A program made the translations under genes and the position numbers. From assembly GCF_002118315.1 (NCBI RefSeq), contig NZ_MTSZ01000003.1, positions 248,001 through 312,000 on the forward strand: a stretch of DNA of 64,000 nt. Direction: 5' to 3'. Positions 1-64,000 of the stretch are shown piece after piece. Position 1 is the first letter of the stretch, and every line of letters begins with the position of its first letter. The notes under the pieces are model-generated. The model did not search any database and had not been told where the DNA came from. It saw only the letters and a list, made by a program, of their open reading frames with translations. The stretch is from Kiloniella majae. GTDB lineage: Bacteria; Pseudomonadota; Alphaproteobacteria; Kiloniellales; Kiloniellaceae.

Positions 1-1
1 T

Positions 2-121
2 TTCCATAATTCAGACGAACATCATGGCTTTTTTCTTGAGCATTTTAAGGTTAAGGGGCGCGAAGCCGCTGATGCGTGTATAGCGATTACAGAACTCCAT
101 CGAGAACTGGCTTCCCAATAA
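2..121 (+). CDS. C-terminal fragment of an unidentified protein
   Basis: An open frame enters from the left edge and ends at a TAA at 119-121, giving about 39 residues that end in a helical, charged segment (REAADACIAITELHREL). The start lies outside the window. A strong terminator hairpin follows at once, which supports a real gene end. The fragment is too short to assign to a family, so no function is proposed. Confidence 0.5.
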   Translation, partial: FHNSDEHHGFFLEHFKVKGREAADACIAITELHRELASQ

Positions 122-134
122 GTTTTGATTATTA

Positions 135-173
135 AAGAGGAAGCTTGCGGTTTCTCGTTTCAAGCTTCCTCTT
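135..173. terminator. Bidirectional intrinsic terminator
   Basis: A perfect 13-bp inverted repeat (AAGAGGAAGCTTG at 135-147 and its complement at 161-173) encloses a 13-nt loop. It lies between the rightward fragment ending at 121 and the leftward gene ending at 206, so it can serve both. The flanking T-runs are short, so efficiency is uncertain. Confidence 0.65.
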
Positions 174-205
174 ATAGTGTTATTGCCAACTATGTTCTGT
201 GTTGC

Positions 206-1180
206 TCATCTATTATGTGGCTGGTTAAAATCGATATCAGGTCCAACAGGGATGACACCGGTTGGGTTAATTGTTCCGTGACTACCGTAATAATGGGCCT
301 TGATATGAGGAATGTTAACAGTTTCTGCGACGCCTTCGTATTGGTAAAGCTCGCGTGTTAGTGCCCATAGATTGGGGTAGTCCACAAGCCGCTTCTTGTT
401 ACATTTGAAGTGTCCAAAATAGACGGGGTCAAAACGTAACAAGGTGGTGAAAAGGCGCCAGTCAGCTTCCGTCAAGCGGTCTCCGGCCAGGTACTTCTGT
501 GAATTCAGCCGTTCTTCCAGGTCGTCCATCACTTTGAAAAGCGCATGGTAAGCTTCTTCATAGGCTTGCTGGGTTGTTGCAAAGCCGCTTTTGTAAACGC
601 CATTGTTGATATTGTGATAGACCAATTCGTTCACACTATCGATGGTTTCTCGTATGTCTTCCGGATAAAGATCAGGAACATCCTTCGTTGCAAAGGCATC
701 AAAGGAGCTATTGAACATCCTGACGATTTCGGAAGACTCGTTTGAGATAATGGTTTGTTCCTTTTTATCCCATAGCACAGGAACGGTAACGCGACCCGTA
801 TAGTTTGGGTCAGCTTTTGTGTAGATTTGATAGAGATACTCAGACCCGTAAAGATGATCTTCGGTAGAGCCAAGATCCTCAGGTTTGAATTCCCAGCCAT
901 TTTCTTTCATTTCCCAGTGGACCACAGAGACTGAGATAACCTCTTCCAACCCTTTAAGGCTTCTGAAAATCAGGGCTCGGTGTGCCCAGGGGCAGGCAAG
1001 ATTTACATAGAGATGATAGCGTCCGCTTTCGGCAGGATAGCCTTTTTCTCCATTGGGGCCTTTGGAACCATCCGCCGTCACCCAGTTTCTGAACTGCGCG
1101 TCTTTTCGTTGAAACTTGCCATTGCTGCTTTTGGTGTCATACCAGACATCATGCCATTGGCCATCGACGAGTTTTCCCAT
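206..1180 (-). CDS. yqjG: Glutathionyl-hydroquinone reductase (Xi-class GST, YqjG/EcM4 family)
   Basis: This 324-residue protein matches the size and motifs of cytosolic glutathionyl-hydroquinone reductases, which use glutathione to reduce glutathionyl-hydroquinones back to hydroquinones. The family's catalytic Cys is present at residue 63 in a CPWAHRA motif, at the start of the thioredoxin-like half; an all-helical GST C-domain follows, with the LTEADWRLFTTLLRFD stretch. The ATG has a good AAGGA ribosome site 8 nt upstream. The gene starts 29 bp after the pirin stop codon, so the two are probably co-transcribed. Both act on quinone or flavonoid-type compounds, which suggests a quinone-stress unit controlled by the divergent LysR gene. 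The family call is firm; the natural substrate is unknown. Confidence 0.9.
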   Translation of the reverse strand: MGKLVDGQWHDVWYDTKSSNGKFQRKDAQFRNWVTADGSKGPNGEKGYPAESGRYHLYVNLACPWAHRALIFRSLKGLEEVISVSVVHWEMKENGWEFKPEDLGSTEDHLYGSEYLYQIYTKADPNYTGRVTVPVLWDKKEQTIISNESSEIVRMFNSSFDAFATKDVPDLYPEDIRETIDSVNELVYHNINNGVYKSGFATTQQAYEEAYHALFKVMDDLEERLNSQKYLAGDRLTEADWRLFTTLLRFDPVYFGHFKCNKKRLVDYPNLWALTRELYQYEGVAETVNIPHIKAHYYGSHGTINPTGVIPVGPDIDFNQPHNR

Positions 1181-1209
1181 TTATCTGTTCCTTTTTTTTG
1201 GCTGCTGTC

Positions 1210-1920
1210 TTATTGAACCGTATCTGGCAGGTCTGCAAAAATTAACTCTGCGTTCCCGAGGGCTTTGATGTTTAAGTTGTCTTCGTTCGCGATCATCGCG
1301 CCATCTCGCTCATTCAGTTGCTGACCATTGAGTTCGATCGAACCTTTTGAAACCACAAGGTAGCCTAGTCGGTCTTTCTCTATGGGTTGGCTTATCTCTT
1401 CATTTTCTTTCAGGTGCGTCCCGTAAAGAGTTGCATTTTGATTTATGGGCAACGCATCGGGATGTTTTTTCTCTCCGGATGCCAGTGGTAGAAAGGCGCC
1501 CGCGTAATCAACTTGGGAAAAAGTCTTCTGGTTCCAGTGAGGTTTGAGGTAGGTTTCTGATGGGTGAATCCAGATTTGATAAAGGCCTGTTATCTCTGTT
1601 TCATGGTTATATTCACTATGAAGGATACCTTTGCCAGCCGTCATGACCTGTATATCACCCGCAGGAGTTTTTCCTTTGTTGGAAAGATGATCTTCATGAG
1701 AAATTGCGCCGTATCGTACATAGGTTATGATTTCCATGTTCCGGTGCCCATGCATTGGAAAGCCGCCACCGGGTTGGATTTCATCATCATTCCAAACCAA
1801 CAAAGGACCGATGCCTGTGCGATCTGGGTTCATATAGTTTGCAAAGCTGAAATGATAACGGGCATTCAACCACTCATTTTGAAATCTGCCCAAACTATTA
1901 AAGGGTCTGATATCGATCAT
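1210..1920 (-). CDS. Pirin family protein (YhhW-like bicupin)
   Basis: The 236-residue product is a pirin: the N-terminal cupin carries the metal-binding pattern FPMHGHRNMEIITYV near residues 54-68, with a further His and Glu in the GKGILHSEYNHE segment. The C-terminal half is a degenerate second cupin. Characterised pirins bind iron, and YhhW has quercetin 2,3-dioxygenase activity in vitro; the physiological role is unclear. The start ATG follows an AGGAG ribosome site. It is the first gene of a probable pirin-yqjG operon divergent from a LysR regulator, an arrangement often seen for redox-responsive pirins. Confidence 0.9.
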   Translation of the reverse strand: MIDIRPFNSLGRFQNEWLNARYHFSFANYMNPDRTGIGPLLVWNDDEIQPGGGFPMHGHRNMEIITYVRYGAISHEDHLSNKGKTPAGDIQVMTAGKGILHSEYNHETEITGLYQIWIHPSETYLKPHWNQKTFSQVDYAGAFLPLASGEKKHPDALPINQNATLYGTHLKENEEISQPIEKDRLGYLVVSKGSIELNGQQLNERDGAMIANEDNLNIKALGNAELIFADLPDTVQ

Positions 1921-2004
1921 CAGGATCTCCTGTATTCTTAAAAATGACTATTCAGCTAAAGATAGTTATGTCACTTTAAGATTATAATATGTGAAATTAG
2001 AACA

Positions 2005-2030
2005 AGATTGTTTCTCATAGGAAACAATCT
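2005..2030. promoter_or_regulatory. Perfect inverted repeat, candidate LysR operator
   Basis: AGATTGTTTC (2005-2014) and its exact complement GAAACAATCT (2021-2030) flank a 6-nt spacer, midway between the divergent pirin and LysR genes and just upstream of the LysR start. It contains the T-N11-A geometry expected of LysR-type sites. Binding by the neighbouring LysR protein is inferred. Confidence 0.55.
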
Positions 2031-2045
2031 GCGTGAGTGAAACAG

Positions 2046-2930
2046 ATGAACTTGAATGAAATGGCTGTTTTTGCCTCTGTGGTTGAGCATGAGAGTTTTA
2101 CGGCTGCGGCCAAGGCATTGGGCATAAGTAAATCCGCTGTGTCAAAACAGGTGAGCCGCCTTGAAGATCGTTTGAGAATACGTTTATTGAACAGGACGAC
2201 ACGCCGCCTTTCTTTGACTGAGGCGGGAAACTTGTTCTTTGAAAAATGCCAAGCGGTTATGGATGTTGCAGAGCAGGCAGAGTATGCGGTTTCACGCCTG
2301 TCTTCGACACCTAGAGGATTGTTGAAAATCAATGCGCCGATGTCTTTTGGGATTAAATGTATGGCCCCAATGCTTGCGGACTTTAGAACGAAATTCCCTG
2401 AAATCGAGATAGATTTGGTTCTTAATGATCAAATGGTTGATCTGATTGAGGATGGTTTTGATGTTGGCATTCGCATTGGGCGCTTGATGGATTCCCGTCT
2501 TATAGCGAAGAAAATATCTGATTGTGGGATGAGTATTATTGCTGCACCGTCCTATTTTGCAAAAGGGCATACATCTGTAATCCCGGCAGAACTATCCGGG
2601 TATAATTTTTTGCACTATTCAAACTTGAACAGAGTATCCGGATTGAAGCTGATCGGAGAGAACGGAACAGTCACTGTTCCTTTAACCAGTGATCTCTCAG
2701 CCAATAATGGTGACTTTATTCTTTCTGCGGTTCAAGAAGGAATAGGCTTTGCCTGCATGCCCGACTTTATCTGTCATGACGCAATTAAAGAAAATCGTGT
2801 GGTTAAAATATTGCCAGATTGGAATGTAGATACAGACAATGCCATATACGTGGTGTATCCGATCAATCGTAACCTTCCGCCAAAGGCACGGGTATTTATT
2901 GATTTTATTGCAGATTACTATGGGGAATAG
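2046..2930 (+). CDS. LysR family transcriptional regulator
   Basis: The product has an N-terminal winged HTH (roughly residues 1-60, AVFASVVEHESFTAAAKALG then SKSAVSKQVSRLEDRL) and a LysR substrate-binding domain that begins with the RGLLKINAPMSFG segment. I prefer the ATG at 2046; an in-frame GTG at 2037 would add three residues, and neither has a clear ribosome site. The gene is divergent from pirin-yqjG with a perfect inverted repeat between them, so it is probably the local regulator of that pair. The domain type resembles the AaeR/DhcR branch; the inducer is unknown but may be a quinone or aromatic compound. Confidence 0.9.
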   Translation: MNLNEMAVFASVVEHESFTAAAKALGISKSAVSKQVSRLEDRLRIRLLNRTTRRLSLTEAGNLFFEKCQAVMDVAEQAEYAVSRLSSTPRGLLKINAPMSFGIKCMAPMLADFRTKFPEIEIDLVLNDQMVDLIEDGFDVGIRIGRLMDSRLIAKKISDCGMSIIAAPSYFAKGHTSVIPAELSGYNFLHYSNLNRVSGLKLIGENGTVTVPLTSDLSANNGDFILSAVQEGIGFACMPDFICHDAIKENRVVKILPDWNVDTDNAIYVVYPINRNLPPKARVFIDFIADYYGE

Positions 2931-3277
2931 TTTTGATCTGTCATCTTCATTCGGCGGTGAAGTCTTCTTAAAAAAATGGTTCTGATATTTTCTTGCTTTG
3001 ACAGTTAGAAAAATCGTGATATCGAAGATAGATAAATCGTATTCATGTTATTTAAGGTTTGGTCATTTAAATGCCCAACTGTTGTGAACATCTCCGACGA
3101 CGACGCACCTGCCCTCGAACTTCTGTTCGCTGGGCTGTTAGTCTGTGTGTCGTGATGGATTGTTCAGCGACCTGAATATCAGGTCAACCTGCACTACCCA
3201 AAGACAGCAGTTAGCAACAATGTCTTTGAGAAATAAAAGTACAGGCTCTTTGAGCTGGCACTAATGCAGGAACTACG
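2931..3277 (+). promoter_or_regulatory. Gene-free gap holding a highly structured candidate RNA leader
   Basis: No open frame of note lies in this 347-bp gap. Its right half folds densely. TGAACA (3085-3090) pairs with TGTTCA (3161-3166). CGACGCAC (3101-3108) pairs with GTGTGTCG (3145-3152), enclosing a GCCC/GGGC hairpin. A 7-bp hairpin GACCTGA/TCAGGTC lies at 3169-3185. An 8-bp hairpin CAAAGACA/TGTCTTTG lies at 3199-3228, and its loop could pair with TGTTG at 3080-3084. No U-run follows, so this looks like a 5' leader of the downstream GNAT gene more than a free small RNA, but strand and function are unproven. Confidence 0.4.
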
Positions 3278-3814
3278 ATGTGTGACTATACGATTACCTT
3301 CCAGAACGCTACAGATGAAACGCAGATTGAAGCTTTATTAGATCTAACGTTTGGTCTGGAACGTAAATCTCGTCCCTCGTACACTTTTCGGGCAGATGTA
3401 TCTGCCGTGCCAGGGTTAAGTTTTTCTGTGCGATCCCCTTCTTCTGACAAGCTACTTGGTACACTCCGTTTTTGGCCTGTACTTGTCGGGGATGAAACGG
3501 CTCTGCTTTTGGGGCCTTTGGCTGTACAGCCAGATTTACAAGGCAAGGGTATTGGAAAGGCCTTGGTAACGCATGGGCTGAATGCGGCAAAAAAAATGGG
3601 ATACCGTTTGTGTTTTGTTGTCGGTGAGCAGCCTTATTATGCCCCATATGGTTTTAAGCTCGCCAAACCTCTGGGTTTTGATATGCCGGTTCCCGTTAGC
3701 GTAGAGAAGTTTCAAGCTTTATCGTTACAAGGGGATGTTTTTCCAGATCTTCCGAAAGGTCTTATATCTCCTTGGGGAAATGTTTGTGAAACTCAGGCCG
3801 TACAGAAAGTTTAG
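3278..3814 (+). CDS. GNAT family N-acetyltransferase (YhbS-like)
   Basis: The 178-residue protein is a compact GNAT acetyltransferase of the COG3153 type. The acetyl-CoA pyrophosphate-binding motif A is seen as PDLQGKGIGKALVTHG near residues 86-101, preceded by the beta-strand LLLGPLAV and followed by the PYYAPYGF segment typical of the YhbS group. An AGGA ribosome site sits 7 nt before the ATG. The gene ends 4 bp inside the convergent end of the next gene. Substrate is unknown. The long structured leader upstream is unusual for such a gene. Confidence 0.88.
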   Translation: MCDYTITFQNATDETQIEALLDLTFGLERKSRPSYTFRADVSAVPGLSFSVRSPSSDKLLGTLRFWPVLVGDETALLLGPLAVQPDLQGKGIGKALVTHGLNAAKKMGYRLCFVVGEQPYYAPYGFKLAKPLGFDMPVPVSVEKFQALSLQGDVFPDLPKGLISPWGNVCETQAVQKV

Positions 3815-5877
3815 CGACCTTCACGATACCATGCGCCAAATGCTGTTAACAGCAACAAGGACAGGAAAATCCAAGGGGGGAATAGCGGGCTTCGCGTCGA
3901 CCCAACGAGCCTTTCGGCTTTTTGTGCAAGCAACCCGGCCCATTCTTTTCCAGCTAAAGAGCCTTTACCGCGAACCAACCTAAGTCTTGGCTTAAGTTCA
4001 TTAAGGGCGTAGATGCCACCATTACTGGCTTCTATGACCGGTGTTAAAAGAGAGGGATCTGCGCGTACTCTTTCATGCTCGGGGCCACTGAGAGCCTGTT
4101 GAGCGACAACAGTATGGAAGCCATCATTAATCGTATAGAGCCCGGGCTCTGTGGCCTCTATTCTGGTCAATGCGTAGCCATGGGTGTCTGCCTGAAGTGA
4201 TGTTTCGGTTATTTTTCCGGATGGACTTGTTATCGTCAAAGGAATTTCATCCTCTGACATGGTTTGCCGGGTGATCGCGAGCTGTTGATCTCTGAGTTGG
4301 GCTTTTAAAGTTTCTTCTTCCAACTCGGGTTCTTTCATAAGCCAGTGAACGAGACGTCGTATTAACTCTGTTTGTGGGCCGCCCCCTTCGATGTTGCGTC
4401 CCCACAGCCAAATATGGTCACTGGTGATTTGGGCTACCCGTCCTTCTTCGTAATGATCCAGAATAAGTAGGGGTAGTTGACTATTGCCGGTCATGAGAGT
4501 TGAGCCACCAAGCGTATCTGTTTCGACCTGCCTGAACCAACGTCCCCATCGAGGCTTTTCATCCTGTGAAAGGTTTGCTTTCGGTAAGCGTGCGGTGACA
4601 GGATGGCGCAAGCCCAATTGAGTGATCAGGGGCTGGAAAGCTTGTTCGGATACTTTACCTAAAGGTTCAGCCGGAAGAATGCTGCCCAAAGCTGTATTAT
4701 AAAGCGAAGCCGGAGAGGCATAGCCGGGACCGCCAACCTCCAACAAGGCACCGCCCTGTTTAACATATCGAACAATATTCGTCAGATAGTGGCTGGGGAG
4801 AAACCCTTGGCGCTGGTATTGATCAAAAATGATCAGATCGAAGTCGGCCAGTTTAACCTCAAAGAGTTCATGAATAGGGAAGGCAATCAGGGAAAGTTCT
4901 CTGATCGGCGTACCATCTTGTTTGGTTGGATGGCGCAGGATGGTGAAATGGATGAGGTCAACGGACGGGTCTTCTTTCAAAATATTTCGCCACGCGCGTT
5001 CTCCTGGGTGGGGTTCCCCCGATATCAAAAGAACTTTCAGTCTGTCTCTGACACCGTTTGCACTAAAAACAGTTTGGTTGTTAATCGGTGTTATTTCTTC
5101 GTTCAAAACTTCGGCTGTTATATCGAAGATTGCTTCACCTCTATTCTCAAGAGTTAGCTCGTGGGTAATGGTCTGATTAATAGGAGCCTGAAACTCTGCA
5201 ATGGTTTCTCCGTTTTTCCTGAGCGTGATGGCGGCAGGTACGCCGATCTCATTAATGTTTTCGTCAATGATTTTAAAGGTTAGTTCGGTTTTCTGATCAA
5301 TAATCCCAAAGGCAGGGGCCTGTTCAACGACGATACGGCGATCCCCTTTACTGGGATCTCCGGCCAAAAATAGATGGAGAGGGATGTCTTGTGGAAACTG
5401 TGTATCTTCTAGTGCTGTCGGAATGTCGTGTATCTGCCCGTCCGAGATAATAATGATACCGGCCAGACGTTCTTTTTCTTCTGCTGTCAGGTAAACGTCA
5501 TCGAATAGTTTGGTGCCGTTTTCGGCATCACCATTAATCTGAATGGTTTTAAGGATCAGGTCCGAACGTTGATTTACCTGTTCATGTAAAGAGGTCAGCG
5601 CATTTGCAGCTTGGCTTTTTCGCCCGCCATAGTCCATAGAAGGACTGTTGTCGACAATGGCGAGAACAAGTTCAGGTAACGCTTCACTGATTTCTTTGTG
5701 GAGACTGGGGTTCGCCAGAAAAACAGCAACGATTGCAAGGAAAATTGCTCTGAACTCTCCGCCTTTACTCCTAAGGAAAAAGAGCGATAACAGCGAAATT
5801 AATGCAAAACTGATGATCATATAGATCATCCACATGGGGACCAGAGGTTGCCATTCAATACCGTAGCTAGAGATCAT
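3811..5877 (-). CDS. Membrane-anchored vWA-like / glutamine-amidotransferase-like protein of the MoxR-DUF58-DUF4159 cluster
   Basis: The 688-residue protein starts with two membrane segments (about residues 12-34 and 42-56). A vWA-like domain follows, in which DNSPSM near residue 76 resembles a MIDAS DxSxS loop. After a beta-rich region comes a GATase1-like Rossmann segment (VLLISGEPHPGERAWRN, then DLIIFDQYQRQG), a C-terminal domain, and a final membrane helix (PPWIFLSLLLLTAFGAW) followed by basic residues. Its start overlaps the upstream stop as ATGA, so translation is coupled. Such proteins end the alphaproteobacterial MoxR/DUF58/DUF4159 operon; their biochemical role is not established. 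An envelope function is likely because most of the chain would lie outside the cytoplasm. Confidence 0.8.
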   Translation of the reverse strand: MISSYGIEWQPLVPMWMIYMIISFALISLLSLFFLRSKGGEFRAIFLAIVAVFLANPSLHKEISEALPELVLAIVDNSPSMDYGGRKSQAANALTSLHEQVNQRSDLILKTIQINGDAENGTKLFDDVYLTAEEKERLAGIIIISDGQIHDIPTALEDTQFPQDIPLHLFLAGDPSKGDRRIVVEQAPAFGIIDQKTELTFKIIDENINEIGVPAAITLRKNGETIAEFQAPINQTITHELTLENRGEAIFDITAEVLNEEITPINNQTVFSANGVRDRLKVLLISGEPHPGERAWRNILKEDPSVDLIHFTILRHPTKQDGTPIRELSLIAFPIHELFEVKLADFDLIIFDQYQRQGFLPSHYLTNIVRYVKQGGALLEVGGPGYASPASLYNTALGSILPAEPLGKVSEQAFQPLITQLGLRHPVTARLPKANLSQDEKPRWGRWFRQVETDTLGGSTLMTGNSQLPLLILDHYEEGRVAQITSDHIWLWGRNIEGGGPQTELIRRLVHWLMKEPELEEETLKAQLRDQQLAITRQTMSEDEIPLTITSPSGKITETSLQADTHGYALTRIEATEPGLYTINDGFHTVVAQQALSGPEHERVRADPSLLTPVIEASNGGIYALNELKPRLRLVRGKGSLAGKEWAGLLAQKAERLVGSTRSPLFPPWIFLSLLLLTAFGAWYREGR

Positions 5878-8633
5878 TGGCCCAACCTCTCTAGGATATG
5901 AGGAATGTGAACCTGATCTTCTTTGTAGTTCCCGGTCAGGGCATACATTACGAGATTGATGCCAAAGCGATAAGCGAGTTCGCGTTGACGTTCGCCGCCG
6001 CGTACCATGGCATAAAGGGGACGCCCTTGCTCATTGATGGCCCAGGCACGGGACCAATCGTTTGAGCCAATTAATATTCTTGCCACTCCGTCATTTCGGT
6101 AGGGATCAGTGCTCTCTGTCCAAAAATCGCGGTTGTTATTGCGACCGGGAAAGCTTTCTAGAAGATAAAAGGAACGCGTTATGACATGGCCTGCCGGAAC
6201 GGGTTCCATCTGCGGGATATTAATTTCGTCTGTCAGTATTTGCAGGTACTGTGCATTACCCTGTGAACCCAAGGCCGAGTTCAAGGTATTTGACGCTTCT
6301 CGGAGATCAAATAAAATCAGGCCACCGTTGCTGATGTATTCATTAAGTCGACGCTTTCCACGTGCGGTCAAAGGTTCCTGGATTGCAGTGATCGGCCAAT
6401 AGAGAAAGGGATAGGGCGATATTTGATCCCTGTCCAAATCAACGCCGGTTACTCTCACGTTCTCTACGGCCGTGCGTCTGTGCAATTGAAGTGAGAGACC
6501 GGCCAGACCAGAATGGCTGTCGGAATCGACTTTATTATCCCCTGTGATGATATAGGCAAGATAGGTATTGAGGGTTGCTTCAATACCTTTGCTATCTAAT
6601 GGCTCTTCGAGATCTTGAGCTGTAACTTTATGGGGAGATATCAAAGTGAAGGGAAGAAAGAGAACCAGAATAACGGTAACAGGTTTTCCAATGGCAATAT
6701 TTGAAAACAGTCCCCTCAGCCACAGTGTCAGAGCTTGATCAAAAAAGAACAAAATAAGGGCGATGAAAAGTAACGGAAGCTGAAGCGGGCTTTCTTTTTT
6801 TGCGTTATAGATTTGGTGACTGTCGGCTTGAAAATTATTCTTCTGAATGTTTGCTAAATTTCCTGCCAGATTTATGGCCTTTTGCCTTTTATCTCTCCCG
6901 TAATATCCAGGAGGTGTTTGCGGACCAATATCCTGAACTGTTGTTCCCTTGTCGCGAGAGAGATCCAATGTAATGGCTGCATCTTCCATGGGGATAAGGT
7001 TGCCATAGGCATCGAGAATATCATGAATTGGTATTTTATTATCTGATGCGTTTGTGCCGCCCACGCCTTGTCCAAACTGTAAGATGCGCCTTAGGATATC
7101 GACAAAAGATCCTGATAGAGCCAGGTTTGACCAGCGCGTGTTTGATGAGGTGTGCACAAGAACGATCATACCATCGCCCTGATCATTAGCTGTGACTAGG
7201 GGGGTGCCATCCTGAAGTCTTGCCCAGGTATGACTGTCCAGCTCAGGCGTTGGTTGCGCAAGGAGTTGCCCCGATACCGTAATCTCCGGGTTTTGAGGGA
7301 GACCGAAAAAGGGACTGTCTTTCTCGAATGCTTCAAGGGTAAGTGGTTGTTCCCAGGTTAAGTTTCCTTCTAGGTTCCGATAACCACTGCGAAGAGGGAC
7401 CGAGATAAAGTTGTCTCTTGTTTCTGCCAGATTGGGTCCGGAAAACCGTAGAAGTAATCCGCCCTGATTAATCCATTTATTAAGCGTTTCTCTATCCGCC
7501 GGCGGAATGCTTTCTTTATCTGTTACGACAACCGCAGAAAGCTCGCGAGACAAGAGCTCTTTAACAGATCCGTATCGGACATCTGTGAAAAGACTTAAAG
7601 CTCGTTGAAGGTAATAGTGTTCGCCAAGGAGAGATTTATTATCTTCCTGTCCGGCTGCTGTCAGAATGCCGACCGGGAAACGATAGTTACTTTGGTCGAG
7701 TAAGTAGGTTGTTGCAGCGGTATTTTTGCCAACGACAATTACTTTTTGCGCTTTGTTATAGAGCTCATTTGGCATGTTCAAAGTTGCTGAGACGGCCATC
7801 TCTCCTTGCCCGAAAACGATCTTTTCAGTGGCGAGAACTTCATTTTGTTCCGAAAGGGCAGCTATTCTCTCTTCGTTTTCCGGACCTTTGTAACCGCGCG
7901 CAATTGATACTTTTAATCCACTGCTCTCGGGCTTTACACCTGTTATCCATAACGGGAGTTCACTGCTAGATGGAAGGTAAATTTCTGACGTTGCAAAAAC
8001 ATCAAAGATGTCAGTGGACACATCCGGAGTTGGCGTTGAAAGTAGCCCATTGGAAAGCCACAAAATTTTTAGAGGATGATAACGCTCCAGTTCTTGTTCT
8101 ATGGATTTTAAAGCATCCTTTGGATCTGACTGCCAGCTTTGGATTGAGGATAATTGCTCTATGTCGATCAAAAGATTTTCAGGCCTTTTAAAACCAGAGA
8201 AATTATAATGTCCGGTTGTGCCTTGTGCCGTGGTGAGAAAAGCAATCTGTTTGCTGCTGCCTTTATTCTGTTCGAGTACAGATTGTAAGGTTGCTAGTTG
8301 CTTGGTCCAGCTACCTGCAGAGGCCCAATCGTTATCTAAAAGAACCAATGTGTTATAAGCTGTATCTGTTCTTTTTACCGGCGCATAGATCGGTTCGGCC
8401 AAAGCCAGAATAAGTATGAGCAAAATCATTATTCTAAGAAGAATAAGCCACCAGGATGTTTTTTCCGGCTTGGATGTTGCCCCCTGTAATCCGAAGAGAA
8501 GTCGTAAGGCGGGGAAGGTAATTTTTTTCGGCGAGGGAGGCGTGATACGCAGGATAAGCCAGACTACAGGAAGAGTTAAAAGGCCTAACAAGAGCCATGG
8601 ATTTAAAAAACCTATGACCCCTAAATTAAGCAT
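5874..8633 (-). CDS. DUF4159 domain-containing protein with N-terminal BatA-type aerotolerance domain
   Basis: The 919-residue protein opens with the BatA/aerotolerance N-terminal module: two membrane helices (about residues 9-27 and 62-84) around the PSPKKITFPALRLL stretch. A long periplasmic-type region with a GATase-like portion follows (GGLLLRFSGPNLAE). Two more hydrophobic segments near residues 640-690 precede the C-terminal DUF4159 domain, recognisable from GLSLQLHRRTAVE, GGLILFDLREAS and the closing NLVMYALTGNYKEDQVH. It overlaps the DUF58 gene upstream by 8 bp and the vWA-like gene downstream by 4 bp, so the operon is tightly coupled. MoxR-DUF58 systems are thought to act as chaperone-like units; the client here is unknown. 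Confidence 0.85.
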   Translation of the reverse strand: MLNLGVIGFLNPWLLLGLLTLPVVWLILRITPPSPKKITFPALRLLFGLQGATSKPEKTSWWLILLRIMILLILILALAEPIYAPVKRTDTAYNTLVLLDNDWASAGSWTKQLATLQSVLEQNKGSSKQIAFLTTAQGTTGHYNFSGFKRPENLLIDIEQLSSIQSWQSDPKDALKSIEQELERYHPLKILWLSNGLLSTPTPDVSTDIFDVFATSEIYLPSSSELPLWITGVKPESSGLKVSIARGYKGPENEERIAALSEQNEVLATEKIVFGQGEMAVSATLNMPNELYNKAQKVIVVGKNTAATTYLLDQSNYRFPVGILTAAGQEDNKSLLGEHYYLQRALSLFTDVRYGSVKELLSRELSAVVVTDKESIPPADRETLNKWINQGGLLLRFSGPNLAETRDNFISVPLRSGYRNLEGNLTWEQPLTLEAFEKDSPFFGLPQNPEITVSGQLLAQPTPELDSHTWARLQDGTPLVTANDQGDGMIVLVHTSSNTRWSNLALSGSFVDILRRILQFGQGVGGTNASDNKIPIHDILDAYGNLIPMEDAAITLDLSRDKGTTVQDIGPQTPPGYYGRDKRQKAINLAGNLANIQKNNFQADSHQIYNAKKESPLQLPLLFIALILFFFDQALTLWLRGLFSNIAIGKPVTVILVLFLPFTLISPHKVTAQDLEEPLDSKGIEATLNTYLAYIITGDNKVDSDSHSGLAGLSLQLHRRTAVENVRVTGVDLDRDQISPYPFLYWPITAIQEPLTARGKRRLNEYISNGGLILFDLREASNTLNSALGSQGNAQYLQILTDEINIPQMEPVPAGHVITRSFYLLESFPGRNNNRDFWTESTDPYRNDGVARILIGSNDWSRAWAINEQGRPLYAMVRGGERQRELAYRFGINLVMYALTGNYKEDQVHIPHILERLGQ

Positions 8634-9669
8634 CTCCTTTCCTCATATCCATTCCACTCAGTTTGTCTTCTCGAGTATGAACAAAGGTGTTCTGGCGTTC
8701 AGAGATACTTCGGTAGAGTGTTAGAAGTGTTGATTCCGGCGATTTATCGGTTGTATGAAGAATATGATTCCACCCCCATTTCTTGACGAGGCGTGAGAGA
8801 TCTTTGTTATGGCCTCTGATGCGATCAATATAGAGATCACGTATGGATTCAACATCAGAATGTAGAAGTTCTCTGTCGCTGTTTGGTTGTTGAAACTTCA
8901 CTCTTCCGACATAGGGTAAATTCATTTCTGCAGGATCCAGGACCTGAACCAGCCAGACCCGAAGGTTTCTGTGGGCAAGATTTGCAAAGATTTGTTTTTG
9001 TTCGGAAAGGGGGGCGAGAAAGTCTGAAAAACAAACGAGTGCAGAATGTTGAGAAAAGCGATGCCCATGCGGTAGTTCACAGTCCGCAGGTTGGACTTCC
9101 TGGTCATTGTCTTCTGTTATTTGACCTTCCTGCTGCTGGTTTTCCAATTGTCGGGCAATGGTGTAGAGGTTTTTTCGAGAGTTCGAAGGAGAGCTCCCTG
9201 ATCCGGCTAGCGCTACTTTTTCGCCGCCACGAACCAAGAGCTGGGCCAGTGCGAGACTTAAGACGGATGCCCGATGTTTTTTGGTGACAAGGTTTTTGTC
9301 GGATGCCCAATTCATCCCGGGGCCATTGCTATTCCAGAGCCACAGGCTTTGGGCCGACTCCCATTCTTTTTGGCGAATGAATATACCAGAATTTTCAGAA
9401 TTGGGGTCAGATTTAGCCGAACGCCGCCAATCAATTTTTCGCGGAGAATCCCCCGGGCTATAGTGTCGATACTGCCAGAATTCGTCGCCTTGACCGACAT
9501 GCCGTCTTCCATGAGCTCCCTGAAAAACGGTTGCTGCAACACGCTCTGCTTCAATGAGAAGGGGAGGAAGTGTTGCCGAAAGCTTCTCTGAAGAAGTTTC
9601 CAAGTCAGAAGTTTTCAGGCCAGAAACTTTCAGGCCAGAAGTTTTGATAAATGATGTCCGTTTATTCAT
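8626..9669 (-). CDS. DUF58 domain-containing protein
   Basis: This 347-residue protein carries the DUF58 hallmark near residues 54-85 (GRRHVGQGDEFWQYRHY, then PRKIDWRRSAK), typical of the partner of MoxR ATPases. DUF58 proteins contain a vWA-like fold and are thought to receive or direct the AAA+ partner. The first 30 residues hold short repeats (SGLKV, SGLKT, SDLET) encoded by near-identical 15-bp units at about 9595-9645; these look like a low-complexity addition. It begins 9 bp after the moxR stop and overlaps the next gene by 8 bp. Confidence 0.88.
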   Translation of the reverse strand: MNKRTSFIKTSGLKVSGLKTSDLETSSEKLSATLPPLLIEAERVAATVFQGAHGRRHVGQGDEFWQYRHYSPGDSPRKIDWRRSAKSDPNSENSGIFIRQKEWESAQSLWLWNSNGPGMNWASDKNLVTKKHRASVLSLALAQLLVRGGEKVALAGSGSSPSNSRKNLYTIARQLENQQQEGQITEDNDQEVQPADCELPHGHRFSQHSALVCFSDFLAPLSEQKQIFANLAHRNLRVWLVQVLDPAEMNLPYVGRVKFQQPNSDRELLHSDVESIRDLYIDRIRGHNKDLSRLVKKWGWNHILHTTDKSPESTLLTLYRSISERQNTFVHTREDKLSGMDMRKGDA

Positions 9670-9678
9670 CTTAACCCT

Positions 9679-10692
9679 CTAGTTCAAGGGGGTGACGAGG
9701 CGTTTAATAATCTTTGGTATGGTGATGCCTTCGGCTCTTGCCGTGAAGTCCAGATGAATTCTGTGCCGTAATACCGGGGCGGCCAAGGCAACCACATCGT
9801 CCAGTGAAGGGCTTAATCTACCCTGGAGCAGACACCGTGCTTTACTTGCCATCAACAAGGCTTGACTGGCACGGGGGCCGGGGCCCCAGGCAACAAATTG
9901 CTTTACGAATTCATCGTCAGTTTCTTCAGGGCGACCACTTCGAACCAGTGAGAGTATGCCCTCTAGTACATCTTCACCGACTGGAATTTCTCTGACCAGC
10001 TTTTGTGCCGCCAGAAGTTCCCGTGCGGTTAAAATTCCCTCAGCTTCGGGTTCGTTTGTTCCGGTTGTGGCGAGAAGCATTTGTTTTTCAGCTTCTCTGT
10101 CGGGATATCCGACATAAATCTCTAAAAGAAATCTATCAAGCTGAGCCTCTGGGAGCGGGTAGGTGCCTTCTTGTTCAAGAGGATTCTGCGTTGCTAAAAC
10201 GTGAAAGGGTTCTGGTAGTTTGTGGCTCTGCCCCGCAACGGTGACAGTATGTTCCTGCATTGCCTGCAACAGAGCAGACTGTGTTCTGGGGCTTGCACGA
10301 TTGATTTCATCGGCCATCAAAAGTTGAGAAAAAACAGGCCCTTGAATAAAGCGGAAAGATCGTCGACCATCGTCGTCTTCTTCCAAAACCTCTGCACCGA
10401 TAATATCTGATGGCATCAAGTCCGGGGTACATTGGATACGTTTTTCCTGTAGGCCAAACACAATGCCCAGATTTTCCACCAGGCGGGTTTTTGCCAAACC
10501 GGGGGCACCAACCAAGAGGCCGTGCCCACCAGCCAGTAGTGTGATTAGGACCTGTTCAATCACGTCTTCTTGTCCGAAGACGACTTTTCCCAGATTGTTG
10601 TTAAGTTGTGCAAGGCGGGTGCAGAGTTGATCTGCCTGTAAGGTTAGGTCTTCGGATAATGTAGTACTCGGATTTCTATCCGTAGTGTCCAT
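9679..10692 (-). CDS. moxR: MoxR family AAA+ ATPase
   Basis: The 337-residue ATPase has a MoxR-type Walker A at residues 62-69 (GAPGLAKT), Walker B LLMADE at 124-129, and sensor-1 ATQN at 167-170. The AAA_3 core and lid follow, with the VRSGRPEE and PVLRHRIHLDF segments. MoxR proteins are ATP-driven chaperone-like machines that help insert cofactors or assemble envelope complexes with vWA partners. Here it is the first gene of a four-gene operon with DUF58, BatA/DUF4159 and a vWA-like protein. The specific client is unknown. Confidence 0.93.
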   Translation of the reverse strand: MDTTDRNPSTTLSEDLTLQADQLCTRLAQLNNNLGKVVFGQEDVIEQVLITLLAGGHGLLVGAPGLAKTRLVENLGIVFGLQEKRIQCTPDLMPSDIIGAEVLEEDDDGRRSFRFIQGPVFSQLLMADEINRASPRTQSALLQAMQEHTVTVAGQSHKLPEPFHVLATQNPLEQEGTYPLPEAQLDRFLLEIYVGYPDREAEKQMLLATTGTNEPEAEGILTARELLAAQKLVREIPVGEDVLEGILSLVRSGRPEETDDEFVKQFVAWGPGPRASQALLMASKARCLLQGRLSPSLDDVVALAAPVLRHRIHLDFTARAEGITIPKIIKRLVTPLN

Positions 10693-10867
10693 TTTGCTTC
10701 CTCTTTTTGACGTAACTTTTAATGTTTCTGTCTAAGTAGTTGGCTTATGTCTTTGACCGTTTTTATCGTACGTAACTGTTTTCTTTTGCCTGTAACGGGG
10801 TCCTGTAACATGACCTCTAACTGGGGCCGTTGTTTAGATATATCCTGTGGTAGTATACATCAGTTCT

Positions 10868-10898
10868 TTGACATGTTGGTTAACACATTGGTTATAAT
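10868..10898 (+). promoter_or_regulatory. Sigma70-type promoter for DUF1285-nudix-cca operon
   Basis: A consensus -35 TTGACA (10868-10873) and a perfect -10 TATAAT (10893-10898) are separated by 19 nt, slightly long. The site lies 76 bp upstream of the DUF1285 start and points rightwards. The spacer contains the small inverted repeat TGTT/AACA. Confidence 0.5.
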
Positions 10899-10973
10899 GA
10901 ACATAAAACGTGCGTTTGCATAGCGATATCCGATCAATCAACAGTGATCACATGCTAATAGGGCCATAAAAAG

Positions 10974-11501
10974 ATGACAGATTGTCAGGACACATCAAAA
11001 AAAGATGATTTAGCAGAAGCGGCTCGTAAACTGCCGATAACGAGCGATGTTGATATGCGCATTGATCGTCATGGTACCTGGTATCACGAGGGGCGTGAAA
11101 TTGAACGAAAAGCGCTGGCACGATTGTTTTCAACAGTGCTTCAACGTGACGATGCTGGCGATTATTGGTTGGTCACGCCTGTAGAAAGGGCACAAATTGT
11201 TGTCGAGGACGTTCCTTTTACAGTTGTGGAGTTAAAAAACACGGGGCAGGGGCAAGAACAGGTTCTTTCCTTTCGCAATAATATGGATCAATGGACTGAT
11301 CTTGATAAGGATCATCCGATTCGAATTGATTTTAAAGATGAAAGTGATGAACCCTTACCCTATATATTGGTGAGGCAAGGTCTTGAGGCTCGTATTGTGC
11401 GGTCTGTTTATTATCAACTGATGGATTTGGCCGAAGTAAAAGATGACAAGGCCGGGGTATGGAGTTCCGGAATTTTTCATGTGTTGGGTGATCTTGAGTA
11501 A
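10974..11501 (+). CDS. DUF1285 domain-containing protein
   Basis: The 175-residue protein matches the DUF1285 family: an N-terminal PITSDVDMRIDRHGTWYHEG stretch, the IERKALARLFSTVLQRD core, then DYWLVTPVERAQI, and PLPYILVRQGLEARI near the C-terminus. Structures of the family show two small beta domains, but no function is known. The gene is divergent from moxR and heads a run with CoA pyrophosphatase, DUF6111 and cca, an arrangement conserved in many alphaproteobacteria. Confidence 0.88.
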   Translation: MTDCQDTSKKDDLAEAARKLPITSDVDMRIDRHGTWYHEGREIERKALARLFSTVLQRDDAGDYWLVTPVERAQIVVEDVPFTVVELKNTGQGQEQVLSFRNNMDQWTDLDKDHPIRIDFKDESDEPLPYILVRQGLEARIVRSVYYQLMDLAEVKDDKAGVWSSGIFHVLGDLE

Positions 11502-11550
11502 TCGGGTGCAAACTAAGCGAAATTTATAGGAAAAGGGGTGTTATAAAAGC

Positions 11551-12219
11551 GTGGGGTTTAATTGGACATCTCAAAGGTTAACGCAGGTTTTTGCGCAACA
11601 AAAAACGGAACTATCTGAGCAAGATACTCTGCGCGGTGATCACGATTTGAATCCGGGTTTTTTTGATCCGACACGTAATAAAACGCCTGCGGCTGTTGTT
11701 GTTCCCCTTGTTGAGCGAGAGCATGGCTTCACAGTTCTTTTAACCAAGCGAACAGATCATCTTCATGATCATGCGGGCCAGGTTAGTTTCCCCGGTGGGC
11801 GTGTTGACCCAACGGACAGAAATCATTGTGATACTGCCTTACGAGAATTGGAAGAAGAAGTTGGTCTTCCCCGAAAACATGTCAGCATTATTGGCGAACT
11901 GGATACCTATGTAACTCGCACAGGATTTGTGATTACGCCTGTTGTTGGGCTAATAAAACCACCTTTTCCTGTCGAACCTGACAGCTTTGAAGTCGCCGAA
12001 GTTTTCGAAGTCCCTTTGAACTTCTTTTTAAAACCGGGCAGTCGTCAGCGACACTTTCGGGAGTTTGAAGGGTATCGACGATATTATTATGCCTTTCCTT
12101 TTAATGATTATTTTATCTGGGGTGCAACAGCGGGCATGCTGGTTAATCTGTGCGAAGTTTTAAGCCTGAACCGAGATAATAATATCTCTGATAACGATGT
12201 AACTTGTAATGGGGAATAA
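11551..12219 (+). CDS. CoA pyrophosphatase (NUDIX hydrolase)
   Basis: The 222-residue protein has a CoA-pyrophosphatase NUDIX domain. The UPF0035-type lead-in LLTKRTDHLHDHAGQVSF runs straight into the NUDIX box that starts at PGGRVDPTD and ends RELEEEVGL. Homologues split CoA or its derivatives into 3',5'-ADP and 4'-phosphopantetheine. The start is a GTG; a weak AGGAAAAGGG ribosome site lies somewhat far upstream. An aromatic-rich C-terminal part (YRRYYYAFPFNDYFIWG) is also family-typical. It is followed after 6 bp by the DUF6111 gene. Confidence 0.88.
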   Translation: MGFNWTSQRLTQVFAQQKTELSEQDTLRGDHDLNPGFFDPTRNKTPAAVVVPLVEREHGFTVLLTKRTDHLHDHAGQVSFPGGRVDPTDRNHCDTALRELEEEVGLPRKHVSIIGELDTYVTRTGFVITPVVGLIKPPFPVEPDSFEVAEVFEVPLNFFLKPGSRQRHFREFEGYRRYYYAFPFNDYFIWGATAGMLVNLCEVLSLNRDNNISDNDVTCNGE

Positions 12220-12225
12220 CAACGG

Positions 12226-12519
12226 ATGCTGACCAGATTACTTCTAATTCTTCTGCCAATTTTGTTGCCGTTTGCTCTCTATTTTGCCTATTACCTTGTT
12301 ACCCGAAGATCTCGTTCTGAAGCCGATGGGGAAATGCGCGAAGAAGATTTACCCTGGGTCGAACGAGGACCTTGGGCTTGGTTGTTTTTAAGTGGCGTTG
12401 TCATGGCCGGAATTGCGATGGGAGTCTATTTTTCAAACTCTGGTCCTGCGCCGGGGGATAGTCTTGTGTCCCCGAGTTACCAACCAAAAGTTCTGGAAAA
12501 TACTGACACTGATTCATGA
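12226..12519 (+). CDS. DUF6111 family small membrane protein
   Basis: This 97-residue protein has an N-terminal membrane helix (about residues 3-22), an acidic and basic linker (RRSRSEADGEMREEDLPW), and a second helix (about residues 46-66). The PWVERGPWAWLFLSG segment is typical of the alphaproteobacterial DUF6111 family, which sits between CoA pyrophosphatase and cca. Its stop overlaps the cca start as ATGA, so translation is coupled. No function is known. Confidence 0.75.
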   Translation: MLTRLLLILLPILLPFALYFAYYLVTRRSRSEADGEMREEDLPWVERGPWAWLFLSGVVMAGIAMGVYFSNSGPAPGDSLVSPSYQPKVLENTDTDS

Positions 12520-13736
12520 CGACGACTTATCGGTTAGAAAGCCAGCCATGGATGTTGGCAGAGGAAACTCAGCGTGTAATTGAGGCCCTGTCGCCTCAAG
12601 GGCAAGATGTTCGGTTTGTCGGTGGATGTGTGCGCGATGCAATGCTTGGGCGTGAAATCAAGGATATTGATATCGCGACGCCGGATCACCCCGAAACTGT
12701 TATTAAGTTGCTAGAAGCCGGTAAGATCAAAGCTATACCAACCGGGTTGGATCATGGAACGATAACAGCCGTATGCAATCATCAGGTTTTTGAAATCACA
12801 ACATTGCGGTTGGACGTGGAAACCGATGGTCGCCATGCAACGGTGACCTATACAGATAATTGGGAAGAAGATGCTGCCCGACGGGATTTGACGATGAATG
12901 CGCTGTCCTGTCGTCTTGATGGGACTGTGTTTGACCCCTTTGGCGGCGTTGAGGATCTCAGGGAACATCGCGTCCGCTTTGTTGGCGATGCGGAAACACG
13001 TATCGAAGAGGATGCTCTTCGACTATTACGGTTCTTCCGGTTTCAGGCTTGGTATGGCACTGACGTTTTTGATCAGGAGGGAGTATCCGCAGCCAAAGCA
13101 AAAACCCATATGTTGAAAGGCTTGTCTGCAGAACGTATTCATAGCGAATTGATGAAACTTCTGTCGGCCCCGAACCCGTTGCCCGTCTTGAGGACTATGC
13201 AGGAAAATCAGATTTTTTCTTCCTTCCTGCCCGAAGTTCGTTCAGTTGACTGTTTGGCCGCGTTTATATCGCTGGAAGGACGAAGGGATCCTCTTGTCCG
13301 TTTGATTGCTTTGCTTGAGGGTGGGAAAGCCAACGAAAAAGTCACCATTCCTGATCGGTTACGCTTTTCAACGGCCGAAAAACAGCATTTTCTCTCTTTG
13401 ATAAAGCCAGAGTATGAAATTGATTCTTCAACGGAAGAAATGCTGTTTAAAGAAGCGCTCTATCGTATTGGCGCTGGTTTGGTTTCCGATCTCCTTCGGC
13501 TACAAATGGCAAGGGATGGAGTTAATTTTAGTGATGAAAATGCCTGCTCACGTGCAAAGACTATAGAAGAGTGGCGTCCTGTGTTCTTCCCGCTCCAAGG
13601 ACGGGACCTTATTCAATCCGGTGTCGAGCCAGGACCTAAAATGGGACGGCTTCTCAAGGCAACAGAAAACTGGTGGATTGAGCAGTCGTTTAAACCTGAT
13701 CAGGAACAATGCTTGGATTATGCCTTGAAGATTTAG
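12516..13736 (+). CDS. cca: CCA tRNA nucleotidyltransferase
   Basis: The 406-residue enzyme adds or repairs the 3' CCA end of tRNAs. The class II nucleotidyltransferase head is visible: FVGGCVRDAMLG near residues 34-45, then KDIDIAT with the catalytic DxD at residues 50-52, then RRDLTMNAL and EEDALRLLRFFRF for ATP/CTP selection and the neck domain. Length and layout fit bacterial CCA enzymes. It is the last gene of its operon, convergent with a GNAT gene 6 bp downstream. Confidence 0.93.
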   Translation: MTTTYRLESQPWMLAEETQRVIEALSPQGQDVRFVGGCVRDAMLGREIKDIDIATPDHPETVIKLLEAGKIKAIPTGLDHGTITAVCNHQVFEITTLRLDVETDGRHATVTYTDNWEEDAARRDLTMNALSCRLDGTVFDPFGGVEDLREHRVRFVGDAETRIEEDALRLLRFFRFQAWYGTDVFDQEGVSAAKAKTHMLKGLSAERIHSELMKLLSAPNPLPVLRTMQENQIFSSFLPEVRSVDCLAAFISLEGRRDPLVRLIALLEGGKANEKVTIPDRLRFSTAEKQHFLSLIKPEYEIDSSTEEMLFKEALYRIGAGLVSDLLRLQMARDGVNFSDENACSRAKTIEEWRPVFFPLQGRDLIQSGVEPGPKMGRLLKATENWWIEQSFKPDQEQCLDYALKI

Positions 13737-13742
13737 GCGCTG

Positions 13743-14279
13743 TTATTTGCTGGTCTTTCTGGAAACATAATACTTCGTTTCGGGGAGATCTTCAGACACC
13801 TTGATCATTTTTTCAAACACGAGGCCAATTTTCTCAAGAAGTTTGGCGGACCCAACATTATCGGGATTCACGATACCGACGATTTTATTGAGTCCGAGCT
13901 GATTGTGGCCGTATTTGAGAACGGCGTCTGCGGCCTCGGCAGCGTATCCTTTTGAACAATATTCTGGCAGTAAGGCGTACCCAATATCGGGATCGTCCAG
14001 CCCGTCGCGCTTAACCAGTCCACACATGCCAATCGAAGCTTTGCCTTCTTTCACTATAACAGCGTATAGGCCAAAACCGTTTTTACGATAGCTGCTGACA
14101 GGGCCAGAGTTAATATATTCACAGGCCTGATCAAGTGTTCTGACTTCTTTGTCGACGATGTTTTTAATGAAGGCAGGATCATTCAAAAGACGTAAAATAA
14201 ACGGGGCGTCGGCCTCGCCAAGTTCCCTGATGATCAGGCGATCCGTTTCCAATATAATCTTTTGCTGTGCCGCGGGCAT
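13743..14279 (-). CDS. GNAT family N-acetyltransferase (RimJ/RimL type)
   Basis: The 178-residue protein has the RimJ/RimL-type start LETDRLIIRELGEADAPFILRLLNDPAF and a GNAT core: IGYALLPEYCSKGYAAEAADAV contains the acetyl-CoA loop, and KIVGIVNPDNVGSAKLLEKIG is motif B with the conserved Asn. Substrates in this group are ribosomal proteins, peptides or small amines; none can be inferred here. It stands alone between cca and hemF. Confidence 0.87.
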   Translation of the reverse strand: MPAAQQKIILETDRLIIRELGEADAPFILRLLNDPAFIKNIVDKEVRTLDQACEYINSGPVSSYRKNGFGLYAVIVKEGKASIGMCGLVKRDGLDDPDIGYALLPEYCSKGYAAEAADAVLKYGHNQLGLNKIVGIVNPDNVGSAKLLEKIGLVFEKMIKVSEDLPETKYYVSRKTSK

Positions 14280-14344
14280 AATACAGGTCCTTGGATGGTT
14301 TTATCTATCTATCGGATTGTCTTTCTGTCGTCCATCTGGCGGGG

Positions 14345-15244
14345 TTAGGGCCAGGCTGCTTCCGGCGGCATGGACATAAGGATTGCTTCGACATTTCCCC
14401 CAGTCTTGAGGCCGAACATAGTGCCGCGATCATAGAGCAGGTTGAATTCTGCATAGCGTCCGCGGCGGAAAAGCTGATGTTTCCGTTGCTCGTCGTTCCA
14501 GTCTTTGTGCATGTGGCGGCGCACGATCTGGGGGTAGATATCCAAAAACGCTCTGCCGACATCCTGAGTGAAGGCGAAATCGGCGTTCCAGTTACCAGTA
14601 TTCAGGTAATCATAAAAAATACCGCCGACACCGCGGGCTTCGTTGCGGTGGGGAATATAGAAATATTCATCACACCATTCCTTGAAGACTGGGAAGAAGC
14701 CCGGATTGTGTTTGTCACAGGCATCTTTGTAGGCCCGATGGAAATCATGGGTGTCCTGGTCAACAGGATACATGGGATTCAAATCGCCACCGCCGCCAAA
14801 CCAACTGGTTGTCGTAACAATATGGCGCGTATTCATGTGCACTGCGGGTACAAGTGGGGAATGCATGTGGGCAACGAGGGATATACCGCTGGCCCAGAAA
14901 CGAGGATCTTTGTCTGCGCCGGGAATGCGTTTGGAGAACTCTTCACTGAATTCGCCCATGACGGTGGATATATTAACGCCTACCTTTTCGAATACACGCC
15001 CTCGCATGATGGACATTTCACCACCACCTCCGCCGTCACGATCCCACTGTTTTCGCTCAAAGCGACCTGCAGCAGGTTCGCTTAGTTTTGCCAGTACAGT
15101 ACCGGAAAGTTCATCTTCCAGCCGCTCAAATTCGGCACATATGCTGTCCCGGAGTTGTCTGAACCAGCGTTGTGCCTGTTCTTTATGGTCGTCTGGGGCG
15201 CCGTGATTTGGAAAAGGGCTTGTCGGATCTTGCCGCTGGTACAT
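14345..15244 (-). CDS. hemF: Oxygen-dependent coproporphyrinogen III oxidase
   Basis: The 299-residue protein matches HemF in length and in conserved blocks: [70 protein letters not shown] and [14 protein letters not shown]. It decarboxylates coproporphyrinogen III to protoporphyrinogen IX using O2, so it implies aerobic haem synthesis. It reads away from petABC, with trmL 48 bp upstream on the same strand and possibly the same transcript. Confidence 0.95.
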
Positions 15245-15292
15245 CTGTTACTCGTGAGGTTACGGTGTTCTAGGGTGGGGTAATATACAACG

Positions 15293-15769
15293 TTATACGG
15301 TGCTTGGGACAGGAAATCCACCTGTCTGTCGCAGTGCCTCGCCAAGAACCATAGCGGCAGATACCGCAATGTTCAGCGAACGAACACCAGTTGCCATTGG
15401 GATAAGTACGGAATGATCGACAGCCTGATGAACATCGTGGGGGACACCGGCTGATTCTCTGCCAACCATAAGTATGTCGTTGGGTTCAAAGCTAAAATCT
15501 ATATAGGTTTCGGTGGCTTTGGTTGAAAGCAGAATTAGGCGTTTTGGTCGAGCGCTTTCCAGCCGATTGTTGTTAAAAGTATCCCATGACGTGTGGCGAA
15601 CAAGCTCTGTTTGATCCAGATAATCCATGCCTGATCGTTTCATGCGTTTGTCGTTAAGAACAAAACCACAGGGTTCAATAATGTCGACTGCAACATCAAG
15701 ACAGGCAGCCATTCGAAGTATTGTTCCTGTGTTTTGCGGTATATCCGGTTGGTAAAGAGCAAGACGCAT
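15293..15769 (-). CDS. trmL: tRNA (cytidine(34)-2'-O)-methyltransferase
   Basis: This small SPOUT methyltransferase (about 158 residues) begins RLALYQPDIPQNTGTILRMAACL and carries the knot-forming motifs NDILMVGRESAGVP and PMATGVRSLNIAVSAAMVLGEALRQ. It methylates the ribose of the wobble base in tRNA-Leu isoacceptors. I place the start at 15769, with GAGA upstream; an ATG at 15778 would add three residues. It is divergent from petABC and upstream of hemF. Confidence 0.9.
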   Translation of the reverse strand: MRLALYQPDIPQNTGTILRMAACLDVAVDIIEPCGFVLNDKRMKRSGMDYLDQTELVRHTSWDTFNNNRLESARPKRLILLSTKATETYIDFSFEPNDILMVGRESAGVPHDVHQAVDHSVLIPMATGVRSLNIAVSAAMVLGEALRQTGGFPVPSTV

Positions 15770-16091
15770 GCTGTTCATCTCTAAAATGAGGTAATAATTT
15801 AGCCACCAATGTGGCTCATAAATACGGAAGTGACGGAAAAAACGTTATTTTCCTGTCCGACTCACACTTAGAGTCTTTGCCTTTCTATGACAAATCCTTT
15901 ATATCCCTGTCACTAAATATAGGACTAGTCCTAAGTGCGACAGGATGTCACATCCGTTCTTGCATCCAGCGATGCTTAGATGGGGACGCAATTAGGGTTA
16001 GGCAAGGGCAATGGCCCAAAAATCCTGTATCGTATCGCAGCTCTTTGTTCTAGAGTTGTACGCTTGAGAGATGAAAATAGGGATTACACAA
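15770..16091. promoter_or_regulatory. Divergent trmL/petABC control region with nested inverted repeats
   Basis: This gap of about 320 bp holds no gene. A promoter facing petA is plausible: -35 TTGCCT at 15877-15882, a 17-nt spacer, and TATATC at 15900-15905. Just downstream are a 14-bp palindrome TAGGACTAGTCCTA (15920-15933), flanking arms CCTGTCACT (15906-15914) and AGT..GACAGG (15934-15944), and GGATGT/ACATCC (15943-15955). These could form an operator or a 5'-UTR stem-loop for the bc1 operon. Confidence 0.4.
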
Positions 16092-16646
16092 ATGGCAGAC
16101 GGCGCGAATCCTGAAAATTCCGCCCAAGGGTCCGGTGAGACCCGGCGTGAATTTCTGTACCTGACGGCCGGGGCTATGACCGTTGTCGGGGCTGCTGGTG
16201 CAATATGGCCGATGATCGATTCTATGAATCCTTCGGCTGATGTTCTGGCTCTATCTTCTACCGAGGTAGATTTGTCACCGATCGAAGAAGGTCAGTCCGT
16301 GACTATTACTTGGCGCGGTAAACCTGTGTTTATCAGACGTCGTGGAGCTGAAGAGATCGCTATTGCAGAGGAAACTCCGCTGGCTGATCTTCCTGATCCT
16401 CAAACTGATGATGATCGTGTTGAAAAACCTGAGTGGCTCATCCTTGTTGGTGTTTGTACACACCTTGGATGTGTTCCATTGGGTCAGAAGACTGGTGAAT
16501 CACGGGGTGATTATGGCGGATGGTTCTGTCCTTGCCATGGTTCGCACTATGATACATCCGGACGTATTCGTAAGGGACCGGCTCCGAAAAACCTGGAAGT
16601 GCCACCTTATGTCTTCTTGACTGACAACTCTATCAAGATCGGCTAG
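16092..16646 (+). CDS. petA: Ubiquinol-cytochrome c reductase iron-sulfur (Rieske) subunit
   Basis: The 184-residue Rieske protein carries both cluster motifs: C122-T-H124-L-G-C127 and C146-P-C148-H149-G-S. These hold the 2Fe-2S centre (two Cys, two His) and the stabilising disulfide. The N-terminus has a twin-arginine pair (TRREFLYL, residues 17-24) before the single membrane anchor, as expected for Tat-exported Rieske proteins. I choose ATG 16092 because an AGGG ribosome site lies 9 nt upstream; the ATG at 16071 lacks one. It is the first gene of petABC and takes electrons from ubiquinol to cytochrome c1. Confidence 0.95.
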
Positions 16647-16658
16647 GGGGAACAGGTC

Positions 16659-17870
16659 ATGAGTTTTAAAACGAATAATAAAGTCGTCCAGTGGGTTGAG
16701 GATCGTCTGCCTCTAATCTCTATGGGACACCACACCCTTTACGAATATCCAATGCCAAAGAACCTGAACTATCTTTGGAACTTTGGATCGCTTGCCGGAT
16801 TTGCTCTGGTAACAATGATCGTAACGGGCATCATTCTTGCGATGCAATATACGCCACATGTTGATATGGCTTTCAATTCAGTTGAACGTATCATGCGTGA
16901 TGTGAATAACGGATGGTTGATCCGTTATATCCACATGAACATGGCATCATTCTTCTTCATTGCTGTTTACATCCACATTATGCGTGGGCTGTACTACGGA
17001 TCTTACAAAGCACCACGTGAGCTTCTTTGGCAGCTGGGTGTTGTTATCTTCCTGTTGATGATGGCAACTGCGTTTATGGGATACGTTCTTCCATGGGGCC
17101 AAATGAGCTTCTGGGGTGCAACGGTTATTACGAACCTTTTCTCAGCCATTCCGGTGGTTGGTGAGAGCATTGTTACCTGGCTTTGGGGTGGTTTCTCTGT
17201 TGATAACCCAACACTGAATCGTTTCTTTGCGCTGCACTATCTACTGCCATTCATTATCGTTGCTGTTGTTGTTCTTCACATTGTGGCTCTCCACACTGTG
17301 ACATCGAACAACCCGCTTGGTATCGATATGAAAGGTCCTCAGGACAGCCTGACATTCCAGCCTTATTACACCATTAAGGATCTGTTTGGTCTTGGTGTTT
17401 TCTTGATACTGTTTGCCGGGTTCTTATTCTGGGCACCAAACTATATGGGGCACCCAGATAACTACATTCCTGCGAACCCGCTATCGACACCTGCACATAT
17501 TGTTCCTGAATGGTACTTCCTGCCTTTCTATGCAATTTTGCGTGCGGTTCCAGACAAGCTTGGTGGCGTTCTTGCCATGTTCGGGGCTATTGCCGTTCTG
17601 TTTGTTCTGCCGTGGCTGGATCGTTCAAAAATTCGCAGCTGTAAGTTCCGTCCTGTTGCTCGGGTCTTCTTCTGGATCTTCCTTCTTAACGGCCTTTTCC
17701 TTGGGTATCTTGGCGGTAAGCCAGCCGAAGGTTGGTACGTTGTTGCAAGTCAGATCGCGACTGCATACTACTTCTTCCACTTCTTGATATTGCTTCCTGT
17801 TATTCTGCCGATGATTGAACGTCCGCGTGAATTACCAAGCTCTATCCATGAAGCTGTATTGAAATCTTGA
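16659..17870 (+). CDS. petB: Cytochrome b subunit of the bc1 complex
   Basis: The 403-residue protein shows the full bacterial cytochrome b layout of eight membrane helices. The first helix pair carries the haem-ligand His residues ([30 protein letters not shown]). The Qo-site motifs [19 protein letters not shown] and [13 protein letters not shown] are present. It oxidises ubiquinol at Qo and reduces quinone at Qi. It begins 12 bp after petA with a GGGGAACAGGTC ribosome region, and ends 14 bp before petC. Confidence 0.97.
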
Positions 17871-17884
17871 GAGAGGAACGACTA

Positions 17885-18643
17885 ATGAAGAAAATTCTGT
17901 CTGGCCTCTTTGCTGCGGCCCTTGGCTTTGCAACAGTACCTGCTAATGCGGCAGGCGATGCTGTTCCTTTACCAGACTATGAATGGAGTTTTGACGGTGT
18001 TTTTGGCACCTATGACAAAGCTTCGCTGCAACGCGGATTTCAAGTTTACAAAGAAGTTTGCTCTGGATGTCACTCACTTGATCTGATTGCTTTTCGTAAC
18101 TTGGCTGATCTCGGATATAATGTTGATGAGATCAAAGCTATTGCGTCTGAGTATACAGTTGAAGACGGCCCGAATGATGAAGGTGAAATGTTTGAGCGCA
18201 ATGCTATTGCGTCCGATTATTTCCCATCGCCATTCCCCAACGAAAAAGCTGCGGCTGCTTCAAATGGCGGTAAAGCGCCACCTGATCTTTCGCTAATGGC
18301 GAAAGCGCGTGTTGGTGGTCCAAGCTTTGTTCGTGCTCTGTTGACTGGCTACGAAGATGCGCCAGAAGGTTTTGAGACTGGTGATCTGAGCTACAACAAA
18401 TATTTCCCAGGACATCTGATTGCAATGGCGCCGCCACTTTCAGAAGATTCTGTTGAATATGGTGATGGCACTGCCGCAACTGTTGATCAAATGGCTGCTG
18501 ATGTTAGCCACTTCATGATGTGGGCCGCAGAACCGAAGCTTGAAGCGCGTAAAAATACAGGCGTGAAAGTTATGATCTTCCTGATCATCTTTACACTGGT
18601 TATGTATGCTGCAAAGCGTAAGGTATTTGCTAAAGTTCACTAA
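17885..18643 (+). CDS. petC: Cytochrome c1
   Basis: The mature protein follows a cleavable Sec signal peptide (about residues 1-23, ending VPANAAG). The single c-type haem site C59-S-G-C62-H63 is near the N-terminus, and a Met ligand probably lies in the LIAMAPPLSED segment. A C-terminal membrane anchor (VMIFLIIFTLVMYAA) precedes basic residues. The ATG at 17885 is chosen because GAGAGGAA lies just upstream; an in-frame TTG at 17867 would add six implausible residues. It completes petABC and passes electrons to soluble or membrane cytochrome c. Confidence 0.95.
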   Translation: MKKILSGLFAAALGFATVPANAAGDAVPLPDYEWSFDGVFGTYDKASLQRGFQVYKEVCSGCHSLDLIAFRNLADLGYNVDEIKAIASEYTVEDGPNDEGEMFERNAIASDYFPSPFPNEKAAAASNGGKAPPDLSLMAKARVGGPSFVRALLTGYEDAPEGFETGDLSYNKYFPGHLIAMAPPLSEDSVEYGDGTAATVDQMAADVSHFMMWAAEPKLEARKNTGVKVMIFLIIFTLVMYAAKRKVFAKVH

Positions 18644-18662
18644 GATACTTTCTTGGTTACTG

Positions 18663-18696
18663 AAAAAGGCTGCTCAAACTGAGCAGCCTTTTTTTA
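18663..18696 (+). terminator. Intrinsic terminator of petABC
   Basis: GGCTGCTCA (18668-18676) and TGAGCAGCC (18680-18688) form a perfect 9-bp stem with a 3-nt loop, flanked by an A-run and followed by seven T. Confidence 0.92.
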
Positions 18697-18809
18697 TGTC
18701 ATTTCCGAGGAAGTTATTGTGTTGATTATATCTGGTGGAGATGAGGGATTACCATATCCTTCTGGATAAGGTAGTCTGTAACTGCCGAATATTATCAAAG
18801 GAAAATTGA

Positions 18810-19679
18810 ATGCTTTTCAATTCGTCTCTCAAGGGGATTGATCATCTTTTGATTGGTGTGCAGCAACTGGAAGAAGCGCGCCATCACTATCTTCGCCTTG
18901 GGTTTCGCTTAACACCCCGAGGACGTCATATTGGTTGGGGGACAGCGAACTACTGCATTATGTTCCCTAATGACTACCTGGAGCTAATAGGTATCGTGGA
19001 CAAAAGTCAGGATACCAATGGACTGGATGTTTTCCTTGAAACCGGACAGGGCGGACTTGGACTTGCGTTCAGGAGTGAGGATATCGGTCAGACAGCGGCT
19101 TGCCTGCAAGAGATGAGTGTTCCCATTGATGGTCCAAAAGATTTGAAGCGCATTCTTGAGCTTGAGCATGGTGATGTGATGCCCGCTTTTGAGCTTTTGC
19201 GATATGATCGTCAGGTAAGTCCCAAGATCTCTTCTTTTGTCTGCGATCATAAAACACCGGACGTCGTGTGGCAAAAGCAGTGGCTTGACCATGCCAATGG
19301 TGCCTGTGGGATCAGGCGCGTGGTTTATGTTACGGAAAACCCAAGTGACGTTATTACCAAATATTCGGAATTCTTTGGTGAAGACGCTGTTATCGTCGCT
19401 GATGGATGTATTGATGTTCTGGTCAGTGATAGAAAACAGGTTTTACGCTTTATTGCCCCTGAAGATGCCAACCGTTTCTATCCGGGAATTGAAGTTAAAG
19501 ATTCTGGCATTGATAGCTATATGATTGCCTTTCATCTATGGGCGAAGGATTTAAACGCCACACAGGCCTATTTTGATCAATACCGCGTTAGCTACCAAAG
19601 AGAAGGTGATTCACGCATCAGGGTGCAGGAAAACGATGCCTGCGGTGTGATTGTGACTTTTGATGCCCAGAAAGATTGA
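18810..19679 (+). CDS. VOC family (glyoxalase-like) protein
   Basis: The 289-residue protein begins KGIDHLLIGVQQLEEARHHYLRLGF, the usual first strand and helix of a vicinal-oxygen-chelate module; VVYVTENPSDVITKYSEFFG near residue 170 starts a second module. It resembles the Glyoxalase_3-type (pfam13468) group rather than true lactoylglutathione lyase, and the substrate is unknown. A 16-bp tandem duplication (19661-19676 and 19677-19692) creates the stop codon at its junction; with a single copy the protein would end one residue later. It stands alone behind the petABC terminator. Confidence 0.82.
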   Translation: MLFNSSLKGIDHLLIGVQQLEEARHHYLRLGFRLTPRGRHIGWGTANYCIMFPNDYLELIGIVDKSQDTNGLDVFLETGQGGLGLAFRSEDIGQTAACLQEMSVPIDGPKDLKRILELEHGDVMPAFELLRYDRQVSPKISSFVCDHKTPDVVWQKQWLDHANGACGIRRVVYVTENPSDVITKYSEFFGEDAVIVADGCIDVLVSDRKQVLRFIAPEDANRFYPGIEVKDSGIDSYMIAFHLWAKDLNATQAYFDQYRVSYQREGDSRIRVQENDACGVIVTFDAQKD

Positions 19680-19692
19680 TGCCCAGAAAGAT
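19661..19692. repeat. Perfect 16-bp tandem duplication at a stop codon
   Basis: TGATGCCCAGAAAGAT occurs twice head to tail (19661-19676, 19677-19692). The first base triplet of copy two is the TGA stop of the VOC gene, so the duplication defines the gene's 3' end. Confidence 0.9.
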
Positions 19693-19861
19693 GATTGAAG
19701 TTAAAATCATATATGCTGTTGGGGATGTTACTGGGGATACTGCTGGGCGATCCAATTCATAAAGCTGATGATAAGATCGTAATATAAAAATAGAACGATC
19801 AGTATATTTATCTTATGTCATCTAATGTCTGCAAACTGGATACAAGTATTGGGACTATAGG

Positions 19862-20371
19862 ATGAAAAATTATCTCACGAAGTATTTGGGAAAAGGAACT
19901 GCTGTTCCTGCTGTTCCCAGTGCAAGTCATATCTGGTGGAGTTGGTTAGGTGCTTTAGTGGCGATTGGGGCTATTGCCTGGTTATCTGATCAAGCTGGTG
20001 CGCCTTTCTTCATGGCACCTTTCGGGGCGAGCTGTGTACTGGTTTTCGGTGTACCTAACAGTCCTTTGGCGCAACCACGTAGTCTTGTCCTTGGTCATCT
20101 GATTGCAGCATTGGTTGGTTTACTGGCCTTGGAGACCCTTGGCGTAAACTGGTTTGCATTGGGAGTGGCCGTTGCAACGACAATTGCTTTGATGCAGTTA
20201 ACGCGAACGCTTCATGCACCGGCTGGGGCAACACCGCTTGTGATTATGCTCGAAGGGGCGGATTGGACTTTTATCTTTACGCCTGTTTTCAGTGGGGCGC
20301 TTGTTATCTTGTGTGTGGGGTTGATAACGAACAACTTGTCCAGAAATCGCTCTTACCCAGAGTACTGGTAG
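19862..20371 (+). CDS. HPP family integral membrane protein
   Basis: The 169-residue protein has four to five predicted membrane segments and the HPP-family signature around PFFMAPFGASCVLVFGVPNSPLAQPRSLV. Some HPP proteins are linked to nitrite transport in chloroplasts and cyanobacteria; this is not shown for this branch. A GGGA ribosome site lies 8 nt before the ATG. It is monocistronic, convergent with ychF across a shared terminator. Confidence 0.85.
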   Translation: MKNYLTKYLGKGTAVPAVPSASHIWWSWLGALVAIGAIAWLSDQAGAPFFMAPFGASCVLVFGVPNSPLAQPRSLVLGHLIAALVGLLALETLGVNWFALGVAVATTIALMQLTRTLHAPAGATPLVIMLEGADWTFIFTPVFSGALVILCVGLITNNLSRNRSYPEYW

Positions 20372-20420
20372 CTGTTTGAAAGTCATTCTTCTGAAGCAAG
20401 GTTGACTCGGCTAGCAGGCA

Positions 20421-20450
20421 CAAAAAAGGCGGTATCTTGTACCGCCTTTT
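20421..20450. terminator. Bidirectional terminator between HPP gene and ychF
   Basis: GGCGGTA (20428-20434) and TACCGCC (20440-20446) form a perfect stem with a 5-nt loop. An A-run on the left and a T-run on the right let it act for both convergent genes. Confidence 0.88.
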
Positions 20451-20462
20451 ATTAATTCGTTT

Positions 20463-21560
20463 CTATACGTTGAAGCGGAAGTGGAAAATATCCCCGTCTT
20501 TTGCGATGTATTCTTTTCCTTCTGCACGCATTTTTCCCGCATCTTTCGCGCCCTGTTCCCCATTGCATTCGATGTAATCATCGTAGGCAATGGTTTCGGC
20601 ACGAATAAAACCACGTTCAAAATCCGTGTGAATGGCGCCCGCTGCATTAGGTGCTGTTGATCCTTCGACCACAGTCCAAGCCCGTGCTTCTTTGGGGCCA
20701 ACAGTAAAGAAGGTGAGTAGCCCCAGAAGGCCGTAACCTGCCGCGATAATTCTTTTCAGCCCCGTTTCTTCCAATCCCAGGTCTGCAAGAAATTCGGATT
20801 TTTCCTCTGGATCAGAAAGGGAAGCAACTTCTGCTTCGATTGCTGCAGAAATAATAACGCTCACACCGCCAGAGGCAGTGGCCATTTCTTCTACTTTCTT
20901 GGAATAATCATTTCCGGTTGCTGCATTTTCTTCTTCAACGTTTGCTACATAGAGGACTGGTTTTGCTGTCAGCAACTGAAGTTGATTGTATGTGTCGCGC
21001 TGATCGGAAGAGATATCTGCGGTTCTTGCTGGTTTTCCTTCTTGAAGGACTTCGACAACAATGTTCAAAACTTCAAGCTTGGCTTTGGCTTCTTTGTCGC
21101 CGCCTTTTGCTCGTTTTGCATTCGAAGTGATCTGTTTTTCAACAGATTCTAGATCTGCGATAAGAAGCTCTGTCTCGACTGTTTCGGCATCCCGTACTGG
21201 ATCAACTGATCCGTCAACGTGGGTTACTTCGCCGTCAAAGCAGCGTAGGACGTGGACAATGGCATCAACGGAACGAATGTTACCAAGAAACTCGTTCCCC
21301 ATGCCTTCGCCTTTGGATGCACCACGAACCAACCCAGCAATATCAACAAACTCAAGCTGTGTTGGAATGATCTTTTGGGAACTTGCAATGGCTGCAATCT
21401 TATCCAGACGGGGGTCCGGTACTGCAACCCGACCGACGTTTGGTTCGATAGTGCAGAAAGGATAGTTGGCCGCTTCTGCTGCTGCTGTTTCAGTCAGCGC
21501 ATTGAAAAGAGTGGATTTGCCTACGTTCGGCAAGCCGACGATGCCGCAGTTGAAACCCAT
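20463..21560 (-). CDS. ychF: Redox-regulated ATPase YchF (Obg/OLA1 family)
   Basis: The 365-residue protein starts with the P-loop GLPNVGKST (residues 9-17), has the switch region VDIAGLVRGASKGEGMGN, and replaces the G4 NKxD motif with YVANVEEEN, as expected for an ATP-preferring YchF. The C-terminal TGS-like domain (LLTFFTVGPKEARAWTV, then FERGFIRAET and FHFRFNV) is intact. YchF binds ribosomes and responds to oxidative stress. An AGGGA ribosome site precedes the ATG. It follows pth in the common rplY-pth-ychF order. Confidence 0.96.
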   Translation of the reverse strand: MGFNCGIVGLPNVGKSTLFNALTETAAAEAANYPFCTIEPNVGRVAVPDPRLDKIAAIASSQKIIPTQLEFVDIAGLVRGASKGEGMGNEFLGNIRSVDAIVHVLRCFDGEVTHVDGSVDPVRDAETVETELLIADLESVEKQITSNAKRAKGGDKEAKAKLEVLNIVVEVLQEGKPARTADISSDQRDTYNQLQLLTAKPVLYVANVEEENAATGNDYSKKVEEMATASGGVSVIISAAIEAEVASLSDPEEKSEFLADLGLEETGLKRIIAAGYGLLGLLTFFTVGPKEARAWTVVEGSTAPNAAGAIHTDFERGFIRAETIAYDDYIECNGEQGAKDAGKMRAEGKEYIAKDGDIFHFRFNV

Positions 21561-21652
21561 AGGTATTCCCTTTCACTGTGGTTCTCATGAAAGCATGGTG
21601 TGCGATGCCGAGAACAGTTGGTTATTTAATCAGCCAATGACTAAAAGTATCA

Positions 21653-22402
21653 TTAATCTTGGGGGGTTTTACTATTACTGAACCAGTTCGCCAAGGTCGA
21701 TTGCCATCCGTCTTTGCTATTTTTGACGTTGGCTTCAGCTTTGGTTGCTTCTGGCTTTGCTACTTTAGAAGTATTTTTGTCACTTTTGGACACTTCTGGG
21801 GATACTTTTTGTACCGGGGATTTCTTTTGCTTCGGTGGTGCAACGTCCTGAGCAACTTTAGACATAAAGCCTGGAGTATCGTTCTTTACAAGAAGATCTA
21901 TGTGTCGGGAAATAGCATCGATTTCTTTTCCGAGCCAATCCTGATCAGTCTTTGAGAAGTCACCGAGTACATGACCAGTCACGCGTTCTTTGTGTCCGGG
22001 ATGACCAATGCCCATACGCAAGCGCCAGTAGTCTTTACCGATATGAGCATCAATGGATTTGATGCCATTATGACCACCGGACCCGCCAGCTTTTTTGATG
22101 CGGAGCTTACCGGGAGCAAGATCAAGTTCGTCATAAAAGACAAAAATATCTTCGGGGTCAATTTTGAAAAAGCGAATTGCTTCACCAACGGCCCGACCAG
22201 ATTCGTTCATATACGTTTCTGGTTTGAGGACCAAGATTTTTTCAGAACCGATCCTGCCTTCAGAAGTCTTGCCTTGAAAACGAGAACGCCAGGGCGAAAA
22301 ATTATGGCGGTGGACAATATCGTCCACCGCCATAAAACCGATGTTGTGTCGGTTATTCTCGTACTTTTGACCTGGATTACCGAGACCTACAAACAATAGC
22401 AT
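21653..22402 (-). CDS. pth: Peptidyl-tRNA hydrolase with a basic C-terminal tail
   Basis: The first 190 or so residues are a standard Pth: [21 protein letters not shown] with the catalytic His region, [13 protein letters not shown], and [12 protein letters not shown] with a second conserved His/Asn. It frees tRNA from prematurely released peptidyl-tRNA. An extra tail of about 55 residues, rich in Lys, Ser and Pro ([19 protein letters not shown]), ends in a short WQSTLANWF segment. Such tails occur in some alphaproteobacterial Pth proteins and their purpose is unknown. GAGG precedes the ATG by 8 nt. Confidence 0.94.
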
Positions 22403-22442
22403 GTCAGTTTACCTCTAGGTTCAGATCAAAAGAGAGATATAC

Positions 22443-23096
22443 TTACTCTTCAGTAGATTCAGCTGCTGCTTCTTCTTCACCAGCAACGTCTTCTTCGTCG
22501 CCTTCTTCATCAGCTTTCGCAGATTTAACAGAGCTTGGTACAGCAATAGTAGCGATCGTGAAGTCACGATCGGAGATTACTGGCTCTGTTCCGTCTGGAA
22601 GTGTAACGGAAGAAATGTGAACGCTGTCGCCCAGTTCGATGCCAGCCATATCAACTTCGATATTTTCTGGAATGTGATCTGCGCGGCAAGAAAGTTCGAT
22701 GTCGTAACGCACAACGTTAAGAACACCACCCTGCTTAAGGCCTGGGCAGTCGTCTTCGTTGATGAAGTTGACAGGGATCATAACGTTAACAGATGTCTTC
22801 GCAGAAACGCGAAGGAAGTCAACGTGCTCAACCATGTCTGTTACAGGGTGCAATTGAATGTCACGTGGAAGTGTACGTTCTTTTTTGCCATTAACTTCGA
22901 TTTCCCAAAGGCGGGTACCAAAGTGACCAGAGTTGTACTCTTTCGTAATTGGACGCGGGTCCAGGTTAATCATGACAGGGTCTTTTTTTGCACCGTAGAT
23001 GACGGCAGGAACAAGACCTGCACGACGAGCGGCACGAGCGGGCCCCTTGCCGGCTCTATCGCGAGCTTCAGCGCTCACTTTTGTGATATCACTCAT
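22443..23096 (-). CDS. rplY: 50S ribosomal protein L25/general stress protein Ctc
   Basis: This is the long CTC form of L25 (217 residues): an N-terminal 5S-rRNA-binding domain (SAEARDRAGKGPARAARRAGLVPAVIYG) and a C-terminal TL5/CTC domain (SVNVMIPVNFINEDDCPGLKQGG). A very acidic tail rich in Glu and Ala ends the chain. The ATG at 23096 is chosen since GGAG lies 6 nt upstream; an in-frame TTG at 23108 is unlikely. It sits between prs and pth. Confidence 0.95.
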   Translation of the reverse strand: MSDITKVSAEARDRAGKGPARAARRAGLVPAVIYGAKKDPVMINLDPRPITKEYNSGHFGTRLWEIEVNGKKERTLPRDIQLHPVTDMVEHVDFLRVSAKTSVNVMIPVNFINEDDCPGLKQGGVLNVVRYDIELSCRADHIPENIEVDMAGIELGDSVHISSVTLPDGTEPVISDRDFTIATIAVPSSVKSAKADEEGDEEDVAGEEEAAAESTEE

Positions 23097-23259
23097 TTTA
23101 GTCTCCAATAGTAAAATGACAGCGGCAGAGCATTTGCTCCGCCGATGCAGTAACTGGCCAGCCTCCAGGGGTGCTGAGCCAGAGAATTCGCCCGTCTTGT
23201 ATACGGACGAAAGCTATTCGTCAAATCAATCCGCAGTAATTAGGGGCAATCAGCCGTAA

Positions 23260-24192
23260 TCAGTCAAACAGACAGGACACGGATTGTTCGTCACTAATGC
23301 GGCGCATTGCTTCACCCATCAGTGGAGCAACAGAAATCTGACGCATGTTGTGGGCTACACGAACGGCTTCAGTCGCTTGGATTGAGTCCGTTGTTACGAG
23401 CTCTTCAAGCGGAGAAGCGGTAACACGTGCAACCGCGCCACCTGATAAAACACCGTGAGAGATGTAAGCGGAAACAGCTGTTGCGCCAGCATCTTTAAGA
23501 GCACCCGCCGCATTACAAAGTGTGCCAGCCGAATCCACGATGTCATCAATAAGAATACAACGTTGACCCTTGACGTCACCAATGATGTTCATAACCTCTG
23601 AAACACCTGCTTTTTCACGACGTTTGTCAATGATTGCCAGATCGGCATCAAGACGTTTCGCGATAGCACGTGCACGGACAACACCACCAACGTCGGGTGA
23701 TACAATTGTCAGAGGTCCTTTGGACATGCGTTCCTGAATGTCTTTTATAAACACAGGTGCCGCAAACAGGTTGTCTGTTGGAATATCAAAGAAGCCTTGG
23801 ATTTGTCCCGCATGCAGGTCCATGGTCAGAACGCGATCCGCCCCGGCAGTTTGAATTAGATTTGCAACCAGTTTCGCCGAAATCGGTGTACGGGGGCTGG
23901 ATTTACGATCCTGCCTCGCGTAGCCATAGTACGGCATTACGGCTGTTATGCGGCTCGCAGAGCTGCGTTTCAATGCATCTATTGTTACCAAGAGTTCCAT
24001 AAGGTTGTCATTGGTAGGATAGGATGTTGGTTGAATAATAAATACGTCTTCACCGCGCACGTTTTCGTGGATTTCCACAAAAACTTCTTCATCGGAGAAC
24101 CGTCGCACTGATGCTTTGGTCAGTGGTAGATTCAAATATGCAGAAATGGCCTCGGCCAATGGTCGGTTGCTGTTACCCGTTAAGATCTTCAC
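23260..24192 (-). CDS. prs: Ribose-phosphate pyrophosphokinase
   Basis: The 310-residue enzyme makes PRPP from ribose-5-phosphate and ATP for nucleotide, His and Trp synthesis. Motifs include [15 protein letters not shown] at the start, [39 protein letters not shown], and the PRPP loop [13 protein letters not shown] choose the GTG at 24192, preceded by a GGGG box and matching the usual N-terminus; a TTG at 24219 would add nine residues. Confidence 0.95.
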
Positions 24193-24317
24193 GCCAAAAT
24201 CCCCGGCTAGGCTGGACAAGCCATAACAGATGACTTGTCGGCAGTTTTCATATTGGACGGGCGGAACTTAGCAATCTCTGTCTTTTCTGTAAACGCCCAT
24301 AAAGATTCATTTCTTTG

Positions 24318-25226
24318 TTATTTCAGAACAGTTTGATTTTGAAGACTCTTTTGTTGCAGTAGGTCCTTGATTCCCATGGCTGTTCCCTCTGCTATTGCTT
24401 CTGAAGCCGGAATCAGTATCCGGGAAAGGGGTAGGTTGGGAATTGGGTTTGTTTGGCTGATTTGCCCTACTTCTTCGCCGTTTGCACTATCTTCAAGACT
24501 CCACAGCAGCGAGAGAAAGCCTTGTTCGTTTTGTTTAGATAGATCAATTTCTAACCTGAGCTTGTAAAAAAAGGATTCAGTTGTTTGGCGCGTCAAATAA
24601 AGGCTTCTGATTTGAAATGAGGCTCTTAGTTCGTTTTCCAATATCGCCTTGGTTCTGTCGTCAATCTGGTCTGGCAGGGAAGCTAGTTGGATAGATATGT
24701 AATCTATTGATTGGGGCTCTGGAGCTATTTTTTGATCCAGTTGCGCAATCTTAAGGCTAACATTCTGTGATACTCTTTTGATCAGTTCAGCCAAAACAGG
24801 CTTCGAATTTTTTTCCAAGTGTATTGCGGGTATCTTTGTTTTTTCCTCTAATTCTATCAGAAAACGATCAGGCACTGCTGTTTCCGTAATCCTGATTTTG
24901 AGGCTTAGTAAAATCTGATTACCCGCAACACGTTCTGTTTCAAAGCTGCTGTACAGATGCAAACTATTTGAAGCAAAAGCATAGTTTGCTGCGGGTAGAT
25001 CCTGATCGCGTAGTGCTTGGCTTAGATTATCTTGCGCCCAAAGTGTGAGGTCCGTGGTCTCGACACCTGTATTTAGTTGGAAAACGGGTGGTTCAACCGC
25101 AAGCGGGCGTGTGTTCTCTAACTGCAGGAGTGGATTACTATCAGGTTCCTGTGCCATGAAGGGGCGAGGCAAAGGTCCACAGGCAGTTATAAGCAAGATG
25201 AAGAGGAGGGGGAGAAACTTTATCAT
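24318..25226 (-). CDS. Predicted outer-membrane-type lipoprotein of unknown function
   Basis: The 302-residue product starts with a lipoprotein signal peptide whose lipobox LITAC puts the lipidated Cys at residue 16, followed by GPLPRP. The remainder is mixed alpha/beta with alternating hydrophobic strands and no motif I recognise; a central pattern (ILLSLKIRITETAVPDRFLI) suggests a beta-rich domain, as in ABC-type transport auxiliary lipoproteins, but that is a guess. It lies between prs and pgeF on the same strand, separated from pgeF by 117 bp. Confidence 0.65.
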   Translation of the reverse strand: MIKFLPLLFILLITACGPLPRPFMAQEPDSNPLLQLENTRPLAVEPPVFQLNTGVETTDLTLWAQDNLSQALRDQDLPAANYAFASNSLHLYSSFETERVAGNQILLSLKIRITETAVPDRFLIELEEKTKIPAIHLEKNSKPVLAELIKRVSQNVSLKIAQLDQKIAPEPQSIDYISIQLASLPDQIDDRTKAILENELRASFQIRSLYLTRQTTESFFYKLRLEIDLSKQNEQGFLSLLWSLEDSANGEEVGQISQTNPIPNLPLSRILIPASEAIAEGTAMGIKDLLQQKSLQNQTVLK

Positions 25227-25343
25227 ACGATTGAGCGATGGAATGGAAACATAGATATCTGAGCCAAATCAGTAATCACATGAAACTGCAGGTCGCGAGA
25301 ATTCCGAGAATACACATTAGAAAGAAGAGAATTAGGTGAGGCA

Positions 25344-26120
25344 TTAGCTTGTTCTCTCAAGTGATATAATGGATATGCCTCTGCCGTAATCAGCTTCTTT
25401 TCTGTGGCATGAGCGGCGGTAGCTGAAAAAGTGGTTCTCTTCAGCATAGGTATCATTCTTTGAAATGGACACCTGTTTTACACCTGATTTCTTCAATCGG
25501 TCTCCCACATATTGGCGAAGATCAAAAAGAAATTTTCCTTCTCTGGGGGAGGGGATGAAGTAAGTCATGTTATCATCAGTTTCTTCAAAGAAACGATGTG
25601 CAAATTCGGCACCTACTTCATAAGAGGCTTGCGCAATACAGGGACCTATTGCGGTGTAGATATTTGATCTGGTTGCACCAAGGCTTTCCATCGCATCAAT
25701 CGTGCTGTCGGTCACACCTTTCAAGGCTCCTTGCCAGCCTGCGTGTGCTGCGCCAATCACCCGTGCATCAGGATCAGCAAAAAGCACAGGTGCACAATCT
25801 GCGGTCATAATGCCCAATGCGATCTCTGGTTGGTTGGTGACCAAGGCATCGACCTGTGGCGCATCTTCGGGGCAACTCCACGGCGTTTTGACAATCTCTA
25901 CATTTGCGGAATGAATTTGATAGCCTGTGACAAGCTTTGCCTGATGACAGCCCATGCGCTCAAGCGCAATCGTTCTGTTTCGGGTTACATTTTCAATTGC
26001 TTCATCTGCCCCGTACCCACAGTTGAGCGATGAATATAGGCCTTGGCTGACGCCATCTTGCCGGGTGAGAAAGCCGTGTTTAATACCATTGTGTTGGTCC
26101 AGCGCAGGGCTTTTAATCAT
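25344..26120 (-). CDS. pgeF: Peptidoglycan editing factor PgeF (YfiH, multicopper-type purine/laccase-fold enzyme)
   Basis: The 258-residue protein carries the YfiH signatures: QIHSANVEIV, DALVTNQPEIALGIMTADCAPVLF, VIGAAHAGWQGALKGV and IGPCIAQASYEVG. The Cys and His residues of the Zn site are all seen. Homologues act on purine nucleosides in vitro, and E. coli YfiH removes wrongly incorporated L-Ser from muropeptide precursors. Its start overlaps the upstream methyltransferase stop (ATGA), placing it at the end of hldD-lgt-MidA-pgeF. Confidence 0.92.
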   Translation of the reverse strand: MIKSPALDQHNGIKHGFLTRQDGVSQGLYSSLNCGYGADEAIENVTRNRTIALERMGCHQAKLVTGYQIHSANVEIVKTPWSCPEDAPQVDALVTNQPEIALGIMTADCAPVLFADPDARVIGAAHAGWQGALKGVTDSTIDAMESLGATRSNIYTAIGPCIAQASYEVGAEFAHRFFEETDDNMTYFIPSPREGKFLFDLRQYVGDRLKKSGVKQVSISKNDTYAEENHFFSYRRSCHRKEADYGRGISIISLERTS

Positions 26121-27235
26121 AGGGCTTCCTTTTGTTCTGGAAATGCAGCTGGTGTTGGCTGATCTGGTCTCGTAAGCGCCATCACTTTAAAGAGATCCCC
26201 CATCTGGCTGGGATCAGTTAAACGATGTTCCGCTGCGGTGATATCAATGGCCTGCTTTTGATCTGCATTTAGACGTAACATCTCGGCGCGCTGTTCAATC
26301 CCAAGGTTTCGTAAAAAATCTCCTTGGGTGACTGTACCATGAACAGAGACGCCATTTGCTTCGGCTGACTTTTGCAGCGTGGGAAAATCAACAAAGGCGG
26401 ATAGATCGGCTGTACCCGGTTCCAGCAAGACATCGTGCTTTTTGTGATTGTGGATAGCTTGTAAACTTGGCTTTGCCGTTGGCGTTCCCCAGCCATAATC
26501 TACGAAAAGGGCAGCCCCGCCATATTGGGTAATATGGCTTGAAATCTGGGCTGAAACATTAGCGGCTATGGATGAAAGCTCGACGACCGCTCCCTCATGA
26601 CTATCAACTAACTCTTTGGGGATAATCGTTTCAATTGCTTTTGAGGGAGGTGAAAGCGTAAAGACGAGACCTGTTTCATCTTCGTCCAAGGTGATTAATC
26701 GCTCGCACCAACCCGTGGGAGAACGTTCGAATTGTCTAATAGGCAAGGCATCAAAAAATTCATTGGCAATAAAGATGCAGGGTCCAGCAGGGAGGTCTGT
26801 TAAATCATCATACCAACTGACATTGTATCCGTTCAGGGCTTCTTTTTGTTTTTTTCTCAGCTTTGGGCTTACTTCTATCAGGTGTATTTTCACAGCCTGG
26901 TGAAAACCGGGGACCATCGCAGCGGCCCGCATAAGGTCGCTCATGAGTGTGCCGCGGCCCGGACCCATCTCAATCAAATGGATTTCAGTCGGGCCACCCA
27001 TGTTGTACCATGTATCTGCGCACCAAAAGCCGATGAGTTCCCCGAACATCTGGCTTATTTCTGGGGCCGTAATAAAATCTCCGGACACACCAAAAGGTTC
27101 ATTCGACATATAATAACCATGTGACGGTGCGATAAGAACATCAGCCATATAGTCGGCGACAGATATTGCACCTTCGAGTTTTATACGTCGGCGGAAGCTT
27201 TCAAAAAGAGATCCTTTTTTTGGTACTGTACTCAT
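26117..27235 (-). CDS. SAM-dependent methyltransferase, MidA/NDUFAF7 family
   Basis: The 372-residue protein (COG1565) has GDFITAPEISQMFGELIGFWC, the SAM-binding loop LIEMGPGRGTLMSDLMRAA and the family's FIANEFFDALPIRQF motif. The mitochondrial relative NDUFAF7 methylates an Arg of a complex I subunit, so a similar role on NADH dehydrogenase is plausible but inferred. It overlaps lgt upstream and pgeF downstream by 4 bp each. Confidence 0.9.
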   Translation of the reverse strand: MSTVPKKGSLFESFRRRIKLEGAISVADYMADVLIAPSHGYYMSNEPFGVSGDFITAPEISQMFGELIGFWCADTWYNMGGPTEIHLIEMGPGRGTLMSDLMRAAAMVPGFHQAVKIHLIEVSPKLRKKQKEALNGYNVSWYDDLTDLPAGPCIFIANEFFDALPIRQFERSPTGWCERLITLDEDETGLVFTLSPPSKAIETIIPKELVDSHEGAVVELSSIAANVSAQISSHITQYGGAALFVDYGWGTPTAKPSLQAIHNHKKHDVLLEPGTADLSAFVDFPTLQKSAEANGVSVHGTVTQGDFLRNLGIEQRAEMLRLNADQKQAIDITAAEHRLTDPSQMGDLFKVMALTRPDQPTPAAFPEQKEAL

Positions 27236-28131
27236 TTTTTATTCGATGGAGCTTTCTTTTTTGCTGCTTTATCCGCTTCTTTGGGAGAGATGTCTTCTGG
27301 TTTGAACTCTGGTCCGGTCGGCTGAAGTGGTTGTCGGAAAGCAAGAACAACAAGGCCGATACCAACCAGTATCATGGGCGATGACAGAAGCTGACCAATT
27401 GTTATTTCAGCAAAGAGGAAACCAATGTGGGCATCTGGTTCTCTGAAGAATTCGACAACTGTACGGGATAGACCGTATCCAACCAAGAACAACCCAGCTG
27501 TCAGGCCTCTACGAGGAAGTCCACCGGTGCGGGCAACGAGATAGAGAATAAGAAGTAAGGTAAGCCCTTCAAGACCTGCTTCATAAAGCTGGCTTGGATG
27601 GCGAGGCAGAGGTCCTCCGTTTGGGAACACCATGCCAATTTCTGCGGTTGTTACGCGTCCAAATAGCTCGCCATTGATAAAATTCGCCAGCCGACCAAAG
27701 AACAGGCCTATTGGGGTTGCACAGGCAATGATGTCGGCAAGTGCCAGAAAGTGTACTTTTTCTTTGCGGGCAAAGAGCACCATGGCTGTGATAACGCCCA
27801 GAAGGCCACCATGAAAGCTCATCCCACCTTGCCAGACAGCAAAGATTTCAAGCGGATTATAGAGGAAGTACGTAAAGTTATAAAACAGAACGTAGCCCAG
27901 TCTACCCCCGAGAATTATACCGAGCGTAGCCCAGACAATAAAATCATCCATGGCAATAGGCCGTAACTGTCTTGGGGCCTGAAAGCAGAGCCAGCGGCAA
28001 TAGCGCCAACCAAGAATGATACCGAATATATAAGCAAGCGAATACCAACGTATCGCGATAGGACCCAAGCTAATTGCGATGGGATCAATTTCCGGATAGG
28101 TGAGAGCCGCGAAGACCAGTTCTTGTGTCAT
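27232..28131 (-). CDS. lgt: Prolipoprotein diacylglyceryl transferase
   Basis: The 299-residue integral membrane enzyme attaches diacylglycerol to the lipobox Cys. The Lgt signature FFGRLANFINGELFGRVT near residue 143 and the GGMSFHGGLLGV motif with the essential His are present, with about seven membrane helices. The C-terminus has a Lys- and Ala-rich tail (KEADKAAKKKAPSNKK). It overlaps hldD and the MidA-like gene by 4 bp. Predicted lipoproteins such as that at 24318-25226 are its clients. Confidence 0.95.
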   Translation of the reverse strand: MTQELVFAALTYPEIDPIAISLGPIAIRWYSLAYIFGIILGWRYCRWLCFQAPRQLRPIAMDDFIVWATLGIILGGRLGYVLFYNFTYFLYNPLEIFAVWQGGMSFHGGLLGVITAMVLFARKEKVHFLALADIIACATPIGLFFGRLANFINGELFGRVTTAEIGMVFPNGGPLPRHPSQLYEAGLEGLTLLLILYLVARTGGLPRRGLTAGLFLVGYGLSRTVVEFFREPDAHIGFLFAEITIGQLLSSPMILVGIGLVVLAFRQPLQPTGPEFKPEDISPKEADKAAKKKAPSNKK

Positions 28132-29111
28132 TTGTATGAGTCTTCCTGTGCAAGAAATTCTGTCACGTAACGCTGAACGCCTTCTTCCAGAGATGCGAAG
28201 GGATGATCATATCCAGCTTCTTTTAGCTTACTCATACGCGCTTCGGTGAAGTATTGGTATTTATCGCGAATATTTTCAGGTGTTGGAACGTATTTGATAT
28301 TCTCATTACGGTTCATTGACGCGAAAACGGCCCGAGCCAAATCCACGAAAGATCTTGCTTGCCCTGTTCCAACATTAAATAAACCACTAACTCTTGGATT
28401 ATCCTTTAGCCACATCATAACGCGAGCACAGTCTTCAACCGCAATGAAATCACGGAGCTGCCCGCCATCAGAATAGTCAGGGTGGTGAGACTGGAACAGT
28501 TTTGCCGCTTCGCCAGACATAACCTGATTGAAGAGGTGGAAAGCAACGCTTGCCTGACCACCTTTGTGATATTCGTTTGGTCCGTAAACATTAAAGAATT
28601 TGAGGCCTGCCCATTGTGGCGGCTGAGGCTCTTTGTTTTCTATCCGGCGGGCAACCCAGCGATCAAAGAGCTGCTTGCTCCAACCATAGCCGTTCAGAGG
28701 CTGGAGTTTGGTCAGATGATCGATATCTTCTTCGTCATCAAAACCATGTTCTCCACCGCCATAAGTCGCTGCGGAAGAAGCATAGATATAGGGGACACTA
28801 TGTTTTGCACAGACATGCCAAAGATCTTTACTGAGTTTAAAGTTGTTTTCCATAAGGGCATCGCCGTCGGTTTCGGTCGTCGCCGAAATGGCCCCCATAT
28901 GAAAAACACCTTCGAGCTTATCTGCATTTTCAGCTAGAAACGCAGGAAGTGCTTCGGGCTTTATAATGTCTTCAAGTTCATGTTTTGCCAGATTACGCCA
29001 TTTGTCGCCATGGCCAAGCCAATCGCTGACGACCACGGATTTGCCTTGCTCAACAAGGGACGCAACGAGGTTTGAGCCAATAAAACCAGCGCCGCCAGTA
29101 ACGAGAAACAT
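28128..29111 (-). CDS. hldD: ADP-glyceromanno-heptose 6-epimerase
   Basis: The 327-residue short-chain dehydrogenase has the NADP-binding loop TGGAGFIGSN (residues 5-14), the YGWSKQL active-site motif, and the family-typical KFFNVYGPNEYHK and VGTGQARSFVDLA. It epimerises ADP-D-glycero-D-manno-heptose to the L-form for the lipopolysaccharide inner core. It is the first gene of the unit hldD-lgt-MidA-pgeF; every junction is an ATGA overlap. Confidence 0.94.
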   Translation of the reverse strand: MFLVTGGAGFIGSNLVASLVEQGKSVVVSDWLGHGDKWRNLAKHELEDIIKPEALPAFLAENADKLEGVFHMGAISATTETDGDALMENNFKLSKDLWHVCAKHSVPYIYASSAATYGGGEHGFDDEEDIDHLTKLQPLNGYGWSKQLFDRWVARRIENKEPQPPQWAGLKFFNVYGPNEYHKGGQASVAFHLFNQVMSGEAAKLFQSHHPDYSDGGQLRDFIAVEDCARVMMWLKDNPRVSGLFNVGTGQARSFVDLARAVFASMNRNENIKYVPTPENIRDKYQYFTEARMSKLKEAGYDHPFASLEEGVQRYVTEFLAQEDSYK

Positions 29112-29330
29112 GCTTGAAGCCTTTCTGATATATCTTCTGCTCCCCTATATATGCTTTTGAGAAGCTATAGAGAAGCTTTTGCATCGATATTTAAGGATAT
29201 TTTTGTTTAAACGATAACGAACAAGGTTGAAGCCGGGGGATCAAAGGGCCATATTAGGCTCAAATAAAGTCAAAAATGTGAGTCAAAGTCGGATGGTTCT
29301 GGCCTGACTTACAATATGAAAGGCAAAGAC

Positions 29331-29648
29331 ATGCAAACTCAAAATCGTATCCTTGATGATCTGGCTAAAGTTGCCAGCAGCGCGATGGGTGCTGCCGCAG
29401 GTATGAGAGGGGAAGTCGAAGCTCGGATTCGTGAGCAGTTTGAACGCATTATCTCTCAGATGGATGTTGTTCCACGTGAAGAATTCGATGTGATGAAGGC
29501 TGTTGCAGTCAAGGCCCGTGAAGAAAGCGAAGACCTTGCCGAAAAAGTCGCTGCACTTGAAGCAAGGCTGTCCAAGCTTGAAGGCGCTAAAAAAGCAACT
29601 TCTCGGACAACACCGGCTAAAAAAGCAGCACCTAAAAAAGTTGACTGA
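29331..29648 (+). CDS. ubiK: Ubiquinone biosynthesis accessory factor UbiK (BMFP family)
   Basis: The product of about 105 residues starts MQTQNRILDDLAKVASSAMGAA, has the family core ARIREQFERIISQMDVVPREEFDVM followed by a coiled coil (LAEKVAALEARLSKLEG), and ends in a Lys-rich tail. UbiK is a membrane-associated trimer that aids aerobic ubiquinone synthesis. I choose the ATG at 29331, with AAAGG upstream; an ATG at 29316 lacks a ribosome site. A perfect terminator follows. Confidence 0.88.
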   Translation: MQTQNRILDDLAKVASSAMGAAAGMRGEVEARIREQFERIISQMDVVPREEFDVMKAVAVKAREESEDLAEKVAALEARLSKLEGAKKATSRTTPAKKAAPKKVD

Positions 29649-29727
29649 TTTTTTGGATTAGCAGATATGGCAGATTACGGATGAATCCCGGTTCTGAATA
29701 GTTTGTAATCTCTATGCGCATTTAAAT

Positions 29728-29760
29728 AAAAGCCCGGATAATGTCCGGGCTTTTATTTTA
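29728..29760 (+). terminator. Intrinsic terminator after ubiK
   Basis: AAAAGCCCGGA (29728-29738) pairs perfectly with TCCGGGCTTTT (29744-29754) around a 5-nt loop, and the T-rich tail continues to 29759. Confidence 0.92.
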
Positions 29761-29814
29761 CGTTTTTTCTTGATCCCAAGATTCGTTCTGTGCCACACTA
29801 TATTTGGTAGTATT

Positions 29815-29848
29815 CTGTCACATTAGTTCAATATATGGACTGTGACAG
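29815..29848. promoter_or_regulatory. Inverted repeat upstream of the ybjN gene
   Basis: CTGTCACA (29815-29822) and its complement TGTGACAG (29841-29848) flank 18 nt, 46 bp before the ybjN start. The half-sites could be an operator or a dyad read by a dimer; no protein is assigned. Confidence 0.35.
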
Positions 29849-29894
29849 TAGCTATTGTATCTTGCTCAACTATACTTAGTGAGGGGTTAGTGCA

Positions 29895-30395
29895 ATGAAC
29901 TCAGAAACTACGAATGAGCGACTACCTTTCAATCCGATTGATGCTATCGAAGAGTGGATCCTGGACTATAACTGGGATTTTGAGCGCGAAAGTGATTTCG
30001 AGCTGTTAGCCGTGATTGAAGGACATTGGGGGCCACTTCATCTTCATTTCCAATGGCAAGGCGAATTACAAGCAATGTTTTTTGCCTGTCATGGTGAAGT
30101 TGTTGTTCCTCAACTGGCCAAAAGCCGTATTTGCGAACTGTTAGTTTCCGTGAACAATCAGCTTTGGCTTGGGCATTTTGATCTTGTTCCTGAAACCGGG
30201 GGGCCTGCTTATCGGCATACTGTGCCATTAAGAGGACAAGATGGTTTCAGTCAGGATCAAACCGAAGATCTGGTCGCGACCGCAGTTGCAGAGTGGGATC
30301 GTCTTATCCCTGCGATCCAATTGGTATCCTCTGGGGGGGATTCCGAATTAAATGCTGTTGATCTTGCCTTGATGGATACGGCGGGAGAAGCGTAG
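29895..30395 (+). CDS. YbjN domain-containing protein
   Basis: The 166-residue protein has the YbjN pattern: an N-terminal DAIEEWILDYNWDFERES segment, a beta-rich middle (GHWGPLHLHFQWQGELQAMFFACHG) and the C-terminal stretch from SQDQTEDLVATAVAEWDRLIP. YbjN folds like type III secretion chaperones and is linked to stress tolerance in E. coli; the molecular role is unknown. It lies between ubiK and proC, 39 bp before proC, so probably co-transcribed with it. Confidence 0.85.
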   Translation: MNSETTNERLPFNPIDAIEEWILDYNWDFERESDFELLAVIEGHWGPLHLHFQWQGELQAMFFACHGEVVVPQLAKSRICELLVSVNNQLWLGHFDLVPETGGPAYRHTVPLRGQDGFSQDQTEDLVATAVAEWDRLIPAIQLVSSGGDSELNAVDLALMDTAGEA

Positions 30396-30434
30396 AGTTC
30401 TGTTCCCTGACTTTTACGGAATAGGACATTGAAT

Positions 30435-31256
30435 ATGCTTAACAATGGTACCTTGCTGCTTGTTGGTTGTGGCAAGATGGGCGGCGCAATGCTGCAAGGA
30501 TGGTTGGATCGCGGTTTGAAAGGATCACAGGTTGCTATTGTTGATCCCTCTGCTCAAGCTGACTATATGCAGTCCTTTGTCAAACAGGGTGTTCGCGCTG
30601 TAGAGAGCTTGGCTGATTTGGGGAATTCATTTCACCCTGATTATGTTCTCTTTGCTGTCAAGCCACAGATGATTGACGCGACAATCGCCGATTACCAAGG
30701 CTATGCAGAGCAAGGGGCGGTTTTTCTATCCGTTATTGCCGGAAAACAAATCTCATTTTTTGAAGAGCATTTAGGGGCAGATGCTGCGATCGTGCGAACA
30801 ATGCCGAACACACCTGCTGCCGTGTCGCGTGGTATGACCGTTTTGTATGCAAATCAAAATGTCAGTAAAGAGCAAGCCGATGCATGTGAAGGTCTCATGG
30901 CAGCTGTTGGTGAAACGGCTTGGCTTGATAACGAAGAGCAGATTGATGCGGTTACAGGTGTTTCAGGTAGCGGCCCGGCCTATATCTTTTATCTGGCAGA
31001 ATGTCTTGCACAAGCCGGAGTTGATGCGGGGTTGCCGAAAGAATTGGCACGGAAACTCGCCGATACAACAGTCTTTGGTGCAGGTGAACTTCTCAGGCTT
31101 TCAGACGATAGCCCCAGCCAACTTCGTATTAACGTGACCAGTCCCAACGGAACAACGCAAGCAGCGTTAGAAGTCCTTATGGCTGATGATGGTTTGCAAC
31201 CGGTTATGACCCAGGCTGTTGTTGCGGCGACAAAAAGAAGTAAAGAGTTGTCTTAG
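30435..31256 (+). CDS. proC: Pyrroline-5-carboxylate reductase
   Basis: The 273-residue enzyme reduces pyrroline-5-carboxylate to proline with NAD(P)H. The Rossmann loop VGCGKMGGAML is near residue 10, VRTMPNTPAAVSRGMTV in the middle, and the family signature runs from SGSGPAYIFYLAE to VTSPNGTTQAAL. The ATG at 30435 follows a TAGGA ribosome site at 8 nt; an in-frame TTG two codons earlier is unlikely. Confidence 0.95.
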   Translation: MLNNGTLLLVGCGKMGGAMLQGWLDRGLKGSQVAIVDPSAQADYMQSFVKQGVRAVESLADLGNSFHPDYVLFAVKPQMIDATIADYQGYAEQGAVFLSVIAGKQISFFEEHLGADAAIVRTMPNTPAAVSRGMTVLYANQNVSKEQADACEGLMAAVGETAWLDNEEQIDAVTGVSGSGPAYIFYLAECLAQAGVDAGLPKELARKLADTTVFGAGELLRLSDDSPSQLRINVTSPNGTTQAALEVLMADDGLQPVMTQAVVAATKRSKELS

Positions 31257-31367
31257 CCTGTGAAGCAACCCTTTTGCGTTGGGGAGTATTGGAATTACCA
31301 AGCTGTCTTTTAATCTCTACTTTTTATCCTATATAATAGAGATATCTTCATTGTGGGGAGAGTAGTG

Positions 31368-31970
31368 ATGAAAAAGTCGGAAATACCCCAACATATTGTT
31401 TCGACGGCGATGTCGTTGGCTGTCGAAAAGGGGTGGGCAACTCTGTCTCTTGCTGAAATTGCCGTCACATCAAAAGTGTCGTTATCTGATCTGCATCAGA
31501 TTTTTCCTTCCAAGAATTCTCTTTTGCGCTTTATATCTGAACAAGCAGATCAAGGCGTTTTGGAAGAGCATGATAACGATTATCTTCAACAGCCAGCGAA
31601 AGACAGGTTGTTTGAAATTTGTATGAACAGGTTTGATGCACTTGAGGCCTACAAAGAAGGCATTCGTGCTATTGTTAAAGATAGCCGTAAAGACCCTGTT
31701 TCTACGTTGTTACTCCTTTGTAACTTGAAACGATCAATGCCTTTGATGCTAGAATCAGCCGGTCTCTCAACATCGGGGCTTCAGGGAGTGTTGAGAGTGA
31801 AAGCTTTCTCAGTTGCTTATCTTGCGGCACTTCAAACCTGGCTAAATGATGATAGTGATGATTTGGGGAAAACGATGGCCAAGCTGGATAAAGTCTTGGG
31901 GCGACTGGATACAATGGCGAGGTGTTGTTCAAGGGCACGTACGGTGCCAACTAAATCAAAAGCTGCATAG
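31368..31970 (+). CDS. TetR-type regulator with COQ9-like C-terminus
   Basis: The protein of about 200 residues has an N-terminal TetR-like HTH (PQHIVSTAMSLAVEKGWATLSLAEIAVTSKV, then SKNSLLRFI). Its C-terminal part (RFDALEAYKEGIRAIVKDSRKDP) resembles the alphaproteobacterial TetR/COQ9 group. The ATG at 31368 has GGAGAG 8 nt upstream. Its nearness to ubiK fits a link to ubiquinone or respiration, but this is inference. The DNA target is unknown. Confidence 0.78.
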   Translation: MKKSEIPQHIVSTAMSLAVEKGWATLSLAEIAVTSKVSLSDLHQIFPSKNSLLRFISEQADQGVLEEHDNDYLQQPAKDRLFEICMNRFDALEAYKEGIRAIVKDSRKDPVSTLLLLCNLKRSMPLMLESAGLSTSGLQGVLRVKAFSVAYLAALQTWLNDDSDDLGKTMAKLDKVLGRLDTMARCCSRARTVPTKSKAA

Positions 31971-32035
31971 GGTACCTTGCCTTTCAATGCGTTACGTATA
32001 ATTATTTTGCTCTATCTTTTGAGGGAATAAGTTTT

Positions 32036-32377
32036 ATGAGTAACGAATTGGCGTTTGAGGATTTTCTTAAAGTTGATATCAGAGCTGGAACCGTTGTTGA
32101 TGCGCAGCCCTATCCTGAAGCCCGTCGTCCGGCAATCAAGCTTTGGGTGGATTTTGGGGGCGAGATAGGCGTTCGTAAGTCATCTGCTCAAATTACCGAT
32201 CACTATTCGCCCGAGACTCTTATTGGAAAGCAGGTCATGGCTGTTGTGAACTTTCCGCCACGCCAGGTTGGTAAGTTTATGTCAGAGATTTTAGTTCTTG
32301 GTGCTTCAGATGACCAGGGAAGAATCGTTTTGCTCGCCCCTGATCATGATGTTCCTAATGGAAGCAGAATGCATTAA
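32036..32377 (+). CDS. CsaA-like tRNA-binding protein
   Basis: The 113-residue protein is a stand-alone tRNA-binding OB-fold: FLKVDIRAGTVVDAQPYPEARRPAIKLWVDFG, then KSSAQITDHY and MAVVNFPPRQVGKFMSEILVLG. Family members (CsaA, YgjH) bind tRNA and have been linked to chaperone or export functions. Length is typical. It is monocistronic between the TetR gene and a two-component pair read in the other direction. Confidence 0.9.
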   Translation: MSNELAFEDFLKVDIRAGTVVDAQPYPEARRPAIKLWVDFGGEIGVRKSSAQITDHYSPETLIGKQVMAVVNFPPRQVGKFMSEILVLGASDDQGRIVLLAPDHDVPNGSRMH

Positions 32378-32401
32378 AGTTAAATAAGGGGATGGACAAG
32401 C

Positions 32402-33817
32402 CTAAAAGGGCAGAGAAATTCTTGCACGTAACCCACCACCGGGTGCATCTTCTAAAGCGAGATCGCCGCCATGATTACTGATGATGTCGTTGGCGATGGA
32501 GAGACCCAATCCAACGCCACCTGTTGCCTGATTACGGGATTGTTCCAAACGGAAAAAAGGTTTGAGCACATCTTTTCTGTGTTCTTCGGGAATACCGGGC
32601 CCATCATCATCGATAGTGATTTCAAGAATCTCATCTGTGGTGCCGATTGATTTTTTTCTGACGCAGACCATGACATGACTGCCATAACGTTGTGCGTTTG
32701 TGACCAGATTGCTAATAGCGCGCTTAAAATTTTCCTGCCGAAGCTGAATATCAATTTCTTGTTCAATGTGCAGGTCAATGGGATTGTTGTTGAAGCTTAA
32801 TTGCTGCATCAGTCCTTTTAGTAAAGCAGACACATTGCAGGCTGCAGTTTGTTCTCGCCCTTCTCCTCGGGCAAAGGCAAGGTAGCCGTCAATCATCTTT
32901 TCCATTTCGGAAACATCAGTCTGAAGGTTTTTGGTATCTTCGGACTGTCCAGACATGGCCAACTGAAGTTTCATTCTGGTGAGAGGCGTTCTTAAATCAT
33001 GGCTTACACCTGCTAGCATCGCCATGCGGTGTTCCACCTGCCGTTTTATTCGTGATCTCATACGGATAAATGCGCCGGATGCCTGCCTGACTTCCGTGGC
33101 ACCCTCGGGCTTAAAGCCTTTCACATCTCGCCCTTTACCAAAACTTTCTGCGGCTCTGGCCAAGCGTTGAATGGGACGCACTTGATTGCGCATGAAGATA
33201 ACTGCAACGCCAAAGGTAATGACAGATGACCCAACCATCCAAAGTATGACAAGGTAAGTTGTTGAAGTGAAAAGTCGTTTACTGGGCACCAGCACGAGTA
33301 ATACAGCATTTTCCAATTCAATCTGAATCTTTACCTGATCGACCAAACTGGTGGTGTCAATTTCATATTGATAATTTGCGTTAAGGTTTTTTATGAGTTG
33401 ATCATTAATGGCTTGATCAAGCCGGCGCTCAAGAACGGACCACCCCGGTTGCCAGTGAACGGGTGGCAACTCAATTCCGTGATGGAGTGTTAGGGACAAG
33501 TCAGCGGTTTTTTGCATGAGCTGGAAAACATTGGCTTTTTCATAAGGTGTTTCTGCATCATCAAGAAGCAAAATAGCCGTCGCAATATCGCCAGCAATGC
33601 CCTGAGCCAAACGCTTGGTGACCGTTTCATAGTGTCGGTCATAAAAAACCCACACAGAGATGGCCTGTACCAATAAAAGGGGCGTGATAATAATAATAAG
33701 GGAGCGTCCGAGAAGGGACTTGGGGAGAAAGCGTTTTAGAAAGAAAGGACGTTTTCTTTTTTGCGGCAGCGACTCTTCTTCATCAAGAATGGTTTCTTTT
33801 AAAGGGGCACTGGTCAT
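32402..33817 (-). CDS. envZ: EnvZ-type sensor histidine kinase
   Basis: The 471-residue kinase has membrane helices near residues 38-58 and 187-209 that flank a periplasmic sensor domain of about 130 residues. A HAMP region, a DHp domain with H273 in GVSHDLRTPLTRM, and an ATPase domain (N box NLVTNAQRYG, G1 DDGPGIPEEH, G2 GGVGLGLSIAND) follow. Layout and sequence match the alphaproteobacterial EnvZ that pairs with OmpR. Its ATG abuts the regulator's TAA stop. The signal is unknown; osmotic or envelope stress is likely by analogy. Confidence 0.92.
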   Translation of the reverse strand: MTSAPLKETILDEEESLPQKRKRPFFLKRFLPKSLLGRSLIIIITPLLLVQAISVWVFYDRHYETVTKRLAQGIAGDIATAILLLDDAETPYEKANVFQLMQKTADLSLTLHHGIELPPVHWQPGWSVLERRLDQAINDQLIKNLNANYQYEIDTTSLVDQVKIQIELENAVLLVLVPSKRLFTSTTYLVILWMVGSSVITFGVAVIFMRNQVRPIQRLARAAESFGKGRDVKGFKPEGATEVRQASGAFIRMRSRIKRQVEHRMAMLAGVSHDLRTPLTRMKLQLAMSGQSEDTKNLQTDVSEMEKMIDGYLAFARGEGREQTAACNVSALLKGLMQQLSFNNNPIDLHIEQEIDIQLRQENFKRAISNLVTNAQRYGSHVMVCVRKKSIGTTDEILEITIDDDGPGIPEEHRKDVLKPFFRLEQSRNQATGGVGLGLSIANDIISNHGGDLALEDAPGGGLRARISLPF

Positions 33818-34513
33818 TTAATCAGTTTTCAGTATATATCCGACACCGCGGATTGTTTGAAGGAACCGTGGATATTTAGGGTCTTGTTCAATTTTACGGC
33901 GTAGGCGGGTTACCTGAACATCTACACTTCGTGTATTAGAAAGCTCTGACCCGTCCTCAATCAAATCGTCGCGCCCAACGGCGGTCCCGGCTTGCTCAGC
34001 CAAGGTTTTTAAAAGAGCTGCTTCTACATCGGTCAGATGAATAAACTCATCATTATTCCAAAGCTGGGATTTACGAACATCAAACCTGAAAGATCCAAAC
34101 ACAACATTTTCTGCAGAAAGTTCGGTTGCGGGAGCTGTCGCTTGTATGCGCTTTAAAATCGCATTTATACGTAAAACGAGTTCTCTCGGCTCAAAGGGTT
34201 TTGAAAGATAATCATCTGCCCCCACTTCCAACCCGCTAATGCGGTCGTTTGTTTCACCCATGGCTGTCAAAAGGAGGATGGGGACATCATCTTTTTCTCT
34301 GAGGGATTTTGTCAGTTCCAGCCCGCTTTCGCCTGGCATCATAATATCGAGAATCAATAGATCGAATGATAAAGATGCTAATTTTGATCTGGCTTCTTCT
34401 GCGCTTGAGGCAGCAGTAACCATAAACCCTTGATCGGTCAGGAATTTTTGCAGGAGTTCTCGAAGACGAGTGTCATCATCTACGACCAGTAAGTGCGGGC
34501 AAATATCATTCAT
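33818..34513 (-). CDS. ompR: OmpR family response regulator
   Basis: The 231-residue regulator has a receiver domain with the acidic pocket (VVDDD, residues 10-14), the phospho-acceptor D56 in LILDIMMPGESG, and the conserved Lys in YLSKPFEPRELV. A C-terminal winged-helix domain follows (RSVDVQVTRLRRKIEQDP and TIRGVGYIL). It is the partner of the adjacent EnvZ-type kinase. Targets are not visible here. Confidence 0.94.
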   Translation of the reverse strand: MNDICPHLLVVDDDTRLRELLQKFLTDQGFMVTAASSAEEARSKLASLSFDLLILDIMMPGESGLELTKSLREKDDVPILLLTAMGETNDRISGLEVGADDYLSKPFEPRELVLRINAILKRIQATAPATELSAENVVFGSFRFDVRKSQLWNNDEFIHLTDVEAALLKTLAEQAGTAVGRDDLIEDGSELSNTRSVDVQVTRLRRKIEQDPKYPRFLQTIRGVGYILKTD

Positions 34514-34597
34514 GTCTTACAGTATAACGTGTCGTTTTGGTATTCACAGATGTTAATTTTGAAGCCTAACGTATTGGAATTCAAGTTCGAACGATCT

Positions 34598-35104
34598 TTA
34601 ACGTCTCGGTGAAGGAGGATGAGTTTTTTTTGCGAAGCGAGGGCGATCACTTTCTTCCATCATGTTGATCAGGACGGATCTGAAGCCTGCAACAGCTTCT
34701 GCGCCAGATTCTTTATAGGCTTTGACGATCCTTTGACGCTGGACGTTAAATAGCTTTTCATCCAGTTCCAGCCCTTTTTCAGTTAATTCAAGCAGTCGTT
34801 GTCGACGATCAATTTCGCCGGGTGTCTGTTTGATAAAGCCTTCTGCAACGAGTTGGGAGAGAACTCGGGATAAGGATTGCTTTGTAATCTGTAGAATCGA
34901 CAATAGCTCGCTAACTGTCATGCCTGGGTGGCGTCCCACAAAGTGTATAACCCTATGATGAGCGCGTCCAAAGCCATACTGTGCCAGTAATTCGTCGGGT
35001 TCTCCTGTGAAATCCCGGTATGCAAAAAACAGCAATTCAATTGCCTGCATGATTTCATCTGTACGAAGGAAAAGGGGGTTCGGGCCGGATTTTATGTCAG
35101 TCAT
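34598..35104 (-). CDS. MarR family transcriptional regulator
   Basis: The 168-residue protein has the MarR winged helix: GRAHHRVIHFVGRHPGMTVSELLSILQITKQSLSRVLSQL, then FIKQTPGEIDRRQRLLELTEKG. The Asp-Arg-Arg of the wing is intact. It is divergent from ilvE, with a perfect 10-bp inverted repeat just upstream of its start that is probably its operator. Control of ilvE as well as itself is plausible. The ligand is unknown. Confidence 0.9.
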   Translation of the reverse strand: MTDIKSGPNPLFLRTDEIMQAIELLFFAYRDFTGEPDELLAQYGFGRAHHRVIHFVGRHPGMTVSELLSILQITKQSLSRVLSQLVAEGFIKQTPGEIDRRQRLLELTEKGLELDEKLFNVQRQRIVKAYKESGAEAVAGFRSVLINMMEESDRPRFAKKTHPPSPRR

Positions 35105-35142
35105 GTTGACTTATCTATCGAATTGGTATTATCTATGTTTTG

Positions 35143-35173
35143 TGATTAATTGATTAAAAGTACCAATTAATCA
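35143..35173. promoter_or_regulatory. Perfect inverted repeat, candidate MarR operator
   Basis: TGATTAATTG (35143-35152) and CAATTAATCA (35164-35173) are exact complements around an 11-nt spacer. The pair sits 39 bp from the MarR start and 104 bp from the ilvE start. A second dyad ACTCAA/TTGAGT lies at 35211-35228 in the ilvE leader. Confidence 0.55.
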
Positions 35174-35276
35174 GTATTTTTGTAACAAACTTGCGTTGCA
35201 GCCGTTTAATACTCAATTGATGTTGAGTGTTAACCTTTGGAAACAACGCAAGAATAAACTCTATACCACCTTTAAC

Positions 35277-36167
35277 ATGAAAGCTATGGCTATGCTTCCA
35301 TTTGACGATCGCGACGGTTTTATCTGGTACAACGGCGAAATTATTCCCTGGCGGGATGCCAAGATTCATATTCTCAGCCACGGTCTCCATTATGGGAGCA
35401 GTGTCTTTGAAGGAGAGCGTTCTTATAATGGGCGTATTTTCAAAATGCAGGAGCATCATGAACGGCTAATCAAGTCTGGAAAACTTCTCGGATTTGATAT
35501 CCCCTATTCGGTTGAAGACCTGCATCAAGCATCACAAAAAGTCCTGAATGCCAATAATATCGTTGATGGCTATTTACGCCCGGTTGCATGGCGGGGGAGC
35601 GAGATGATGGCTGTTTCAGCACAAAAATCCCGAATTCATGTTGCTATTGCGGCTTGGGATTGGCCGTCGTATTTCTCTCCTGAAGATCGTTTGAAAGGTA
35701 TTCGTCTGGATTTTGCAGAGTGGCGCCGTCCTGATCCGGCCACGGCACCTGTTCATTCCAAGGCTGCGGGATTGTATATGATTGCGACGCTGTCTAAACA
35801 TGCTGCTGAAGCAAAAGGTTACAATGACGCCTTAATGCTCGATTATCGGGGGCAAATCGCCGAGGCAACAGGGGCTAATGTTTTTCTGGTACAGGATGGG
35901 GAAATTCATACGCCAGTTCCGGATTGTTTTCTTGACGGTATTACGCGACGCACAGTGATCGATTTGGCAAGACAAAAAGGTTATGACGTAGTTGAGAGAG
36001 CGATCATGCCAGAAGAGCTCGCAAAAACGCAGGAAGTTTTCTTGACGGGGACTGCGGTTGAAGTAACCCCAGTTTCCGAAATTGGTGACTATAAATTTAC
36101 GCCGGGGAATGTAACAAAAGATCTTTTACTGGCGTATGACCAACTGGTTCGCGAACCTGCGGCATAA
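35277..36167 (+). CDS. ilvE: Branched-chain amino acid aminotransferase
   Basis: The 296-residue class IV aminotransferase has FDDRDGFIWYNGEIIPWRDAKIH and HGLHYGSSVFEGERSYNG at the start, the PLP-binding K162 in PVHSKAAGLYMI, and EATGANVFLVQDGEIHTP with TRRTVIDLA near the C-terminus. It makes the last step of Leu, Ile and Val synthesis. The start is uncertain: ATGs at 35277, 35286 and 35292 all lack a clear ribosome site, and an open frame continues upstream to 35196. Aminodeoxychorismate lyase is excluded by the EGERSYNG type active site and length. Confidence 0.92.
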   Translation: MKAMAMLPFDDRDGFIWYNGEIIPWRDAKIHILSHGLHYGSSVFEGERSYNGRIFKMQEHHERLIKSGKLLGFDIPYSVEDLHQASQKVLNANNIVDGYLRPVAWRGSEMMAVSAQKSRIHVAIAAWDWPSYFSPEDRLKGIRLDFAEWRRPDPATAPVHSKAAGLYMIATLSKHAAEAKGYNDALMLDYRGQIAEATGANVFLVQDGEIHTPVPDCFLDGITRRTVIDLARQKGYDVVERAIMPEELAKTQEVFLTGTAVEVTPVSEIGDYKFTPGNVTKDLLLAYDQLVREPAA

Positions 36168-36189
36168 ATCTACCTGATTGATATTAAAG

Positions 36190-36227
36190 AAATAGCACTG
36201 TGTTTCATTGGCGCGGTGCTATTTTTC
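36190..36227. terminator. Terminator between ilvE and moaE
   Basis: AAATAGCAC (36190-36198) pairs with GTGCTATTT (36216-36224), followed by T-rich sequence; it lies between convergent genes and can serve both. Confidence 0.8.
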
Positions 36228-36244
36228 TTTCCGAGGTTGAGAAC

Positions 36245-36697
36245 TTACGTCTCTAACCATCTTGATGCTGCGGTGTCATCACTGTCTCGTGCATCAACCC
36301 ATTTCCCTCCTTCGGATGTTTCTTCTAGTTTCCAGAAGGGAGCCTTTGTCTTTAAATAATCCATTAGGAACTCACAGCTTTCGAAAGCTGCTTTACGATG
36401 TTTGCTACAGGTGATGACCAAAACGATCTGTTCGCCTGGATCCATGCGCCCATAACGGTGAATAATCAGGCTGGCATCCAGGTCCCAACGACGGTTTGCT
36501 TCGGTCTCTATTTCCGCGAGCATTTTCTCGGTCATGCCGGGATAGTGCTCGAGCGTCATGGCTGAGATTTCTTCATCACTTGCAATATCTCTGACGAGGC
36601 CTAGAAAAGAGGCAACGCCGCCGATGGCATGATTCCCTTGGGTAAGCTTTTTGATCTCTTGTCCGACATCAAAGTCGCTTTCTTGAACACGTATCAT
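36245..36697 (-). CDS. moaE: Molybdopterin synthase catalytic subunit
   Basis: The 150-residue MoaE has the family blocks GGVASFLGLVRDI, MTLEHYPGMTEKMLAEI, IIHRYGRMDPGEQIVLV and SCEFLMDYLKTKAPFWKLE with the catalytic Lys residues. With MoaD it converts cPMP into molybdopterin. It starts 2 bp after moaD and is the last gene of mobB-moeA-moaD-moaE. Confidence 0.95.
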   Translation of the reverse strand: MIRVQESDFDVGQEIKKLTQGNHAIGGVASFLGLVRDIASDEEISAMTLEHYPGMTEKMLAEIETEANRRWDLDASLIIHRYGRMDPGEQIVLVITCSKHRKAAFESCEFLMDYLKTKAPFWKLEETSEGGKWVDARDSDDTAASRWLET

Positions 36698-36699
36698 CT

Positions 36700-36951
36700 C
36701 TAGCCTCCTGTTACTGGTGGGAAGAGGGCTATTTCATCGCCTTGCTCTATTTTCTGATCAAGATCGGCGTATTCCTGATTAATCGCGATACGTAAGAGAT
36801 CTCTTTTTTCCTGGATGATAGAATAGTCTTCACCAAGGGAAGGTAGCCAATCAAGAAGCTCTTTCACTGTTTTAACTGTCTCGGGAGGTGTAATTTCCTC
36901 GAGAGGTTTGCCAATTGTTGTTCTTAACCAGGCAAAGTAGAGAATTTTCAT
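36700..36951 (-). CDS. moaD: Molybdopterin synthase sulfur carrier subunit
   Basis: This 83-residue ubiquitin-like protein ends in the required Gly-Gly (LFPPVTGG), which becomes a thiocarboxylate and donates sulfur to MoaE. The start, FAWLRTTIGK, is typical of alphaproteobacterial MoaD. It overlaps moeA by 4 bp. Confidence 0.93.
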   Translation of the reverse strand: MKILYFAWLRTTIGKPLEEITPPETVKTVKELLDWLPSLGEDYSIIQEKRDLLRIAINQEYADLDQKIEQGDEIALFPPVTGG

Positions 36952-38207
36952 AGCGCAACCTCGTTAAATGGCAAATAGGAAATTAAATCTCCAGGCTGGA
37001 TAGATAAGAGTTCTTCGCTTAGGACTGCAAAGCCATCGGAATGACAAACTGATGAGAGAATGCCCGCGCCTTCTTTTGGATATTTATGTGCTTCCCAGTG
37101 TCCTTCAAGGTTTTCTTTCAAATGGACTCGCACCCACTCCTTGCGATCCTTTTTTTTCTTATGAGAAAAGGCGGCAACAACAGGGAAGGTTTTTGGTGTC
37201 GTATTTTCTGCCCCTGACAGCAGGTTGATCAAGGGGCGTACAAAGTTTGAGAAGGTGACAATGACAGCTACCGGATTTCCGGGGAGCCCGACAAAAGCTG
37301 TTGATCCAATTTGTCCCAGAGCAATAGGCCTGCCCGGTTTGATTGCCAACCTCCAAGCATGGAGTGACCCCAATGATTCGACAACCTGTTTAACATGGTC
37401 TTCTTCTCCAACAGATACGCCGCCCGATGTCAGAACAAGATCATATTGATCAATAGTTCTTTCCAGGGCTTTGTGAATGAGATCGGGAGTATCCGGAAGA
37501 ATACCAAGGTCCGTTACATGGCATCCTAGATTGTTTAATAAACCATTTATTGTATAGCGGTTGGAATCGTAGACCTGCCCGCTTTCTAATGGCGTTCCTG
37601 GGTTTCTAAGTTCATCGCCTGTAGAGAAAAAAGCAACACGAAGAGGTTTGCGAACCTTGATGGTTGAAATGCCGACTGCGGAAATCAGGCCCATGTCTTG
37701 CGGTCGTACTGTACGCCCTGCATGAAGAATGACAGCGCCTTTTTCGACATCTTCACCTGCAAAACGTCTGTTTGATCCTGACTTAATGCCAACGGGAATA
37801 GATACTTCATCTGTTCCTTTAAGCTTACAGTCTTCCTGCATTAATACAGTATCTGCCCCGAATGGCATGGGCGCGCCCGTAAAGATCCGTGCTGCGGTGC
37901 CTTTGCGAAGTTTTTCCCGAACGTGACTTCCGGCGGTTATCCGGTCACTGATTTGCAGGATGGTTTCAGATGTTGTGCCTAAATCATCAAAATACACTGC
38001 ATAGCCATCAACGGCCGAGTTGTCGTGTGGTGGTACATTGCAAGGCGAGATAATGTCTTCGGCCAATACCCTACTCAAAGTTTCAACAACGGAAATCGTT
38101 TCAGTTTCTGTAATACACTGAAGCTTTTCTTCCAGCAGGGCGAGAGCTTCGGCTGTTGTCATTAACTTGCCGCCGTGAGCAAAACAATCATCCGAAAGTT
38201 GAGCCAT
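36948..38207 (-). CDS. moeA: Molybdopterin molybdotransferase MoeA
   Basis: The 419-residue MoeA inserts molybdate into adenylylated molybdopterin. Family blocks include VPPHDNSAVDGYAV, ARIFTGAPMPFGADTVLMQED, VAFFSTGDEL, YDSNRYTINGLL, LTSGGVSVGEEDHVK and FVGLPGNPVAVIVTF. The N-terminal AQLSDDCFAHGGKLM lead is usual in alphaproteobacteria. Its ATG overlaps the mobB TAA stop by one base. Confidence 0.95.
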   Translation of the reverse strand: MAQLSDDCFAHGGKLMTTAEALALLEEKLQCITETETISVVETLSRVLAEDIISPCNVPPHDNSAVDGYAVYFDDLGTTSETILQISDRITAGSHVREKLRKGTAARIFTGAPMPFGADTVLMQEDCKLKGTDEVSIPVGIKSGSNRRFAGEDVEKGAVILHAGRTVRPQDMGLISAVGISTIKVRKPLRVAFFSTGDELRNPGTPLESGQVYDSNRYTINGLLNNLGCHVTDLGILPDTPDLIHKALERTIDQYDLVLTSGGVSVGEEDHVKQVVESLGSLHAWRLAIKPGRPIALGQIGSTAFVGLPGNPVAVIVTFSNFVRPLINLLSGAENTTPKTFPVVAAFSHKKKKDRKEWVRVHLKENLEGHWEAHKYPKEGAGILSSVCHSDGFAVLSEELLSIQPGDLISYLPFNEVAL

Positions 38208-38728
38208 TAGTCCGCAGCCTTTCTGATTTTGTCATGAAGGTCACAAGACAGACAGATAAAATCAGCAATCGCTTCAATATCATTGAGATTAATTATTGGC
38301 AGTGAAGTATCTATTTCTTCGTCATCTGTAGCTATACCGATAATGTTAGGGTCATCTTTGTGAAGCATTCGCTTGCCAAGGGCAGGGCGAAACACTTCCA
38401 GCTTTTTATGGCTTTCTCTTTTGAAGCCCTCTATTAAAAGAATGTCCACGGGCGTCATATGAGGGACTAGTTCTTCAAGTGTTGGTTCTTTTTCATCCCG
38501 TAGTTCGTGCATTAAAGCCCAGCGATTTCCCGATGAAATCATCACTTCGCTGGCCCCTGCCTCGCGATGTTCGTAAGAGTCTTTACCTGGCTTATCGACG
38601 TCAAACTTGTGATGTGCATGTTTTAATGTCGAGACTTTCAAACCACGCTTGACCAAAGCCGGGATCACCTGCTTAAGAAGAGTTGTCTTGCCACTACCAC
38701 TCCAACCTGCAAGGCCAAAAACCTTCAT
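38207..38728 (-). CDS. mobB: Molybdopterin-guanine dinucleotide biosynthesis adaptor MobB
   Basis: The 173-residue GTP-binding protein starts with the P-loop GWSGSGKTTLLKQV and has STLKHAHHKFDVDKPGKDSYEHREAGA and the ILLIEGFKRE motif of MobB. It assists MobA in forming the guanine-dinucleotide form of the cofactor, used by DMSO-reductase-type enzymes. It is first in the unit mobB-moeA-moaD-moaE. Confidence 0.93.
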   Translation of the reverse strand: MKVFGLAGWSGSGKTTLLKQVIPALVKRGLKVSTLKHAHHKFDVDKPGKDSYEHREAGASEVMISSGNRWALMHELRDEKEPTLEELVPHMTPVDILLIEGFKRESHKKLEVFRPALGKRMLHKDDPNIIGIATDDEEIDTSLPIINLNDIEAIADFICLSCDLHDKIRKAAD

Positions 38729-38869
38729 AAATAAATCCTCTGACGTATTGGTAAGTTATTACAAGCTGTATAACGCCCGGATAAGGCTATTGCTATGTTA
38801 TAGATCAAATAAGGTGATGGCGACTATGGAATAGAAAGTAGCGAAATAGAGAACTGGGGAACAGAATAT

Positions 38870-40948
38870 TTATTCGGTGTTGAAGTGGTCATAAATTGAC
38901 TGTGCAACCACGCGACTGATTCCATCAACTGTAGCCAAGTCTTCCACACCGGCGCGCGCAACTGCATCGGCAGATCCAAAACGGAACAAAAGTGCTTTTT
39001 TGCGTTTGGCCCCAATACCGGGAACACCGTCGAGGGCAGATTTTAAACGGGCATTGGTTCGCCCCTTACGATGGGTTTCTATCGCATAGCGGTGGGCTTC
39101 ATCGCGTAAACGTTGGATGAAATATAACACAGGGTCTTTTGGATCGACGAGGAACGAGGGGCGATTGGGAAGAAAAATTCTCTCTCGTCCAGCATTACGA
39201 TCTTGTCCTTTTGCTATGGCGACAATTGGAATATCTGTCAGCCCTAATTCTTCGAGGACTTCAATGCCGACGGTTAGCTGCCCTTGTCCCCCGTCGAGGA
39301 CCAACAGGTCTGGCCATTGGTCTGTCTGCCGATCAGGATCTTCCTTTAGGCTTCTTGAGAGTCTGCGAGTCAAGACTTCGCGCATCATTGCGTAGTCATC
39401 GCCTGCCTGATAGGTCGCGGGAGTTTTGTCGCCTTCATCTTCTTGGGGCTTGTCACCGCGAATTTTAAACTTTCGATAGGCTTTTTTCATAAAGCCTTCG
39501 GGGCCAGCAACAATCATTCCACCGTAAGCTTCGGATCCTTGTGTATGCGAGTTATCGTAAACCTCGACCCGCTCGGGTGTTGCTTCCAGAAACAGCATAT
39601 CGGACAAGCCTTCGAGTAAGCGTCGTTGGCTCGCACTTTCTGCCATGCGTCGTGCAAGGGCTTCTCGGGCGTTGACTGTTGCATTTTCAACAAGCTTCTT
39701 TTTGGGGCCTCGTGATGGCTGGGTGACGTCAACACGGCGTCCGGCTTTTGTGGTAAGGGCCTCTGCAAGGATCGCGGCCTCGGGGAGCTTATGGCTCACC
39801 ATTACCAACTTGGGAACAGGTTTGTTGGCATAGAACTGGGCGATAAAAGATGTGAGAACAGTTTCAGCTTCAATGGTTTTATCGTGTTTGGGGAAGTAGG
39901 AACGGTTTCCATAGTTTCGGCCCGCCCGAAAGAAAAACACTTGAATACAGGATTGTCCCGCCTTCTCAAAAAGTGCGAAAACATCCGCATCATCCAGTTC
40001 AGCTATATTGATTTCTTGCTTCGATTGAATAGCTGTAAGGGCGCGAATGCGATCTCTGTATACAGCTGCTTGCTCGTAATCTTGCTCTTCTGCTGCAGCT
40101 TGCATCTTCTCGGCCATCTTCTTTTGAAATTCGGATGATGAACCGCTCAGGTAACTTTCAGCCTCACGTACATGAGATGCGTAATTGGACAAGGAGACAC
40201 GACCAACACAGGGGGCGGAGCACCGTTTAATTTGATACATCAGGCACGGTCGTGTGCGATTTGTATAAACTCCGTCACTGCAAGAACGAAGCAAAAAAGC
40301 TTTTTCCAGTGCTGTTATGGTCTGGTTTACGGACCTTGCATCAGCAAAGGGGCCATAATATTGGCCATCTCTTTTTTGGGCGCCGCGATGTTTTGTGATC
40401 TGTGGTGCTTCGTGGTCTCCTGTAATCAGGATATAGGGAAATGATTTATCATCTCTCAGTAAGACGTTGTAACGCGGGGCAAGCCGCTTTATCAGGTTGC
40501 TTTCCAGCAAAAGGGCTTCGGCTTCGGTATTGGTCTGCACGATTTCCATCGACCGGGTTTCCGAAACCATACGCTTTATTCGATAGGGAAGTTGATCAAC
40601 ACGAGTGTAAGACACGACTCGTTTTTTGAGGTTCTTTGCTTTCCCGACATAGAGAGGATTTCCCTCACTATCCATCATTCTGTACACACCCGGTGATCCT
40701 GGGAGCGTTTTGACAATCCCTTGGATTACGCCAGTACCAACTTCTATATTGCTGGTGCCTTCTGGTTGTTCGGCGTCTGATTGTGACCCTGCTTCCCAAC
40801 TGATAGTGTCTTCAGACAAACCGGACACAGTATCAAGAGGGGTACTGGAAGCTGTCTGATCCAAATCTTCATGCGCAGCCATCGCTGAGCGTTTACCACC
40901 TTGTGAGGGATCTTTTTTTCTTGCTTTGCGCGAAGGTATTTTTGTCAT
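38870..40948 (-). CDS. uvrC: Excinuclease ABC subunit UvrC
   Basis: The 692-residue UvrC makes both incisions in nucleotide excision repair. Domains in order: a GIY-YIG nuclease (PGVYRMMD, YVGKAKNLKKR, about residues 86-165), a Cys-containing link (CLMYQIKRCSAPCVG), a UvrBC-binding helix pair (AEEQDYEQAAVYRDRI), the RNase-H-like nuclease (VEVYDNSHTQGSEAYGGMIV, LLVLDGGQGQL) and C-terminal helix-hairpin-helices (LDGVPGIGAKRKKALL). About 75 extra polar residues precede the first domain, unlike E. coli UvrC. The usual alphaproteobacterial neighbour pgsA is absent. Confidence 0.95.
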   Translation of the reverse strand: MTKIPSRKARKKDPSQGGKRSAMAAHEDLDQTASSTPLDTVSGLSEDTISWEAGSQSDAEQPEGTSNIEVGTGVIQGIVKTLPGSPGVYRMMDSEGNPLYVGKAKNLKKRVVSYTRVDQLPYRIKRMVSETRSMEIVQTNTEAEALLLESNLIKRLAPRYNVLLRDDKSFPYILITGDHEAPQITKHRGAQKRDGQYYGPFADARSVNQTITALEKAFLLRSCSDGVYTNRTRPCLMYQIKRCSAPCVGRVSLSNYASHVREAESYLSGSSSEFQKKMAEKMQAAAEEQDYEQAAVYRDRIRALTAIQSKQEINIAELDDADVFALFEKAGQSCIQVFFFRAGRNYGNRSYFPKHDKTIEAETVLTSFIAQFYANKPVPKLVMVSHKLPEAAILAEALTTKAGRRVDVTQPSRGPKKKLVENATVNAREALARRMAESASQRRLLEGLSDMLFLEATPERVEVYDNSHTQGSEAYGGMIVAGPEGFMKKAYRKFKIRGDKPQEDEGDKTPATYQAGDDYAMMREVLTRRLSRSLKEDPDRQTDQWPDLLVLDGGQGQLTVGIEVLEELGLTDIPIVAIAKGQDRNAGRERIFLPNRPSFLVDPKDPVLYFIQRLRDEAHRYAIETHRKGRTNARLKSALDGVPGIGAKRKKALLFRFGSADAVARAGVEDLATVDGISRVVAQSIYDHFNTE

Positions 40949-41517
40949 GGCCGATTTAACTGATGAACTGATCTGACTCTCTTGGGTTCAATGTAACAGT
41001 ATATAGATAACCTAAGAAGAGAATGAGTAAGTAATGACATCTTAGATGGCGTTTTATGTGGAACAGGTCAAGAACACTTTATTAACGTTTAAGAGGGACT
41101 CTTTAGAACTTATAGGATTCGTCTCATCTGTTGTTTTTCCTCTGTGAATCCACTGTAAATTATATCCACTGATCCTGTGGATAACTTTGTGGCTATCTTG
41201 TGAGCCTAAGCTTATACCCCTTGAAAACACTAGCGTTACAATAAACTGCTCAAAAAATAGGCATGTTTTGTAAGGTATTGATTTAATTGTTGAATTCAAA
41301 GTCAACGCTCCAAACTATAAAAAAAATTCTTTTTTATGGCTTGACGGTTACAGAAAGATTTCTCCTGTGCACAAGTCAGGGATTCTTGGAATTAAATCTC
41401 TTTGATTTCTATAGGTTTTATTCATGGCCTTCGTTATCGAAGATTGAATCTGTGTAAAAAATTACTGTTTGACGAGTCGTTGCCAAACATTAAAGTTGTG
41501 AATACTTCCAGATATGA
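40949..41517. other. Largest gene-free gap, AT-rich, with DnaA-box-like sites
   Basis: No credible gene lies between the uvrC start and the folB terminator. A perfect DnaA-box TGTGGATAA (41176-41184) overlaps the dyad TATCCAC/GTGGATA (41163-41169, 41177-41183). Weaker look-alikes occur at 41056 (TGTGGAACA) and 41189 (TTGTGGCTA). An AT-rich dyad ATAAAAAA/TTTTTTAT follows at 41317-41337, and the palindrome TTGAATTCAA at 41290-41299. These could be regulatory or origin-like; nothing is proven. Confidence 0.35.
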
Positions 41518-41545
41518 AAAAGGCCAGAATTTCTTCTGGCCTTTT
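41518..41545 (-). terminator. Intrinsic terminator downstream of folB
   Basis: AAAAGGCCAGAA (41518-41529) and TTCTGGCCTTTT (41534-41545) are perfect complements with a 4-nt loop, 20 bp past the folB stop on its strand. Confidence 0.9.
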
Positions 41546-41564
41546 GAACTGGAAAGCTCTCTTA

Positions 41565-41957
41565 TCAGGATCTGTGTCGGGTGATTTCGATGCCAACCCC
41601 GGCAACATCTGGATAGCGATCAAGCTTCTCGATGCGCATGTGAACTGTTTTAATTCGATCATCAAAGAAACAGGTTTCGGATATATCGTTAGCAAGCGTT
41701 TCCAAAAGTTTCACTTTGGTTTGCAAACATACATTTCTGACCTTCTTTACCAGAGTGCCATAGTTGATGGTTTCATCAATTTCATCGTTCAGGACTGGTA
41801 ATGGATTTAAAGTGAGTTCGAGATTAACTTTCAATCTCTGTGGGCGAAGTCTCTCTTCTTCTGTTAACCCAATGTTGCAGCTGAGGGTGAGGTCTCGCAC
41901 AGTTAATTTTTGTTCTGTTAGCTGGCTTCCGGAAATCGCTGATTTTTCGGATGTCAT
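41565..41957 (-). CDS. folB: Dihydroneopterin aldolase
   Basis: The product of about 130 residues matches FolB, which cleaves dihydroneopterin in folate synthesis. Core blocks are LTVRDLTLSCNIGLTEEERLRPQRLKVNLEL, NYGTLVKKVRNVC with the catalytic Tyr, and LLETLANDISETCF. I prefer the ATG at 41957, with AAGGA 9 nt upstream; an ATG at 41975 would add six residues but lacks a ribosome site. It stands alone. Confidence 0.9.
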   Translation of the reverse strand: MTSEKSAISGSQLTEQKLTVRDLTLSCNIGLTEEERLRPQRLKVNLELTLNPLPVLNDEIDETINYGTLVKKVRNVCLQTKVKLLETLANDISETCFFDDRIKTVHMRIEKLDRYPDVAGVGIEITRHRS

Positions 41958-42083
41958 CCCGACATTCCTTTTCATTTAAACTGTCTATTCAAGCCCGGGT
42001 GACGGGCCATTTCTCGGGCGTCAATCTACGCCTTGTACTTCTGTTGGTCAAAAGCAATTCTTGAGTGGCAAAAGCTCCCTTTG

Positions 42084-43055
42084 CTAAGCCAGAAAGAGCT
42101 TGTCTTTGAACTGATAGAGAATGTAGGCAGCATACAGGGCGATAAAGACAACGCCTTTGGAGCGGCAGATTTTACCAGCGTGAAGCATTGTTGGTACGAT
42201 CAACAGGCTGACGCCAGCCATTACCCACATATCAAATTCTATTACCGCCTGGGAAACACTAAAGGGTGAGACTATTGCCAGAACACCCAGGATCAATAAT
42301 AGGTTAAATATATTTGAACCAAGTGCATTGCCAAGCGCAACATCTGTATGCTTGCGAAGACCCGCAACAATGGCTGTTGCCAGCTCTGGAAGAGATGTCC
42401 CCAGAGCAACGAGGGTAACGCCGATAACAGTTTCGGAAATCCCGGCGGCACGGGCGATTGTTTCTGCGCCATCAACAAGAAGATCAGAGCCAATGATAAG
42501 GCCTGCGACACCAACAATCAGAAGAAAAATTGATACGGGCACTGACCCCGGTGCTGCCTCTAGTTCTTCAGCGAGTTCCGGATCGGCTTCTTCTTTGGGA
42601 TTGCATTTTTTCTCGCGGTAATAGCTACGCCAAATATAAAATGTAAGAGCGGCAAGCATAAAGACGCCATGCCAAACAGTGAAGGTGCCTAAAAAGGCGA
42701 AAGCCATAAAAATCGCCGTTGCAATCAACATTGCGATTGTATCGCGCATGACATCACAAGGTTTGGTCGCCAGTGGCGATATCAGCGCTCCAACCCCCAG
42801 AATTAAAAGGATATTCGCAATATTTGATCCGATAACATTACCAACCCCGATGTCAGTTGCACCATCAAGTCCGGCGACGAGTGTAACCATAAGCTCGGGC
42901 ATTGAGGTTGCACAGGCCACAATAGTCAGGCCAATCAACATTGGAGATATGCCAAGCTTCCGAGCAATTCCCAGTGCGCCACGGAGGAGGACTTCACCGC
43001 CTACTGCTAATAGGACGAGGCCACCGCCTGCTGCCAGAAATGCTGTTGCTGTCAT
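42084..43055 (-). CDS. Calcium/sodium antiporter (CaCA family, YrbG-like)
   Basis: The 323-residue protein has about ten membrane helices in two inverted repeats. Each carries the CaCA alpha motif: GLTIVACATSMPELMVTL in the first and GVTLVALGTSLPELATAI in the second, with the cation-binding Glu and the paired Asn segments GNVIGSNIANILL and GNALGSNIFNLLL. A short acidic cytoplasmic loop joins the halves. Such proteins exchange Ca2+ or K+ for Na+/H+; exact ions are unknown. Confidence 0.93.
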   Translation of the reverse strand: MTATAFLAAGGGLVLLAVGGEVLLRGALGIARKLGISPMLIGLTIVACATSMPELMVTLVAGLDGATDIGVGNVIGSNIANILLILGVGALISPLATKPCDVMRDTIAMLIATAIFMAFAFLGTFTVWHGVFMLAALTFYIWRSYYREKKCNPKEEADPELAEELEAAPGSVPVSIFLLIVGVAGLIIGSDLLVDGAETIARAAGISETVIGVTLVALGTSLPELATAIVAGLRKHTDVALGNALGSNIFNLLLILGVLAIVSPFSVSQAVIEFDMWVMAGVSLLIVPTMLHAGKICRSKGVVFIALYAAYILYQFKDKLFLA

Positions 43056-43184
43056 ATGTATTTCACTCTTTAATGTACACGCCGGATCTCTCTCGGCCTA
43101 TAGAGCGAGAGAATACAGGCCATTAAATGCCCCTCATTGAGGTGTATTTCAATAGCCTATCTAAAGGATTGTCAAATTTCGGCC

Positions 43185-43607
43185 TTATTTATCGGATTTT
43201 GGGTCAGCTTTCAGGTCTAGAGAGGCTGAATTGACACAGTATCTCAACCCGGTGGGTTCTGGCCCGTCAGGGAAAACGTGACCAAGGTGGGCGTCGCATT
43301 TTGCACAAAGAATTTCTACCCGATGCATTCTGTGCGAATGATCTTCTCTGGCACTGACATAGCCGTCACCAACGGGCGCATAAAATGAGGGCCAGCCACT
43401 TCCAGAATCATATTTAGCACTTGAATGAAATAAGGGTTCTGAACAACAGATGCAGTGGTAGGTTCCTGATGTTTTACAGTCATGATATTTATTGGCAAAA
43501 GCCTGTTCCGTTCCGCCTTTTCGTGCGACCCGGTATGTTTCTTCGTCCAGTTTGTTTAGCCAGATATCATTATCGTCCGACTGTTGGGGATCAGCTTTTT
43601 TCATCAT
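43185..43607 (-). CDS. msrB: Peptide-methionine (R)-S-oxide reductase
   Basis: The product of about 140 residues is a Zn-type MsrB: the metal cysteines lie in CICCSEPLF and [12 protein letters not shown], and the catalytic Cys in [10 protein letters not shown] near the C-terminus; [11 protein letters not shown] and [10 protein letters not shown] are also family blocks. It reduces R-methionine sulfoxide in proteins with thioredoxin, whose reductase TrxB is encoded at 59.3 kb. I place the start at 43607, where GAGGAGG lies 9 nt upstream. Confidence 0.94.
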
Positions 43608-43722
43608 GGAAAACATCCTCCTCTTTGTGTCCCTTCTATGTGAGATGAGGAAAGCAAAAATCAACTACTTGTTTGGTATAAACAAAGATAAATTCTCACG
43701 CTGATTTAAATGAAGAGGACTA

Positions 43723-45255
43723 TTAAGCTTCTTTTAGACGGTTGTTGGGAATTAAGACCTTCACGGTTGTTCCTTGATTTATTTTACTGGCGATGGTGAG
43801 TGTTCCGTCATGAGCATCTATCAAACGTGATGCAATATACAAACCGAGGCCAACGCCTTTACCTGCTGCCCAGGAAGATGAAGCAGCTTGTGTAAAGGCT
43901 TTGCAGATATCAGGAAGGCGTGTTTCTTCGATGCCAATGCCGGTATCTTTGATCTCGAAAAGAAGATTATTGTCTGTGTCATAATCTATCTGTAACGAGA
44001 CAGAGCCGCCTTCGGGAGTATATTTAAAGGCATTGCCAAGTAGATTGATCAATATTTGCCGAAAACGTCTGGAATCCCCTTTGATCAGTATGTCTCTGAC
44101 ATTGTTTTCTACAATGAGATTTTGATCTTTCTTCATTGCTTCTAGTTCAAAAGTGGCATGGCAATAATCAACAATATCATCGTGTTGAAAGAACTCTTCA
44201 AACAACTTTAATTCACCGCTATCAATAGTCGAGGCATCAAGGAGTTCGTTTATCAATTCCAGTAGGTGCTGGGCGCTGGAATGTATGTCATTCAGGGCGG
44301 CTGTTTGTTTGGCGTTTACGGGGCCATAAATCTGATGTTCGAGCATGTCCGAGAAGCCTATAATTGCATTCAATGGCGTTCGGAGTTCATGGCTCATTGT
44401 TGCCAGGAAATTACCTTTGGATCTATTGGCGTTTTCGGCTTCCTGTCTGGCAAGGGTCAGTTTATGGGTACGTTCAGCAACGCGTTGTTCCAGATTTAGA
44501 TTAAGTCGTCTCAGTTCTTCCTGGGCTTGAACTCGTTCCGTTATGTCTTCTTCTGTTGCAACAATAACCTGCCTTGCTGAAACCGGATCAATGCCAATTT
44601 CAGCGGTTAGAGTATGCCATCGTTCTCCGAAAGCTGTGTGTACTTTGATGTCTCTTCTAAAGCGTTTGGGCGTATCATGACGATCCAGTATACGTTTACG
44701 TATTTCTGGGTCATTATAGCGTTCTTCAATGGTGGTCGATTTTTCCTGAATATTATAAGCATTCGCTGCCGCAGGATTTTGTGCCAGTAAGCTGCCATCA
44801 CCATCAAACGTCGTAATCATCAGAGGCGTATGCCTAACGGCTTCTAAAATCCTCTTTGTTCTATGATCCAGTTCATCTTTTATTTGTGGTGTTGCTTCAA
44901 TAAGAAGAGCTTTTTTACGGCTCTCAATCAAGATTGGTGTGAAGGTCAATATAGCCATTTGTGGTTGGCCATTTGGATAGAGAGTCCAGTTTTCTTCAAC
45001 CCGATCACCTTGGGCAGACGTTTCAAACATTTCATGTAAGCGTCTTCTTACTGAACTGGAATCAGTTGAAAAATCTCTTTGCACCAGATCATCAAGAGTA
45101 TCTGCGTCCCAGAATTTGAGAGCGGACTCATTGCCCCACCAGATATTATGATCTTCTATATCGAAGATCCAGATGGCCGTACTTAGCCTGTTAAAGGCTG
45201 ATAAATCCTGCCAAAATTGAAACTCTGGCAGGTTTTCAGTCAGTGACGAAGTCAT
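43723..45255 (-). CDS. PAS-domain sensor histidine kinase (orphan)
   Basis: The 510-residue soluble kinase has two PAS modules (about residues 22-125 and 133-240), a coiled-coil linker (LRRLNLNLEQRVAERTHKLTL), a HisKA domain with H289 in MSHELRTPLNAIIGFSDML, and a complete ATPase domain (NLLGNAFKYTPEGG, IKDTGIGIEE, GKGVGLGLYIASRL). No membrane helix is seen and no response regulator lies nearby, so its partner is elsewhere. The first PAS lacks an obvious haem or flavin motif. Confidence 0.9.
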   Translation of the reverse strand: MTSSLTENLPEFQFWQDLSAFNRLSTAIWIFDIEDHNIWWGNESALKFWDADTLDDLVQRDFSTDSSSVRRRLHEMFETSAQGDRVEENWTLYPNGQPQMAILTFTPILIESRKKALLIEATPQIKDELDHRTKRILEAVRHTPLMITTFDGDGSLLAQNPAAANAYNIQEKSTTIEERYNDPEIRKRILDRHDTPKRFRRDIKVHTAFGERWHTLTAEIGIDPVSARQVIVATEEDITERVQAQEELRRLNLNLEQRVAERTHKLTLARQEAENANRSKGNFLATMSHELRTPLNAIIGFSDMLEHQIYGPVNAKQTAALNDIHSSAQHLLELINELLDASTIDSGELKLFEEFFQHDDIVDYCHATFELEAMKKDQNLIVENNVRDILIKGDSRRFRQILINLLGNAFKYTPEGGSVSLQIDYDTDNNLLFEIKDTGIGIEETRLPDICKAFTQAASSSWAAGKGVGLGLYIASRLIDAHDGTLTIASKINQGTTVKVLIPNNRLKEA

Positions 45256-45357
45256 ATATTCTACCCAGAAGTTAAGCGCAGGATATCATTGCGCGAAGAA
45301 GTTTGGAAGTTTAACTCGCATATCGGACTGCGAATGCTTTAAGTCCAAGCTATAATC

Positions 45358-47487
45358 TTACGCTTTTTTTCCTTTGCGATACTTCTTGCTTTTGGATTTT
45401 GCTTCGGCCATGGCCATACGATCAGACAAGCTCCCACCAGAAGTGTTCGAGAGACCAAGTTCATCATCTTGTAGCTTTTTGATTTCATCCCTGATTCTGG
45501 CGGCTTCTTCAAACTCCAGATCTGCGGCTGCTTCGTGCATACGCTTGGTCAGATCATCTATATAGGACTTGAGGTTGTGCCCAACGCGATGGCTGTCACT
45601 CGTATCGTTAAGATCAACGGTAACGTGATCGCTTTCGTAGACAGAGCCGAGTATATCGCCGATTTGTTTGCGGACAGACTCAGGTGTGATGTTATGTTCT
45701 TCGTTATAGGCCTGTTGCTTTTCCCTGCGACGATTGGTTTCATCGAGAGCCTTGGTTAGCGAACGTGTCATCTTGTCAGCGTATAGGATGACCTTTCCAT
45801 CGACATTACGCGCAGCACGCCCGATGGTTTGAACCAGAGCTGTGGTTGAGCGTAAAAAGCCTTCTTTGTCTGCATCAAGGATACAGACAAGACCGCATTC
45901 GGGAATATCAAGCCCTTCACGTAACAGGTTGATCCCCACAAGGACATCGAACACGCCTTTGCGAAGGTCGCGAATGATTTCCATTCTTTCCAATGTATCG
46001 ATATCCGAGTGGATGTATCGGACCTTAAGATGAGCTTCATGCAGATATTCCGTCAGATCTTCTGCCATGCGTTTTGTCAGTGTGGTAACAAGAACCCGCA
46101 TGTTACGACTGACGACATTTTGGCATTCCTTGATCAGATCGTCGACTTGGGTTTCCGTTGGTCTGATTTCACAGACGGGATCAAGTAGCCCTGTTGGGCG
46201 AATAATCTGTTCAGCAAAAACGCCGCCCGTCTCGTTGAGCTCCCATGGGCCTGGTGTCGCCGATACAAAAATACTTTGCGGACGCATCGCCTCCCATTCT
46301 TGGAACTTAAGCGGTCGGTTGTCGATACAAGAGGGGAGTCGGAACCCGTATTCTGAAAGATTGGATTTACGGGCAAAGTCACCATTGTACATGCCGTTAA
46401 GTTGCCCGATAGTCACGTGGCTTTCGTCGACAAAGAGTAATGCATTATCTGGCAAGTATTCAAAGAGTGTGGGCGGTGGCTCACCCGGTGCGCGTCCGGT
46501 CAGATATCGGGAATAGTTTTCAATACCTGCGCAGGCACCGGTTGCCTCTATCATTTCCAGATCGAACATTGTGCGTTGTTCCAGGCGCTGGGCTTCAAGA
46601 AGTTTGTTTTCCTGATTAAATTTTTCCAGCTGAACCTTTAGATCCGCTTTGATGCCTTTAGCTGCCTGTAAGAGTGTGGGACGGGGGGTCACATAGTGAC
46701 TGTTGGCGTATATTCTGACACCTTCTAGATCTGCGGTTTTTTCGCCAGTTAATGGATCAAACTCCTGTACGGTCTCAATTTCATCACCAAAAAAGGATAT
46801 CCGCCAGGCGCGATCTTCATAGTGTGCTGGGAAAACCTCTAAGGTGTCGCCGCGTACTCGGAAAGTACCTCGGCCAAAAGCGATATCGTTGCGGGTATAC
46901 TGAAGCTCTACAAGAGATTTCAGGATGTCGCGCATATCGACTTCCTGTCCTGTCTTAAGGCTAAGGGTCATCTGAGCATAGGTTTCTGGTGAACCAATAC
47001 CGTAGATACATGAGACAGAGGCAACAATGATGACATCATCCCGTTCGAAAAGTGCACGGGTCGCAGAGTGTCGCATGCGGTCAATCTGTTCGTTGATTGA
47101 GCTATCTTTTTCTATGTAGGTATCTGTCCGTGCGACATAAGCTTCGGGTTGATAATAATCATAATAGGAGACGAAGTATTCGACCGCATTATCGGGGAAA
47201 AAGCTTTTCATCTCTGAATAAAGCTGAGCGGCAAGGGTTTTGTTGTGCGCAAGAACAAGGGCAGGTCGCTGTAATCGTTGTATGGTCTGCGCCATGGTAA
47301 AGGTTTTACCAGACCCTGTTACTCCCAATAGAACCTGACTTCGTTCTCCTTGGTTCAAGCCATCGCAAAGCTCTTGAATCGCATGGGGCTGATCCCCGGA
47401 TGGAGAGAACTCTGAATCAAGGCGAAAAGGCTTTGAATCATCTTTAAAGAAGCTGTCTGAGATGCGTTCAATTAATGGAGACGTCAT
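45358..47487 (-). CDS. uvrB: Excinuclease ABC subunit UvrB
   Basis: The 709-residue UvrB is a damage-verifying helicase-like ATPase. The Walker [16 protein letters not shown], the beta-hairpin region [21 protein letters not shown], the DEAD-type [13 protein letters not shown], helicase motifs ([16 protein letters not shown] and TIGRAARN) and the C-terminal UvrC-binding helix pair ([17 protein letters not shown]) are all present. It hands the lesion to UvrC, encoded 4.4 kb away on the same strand. A Lys-rich tail ends the chain. Confidence 0.97.
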
Positions 47488-47527
47488 TCGTATTCTCTGG
47501 TCCGGGAATTGAGAAAGTTATGTAGGA

Positions 47528-48781
47528 TCACTTTGACTGATCTTCAACTACCAGTTCTTGGTACAAAGATTGGTCCATAATACCCTCGCTGTTCATAAGA
47601 AGAATACGTGAATCAGGCGATAAGCCAAGTACTTCGCGTGTATCTTCATGGGTTGCCGTCATAATCAAAGCGGCAAGTCCGGCAATACTTGATTCACCGG
47701 CTTCCAATACAGGATCACCAAAAGGCGAGCTTGCGATTAACTTCATTGTTGGACCTGTTATCGTGTCTGATATGGTCATGAAGAAATCGGCTCCATGAGA
47801 TAATATCTCCCATGCGATGGGGGAGGCTTCACCACAATCCAGCCCAGCCATAAGGGTGTGAACTTTCCCGGTTTCTTTGTCCCCAGTTGCTTTGGTTAAA
47901 GTGCCTTCTGCTGCAGAAGCGTATAAGCAGGCTGCTGTTTCTGGCTCAACAATGATAATTTTGGGCCGCCGTTCACCAAGATGAGCCCAGAAATACCCCG
48001 CCATCGCAGCAGCCATTCCACCAACACCTGCCTGTAAAAAAATATGTGACGGCGGAATAGCCTGTCGAAAGGGGCGCGTGAAATATTCTTTCAGGGCTTC
48101 TTCTGCAATGATGCTATAGCCTTGCATGATCTGGGCTGGAATGTCCTGATAATCATCCCATGACGTGTCCGAGATGATTTGGGCATTTTGTTTTTCTGCC
48201 TCTTTGGCACAAAGCGCCACTGTTTCGTCATAACTCAGAGATGTTTGGATCACTGTTGCCCCAAACTCTTCAATAGCAGTAATCCTGGATACGCTGCAGC
48301 TCGCAGGGACATAGATGGTGGCTTTGCATCCAAAAATTTGGGCCCCCCAAGCGACGGAACGCCCATGATTGCCATCAGTCGCAGTTGTGACTGTTAATTC
48401 AGTTGTAATATCACGGTACGTCGCGTTTCTTAAATCGTCTGACTCTATTTTTATTGCAAGTTTTTGTTCGATAGTGGACTTCAAAAAACGGTAAACTGCA
48501 TAGGCTCCGCCAAGAGCTTTGAAAGAGCCGAGATTAAATCTTTTGCTTTCGTCCTTGAAACTGATGTCAACGAGATTAAGTTCTCTGGCAAGGCCAGGCC
48601 ATGAGACAAGTGGACTAATCTTATATTCTGGCCAACGGGTTATCTCATTCAGTGCTTCTTTGCAGGTTTCCTTTGAGAGAATGTGATTGAGATTTTCCCC
48701 ATAGGTCAAAGATCTGGACGCGTCAGGGTTAGGGAGAAGGTTGAATTGTGATCTTTTCCAGATTGATAAATAACGGTCCAT
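47528..48781 (-). CDS. dpaL: Diaminopropionate ammonia-lyase
   Basis: The 417-residue fold-type II PLP enzyme matches DpaL/YgeX. The PLP Lys is probably K88 in RFNLGSFKALGGAYAV; TVTTATDGNHGRSVAWGAQIFG binds the phosphate region, and LQAGVGGMAAAMAGYFW is the glycine loop. It breaks 2,3-diaminopropionate into pyruvate and ammonia. No permease or partner is adjacent; a 40-bp gap to uvrB suggests they may share a transcript. Threonine dehydratase was considered but the N-terminal region and GNHGRSVAWGA form fit DpaL better. Confidence 0.9.
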   Translation of the reverse strand: MDRYLSIWKRSQFNLLPNPDASRSLTYGENLNHILSKETCKEALNEITRWPEYKISPLVSWPGLARELNLVDISFKDESKRFNLGSFKALGGAYAVYRFLKSTIEQKLAIKIESDDLRNATYRDITTELTVTTATDGNHGRSVAWGAQIFGCKATIYVPASCSVSRITAIEEFGATVIQTSLSYDETVALCAKEAEKQNAQIISDTSWDDYQDIPAQIMQGYSIIAEEALKEYFTRPFRQAIPPSHIFLQAGVGGMAAAMAGYFWAHLGERRPKIIIVEPETAACLYASAAEGTLTKATGDKETGKVHTLMAGLDCGEASPIAWEILSHGADFFMTISDTITGPTMKLIASSPFGDPVLEAGESSIAGLAALIMTATHEDTREVLGLSPDSRILLMNSEGIMDQSLYQELVVEDQSK

Positions 48782-48881
48782 TTGTGCTTAATCTTAAGTC
48801 TTTTAAGGTGTTTGGTTGCGCCTAGTTAAGCTTTTTTCCAAAGAGAGGGAAAGAGGGGAAAGATACAAAGTTAGTTGTTAA

Positions 48882-48896
48882 TTAGAATTATTCTAA
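48882..48896. promoter_or_regulatory. Irr-type iron control element upstream of ahpC
   Basis: TTAGAA (48882-48887), spacer TTA, and TTCTAA (48891-48896) form a perfect dyad matching the core of the alphaproteobacterial Irr/ICE consensus TTTAGAA-N3-TTCTAAA. It lies 7 bp before a probable -35 (TTGACT, 48904-48909) with a 17-nt spacer and TTAAGT at 48927-48932. Irr binding is inferred. Confidence 0.55.
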
Positions 48897-49025
48897 AAAA
48901 ATCTTGACTTCGTGAATTTCTAGAGATTAAGTAGGCGCATGAAAATACCCTCTGCGCAGGGTCTTGCGCAATTAGATTTTGCATTAATACCGGCGCTCAC
49001 AAAGTGGGCATAATTATGAGGACGT

Positions 49026-49039
49026 GTAAGCATGCTTAC
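49026..49039. repeat. 14-bp palindrome spanning the ahpC start codon
   Basis: GTAAGCATGCTTAC is a perfect palindrome in which the central ATG (49032-49034) is the start codon. It could bind a dimeric protein or form a weak hairpin over the initiation site. Confidence 0.5.
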
Positions 49040-49571
49040 GATTGGTGATAAGTTTCCAGAATACGCTTTGACAGCTGTTGTTTCTAATAACCCAACGGAT
49101 GGTTTTGTTGAAATCACTGACAAAAGCTATGAAGGAAAGTGGAAAGTTGTTTTCTTCTGGCCAAAAGATTTCACATTCATCTGCCCAACTGAAATTGCTG
49201 CTTTTGGTGCAATGAACGAAGAATTCGAAGATCGCGATGCGCAAATTCTTGGCGTTTCCACTGATAGTGATTTCGTACACATGGCATGGCGCAAAGATCA
49301 CGAAGATCTTAACGACCTTCCTTTCCCAATGGTTTCTGACATCAAGCGTGAGCTTTGCGAAGGTCTTGGTATTCTCGACGCGGAAGCTGGTGTTGCTCTT
49401 CGTGCAACTTTCGTTGTCGATCCAGACGGTATCATCCAGCATGTTGGTGTAAATGGTTTGAACGTTGGTCGTAACCCACAAGAAACTCTTCGTATTCTTG
49501 ATGCGCTACAGACTGATGAGCTTTGCCCATGTAACTGGAACAAAGGCGACGACGTTCTTAAAGTTGCTTAA
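49032..49571 (+). CDS. ahpC: Alkyl hydroperoxide reductase peroxiredoxin subunit (AhpC)
   Basis: The 179-residue 2-Cys peroxiredoxin has the peroxidatic C51 in FFWPKDFTFICPTEI, the Arg/Trp region HMAWRKDHED, and cysteines near the C-terminus (CPCNW, residues 165 and 167) that can act as resolving residues. It reduces peroxides. No ahpF flavoprotein follows; instead ahpD is next, so electrons probably come through AhpD or thioredoxin. Upstream are an Irr-like dyad and a palindrome over the start codon. Confidence 0.93.
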   Translation: MLTIGDKFPEYALTAVVSNNPTDGFVEITDKSYEGKWKVVFFWPKDFTFICPTEIAAFGAMNEEFEDRDAQILGVSTDSDFVHMAWRKDHEDLNDLPFPMVSDIKRELCEGLGILDAEAGVALRATFVVDPDGIIQHVGVNGLNVGRNPQETLRILDALQTDELCPCNWNKGDDVLKVA

Positions 49572-49589
49572 GAACCAAAAGCTTTGGAA

Positions 49590-49624
49590 AGGGCGGGTCC
49601 GGGTAGCCGAGCCCGCCCTTTTTC
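49590..49624 (+). terminator. GC-rich hairpin with T-run between ahpC and ahpD
   Basis: GGGCGGG (49592-49598) pairs with CCCGCCC (49613-49619), flanked by an A-run and TTTTT. It sits inside the presumed ahpCD unit, so it probably lowers ahpD expression relative to ahpC. Confidence 0.8.
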
Positions 49625-49682
49625 GGTTGAGGCTTATTTAGGCCAAAGTTATTACATCACGCGATAAAGGGAGATATCAATC

Positions 49683-50216
49683 GTGTCTATTAGTGATTTG
49701 AAATCAGCAGTTCCTGATTATGCCAAGGACCTCAAGCTGAACATTACCAATGTCCTGACATCGACATCTCTGAATGACCAGCAGATTTGGGGAACGGCCC
49801 TTGCGTCTGCTCTTTCAAGCCGAAATGCATTTGTCATCAAAGCAATTAATGCCGAGGCAAAAGAAAAATTATCTGCCGAGGCTTATTCTGCGGCAAAGTC
49901 GGCTGCCTCTATTATGGGGATGAACAATATCTATTACCGTTTTGCACATCTAAGCGGGAATGAAGACTATTTGAAGCTCCCTGCCAGATTGCGCATGAAC
50001 ATCATTGGTCGTCCAGGCGTTGATAAAGTGGATTTTGAGCTTTGGTCCTTGGCTGTGTCTGCTATTAATGGCTGTGGTATGTGTATTGAATCTCACGAAA
50101 AGCAGGTTGCAGCTGGTGGCATTTCCAAAGAAGGTATTCAGGATGCTATTCGTATTGCATCTGTGATGCATGCTCTTGCGGCGACGTTTGATGGCGAAGA
50201 TGCTTTAGCTGAATAG
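49683..50216 (+). CDS. ahpD: Alkyl hydroperoxide reductase AhpD (carboxymuconolactone decarboxylase family)
   Basis: The 177-residue protein carries the AhpD active site with the same spacing as in Mycobacterium: E119, C131-G-M-C134 and H138. It forms trimers that pass electrons to AhpC. The start codon is GTG. It follows ahpC by 111 bp, with a terminator-like hairpin between them, so readthrough or a weak internal promoter is needed. Confidence 0.93.
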
Positions 50217-50247
50217 GAAAGCTAGCGTTTGTAACTTATGGCAGATT

Positions 50248-50277
50248 AAAAAAAGAGGCTATTGAGTCTCTTTTTTT
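50248..50277. terminator. Terminator downstream of ahpD
   Basis: An A-run followed by AGAG and CTCT arms and a long T-run (50271-50277) form a short stem downstream of ahpD. The same bases encode the last codons of the leftward small gene, and the A-run could serve that gene as a U-run. Confidence 0.65.
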
Positions 50278-50462
50278 ATTTCGTCTCGCTTTTGGTCGGT
50301 CATTCTTTCTGCGAGGAAACTTTCCGGGGACAGGATTGCGGCTAAAGAAACGGATACGGTAGAAAGAGATATCAACAGCACCAAAAGGGCTGTCAGACCA
50401 ACAAGGCCTGTTTTTCGGTCATTACTTTTGTATGAATCGCGGACATATCCTGTTCGATGCAT
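50259..50462 (-). CDS. Small single-span membrane protein of unknown function
   Basis: An ATG at 50462, preceded by the strong ribosome site AGGGAG at 8 nt, opens a 67-residue frame with a polar N-terminus, one membrane helix (VGLTALLVLLISLSTVSVSLAAI) and a charged C-terminus (ERMTDQKRDEIKKE). The helix and ribosome site support a real gene; no family is recognised. A longer in-frame version starting at 50573 is less likely. It is convergent with ahpD. Confidence 0.5.
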   Translation of the reverse strand: MHRTGYVRDSYKSNDRKTGLVGLTALLVLLISLSTVSVSLAAILSPESFLAERMTDQKRDEIKKETQ

Positions 50463-52049
<1,587 letters not shown>

Positions 52050-52116
52050 ACAAGGGCTAATACACGGCCAGTTCCTCGCTAGAGATCTGTGCGAGAAGAT
52101 CTGGTCCAGGATTAAG

Positions 52117-52147
52117 AAAGGGTACATCATTGGATGTGCCCTTTTTT
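52117..52147 (+). terminator. Intrinsic terminator of aspartate aminotransferase
   Basis: GGGTACATC (52120-52128) pairs with GATGTGCCC (52133-52141) with one G-U pair and a 4-nt loop, followed by six T. Confidence 0.88.
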
Positions 52148-52260
52148 GTTTGGTATACTCGCCTTAAGCCCCTGTTACACGAGGTGTTAACGCAGCAGTG
52201 ATTTGTTTGTGAGAAGGACAAAGAGTATCTCTGTAGGTGGAACATGACAGAGGATTTATA

Positions 52261-53268
52261 ATGTTATTGAAATTTCGCAAACCCTGGGAACTGAAAGAAA
52301 GTCAGCTGACCGAGGAAAGTGTATATTTGAATCGCCGCCATTTTATGAAGCAGGCTGCTTTGGGATCGGCCGTATTGTCAGCAGGTCTTGTGACGGGGTG
52401 TGATGAACCCGCTGCGGAAGCAACCGCACCATCAAAAAAAACAACGACGAAATCCAGTCTTGATCCAAGTGCCAAATACTATCCAGCCAAAAGAAACGAT
52501 TACTACAAACTGGATCGGGATTTGAGTTTTGAAGAGTTGGCGACGACCTATAACAATTTCTATGAATTTGGATCTTCAAAGAATATTCACGAAAAAGCTC
52601 AGGCCTTGCCCTTGCGTCCCTGGTCAGTTGCCATTGATGGGATGGTTGAAAAGGAGATGCAATTGGATGTGGATGATCTTTTCGCAAAGATTGAGTTTGA
52701 AGAGCGCCTTTATCGGCACCGCTGTGTCGAAGCCTGGTCGATGGCTGTTCCTTGGACAGGGTTTCCGCTAGAGAAACTGGTTGCACTGGCGCGCCCGCTA
52801 TCCAGTGCCAAATATATTCGTATGGAAACGTTCAATTTGCCCGACATTGCCAGCGGGCAAAAAGCACATTGGTATCCTTGGCCTTATATTGAAGGCTTGA
52901 CGATTGAAGAGGCATCCCATGATCTTGCCTTTATTGCGACGGGTATTTATGGCAAGCCGATGCCAAAGCAAAACGGTGCGCCGCTTCGGTTGGTAACACC
53001 GTGGAAATACGGGTTTAAATCGACGAAATCGATTGTGAAATTTACTTTCACTGATAAAAGGCCGGTCTCTTTCTGGGAGGAGATCCAAGGGTCAGAATAT
53101 GGGTTCTGGGCCAATGTTAATCCTGAAGTTGCCCATGCACGATGGAGCCAGGCCACAGAACAACCTCTAGGAAAAAGCGAACGAGTACCAACGCTATTAT
53201 TTAATGGCTATGCTGATGAAGTTGCCGATCTTTATAAGGATATCAAGGGCGAACGATTGTATACCTAA
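52261..53268 (+). CDS. msrP: Protein-methionine-sulfoxide reductase catalytic subunit MsrP (YedY)
   Basis: The 335-residue molybdoenzyme repairs oxidised Met in periplasmic proteins. The Tat signal has R25-R26 in NRRHFMKQAALGSA, and the molybdenum ligand is C155 in YRHRCVEAWSM; KYGFKSTKSIVK and YGFWANVNPEV are also family blocks. The signal region ends LVTGC, which could be a lipobox, so the protein may be Tat-exported and lipidated. The ATG at 52261 follows GAGG. The usual haem membrane partner msrQ is not adjacent. The molybdopterin genes at 36-39 kb supply its cofactor. Confidence 0.93.
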   Translation: MLLKFRKPWELKESQLTEESVYLNRRHFMKQAALGSAVLSAGLVTGCDEPAAEATAPSKKTTTKSSLDPSAKYYPAKRNDYYKLDRDLSFEELATTYNNFYEFGSSKNIHEKAQALPLRPWSVAIDGMVEKEMQLDVDDLFAKIEFEERLYRHRCVEAWSMAVPWTGFPLEKLVALARPLSSAKYIRMETFNLPDIASGQKAHWYPWPYIEGLTIEEASHDLAFIATGIYGKPMPKQNGAPLRLVTPWKYGFKSTKSIVKFTFTDKRPVSFWEEIQGSEYGFWANVNPEVAHARWSQATEQPLGKSERVPTLLFNGYADEVADLYKDIKGERLYT

Positions 53269-53296
53269 GAGCTAAATCATTGAGCTGGATTTATGA

Positions 53297-53328
53297 GGCA
53301 GGGCAAAAAAAATCGCCCTGCCTTTTTT
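53297..53328 (+). terminator. Intrinsic terminator of msrP
   Basis: GGCAGGGC (53297-53304) and GCCCTGCC (53315-53322) form a perfect stem around an A-rich loop, followed by six T. Confidence 0.92.
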
Positions 53329-53663
53329 GTTCTGTAGTCACTAATCTTGGATCAATAATTTTTAAATCAAATTCAATTTTACTGTAATGAACTTAAATAA
53401 TTTAAATTTGACTGAATATTTGTGCGAAAGTTAAAGTAATATTTGTGTAACGTTACCAGAAAAAATGAAGTACTCTGATGTCAGCTATCTGTTTGAACTC
53501 TGTGAAATCGTACTTGGACTTTCTGCAAAGACATAAATAGATAATAAAAATACCTCGGTGTACTCGACTGCACCCGTTTTTGCCAAAAAATTGTTTTGAG
53601 TAATCAGAGTTTATATAGCTGTTACACGAAAAACGATAATAAAGATCTAAACGGGGAAACATA
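53329..53663. promoter_or_regulatory. AT-rich region upstream of the BCCT transporter
   Basis: This gap has no credible gene. A direct repeat AATATTTGTG occurs at 53415-53424 and 53438-53447 (23-bp period, about two helix turns), followed directly by the palindrome GTAACGTTAC (53447-53456). Same-face repeats suggest a regulator site for the transporter, inferred only. Confidence 0.35.
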
Positions 53664-55511
53664 ATGTCAATCAAACCACCATTCACTGATCTTGAGATCA
53701 AGACGGCCACAGGGGGCTTTTATGAGGGACACAGCATCCCCATTGCCTTGATCAGCAAAGTCAGTATGACTTTGCTGGTATTATGGGCGTTGATCTGGCC
53801 GGGTAATGCCAATAGCGTCCTGTCTGCTCTTAATTCCAATGTTCTGAACAGCTTCAACACCTTCTATATCATCGCTGTTGGTGGTTTTGCTTTCTTCTTG
53901 TTTATCATTGCCTTGATACCGGCAACAGGTAAGAAGAAACTCGGGGCGGAAGGTGTTGAACCCGAATTTTCCAACTTCTCATGGTTTTCTATGATGTTCG
54001 GTGCTGGCCTGGGTGTTGGGCTGATGGTCTTTGCGACCGCAGAACCCCTTGGTCTCTGGGGCTCAAACCCGGTTATCATTGATGGTACCGTGGTTCCAAA
54101 TACCGAAGAAGCCGTTCAATCTGGTTATCGCTATACCTTCTTGCACTATGGTTTCCATGCCTGGGCTATTTATGTGACCACAGGACTGTCCTTGGCTTAC
54201 TACGCCTATACCCGCGAAATGCCTTTGACGATCCGTTCAGCACTTACGCCGCTTTTTGGCAAGATGATCAATGGACCTTTTGGTCACATCGTTGATGTTC
54301 TCGGCGTTGTTGCGACCATTCTTGGCGTGTCTGTGACCATTGGTTTTGGTGTTAGCCAGTTTGTTGACGGGGTTTACGCCGTTACTGATATGGGGTGGCT
54401 TATGAACGGTGATGCCGAAGCGCCTAAGCCAAGTGTTGTTGGTTTGTTGGCTGCTCTGTTCATCATTATGGGGCTTTCAATACTGTCTGCGGTATCGGGT
54501 GTTGGTCGAGGGATCAAGTATCTTTCAAACCTCAATCTGGTACTTTCAATCATTTTACTTTTGACCTTTGTTTTCTTTGGCTCTTTTGCCTTTGCGATGA
54601 CGACCTTTGGCTCAAGTCTGGTTGATTACATCCTTCACTTTGCTCAATTGTCATTCGGGGCATACGGTCCGCTGTCTGCTGACGAATTTGCAATGGCGCT
54701 TCCTGACGTTGCCAAAGGTTTACCAGCCGAAGATATCGCTTCTATCTTTAGCGGTGCGACCAATGCATGGGGATCTCTAGATGGTTTCAAAGAGACTTTA
54801 CCTGCATCTGTAACTGTACTTGAAAATTCAGATGACGTTGCTGCCGCGCTCTATGCTGCGGGTACCGAAGGGCGTCAGTTTGGATGGCAAGCTGGTTGGA
54901 CAACTTTCTACTGGGCATGGTGGATTGCTTTCTCTCCATTTGTTGGTCTCTTCCTTGCGCGTATTTCAAAAGGTCGCTCCGTTCGTGAATTCATCCTTGG
55001 GTGCGTTATTGCGCCGGCCATAGTTTGTTTCCTGTGGATGACCATCCTTGGCGGAACTGCGATTGATCTTGAATTGACCGGTACTGCTGATGGATCGATT
55101 ATTGGCGCAAGTAATACAGCGAAGCTGTTTGTGACCCTTGGTCAGATGCTTTCTGGTGGTGCACTCTCAGGTCTGACGATCATGTGTGTTGTGCTCATTA
55201 TGACCTTCCTGGTGACATCTGCTGACTCCGGTATTCTGGTGATGAATACAATCATGTCTGGCGGTGACCAGGATACAGGCATTAAACACCGTATTATCTG
55301 GGGTATTATTCTAACCAGTGTGATCGGTGCTTTGATTGTTGCTGGTAACAGCGGTGCAGAAGCCAACCCGTTTGGGGCACTTCAGAATGCGATGATCATC
55401 GGGGCATTACCCTTTACTATGGTTATGGTTCTGATGGTGATCTCTCTTGCGAAAGCTCTCTACAGAGATAATCACAGAGAGAAGATTGCAGAGACGCAAG
55501 CAGCTGAATAA
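53664..55511 (+). CDS. BCCT family betaine/carnitine/choline transporter
   Basis: The 615-residue permease has twelve predicted membrane helices and the BCCT signatures: MFGAGLGVGLMVFATAEPLGLW near residue 112, the Trp-rich helix 8 TTFYWAWWIAFSPFVGLFLARIS, and SADSGILVMNTIMSGG. BCCT carriers import compatible solutes such as glycine betaine or DMSP, usually with Na+. A loop between helices 7 and 8 (after LSADEFAMALPDVAKG) is longer than in typical members. The substrate is not determined by the sequence. Confidence 0.92.
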   Translation: MSIKPPFTDLEIKTATGGFYEGHSIPIALISKVSMTLLVLWALIWPGNANSVLSALNSNVLNSFNTFYIIAVGGFAFFLFIIALIPATGKKKLGAEGVEPEFSNFSWFSMMFGAGLGVGLMVFATAEPLGLWGSNPVIIDGTVVPNTEEAVQSGYRYTFLHYGFHAWAIYVTTGLSLAYYAYTREMPLTIRSALTPLFGKMINGPFGHIVDVLGVVATILGVSVTIGFGVSQFVDGVYAVTDMGWLMNGDAEAPKPSVVGLLAALFIIMGLSILSAVSGVGRGIKYLSNLNLVLSIILLLTFVFFGSFAFAMTTFGSSLVDYILHFAQLSFGAYGPLSADEFAMALPDVAKGLPAEDIASIFSGATNAWGSLDGFKETLPASVTVLENSDDVAAALYAAGTEGRQFGWQAGWTTFYWAWWIAFSPFVGLFLARISKGRSVREFILGCVIAPAIVCFLWMTILGGTAIDLELTGTADGSIIGASNTAKLFVTLGQMLSGGALSGLTIMCVVLIMTFLVTSADSGILVMNTIMSGGDQDTGIKHRIIWGIILTSVIGALIVAGNSGAEANPFGALQNAMIIGALPFTMVMVLMVISLAKALYRDNHREKIAETQAAE

Positions 55512-55530
55512 ATAATTTCTGCCTAAACCT

Positions 55531-55560
55531 AAAAAGCCACGCAGTAATGCGTGGCTTTTT
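55531..55560. terminator. Terminator shared by BCCT and AraC genes
   Basis: AAAAAGCCACGCA (55531-55543) and TGCGTGGCTTTTT (55548-55560) are perfect complements with a GTAA loop. It lies between convergent genes; the AraC stop codon begins at the next base. Confidence 0.94.
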
Positions 55561-56361
55561 CTATTGAGCAGCAAAATAGGCGGCAGGTGGTTTGCCCAGG
55601 GTGCGTTTAAACATGGCGATGAAGGCACTGGGGCTGTCATAGCCGAGATCAATGGCGACAGAGGTCACGGCCTCACCAAGGGCCAAACGTTCCATGGATG
55701 CCATCAGGCGACATTGGCTGCGCCATTGACGAAAGGTCATACCCAGTTCTTTGGAAAACAATCTTGCAAGTGTACGGCTGCTGGCCCCTACATCGCTGGC
55801 GAGATCTTCCAATCCCCGTGGATCAGAGGGGGTATGGATCAAGCACTCGGTTACACGGCGCAATCTGAGGTCCTGAGGAAGAGGTAAATGAAGGGGGACG
55901 GTTCTGGCAGCCCGGATTTGGTCCATAAGCACCTGCATCAGTCGCCCGTCTGGACCCTGTTCATCATATTCCACCGGTAGAGTAGCGGCATGGATCAGCA
56001 TTTCCCTCAACAGCTTAGAAACCGAAATGACGCAACAGTTATCAGGCATACCCTGAGAGAATTCTTTGTCCAGATGCAGCGCCCGCCATTTTGAACCATG
56101 AGGTGAATAGACCTCGTGGTCTGTTTCATGCGGAATCCAGACGGCTCGTTGCGGGGGCACAACCCAACTGCCCTGATCTGTGTAGATGGCGAGAACGCCC
56201 TCGGCAGCATAGGCCAGCTGACACCAGGTATGACTGTGCGGCAAGACGCGTCTGCCGGGGCGCATATTGGCGGCACGAACCATGACTGGGCGGACCAGCT
56301 CTTTTGGTACATCATTTGGTTTAGACACCAGTGGCTGATTGGGAGGTGGTTCAATTCTCAT
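55561..56361 (-). CDS. AraC family regulator with N-terminal cupin (NimR-like)
   Basis: The 266-residue protein joins an AraC-type cupin sensor (RRVLPHSHTWCQLAYAAEGVL, then VVPPQRAVWIPHETDHEV) to a C-terminal pair of HTH motifs (LEDLASDVGASSRTLARLFSKELGMTFRQW, then AVTSVAIDLGYDSPSAFIAMFKRTLG). This resembles E. coli NimR (YeaM), which controls the divergent MFS gene nimT. Here too it is divergent from an MFS transporter, so local regulation is likely. The ligand is unknown. Confidence 0.9.
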   Translation of the reverse strand: MRIEPPPNQPLVSKPNDVPKELVRPVMVRAANMRPGRRVLPHSHTWCQLAYAAEGVLAIYTDQGSWVVPPQRAVWIPHETDHEVYSPHGSKWRALHLDKEFSQGMPDNCCVISVSKLLREMLIHAATLPVEYDEQGPDGRLMQVLMDQIRAARTVPLHLPLPQDLRLRRVTECLIHTPSDPRGLEDLASDVGASSRTLARLFSKELGMTFRQWRSQCRLMASMERLALGEAVTSVAIDLGYDSPSAFIAMFKRTLGKPPAAYFAAQ

Positions 56362-56392
56362 GAAGTTTTAGTTGTTATTGTCCGTTTGTCGA

Positions 56393-56409
56393 TATCATAT
56401 GGCATGATA
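56393..56409. promoter_or_regulatory. Dyad between divergent AraC and MFS genes
   Basis: TATCAT (56393-56398) and ATGATA (56404-56409) are complementary around ATGGC in the 116-bp divergent region. It is a candidate AraC-family operator; the arms are short. Confidence 0.3.
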
Positions 56410-56477
56410 GCGCAAGACAGTCTTGCTCGCTATGCCTATTGTAGCGACAACAAAAAAGTCTTGATGGAAAATAACAT

Positions 56478-57698
56478 ATGAAACCCCTCGGTCATTATCT
56501 TAAACCGGAAGTCTGGCGCACGCCCGAAGGCTGTCTGATCATTCTCTCTGCCGCAATGCCGTTGGCTTTTGCGACATGGATGAGCCTTCTAAATAACTTT
56601 GTTGTGGAAAAGGCCGACTTTGGTCTGGCCGAAATTGGCATTTTGCAGTCCGTGCGTGAAATCCCCGGACTCCTGGTGGTGAGTGCTCTTTTATTCCTTC
56701 TCTTTATCAAAGAGCGCACTTTTGGTCTGATGGCTTTGATCTTGTTGGGCGTGGGTGTTGCCGTCACAGGCTTTTATCCCAGTGCATTTGGTCTCTATGT
56801 GACCACGGTGATTATGTCATTCGGGTTTCACTATTACGAAACGGTGCAGATGTCGCTAACCCTGCAGTGGGTTGATAAGGAAAGAGCGCCTCTGTCGATG
56901 GGACGGCAGCTTTCTGCGCGGTCCATCGCATCGATTATTGCTTACGGTATGATTTGGGTAATCTTTACTTTCTTTGGTCTTGATTACAAATGGGTCTATT
57001 TGGCGGGCGGCACGATGACCATCCTGATGGTTCTGTTTGTTGTGCTTGCCTTCCCGTCCTATACGCCAAAGGAAGTGCAGCATAAAAAGATGATCTTGCG
57101 CAAACGCTATTGGCTCTTTTATGCCCTGACCTTTATGGGCGGTGCGCGTCGTCAGATTTTTGTCGCTTTTGCAAGCTTTATGATGGTGGTGAAGTTCGAC
57201 TTTTCCGTTGCTGAAATCACCATGCTCTATTTGGTGAACCAAGCTATTAACTTCTGGTTGGCACCAAAAATCGGGAAATTCATCTCTCGTTGGGGCGAAC
57301 GTCGCGCCCTGATCTGTGAATACATCGGGCTTATTTTGGTGTTTTCCGGTTATGCCCTCGTCGGAGAGGCTTGGGTTGCTGCTGTTCTATATATACTCGA
57401 TCATCTGTTCTTTTCCTTTGCCATCGCGCAGAAAAGCTATCTGCAGAAGATTGCTGACTACAAGGACATTGCCGCTACCTCTGGCGTCAGCTTCTCCATC
57501 AACCATATTCCAGCTGTCTTTATTCCGGTGCTCTTCGGACATGCCTTCCCTGACGAAGCCATGTGGATGGTCTTCGCCGCCGGCGCGGGTATGGCGGTGG
57601 TATCCCTAATCCTCGCCTTCAACGTGCCAAGAGATCCAAGACCCGGTAATGAGGTTGTCATAGGGGGAACAAAACCTTTGCCACAGGCGGCTGAGTAG
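56478..57698 (+). CDS. Major facilitator superfamily transporter
   Basis: The 406-residue protein has about twelve membrane helices with a central basic loop (PKEVQHKKMILRKRYW). The N-terminal half includes VREIPGLLVVSALLFLLFI, in the place of the MFS motif-A loop. The substrate is unknown; the AraC partner recalls the NimR/NimT pair, but the transporter is not clearly NimT. The leftward AraC gene ends its regulatory gap 116 bp away. A terminator lies 28 bp downstream. Confidence 0.88.
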   Translation: MKPLGHYLKPEVWRTPEGCLIILSAAMPLAFATWMSLLNNFVVEKADFGLAEIGILQSVREIPGLLVVSALLFLLFIKERTFGLMALILLGVGVAVTGFYPSAFGLYVTTVIMSFGFHYYETVQMSLTLQWVDKERAPLSMGRQLSARSIASIIAYGMIWVIFTFFGLDYKWVYLAGGTMTILMVLFVVLAFPSYTPKEVQHKKMILRKRYWLFYALTFMGGARRQIFVAFASFMMVVKFDFSVAEITMLYLVNQAINFWLAPKIGKFISRWGERRALICEYIGLILVFSGYALVGEAWVAAVLYILDHLFFSFAIAQKSYLQKIADYKDIAATSGVSFSINHIPAVFIPVLFGHAFPDEAMWMVFAAGAGMAVVSLILAFNVPRDPRPGNEVVIGGTKPLPQAAE

Positions 57699-57723
57699 GT
57701 TTTCTCTCTAAGATTAGGATTTA

Positions 57724-57757
57724 AGAGCGCTGGTATTTACTATCAGCGCTTTTTTTA
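57724..57757 (+). terminator. Intrinsic terminator of the MFS gene
   Basis: AGCGCTG (57726-57732) and CAGCGCT (57744-57750) form the stem, followed by seven T. Confidence 0.9.
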
Positions 57758-57844
57758 TTTGAGTAGAGCTCTCATGCCTCTTGGTTAGTGGATTCAAGCC
57801 TCAGCAAAATAAGTCCCTGAGCGATATTTTCCGAAGTGTAAGCG

Positions 57845-57875
57845 AAAAAAAACCTCCAAGCACGAAGCTTGGAGG
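57845..57875 (-). terminator. Intrinsic terminator of the candidate small RNA
   Basis: On the minus strand CCTCCAAGC and GCTTGGAGG pair perfectly around a 5-nt loop (57875-57853) and eight T follow (57852-57845). Strand choice of the RNA rests on this U-run. Confidence 0.92.
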
Positions 57876-57975
57876 CAAGTTGAACAGGGAGGCTTCACGT
57901 CTGGGAGACGTGGGGTCCGAAGACCCCCAGGCCGAAGCCTGGAAACAGACCAACCGGAGCAAGCTCAACAGTTAG
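57845..57975 (-). ncRNA. Candidate small RNA: three stacked hairpins plus intrinsic terminator
   Basis: Read on the minus strand, the RNA has an apparent 7-bp closing stem (GTTGAGC at 57969-57963 with GTTCAAC at 57885-57879, one G-U). Inside are three hairpins with no spacer: CCAGGC/GCCTGG with a UUCG loop (57942-57927), GGGTC/GACCC with UUCG (57926-57913), and CACGTCT/AGACGTG with a CCC loop (57912-57896). An unpaired CCUCCC follows at 57894-57889. It ends in a perfect 9-bp terminator (57875-57853) and eight U. The 5' end and promoter are unclear. The anti-Shine-Dalgarno-like CCUCCC suggests a regulatory RNA. No Rfam family is recognised. Confidence 0.75.
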
Positions 57976-58124
57976 TCAAAGTAGATATTGCAAAGCAACA
58001 TCTGATGGAAATGAATGTAGCATTTTTTTTTAGGATGTCGATTTACATTATTACAGTGCCGATATGCATTGTGTGCATACCTACTAAGGCTTTGTAATAA
58101 AATCGTAATCTCAGATGTTTTGCC
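57976..58124. other. AT-rich spacer upstream of the small RNA and downstream of LysR
   Basis: No gene is seen. It must hold the small-RNA promoter unless the RNA is cut from the LysR transcript. A short dyad TATGCA/TGCATA lies near 58064-58080. No clear -35/-10 pair stands out by eye. Confidence 0.3.
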
Positions 58125-59060
58125 CTAGAATTTTGATTCTGCGACCTTGCGTAAGAGGAAATCCCGGAAAATGGCAATTCGCTTGGAAGATCTCATTTCC
58201 TCGGCATAGGCAAAATAGGCATCGAACTGAGGACCTTCAACCTCGGGTAAGACCTGTACCAGATCACTTGATTCCTGTGTCATGAAGTCAGGAAGCGCGC
58301 CCAGACCTGCGCCGGAGCGCACGGCCTTCATGATGGCGTAGATGTTATTGATCGCCATGGATGCGCGCCGCAGGCCAGTTCCTTCGGTGCCGACATGCAA
58401 GAGCCAGTTAATATCTGGAAGAGGTGGTTTTGTATCGTCCCCATAGACAACAAGCCTGTGATCCGAGATTTCATTTACAGTGCGCGGCATACCATATTTT
58501 TTAATGTAGCTGGCGGATGCGTAGATATGCATCTGGGCTGTAAGCAGGTGTCGTTGTATCAGATCTGCCTGTCTTGGTGGATGCAAGCGCACGGCGACAT
58601 CGGCTTCGCGCATGGAAAGATCCAGCTCTTTATCCGACAGGATAAGCTGTACTTCTACATCGGGATAAAGATCGATAAATTCATGTAGTCGCGGGGAAAG
58701 CCATGTTGAGCCAAAGGCAACGGTTGTTGTGATTTTAAGCGGACCTTTGGGGCGATCTTTACTCTCGGTTAGCTGTGCTTCTGTCATGGCGAGTTTGCCA
58801 AAGACATCATGAGCGGTTCTATAGAGAAGCTCGCCTTGTTCTGTCAGAATCAATCCGCGTGCATGACGATGGAAAAGCGAAACCTTGAGACTGTCTTCCA
58901 ACGCAGAGATTTGACGGCTGACTGCGGATTGGCTGAGGTTGAGTTGTTCCCCTGCATGAGTAAAGCTTCCGGCTTCGGCAACGGCGTGAAAAATACGCAG
59001 TTTATCCCAATCCATGATGGAGGCTTTCAGACCGCTCCGGCGTTTTGTGCCTTCTGACAA
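58125..59060 (-). CDS. LysR family transcriptional regulator
   Basis: The product has the LysR HTH (DWDKLRIFHAVAEAGSFTHAGEQLN, then SQSAVSRQISALEDSL) and an effector domain (PLKITTTVAFGSTWLSPRLHEF, AVRSGAGLGALPDF). I place the start at TTG 59060, with GGGAG 7 nt upstream, giving 311 residues; an ATG at 59015, without a good ribosome site, matches the usual N-terminus. It is upstream of the small-RNA locus and downstream of trxB on the same strand. The ligand and target are unknown. Confidence 0.9.
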   Translation of the reverse strand: MSEGTKRRSGLKASIMDWDKLRIFHAVAEAGSFTHAGEQLNLSQSAVSRQISALEDSLKVSLFHRHARGLILTEQGELLYRTAHDVFGKLAMTEAQLTESKDRPKGPLKITTTVAFGSTWLSPRLHEFIDLYPDVEVQLILSDKELDLSMREADVAVRLHPPRQADLIQRHLLTAQMHIYASASYIKKYGMPRTVNEISDHRLVVYGDDTKPPLPDINWLLHVGTEGTGLRRASMAINNIYAIMKAVRSGAGLGALPDFMTQESSDLVQVLPEVEGPQFDAYFAYAEEMRSSKRIAIFRDFLLRKVAESKF

Positions 59061-59235
59061 ACCACTTCTCCCTTAGTCTGCGCGTTGAATTCGCGACAGC
59101 GATTCGTAAATTATCAATATCTTACTGTAATTACAGCTTCTTAACAAATTGTGCCTAAGCGTATATTTTTTTGGAAGACTCAAATCAAATGAAATCTCCT
59201 GATCAAATACCGACTTAAGTATGATTTGGACAAAT

Positions 59236-59267
59236 AAAAAGCGAAGCTCTTGCAAGCTCCGCTTTTT
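59236..59267 (-). terminator. Terminator downstream of trxB
   Basis: A long stem (AAAAAGCG..AGCT with AGCT..CGCTTTTT, 59236-59267, one mismatch near the middle) is flanked by A- and T-runs, 21 bp past the trxB stop. Confidence 0.85.
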
Positions 59268-59287
59268 ACCTAGGTTATGTGACCGTT

Positions 59288-60232
59288 CTAGTCATTCATT
59301 TCAGTCAGGTAGCGTTCGGCTTCCAGTGCGGCCATGCAGCCCATACCTGCTGCTGTTACCGCCTGCCTGTAGATTTTGTCAACGCAGTCACCAGCTGCAA
59401 AAATGCCGGGAACATTGGTTGTTGCTGTGCCGGGTGTTGCCAGAATGTAATTTTCATCATCCAGATCCAGCTTATCCTTGAAGATTGCTGTCGCGGGATC
59501 GTGACCGATGGCCACAAACATACCGTTGACATCAAGTTCAGAGAACGAATCATTCTGAGTATCTTTCAGCTTCAGGCCGGTTACGCCATCTGTCGGTGTG
59601 CCCAAGACATCATCTACAACTTTGTTCCACTGAATATCGATCTTCTCGTTTTTCAATAGACGATCTTCGAGGATTTTTTCACAGCGCAGTGCGTCTCTTC
59701 TGTGGACCAAGGTTACTTTGGAACAGATGTTTGCGAGATAAAGAGCTTCTTCAACAGCGGTGTTCCCGCCACCGATAACCGCAACTTCTTTGCCACGATA
59801 GAAAAAACCGTCACAGGTCGCACAGGCAGAAACACCACGTCCGTTGTATGTCTCTTCCCCTTGCAAGCCCAACCAGCGTGCTTGGGCTCCTGTGGCAATG
59901 ATCACAGTGTCCGCAACATAGCTGTTGCCGCTGTCGCCTGTGCAGACAAAGGGGCGCTCGTCAAAATTGACTTCGTTGATGATATCAAAGTGCATTTTGG
60001 TGCCGACGTGTTCTGCCTGCTTTTGCATCTGTTCCATCAGCCATGGCCCTTGGATAACGTCTGCAAACCCGGGGTAGTTTTCGACCTCTGTGGTGATGGT
60101 CAACTGGCCACCGGGTTGGAGGCCCTGCACCAGAATCGGTTCAAGGTTCGCGCGCGCTGCATAGATGGCGGCGGTGTAGCCTGCGGGGCCAGAACCGATA
60201 ATCAGTACTTTGGTACGGTGGGTTTCGGACAT
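59288..60232 (-). CDS. trxB: Thioredoxin-disulfide reductase
   Basis: The 314-residue flavoenzyme has the FAD loop IIGSGPAGYTAAIYAARA near residue 11, the redox-active C137-A-T-C140 in SACATCDGFFYRGKEVAVIGGGNTA, which also shows the NADPH-binding glycines, and the C-terminal GIFAAGDCVDKIYRQAVTAAGMG. It keeps thioredoxin reduced for MsrB and peroxiredoxins. It probably has its own promoter, since the gap to the upstream leftward ELM1 gene holds a terminator. Confidence 0.97.
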   Translation of the reverse strand: MSETHRTKVLIIGSGPAGYTAAIYAARANLEPILVQGLQPGGQLTITTEVENYPGFADVIQGPWLMEQMQKQAEHVGTKMHFDIINEVNFDERPFVCTGDSGNSYVADTVIIATGAQARWLGLQGEETYNGRGVSACATCDGFFYRGKEVAVIGGGNTAVEEALYLANICSKVTLVHRRDALRCEKILEDRLLKNEKIDIQWNKVVDDVLGTPTDGVTGLKLKDTQNDSFSELDVNGMFVAIGHDPATAIFKDKLDLDDENYILATPGTATTNVPGIFAAGDCVDKIYRQAVTAAGMGCMAALEAERYLTEMND

Positions 60233-60410
60233 GCTCTTTGTATCTTTCTCGTTTGTATCTTTATCGGACCAACATTATTCCGAGACACCATAATGACACC
60301 AGAGTTGATCAATATTGACCTCAATGGTGAGAAACGAGGTGGAAATCCCTTCAGTAATCTTGGGGAAATCTCGGCGAAAATCACGATAGAATCGTCTTGT
60401 GCTTGAGTGA

Positions 60411-60433
60411 AAAATAGAGTGCCTTGGCGCTCT
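60411..60433 (-). terminator. Terminator downstream of the ELM1-family gene
   Basis: On the minus strand AGAGCGCC and GGCACTCT (60433-60416, one G-U) form a stem with an AA loop, followed by ATTTTT. Confidence 0.75.
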
Positions 60434-60489
60434 CTACAAGGGGCAGATCAATATCTTTTTAGCTTTATCTGCCAGCGTTTATTTTTCCG

Positions 60490-61497
60490 CTATGGACGTT
60501 TGGAATTATTCAGTTTTTTCAATATGATTTTGGCTATTCGCTGTGATTCGCAAAGCGGCGGGTAGTGCCATGTTTCCAGTGTTCCGGTAAAGGGCCGGAT
60601 AATACCGTCGTCTCTGAGTTTCCTGTGGAAGCGATCAAATTTTTTATTGCCCCCTTCGAGATCTACGGTGAATACAGGGCGACCTGTGCTTGCAGCCTCG
60701 GTCACCATATTTACTGAATCACTGGTCACCACAATGGCATCGGCTGATCCCAAAAGGCCAAAGTAGGGGTTGGGGGACTGCCCATCCCATATGAAAGCCG
60801 GGAGATCTTTTAGGTAGCTTGATAAAAGAGCCTCGTTTTTCTGCCCCGTTCGCCGTGATGTTGTTACCAGAAAACCGCATCCGGTTTGTTGGTGCAGTTT
60901 TTGAAGCTTCTTCCCTAACTGGTGAATGATGTCAGCCGTGAGGTCGTAGGCTTTACTTTTCCCGCCAATCAAGACGGCAACTAATGGTCTGGGTAAATCT
61001 GTAATGCGCGGGGCGAGTTCTTTTTTGCCGACCTCAAGCAGATCTGGTGTGATTTTGTTCAAGGCCCCGCAAGTGGTCAGGACATTGGGGCCTCTTAATT
61101 TGTCATGCTCAGGCGTTACAACCAGATCATACAGCTTGGGCGATACCTTGGGGTCTTGAATCTGGATGGCAAAGGTTTTGCCCTTACTGAGTTTGCGAAC
61201 TAATGCCGTAAAAAGAACAGCCTGACGCCCGCATCCTATAATAATGTCCGGCCAGTTGTCTTTTAGCTGTCCTTTGGCTTTTAGTGCATCCTTTGGCGAA
61301 AACGCAGAAGCTTCATAGATGTGGGTACTTAAGGGAATCAGGGCAGGGGGAAGCCACTTCCAAGGGAATTTCATGCGCACGTGGTGAATGACAGGGGATA
61401 ATCCCATAGCCGTTGCAAGGCCCAGACAATTGGCTTCTATACCGGCGCGTCCATCGCTAACAGCCCAGCAAACAAGGTTTTTCTTAATCTCTGTCAT
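60490..61497 (-). CDS. ELM1/GtrOC1 family protein (DUF1022)
   Basis: The 335-residue protein belongs to the mitochondrial-fission ELM1 family (COG3660): CWAVSDGRAGIEANCLGLATAM at the start, IIGCGRQAVLFTALV, then VLIGGKSKAYDL and AIVVTSDSVNMVTEAASTGRPVF. The fold resembles GT-B glycosyltransferases, and the last segment looks like a nucleotide-sugar site. In bacteria the function is not established; an envelope sugar transferase is possible. In plants the relative acts in mitochondrial fission. Confidence 0.9.
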   Translation of the reverse strand: MTEIKKNLVCWAVSDGRAGIEANCLGLATAMGLSPVIHHVRMKFPWKWLPPALIPLSTHIYEASAFSPKDALKAKGQLKDNWPDIIIGCGRQAVLFTALVRKLSKGKTFAIQIQDPKVSPKLYDLVVTPEHDKLRGPNVLTTCGALNKITPDLLEVGKKELAPRITDLPRPLVAVLIGGKSKAYDLTADIIHQLGKKLQKLHQQTGCGFLVTTSRRTGQKNEALLSSYLKDLPAFIWDGQSPNPYFGLLGSADAIVVTSDSVNMVTEAASTGRPVFTVDLEGGNKKFDRFHRKLRDDGIIRPFTGTLETWHYPPLCESQRIAKIILKKLNNSKRP

Positions 61498-61708
61498 TGT
61501 TCAGGGAATATCGCGCGACAAAAGGATCTAGGCAAGGAAAAGACCATTATTGAGACAGTAACCTAATAGAATTTGTTTGTTGGATCTTGAAAAGATGGAG
61601 GTCACGAGTAATATTGTTACTCAAAATCACTCGATTCGCTCTAATTGTTTATCATGTGACTGCATGAAAGCTTAGGGTGTTACCGGAAACACTGTACAGG
61701 ACGTTTGC

Positions 61709-62209
61709 ATGCGCCGCGTAAAGTTAGATCGCATAGATCTTCGTATACTTCAGGATCTTCAGGAAGATGGACGTGTTACGAACGTCGAACTCGCCCGCCG
61801 GGCTGGTATTTCTGCACCACCTTGTCTTCGACGGGTACGGGCTTTGGAAGAAGCCGGTTTTATTAAGGGATATCACGCAGAGTTAGAGGCAGAAGCCTTG
61901 GGCTATGAAGTGGCCTTTTATGCTTTGGTTGGCCTTACAGGTCAGTCCGAACAGGTTTTGACTGAATTTGAGAACTATATGAATGAGTGGCCGGAAGTGC
62001 GCGAATGCAGCATGACCCGCGGCTCAAACGACTTTGTTTTAAAGTTGGTTGCCCGCAATACCAGTCATGAAAACGAATTAACTGAAAAACTGACGGCTGC
62101 GCCTCATGTGGCGACCGTGCAGACTATTCAGGTCATCAGAAATTCGAAAAATACCCCGGGGGTTCCGATTGATGACAACGATGCGCTTCTTCTGGGGGGG
62201 CAAGAATAA
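61709..62209 (+). CDS. Lrp/AsnC family transcriptional regulator
   Basis: The 166-residue protein has an AsnC-type HTH (KLDRIDLRILQDLQEDGRVTNVELARRAGIS then PPCLRRVRALEEAGFIKGYHAEL) and the ligand-binding RAM/ACT domain (VAFYALVGLTGQSEQVLTEFENYM). It likely senses an amino acid. It is divergent from the ELM1 gene and ends before a strong terminator. Target genes are not evident. Confidence 0.94.
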   Translation: MRRVKLDRIDLRILQDLQEDGRVTNVELARRAGISAPPCLRRVRALEEAGFIKGYHAELEAEALGYEVAFYALVGLTGQSEQVLTEFENYMNEWPEVRECSMTRGSNDFVLKLVARNTSHENELTEKLTAAPHVATVQTIQVIRNSKNTPGVPIDDNDALLLGGQE

Positions 62210-62243
62210 ACCCTGTATCGCACTGTTGTATTAGATGAATAGT

Positions 62244-62286
62244 AAAAGAAGCTCAGAATTTCTTTTGGAATCTGAGCTTCTTTTAT
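62244..62286. terminator. Terminator between Lrp and diguanylate cyclase genes
   Basis: AAAAGAAGCTCAGA (62244-62257) and TCTGAGCTTCTTTT (62271-62284) are perfect complements around a 13-nt loop; it can stop both convergent transcripts. Confidence 0.92.
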
Positions 62287-62308
62287 GTCTGGTGAGCATA
62301 TCTAGTAT

Positions 62309-63535
62309 TCACATTTCGATAACGCAGTTTCGTCCTTTGTCTTTTGCTTTGTAGAGGGCGCGATCTGCTTTCTTCATCACGTCCATTGGATCTTCGTGCT
62401 TTTCAGTCCGTTCAGACACACCAATAGATACGGTGACTTTGACCTTTTTATTTCCAGTGTTTTTTTGTGGCTTTTTCTTTGATTTTGTTGGCTTCTTCGT
62501 GGGGCGATCTGATCCTCTGATAACAAAGACAGTTCCTTGAATACGTTCGCGGACTTCTTCCAGATAGTCGAAAGCCTCATCAACTGATTTCCCGGGGAAA
62601 AGTAAGGTAAACTCTTCACCGCCATACCGATAGGCGCGGCATCCGCCACCAGTCTGATTGAGACGGGAAGAGACCATTCTAAGGACCTGATCACCGACAT
62701 CATGCCCGTAGGTATCATTGAATTTTTTAAAGAAGTCGATGTCTACCATTGCCAGCGTATAACGACGCCCCAGTTTTTTCATGTCGGCAAGAAGTGCCCT
62801 GCGTGCTGGAATACGGGTCAACTCGTCCAGAAAGGCCATGCGGTGGGATTCCTGGAAAAGGCTAAGAATGAGCAGAAGAGTCGCGAGCGTTATGAATATG
62901 GGGGTGGCGGGTAAATCCCCGTACCTCAGGGCGGCCCCAAAAAGAGCGATGAGCCCGCCGAGGTATCCGGCGTCCATTGGTCTGTGTTTGATGATCAGAC
63001 GAACGGTTAAAATAAGTGCTGCAAGACTGAATGCGCCAAAGGAGAGGGCAGGCAAAGGCATCCAGTCCCCCCAGCTGGGACGCCATTGCATCGCATAGTT
63101 TAAATCAATCCAGAGATTGGAGAAAATGCCCAGATCGTTAGCGGGATAGCCAAGGGTGGCGATCATGCCGCTCGCGACGACCAATAAGAGCCCCTTGGTA
63201 AAGCCCGAAGGTGTTAAGAGGCCGCGTTCTTCACTGATTGCCAGCCCCATCCACGCTAATGGGATGAAAATAAATGCAGCAGAGGATTGAGTTTCTGACA
63301 TATCACTACTGAAATAGGCAAGGGCAACAGCAATAGCGAAACAAAAGACGGGGTTGGACTTTCTGAACCAAAGACAAAGCCCTGCACCTAAAACCGACAG
63401 GGTCGTTGGCGCAATGCCGAGTAACAGACCAATCGGTGCCGGATAGCTCTGTGGATAAGCCACGAGATAAATGGCCCCTGTGACAAGCAGAATTGGTGGC
63501 AGATATAGTTTTAAATAGTCCGAAATCACGGGCAA
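62309..63535 (-). CDS. Membrane diguanylate cyclase (GGDEF)
   Basis: The 408-residue protein has about seven membrane helices in its first 230 residues, then a GGDEF domain that begins FLDELTRIPARRAL, with the active-site GGEEF near residue 305 (RYGGEEFTLLFPG) and VDIDFFKKFNDTYGHDVGDQVL before it. It makes c-di-GMP from GTP. A Lys/Thr-rich insertion of about 24 residues (about 341-364, TKKPTKSKKKPQK) interrupts the domain just before VKVTVSIGVSE. No RxxD inhibitory site is obvious. The start codon may be TTG 63535 or GTG 63529. Confidence 0.9.
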   Translation of the reverse strand: MPVISDYLKLYLPPILLVTGAIYLVAYPQSYPAPIGLLLGIAPTTLSVLGAGLCLWFRKSNPVFCFAIAVALAYFSSDMSETQSSAAFIFIPLAWMGLAISEERGLLTPSGFTKGLLLVVASGMIATLGYPANDLGIFSNLWIDLNYAMQWRPSWGDWMPLPALSFGAFSLAALILTVRLIIKHRPMDAGYLGGLIALFGAALRYGDLPATPIFITLATLLLILSLFQESHRMAFLDELTRIPARRALLADMKKLGRRYTLAMVDIDFFKKFNDTYGHDVGDQVLRMVSSRLNQTGGGCRAYRYGGEEFTLLFPGKSVDEAFDYLEEVRERIQGTVFVIRGSDRPTKKPTKSKKKPQKNTGNKKVKVTVSIGVSERTEKHEDPMDVMKKADRALYKAKDKGRNCVIEM

Positions 63536-63631
63536 GGATGCTTTTCGAAAAAGAAAGACGTACGAACAGGCATTAACGCAAGGCGGTACTCTAGGAAAAT
63601 AAAAATGACTTTTTGTGTGAATTTTCCTTTC

Positions 63632-64000
63632 TTATTCGCCCTGTGAAAGCGCTTGTTTTGAGATGCGTTCCATTATGTCTTCAATTTCAGGACTGCTTGG
63701 TTTTTCTTCTTCATCAGCGTTTTCATCAAGGAAACTGTCAATATCTGTGTCTTCACTCAAGGGAATTTCATCAGCACTAATTACTTCTTCTTCGGTTATT
63801 CCAGCTTCTTCCATTGTCCCTGATTCTTCGGGCATTTTTGTTTCTGCTGACATTTCATCTTCGACATTTTCTTCTGATGAAGCCTCTTCTACAGTCTCAT
63901 TCTGAGGTGCATCCTGAGACAAAATTTGATCTTCGAGAGGATCTTCCAATCCTTCTAAGGGACTATCGATATCTTCTGCCGAAGTTGCCTCGGGCATAGC
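63632..64000 (-). CDS. C-terminal part of a very acidic protein, partial or near-complete
   Basis: The open frame runs to the right edge. An ATG at 63997 may be the start, or the gene may continue outside. The 121 residues seen are dominated by Glu, Asp and Ser, with runs such as EEASSEENVEDEM, and end IEDIMERISKQALSQGE, a possible short amphipathic helix. The frame is clean and on the same strand as the cyclase. No family is recognised. Confidence 0.5.
   Translation of the reverse strand, partial: AMPEATSAEDIDSPLEGLEDPLEDQILSQDAPQNETVEEASSEENVEDEMSAETKMPEESGTMEEAGITEEEVISADEIPLSEDTDIDSFLDENADEEEKPSSPEIEDIMERISKQALSQGE

Follow-up and report, generated by a model that had tools for sequence, protein, structure and literature searches.

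A putative VtlR-activated anti-SD small RNA downstream of trxB-LysR in Kiloniella majae, most likely a positional and regulatory counterpart of AbcR1

Introduction

In the genome of Kiloniella majae (4.4 Mb), a run of hairpins ending in a terminator is located downstream of a LysR-type regulator gene. The question which this locus raises is whether the hairpins belong to a small RNA gene in its own right or only to the tail of the regulator mRNA and, in the former case, which of the known anti-SD RNAs is the nearest parallel. We addressed it by sequence comparison, starting from a 64,000-nucleotide stretch of contig NZ_MTSZ01000003.1 (referred to as the window). The initial annotation of this DNA had proposed either an independent trans-acting RNA or a LysR 3'-UTR product, and had recognised no known family.

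AbcR1 has been described as an RNA activated by LsrB/VtlR, which represses transport mRNAs via two anti-SD motifs (PMC8844928, PMC5461406, PMC7486931). AbcR motif M1 is given as CUCCCA (PMC5461406), and more than one copy per genome has been reported for ar15/AbcR (PMC3712013). A literature search found no paper on the present RNA in Kiloniella or Rhodospirillales.

Results

Structure and extent of the predicted RNA

The three hairpins lie end to end on the minus strand, two of them with UUCG loops, and they are followed by a single-stranded CCUCCC (57892-57887, minus strand) and the RNA's own terminator (a stem of 10 bp at 57876-57852, then eight U, the last at 57845), all as initially annotated. 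The fold of positions 57990-57835 (minus strand) was matched in stability by none of 200 dinucleotide shuffles (z -5.32). The initial reading as a structured RNA that exposes an anti-SD segment is supported. The 3' end of the annotated extent (57845-57975) was retained. Its 5' limit was abandoned, because position 57975 falls inside a local hairpin (57977-57948), and beyond it there are a conserved 5' hairpin of 9 bp (58003-57983), kept in all nine Kiloniella copies, and then the promoter. The predicted full RNA (162 nt, 58006-57845, minus strand) has a fold of -70 kcal/mol (z -7.05), made up of six separate hairpins including the terminator, with the seed within 19 unpaired bases. The CUCCCA at 57907-57902, within hairpin C, is identical to AbcR motif M1 (Table 1).

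One structural proposal failed. A 7-bp stem (GUUGAGC/GUUCAAC) had been thought to close the hairpins into a multiway junction; its letters are complementary (six Watson-Crick pairs and one G-U), yet the stem is absent from both minimum-energy folds, and its 5' arm overlaps the local hairpin 57977-57948, which competes with it. The stem can be formed in all nine Kiloniella copies, but the changes are one-sided wobbles only, and across the class 7 of 117 copies contain a matching 7-mer, versus 10.8 in shuffles, i.e. without enrichment. The closing stem was rejected, and the multiway junction is not supported.

Table 1. Coordinates of genes, putative control elements and RNA features in the window
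Feature	Position	Strand	Basis or remark
trxB, thioredoxin reductase	59288..60232	-	TIGR01292, 416 bits, cut-off 343
LysR regulator	58125..59060	-	Pfam HTH_1 + LysR_substrate; VtlR/LsrB orthologue by place and identity
Putative VtlR/LsrB-type operator, ATGC-N7-GCAT (LysR T-N11-A form)	58064..58078	-	sole match in the window; about 1.3 expected by chance
-35-like TCGACA	58036..58041	-	consensus scan; invariant in 8 Kiloniella copies
-10-like TACATT, 16-nt spacer	58014..58019	-	consensus scan; Kiloniella copy comparison
Predicted sRNA, 162 nt	57845..58006	-	start inferred from -10 and box; fold z -7.05
5' hairpin, AGAUGUUGC-UUU-GCAAUAUCU	57983..58003	-	such a hairpin, at least 7 bp, in 78/135 copies
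Second hairpin, GACUAACUG..CGGUUGGUC	57948..57977	-	pairing in 9/9 Kiloniella copies; two pairs with double-sided changes
UUCG hairpin A, CCAGGC(UUCG)GCCUGG	57927..57942	-	fold; outer pair absent in 2/9 Kiloniella copies
UUCG hairpin B, GGGUC(UUCG)GACCC	57913..57926	-	fold; similar hairpin in many relatives, not all
Hairpin C, CACGUCU(CCC)AGACGUG	57896..57912	-	97.1% of cells paired, n=64; double-sided changes in 3/6 pairs
Single-stranded anti-SD seed, GCCUCCCUGUU	57883..57893	-	unpaired in fold; common to BLAST-found relatives
Intrinsic terminator and U tract	57845..57876	-	double-sided changes in 7/8 aligned pairs

Covariation and distribution

Covarying base pairs in homologues had been named as a test of the RNA, and the test was passed. 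We aligned 64 divergent copies, which were chosen by CTCCCAG and CCTCCCTG, so that those columns are fixed by construction, while no such choice was imposed on the terminator or on the outer stem of hairpin C. The structure of both elements was specified and its pairs were counted. Paired cells made up 89.3% (74.6 in shuffled alignments), and double-sided changes occurred in 10 of 14 pairs, with 129 such cells versus 50.2 after shuffling. For four measures the observed value was reached by none of 500 shuffles and for a fifth by one of 500; slid registers gave lower values. Hairpin C and the terminator covary; RNAalifold alone failed to recover hairpin C.

At E<=0.001 a covariance model (R2) matched 155 of the 289 genomes of the class, which represent 119 of the 223 genera sampled, weak matches included; at E<=1e-8 it matched 125 of the 289. 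Some of the matched genomes had supplied training sequences, and the E-values are rough. The best copies score near 90 bits. Of 200 genomes drawn from the whole phylum, 36 matched at E<=0.001; 12 of these lie outside the class and score at most 24.7 bits, and matches of 20-25 bits therefore mean little.

Genomic neighbourhood

The locus has the order trxB-LysR-RNA, all on the minus strand, and on the other side of the RNA there is a convergent MFS gene with its own terminator-like site. DNA matches to the RNA (E<=0.001) were found in 86 of 143 relatives, at 96 places, and synteny was counted in 80 regions containing 81 of these places. The LysR orthologue was located upstream, on the same strand, within 700 nt in 60 of the 81 matches and within 2.5 kb in four more; it was never found on the opposite strand. 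trxB was upstream in 57 of 81 and both genes together in 55. A core of 37 bases was found without mismatch in 73 stretches from named records, including Kiloniella, Pelagibius, Nisaea, Thalassobaculum and Rhodovibrio (many of the titles read Alphaproteobacteria only). LysR precedes the core in 48 of them, always on the same strand; the remaining 25 comprise nine with less than 1.2 kb of upstream sequence and 16 without LysR upstream.

When the search was started from the regulator, 168 of the 289 genomes of the class gave matches at E<=1e-60, most of them a single one. Among 60 further LysR regions, 34 contained the core string or a model match (E<=0.001), and no such RNA was detected by either means downstream of LysR in the other 26. 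The linkage is thus frequent, not universal.

The host genome contains one full model match (79.6 bits); the next reaches 33.4 bits and lacks hairpin C. The latter (G000:C22:394638-394702) is a second CCUCCCUGUU-GACUU-terminator module without the CUCCCA hairpin, and it follows an SDR gene which, by eye, resembles 3-hydroxybutyrate dehydrogenase. Another Kiloniella genome (G008) has two copies of the RNA. No match to the RNA was found in the plasmid collection. Three regions (L233 at 100-920, L198 and L230) carry tandem RNAs after LysR, whose 5' parts are unlike and whose 3' module is constant, several of them with their own box. On pTM3 of Tistrella mobilis, LysR is about 5 kb from the RNA and the box is nonetheless kept. 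Three other regions (L067, L068 and L102) encode RNAs with GUUCCUUGU(G/A)ACGCCUCCCUGUU and a terminator, and gave no LysR match within the fetched sequence.

Promoter region and regulator

The GCAT half of the putative operator starts at 58067, which is position -61 of the start at 58006; since this start was placed from the -10-like hexamer, the spacing is itself a prediction. Promoter hexamers recovered by consensus scan were no commoner than chance. The box was present upstream of the RNA in 96 of 121 relatives (shuffled mean 0.98, maximum 5; at most 7 for other spacers), the 121 copies sharing under 70% ungapped identity, with the reservation that indel-shifted near relatives may count twice. 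In its strict form it accompanies 71 of 81 LysR-linked copies (10 without) versus 11 of 22 unlinked ones (11 without). In the 66 copies for which box and 5' hairpin could both be located, 67-75 nt separate the box from the hairpin's apical C. The spacing between box and seed, by contrast, varies between 121 and 258 nt. Comparison of eight Kiloniella copies showed no change from the box through to the -35 element, whereas the stretch directly after the LysR stop does vary. Two unlinked short copies without the box (in a MAG and in Thalassobaculum litoreum) share another upstream string, TTGATACGCCATGAAATGATA, and are perhaps a sibling RNA under another promoter type, like AbcR2.

The same geometry was observed in rhizobia. 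GCAT precedes the ar15 start by 61 nt in Sinorhizobium meliloti (3537 and 3598) and likewise lies at -61 in Rhizobium leguminosarum (3431 and 3492). LsrB of S. meliloti is reported to bind at -61 to -49 of abcR1 (PMC8844928).

The regulator of the window is 49% identical to S. meliloti LsrB over 296 aa; no VtlR model was among the best 25 NCBIfam matches listed per protein. LsrB has been called unique to Rhizobiales, from a few representatives, and cysteine-based sensing has been proposed for it (PMC11975290). In contrast to rhizobial LsrB with its redox cysteines, the LysR protein of the window (58125-59060) contains no cysteine; it must therefore respond to a signal other than the oxidation switch put forward for LsrB. 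A cysteine occupies the three LsrB cysteine positions in 2, 4 and 0 of 108 aligned LysR segments, and 77 of the 108 have no cysteine at all (some genomes being counted twice). The trxB-vtlR order had already been called well conserved across the class (PMC7486931). The present data agree with that view and argue against thiol sensing as a general feature.

Relationship to AbcR1/ar15 and other anti-SD RNAs

No Rfam family reached its threshold in the window, in line with the earlier failure to recognise a family; what had gone unnamed is the nearest parallel, AbcR1/ar15, with which the RNA shares gene order, promoter box and CUCCCA. Like AbcR1/AbcR2 (alpha-r15, RF02345) of Rhizobiaceae and Brucellaceae, it is encoded downstream of trxB-vtlR/lsrB on the same strand. 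Further likenesses to AbcR1 are the LsrB/VtlR box with GCAT at -61 (by sequence, here on the predicted start), and the combination of CUCCCA (M1) in a hairpin, a second C-rich single-stranded segment and a terminator. In S. meliloti and R. leguminosarum, trxB and LysR are followed by two ar15/AbcR genes, and a Shinella record without annotation likewise shows a pair of ar15 copies after LysR. In these three the positive control, RF02345, found six copies at 97-127 bits (gathering score 40).

The same model gave no match at E<=10 to the RNA described here and none elsewhere in the host genome. It found no copy in 289 class genomes and none above the cut-off in 39 chosen genomes, where 15 weak matches (E<=1) were accompanied by matches in 8 of 14 named control genomes; these two surveys carry no weight in the comparison. 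Conversely, the model built from the Kiloniella-type RNA found none of the six ar15 copies at E up to 10. The architecture also differs: five hairpins precede the terminator here, two in ar15; GCCUCCCUGUU-N2-ACUU is found where ar15 has GUUCCCCUCUGGAGG; and M2 (GUUCCC / UUCCCCUC), located between the hairpins in ar15, is missing, its place being occupied by GCCUCCCUGUU. Unlike the multi-copy ar15 RNAs, there is one full copy in this genome.

The best sub-threshold Rfam matches were SorX (RF02784; 27.8 bits, gathering score 46.6) and SorY (RF02651), which in Rhodobacter share CCUCCCUGUU-N2-ACUU and a terminator with the present RNA. Two Paracoccus records contain RNAs above the SorX cut-off (52.6 and 49.3 bits) after a LysR relative of about 46% identity, and one of these two loci has the box. 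In a genome of family f30 the box occurs with a sub-threshold SorY-like RNA (62.1 of 111 bits). The alpha-R8 RNAs (MmgR/suhB, RF00519; Caulobacter SisA-D) likewise have a CCUCCCU seed, ACUU and a terminator. Their core is UUUCCUCCCU and their usual neighbour an FGase gene, in contrast to GAAGCCUCCCUGUU beside LysR, and RF00519 gave no match to the RNA at E up to 10. An MmgR/suhB-like RNA just below the Rfam cut-off (37.8 of 41 bits) was noticed elsewhere in the genome (G000:C1:1165945-1166006). C-rich anti-SD segments are also a feature of the CuckooRNA/CcsR RNAs, the type to which the initial annotation had likened the RNA. Anti-SD action has been reported for SisA (PMC12559287).

Candidate targets

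Patterns placed before ATG were searched in nine Kiloniella genomes, with 30 loci fetched per search and open frames of at least 200 aa (also at least 140 aa) considered. The pattern ACAGGGAGG gave 31 matches versus 7 for its reverse. The base-changed control ACBGGGAGG (three variants) gave 44 versus 23, and is not a fully clean control, since its ACG variant can still pair by wobble; the AAGGAG-type control ACAAGGAGA, at 45 versus 34, is thin. Uptake-transport genes accounted for 13 of 19, 11 of 15 and 0 of 4 frames of at least 200 aa (ACAGGGAGG, ACBGGGAGG and ACAAGGAGA, respectively), and for 13 of 20, 11 of 18 and 0 of 14 at the lower limit. Orthologues from different genomes enter these figures separately, and the assignments rest on Pfam for 10/19, 10/15 and 6/14 frames and on N-terminal likeness for the others. 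Seed-specific targeting through ACA before GGGAGG was considered and rejected, as it brought no gain in uptake genes over the base-changed control (13/19 versus 11/15). The data fit the uptake class without pointing to specificity beyond the ribosome site, because the ACA extension adds nothing; the same pattern would be expected if abundant binding proteins simply had strong ribosome sites. In front of one SBP_bac_1-type gene, five genomes have kept ACAGGGAGG and one more has a wobble form of it.

Discussion

Starting from the conservation of structure, gene order, promoter element and seed demonstrated by these sequence comparisons, we propose that the locus encodes, in a gene of about 162 nt, a small RNA that acts in trans and is the counterpart of AbcR1 in Kiloniella. 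The LysR protein encoded upstream (the VtlR/LsrB orthologue) would bind ATGC-N7-GCAT, the right half of which lies at about -61, and activate transcription from about 58006, with termination at 57845. Two C-rich segments may stay accessible in the row of hairpins, namely the CUCCCA of hairpin C and the GCCUCCCUGUU that precedes the terminator. By pairing, probably on Hfq, with GGGAGG-type ribosome sites, they would prevent mRNAs for solute uptake and related metabolism from being translated. We infer transcription, VtlR binding, the part of Hfq, the targets and the direction of regulation, and put the probability that this is a VtlR-activated anti-SD small RNA controlling uptake at roughly 0.8.

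The choice between an independent RNA and a 3'-UTR product turns on the promoter region. That the RNA is merely released from the 3' UTR of the LysR mRNA would suit its start 118 nt past the LysR stop, in the same orientation, with no terminator-like site between them in the scan, and the sub-threshold likeness to SorX, which is reported to derive from the 3' UTR of an OmpR-type mRNA (PMC6238624). This origin is nevertheless improbable. A LysR-type box at a near-fixed distance from the conserved 5' hairpin favours the independent RNA, as does the invariance of the box-to--35 block in Kiloniella when set against the changing sequence after the LysR stop, and second tandem copies have boxes of their own (L230 and L198), as has the Tistrella copy with its distant regulator. 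Still less credible, and in our estimation very unlikely, is a structure serving only as terminator or mRNA stabiliser of the LysR operon, with no activity in trans. The strong terminator and stacked hairpins would be expected of it, but not a single-stranded segment, dispensable for termination, that is conserved across families (among BLAST-selected matches), nor a conserved promoter box, nor unlinked and tandem copies.

A more serious contender, though on balance a doubtful one, is that the RNA does belong to the ar15/AbcR family by sequence and has merely drifted past the Rfam model. It occupies the same place, behind the same box at the same spacing, and has the same CUCCCA; against this stand the mutual blindness of the two models at E up to 10, the lack of any ar15 match in the genome, and the different second motif and 3' module (GUUCCCCUCUGGAGG versus GCCUCCCUGUU). 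Most likely, to judge from the sequences, the RNA is a positional and regulatory counterpart of AbcR1 and not a member of Rfam ar15. The first part follows from the gene order and from the promoter box, at -61 as in S. meliloti and R. leguminosarum and kept in most relatives. Since M1 is present without M2 and neither model sees the other RNA, we would describe it as probably working like AbcR1 and sitting in its place, without filing it as ar15. If the proposal is true, nutrient uptake is under AbcR-type control not only in the rhizobia, Agrobacterium and Brucella in which this has been studied but, with a different RNA sequence, in much of the class. Rfam would then gain a missing family (119 of 223 sampled genera, weak matches included), and regulator and RNA would form a pair that has retained promoter and seed while the body of the RNA was remade.

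Part of a class-wide picture is already in print, and the Paracoccus SorX-type and f30 SorY-like loci suggest one class-wide locus. Tentatively, and with somewhat less than even confidence, we regard a VtlR-activated anti-SD small RNA beside trxB-vtlR as an ancestral circuit of Alphaproteobacteria. AbcR1 (Rhizobiales), SorX/SorY-like RNAs (Rhodobacterales) and the present RNA (Kiloniellales, Rhodospirillales and others) might then be descendants or replacements at one locus, held by a box better conserved than the RNA body, with the thiol redox sensing of LsrB added only in Rhizobiales.

The names of some records deserve attention. Two MAGs titled Polycyclovorans and Mesoflavibacter contain the exact alphaproteobacterial core, and these names look wrong. 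CP090106.1, a 3.7-Mb S. meliloti record named pSymB, has trxB-lsrB-abcR, a locus described as chromosomal, and is probably mislabelled.
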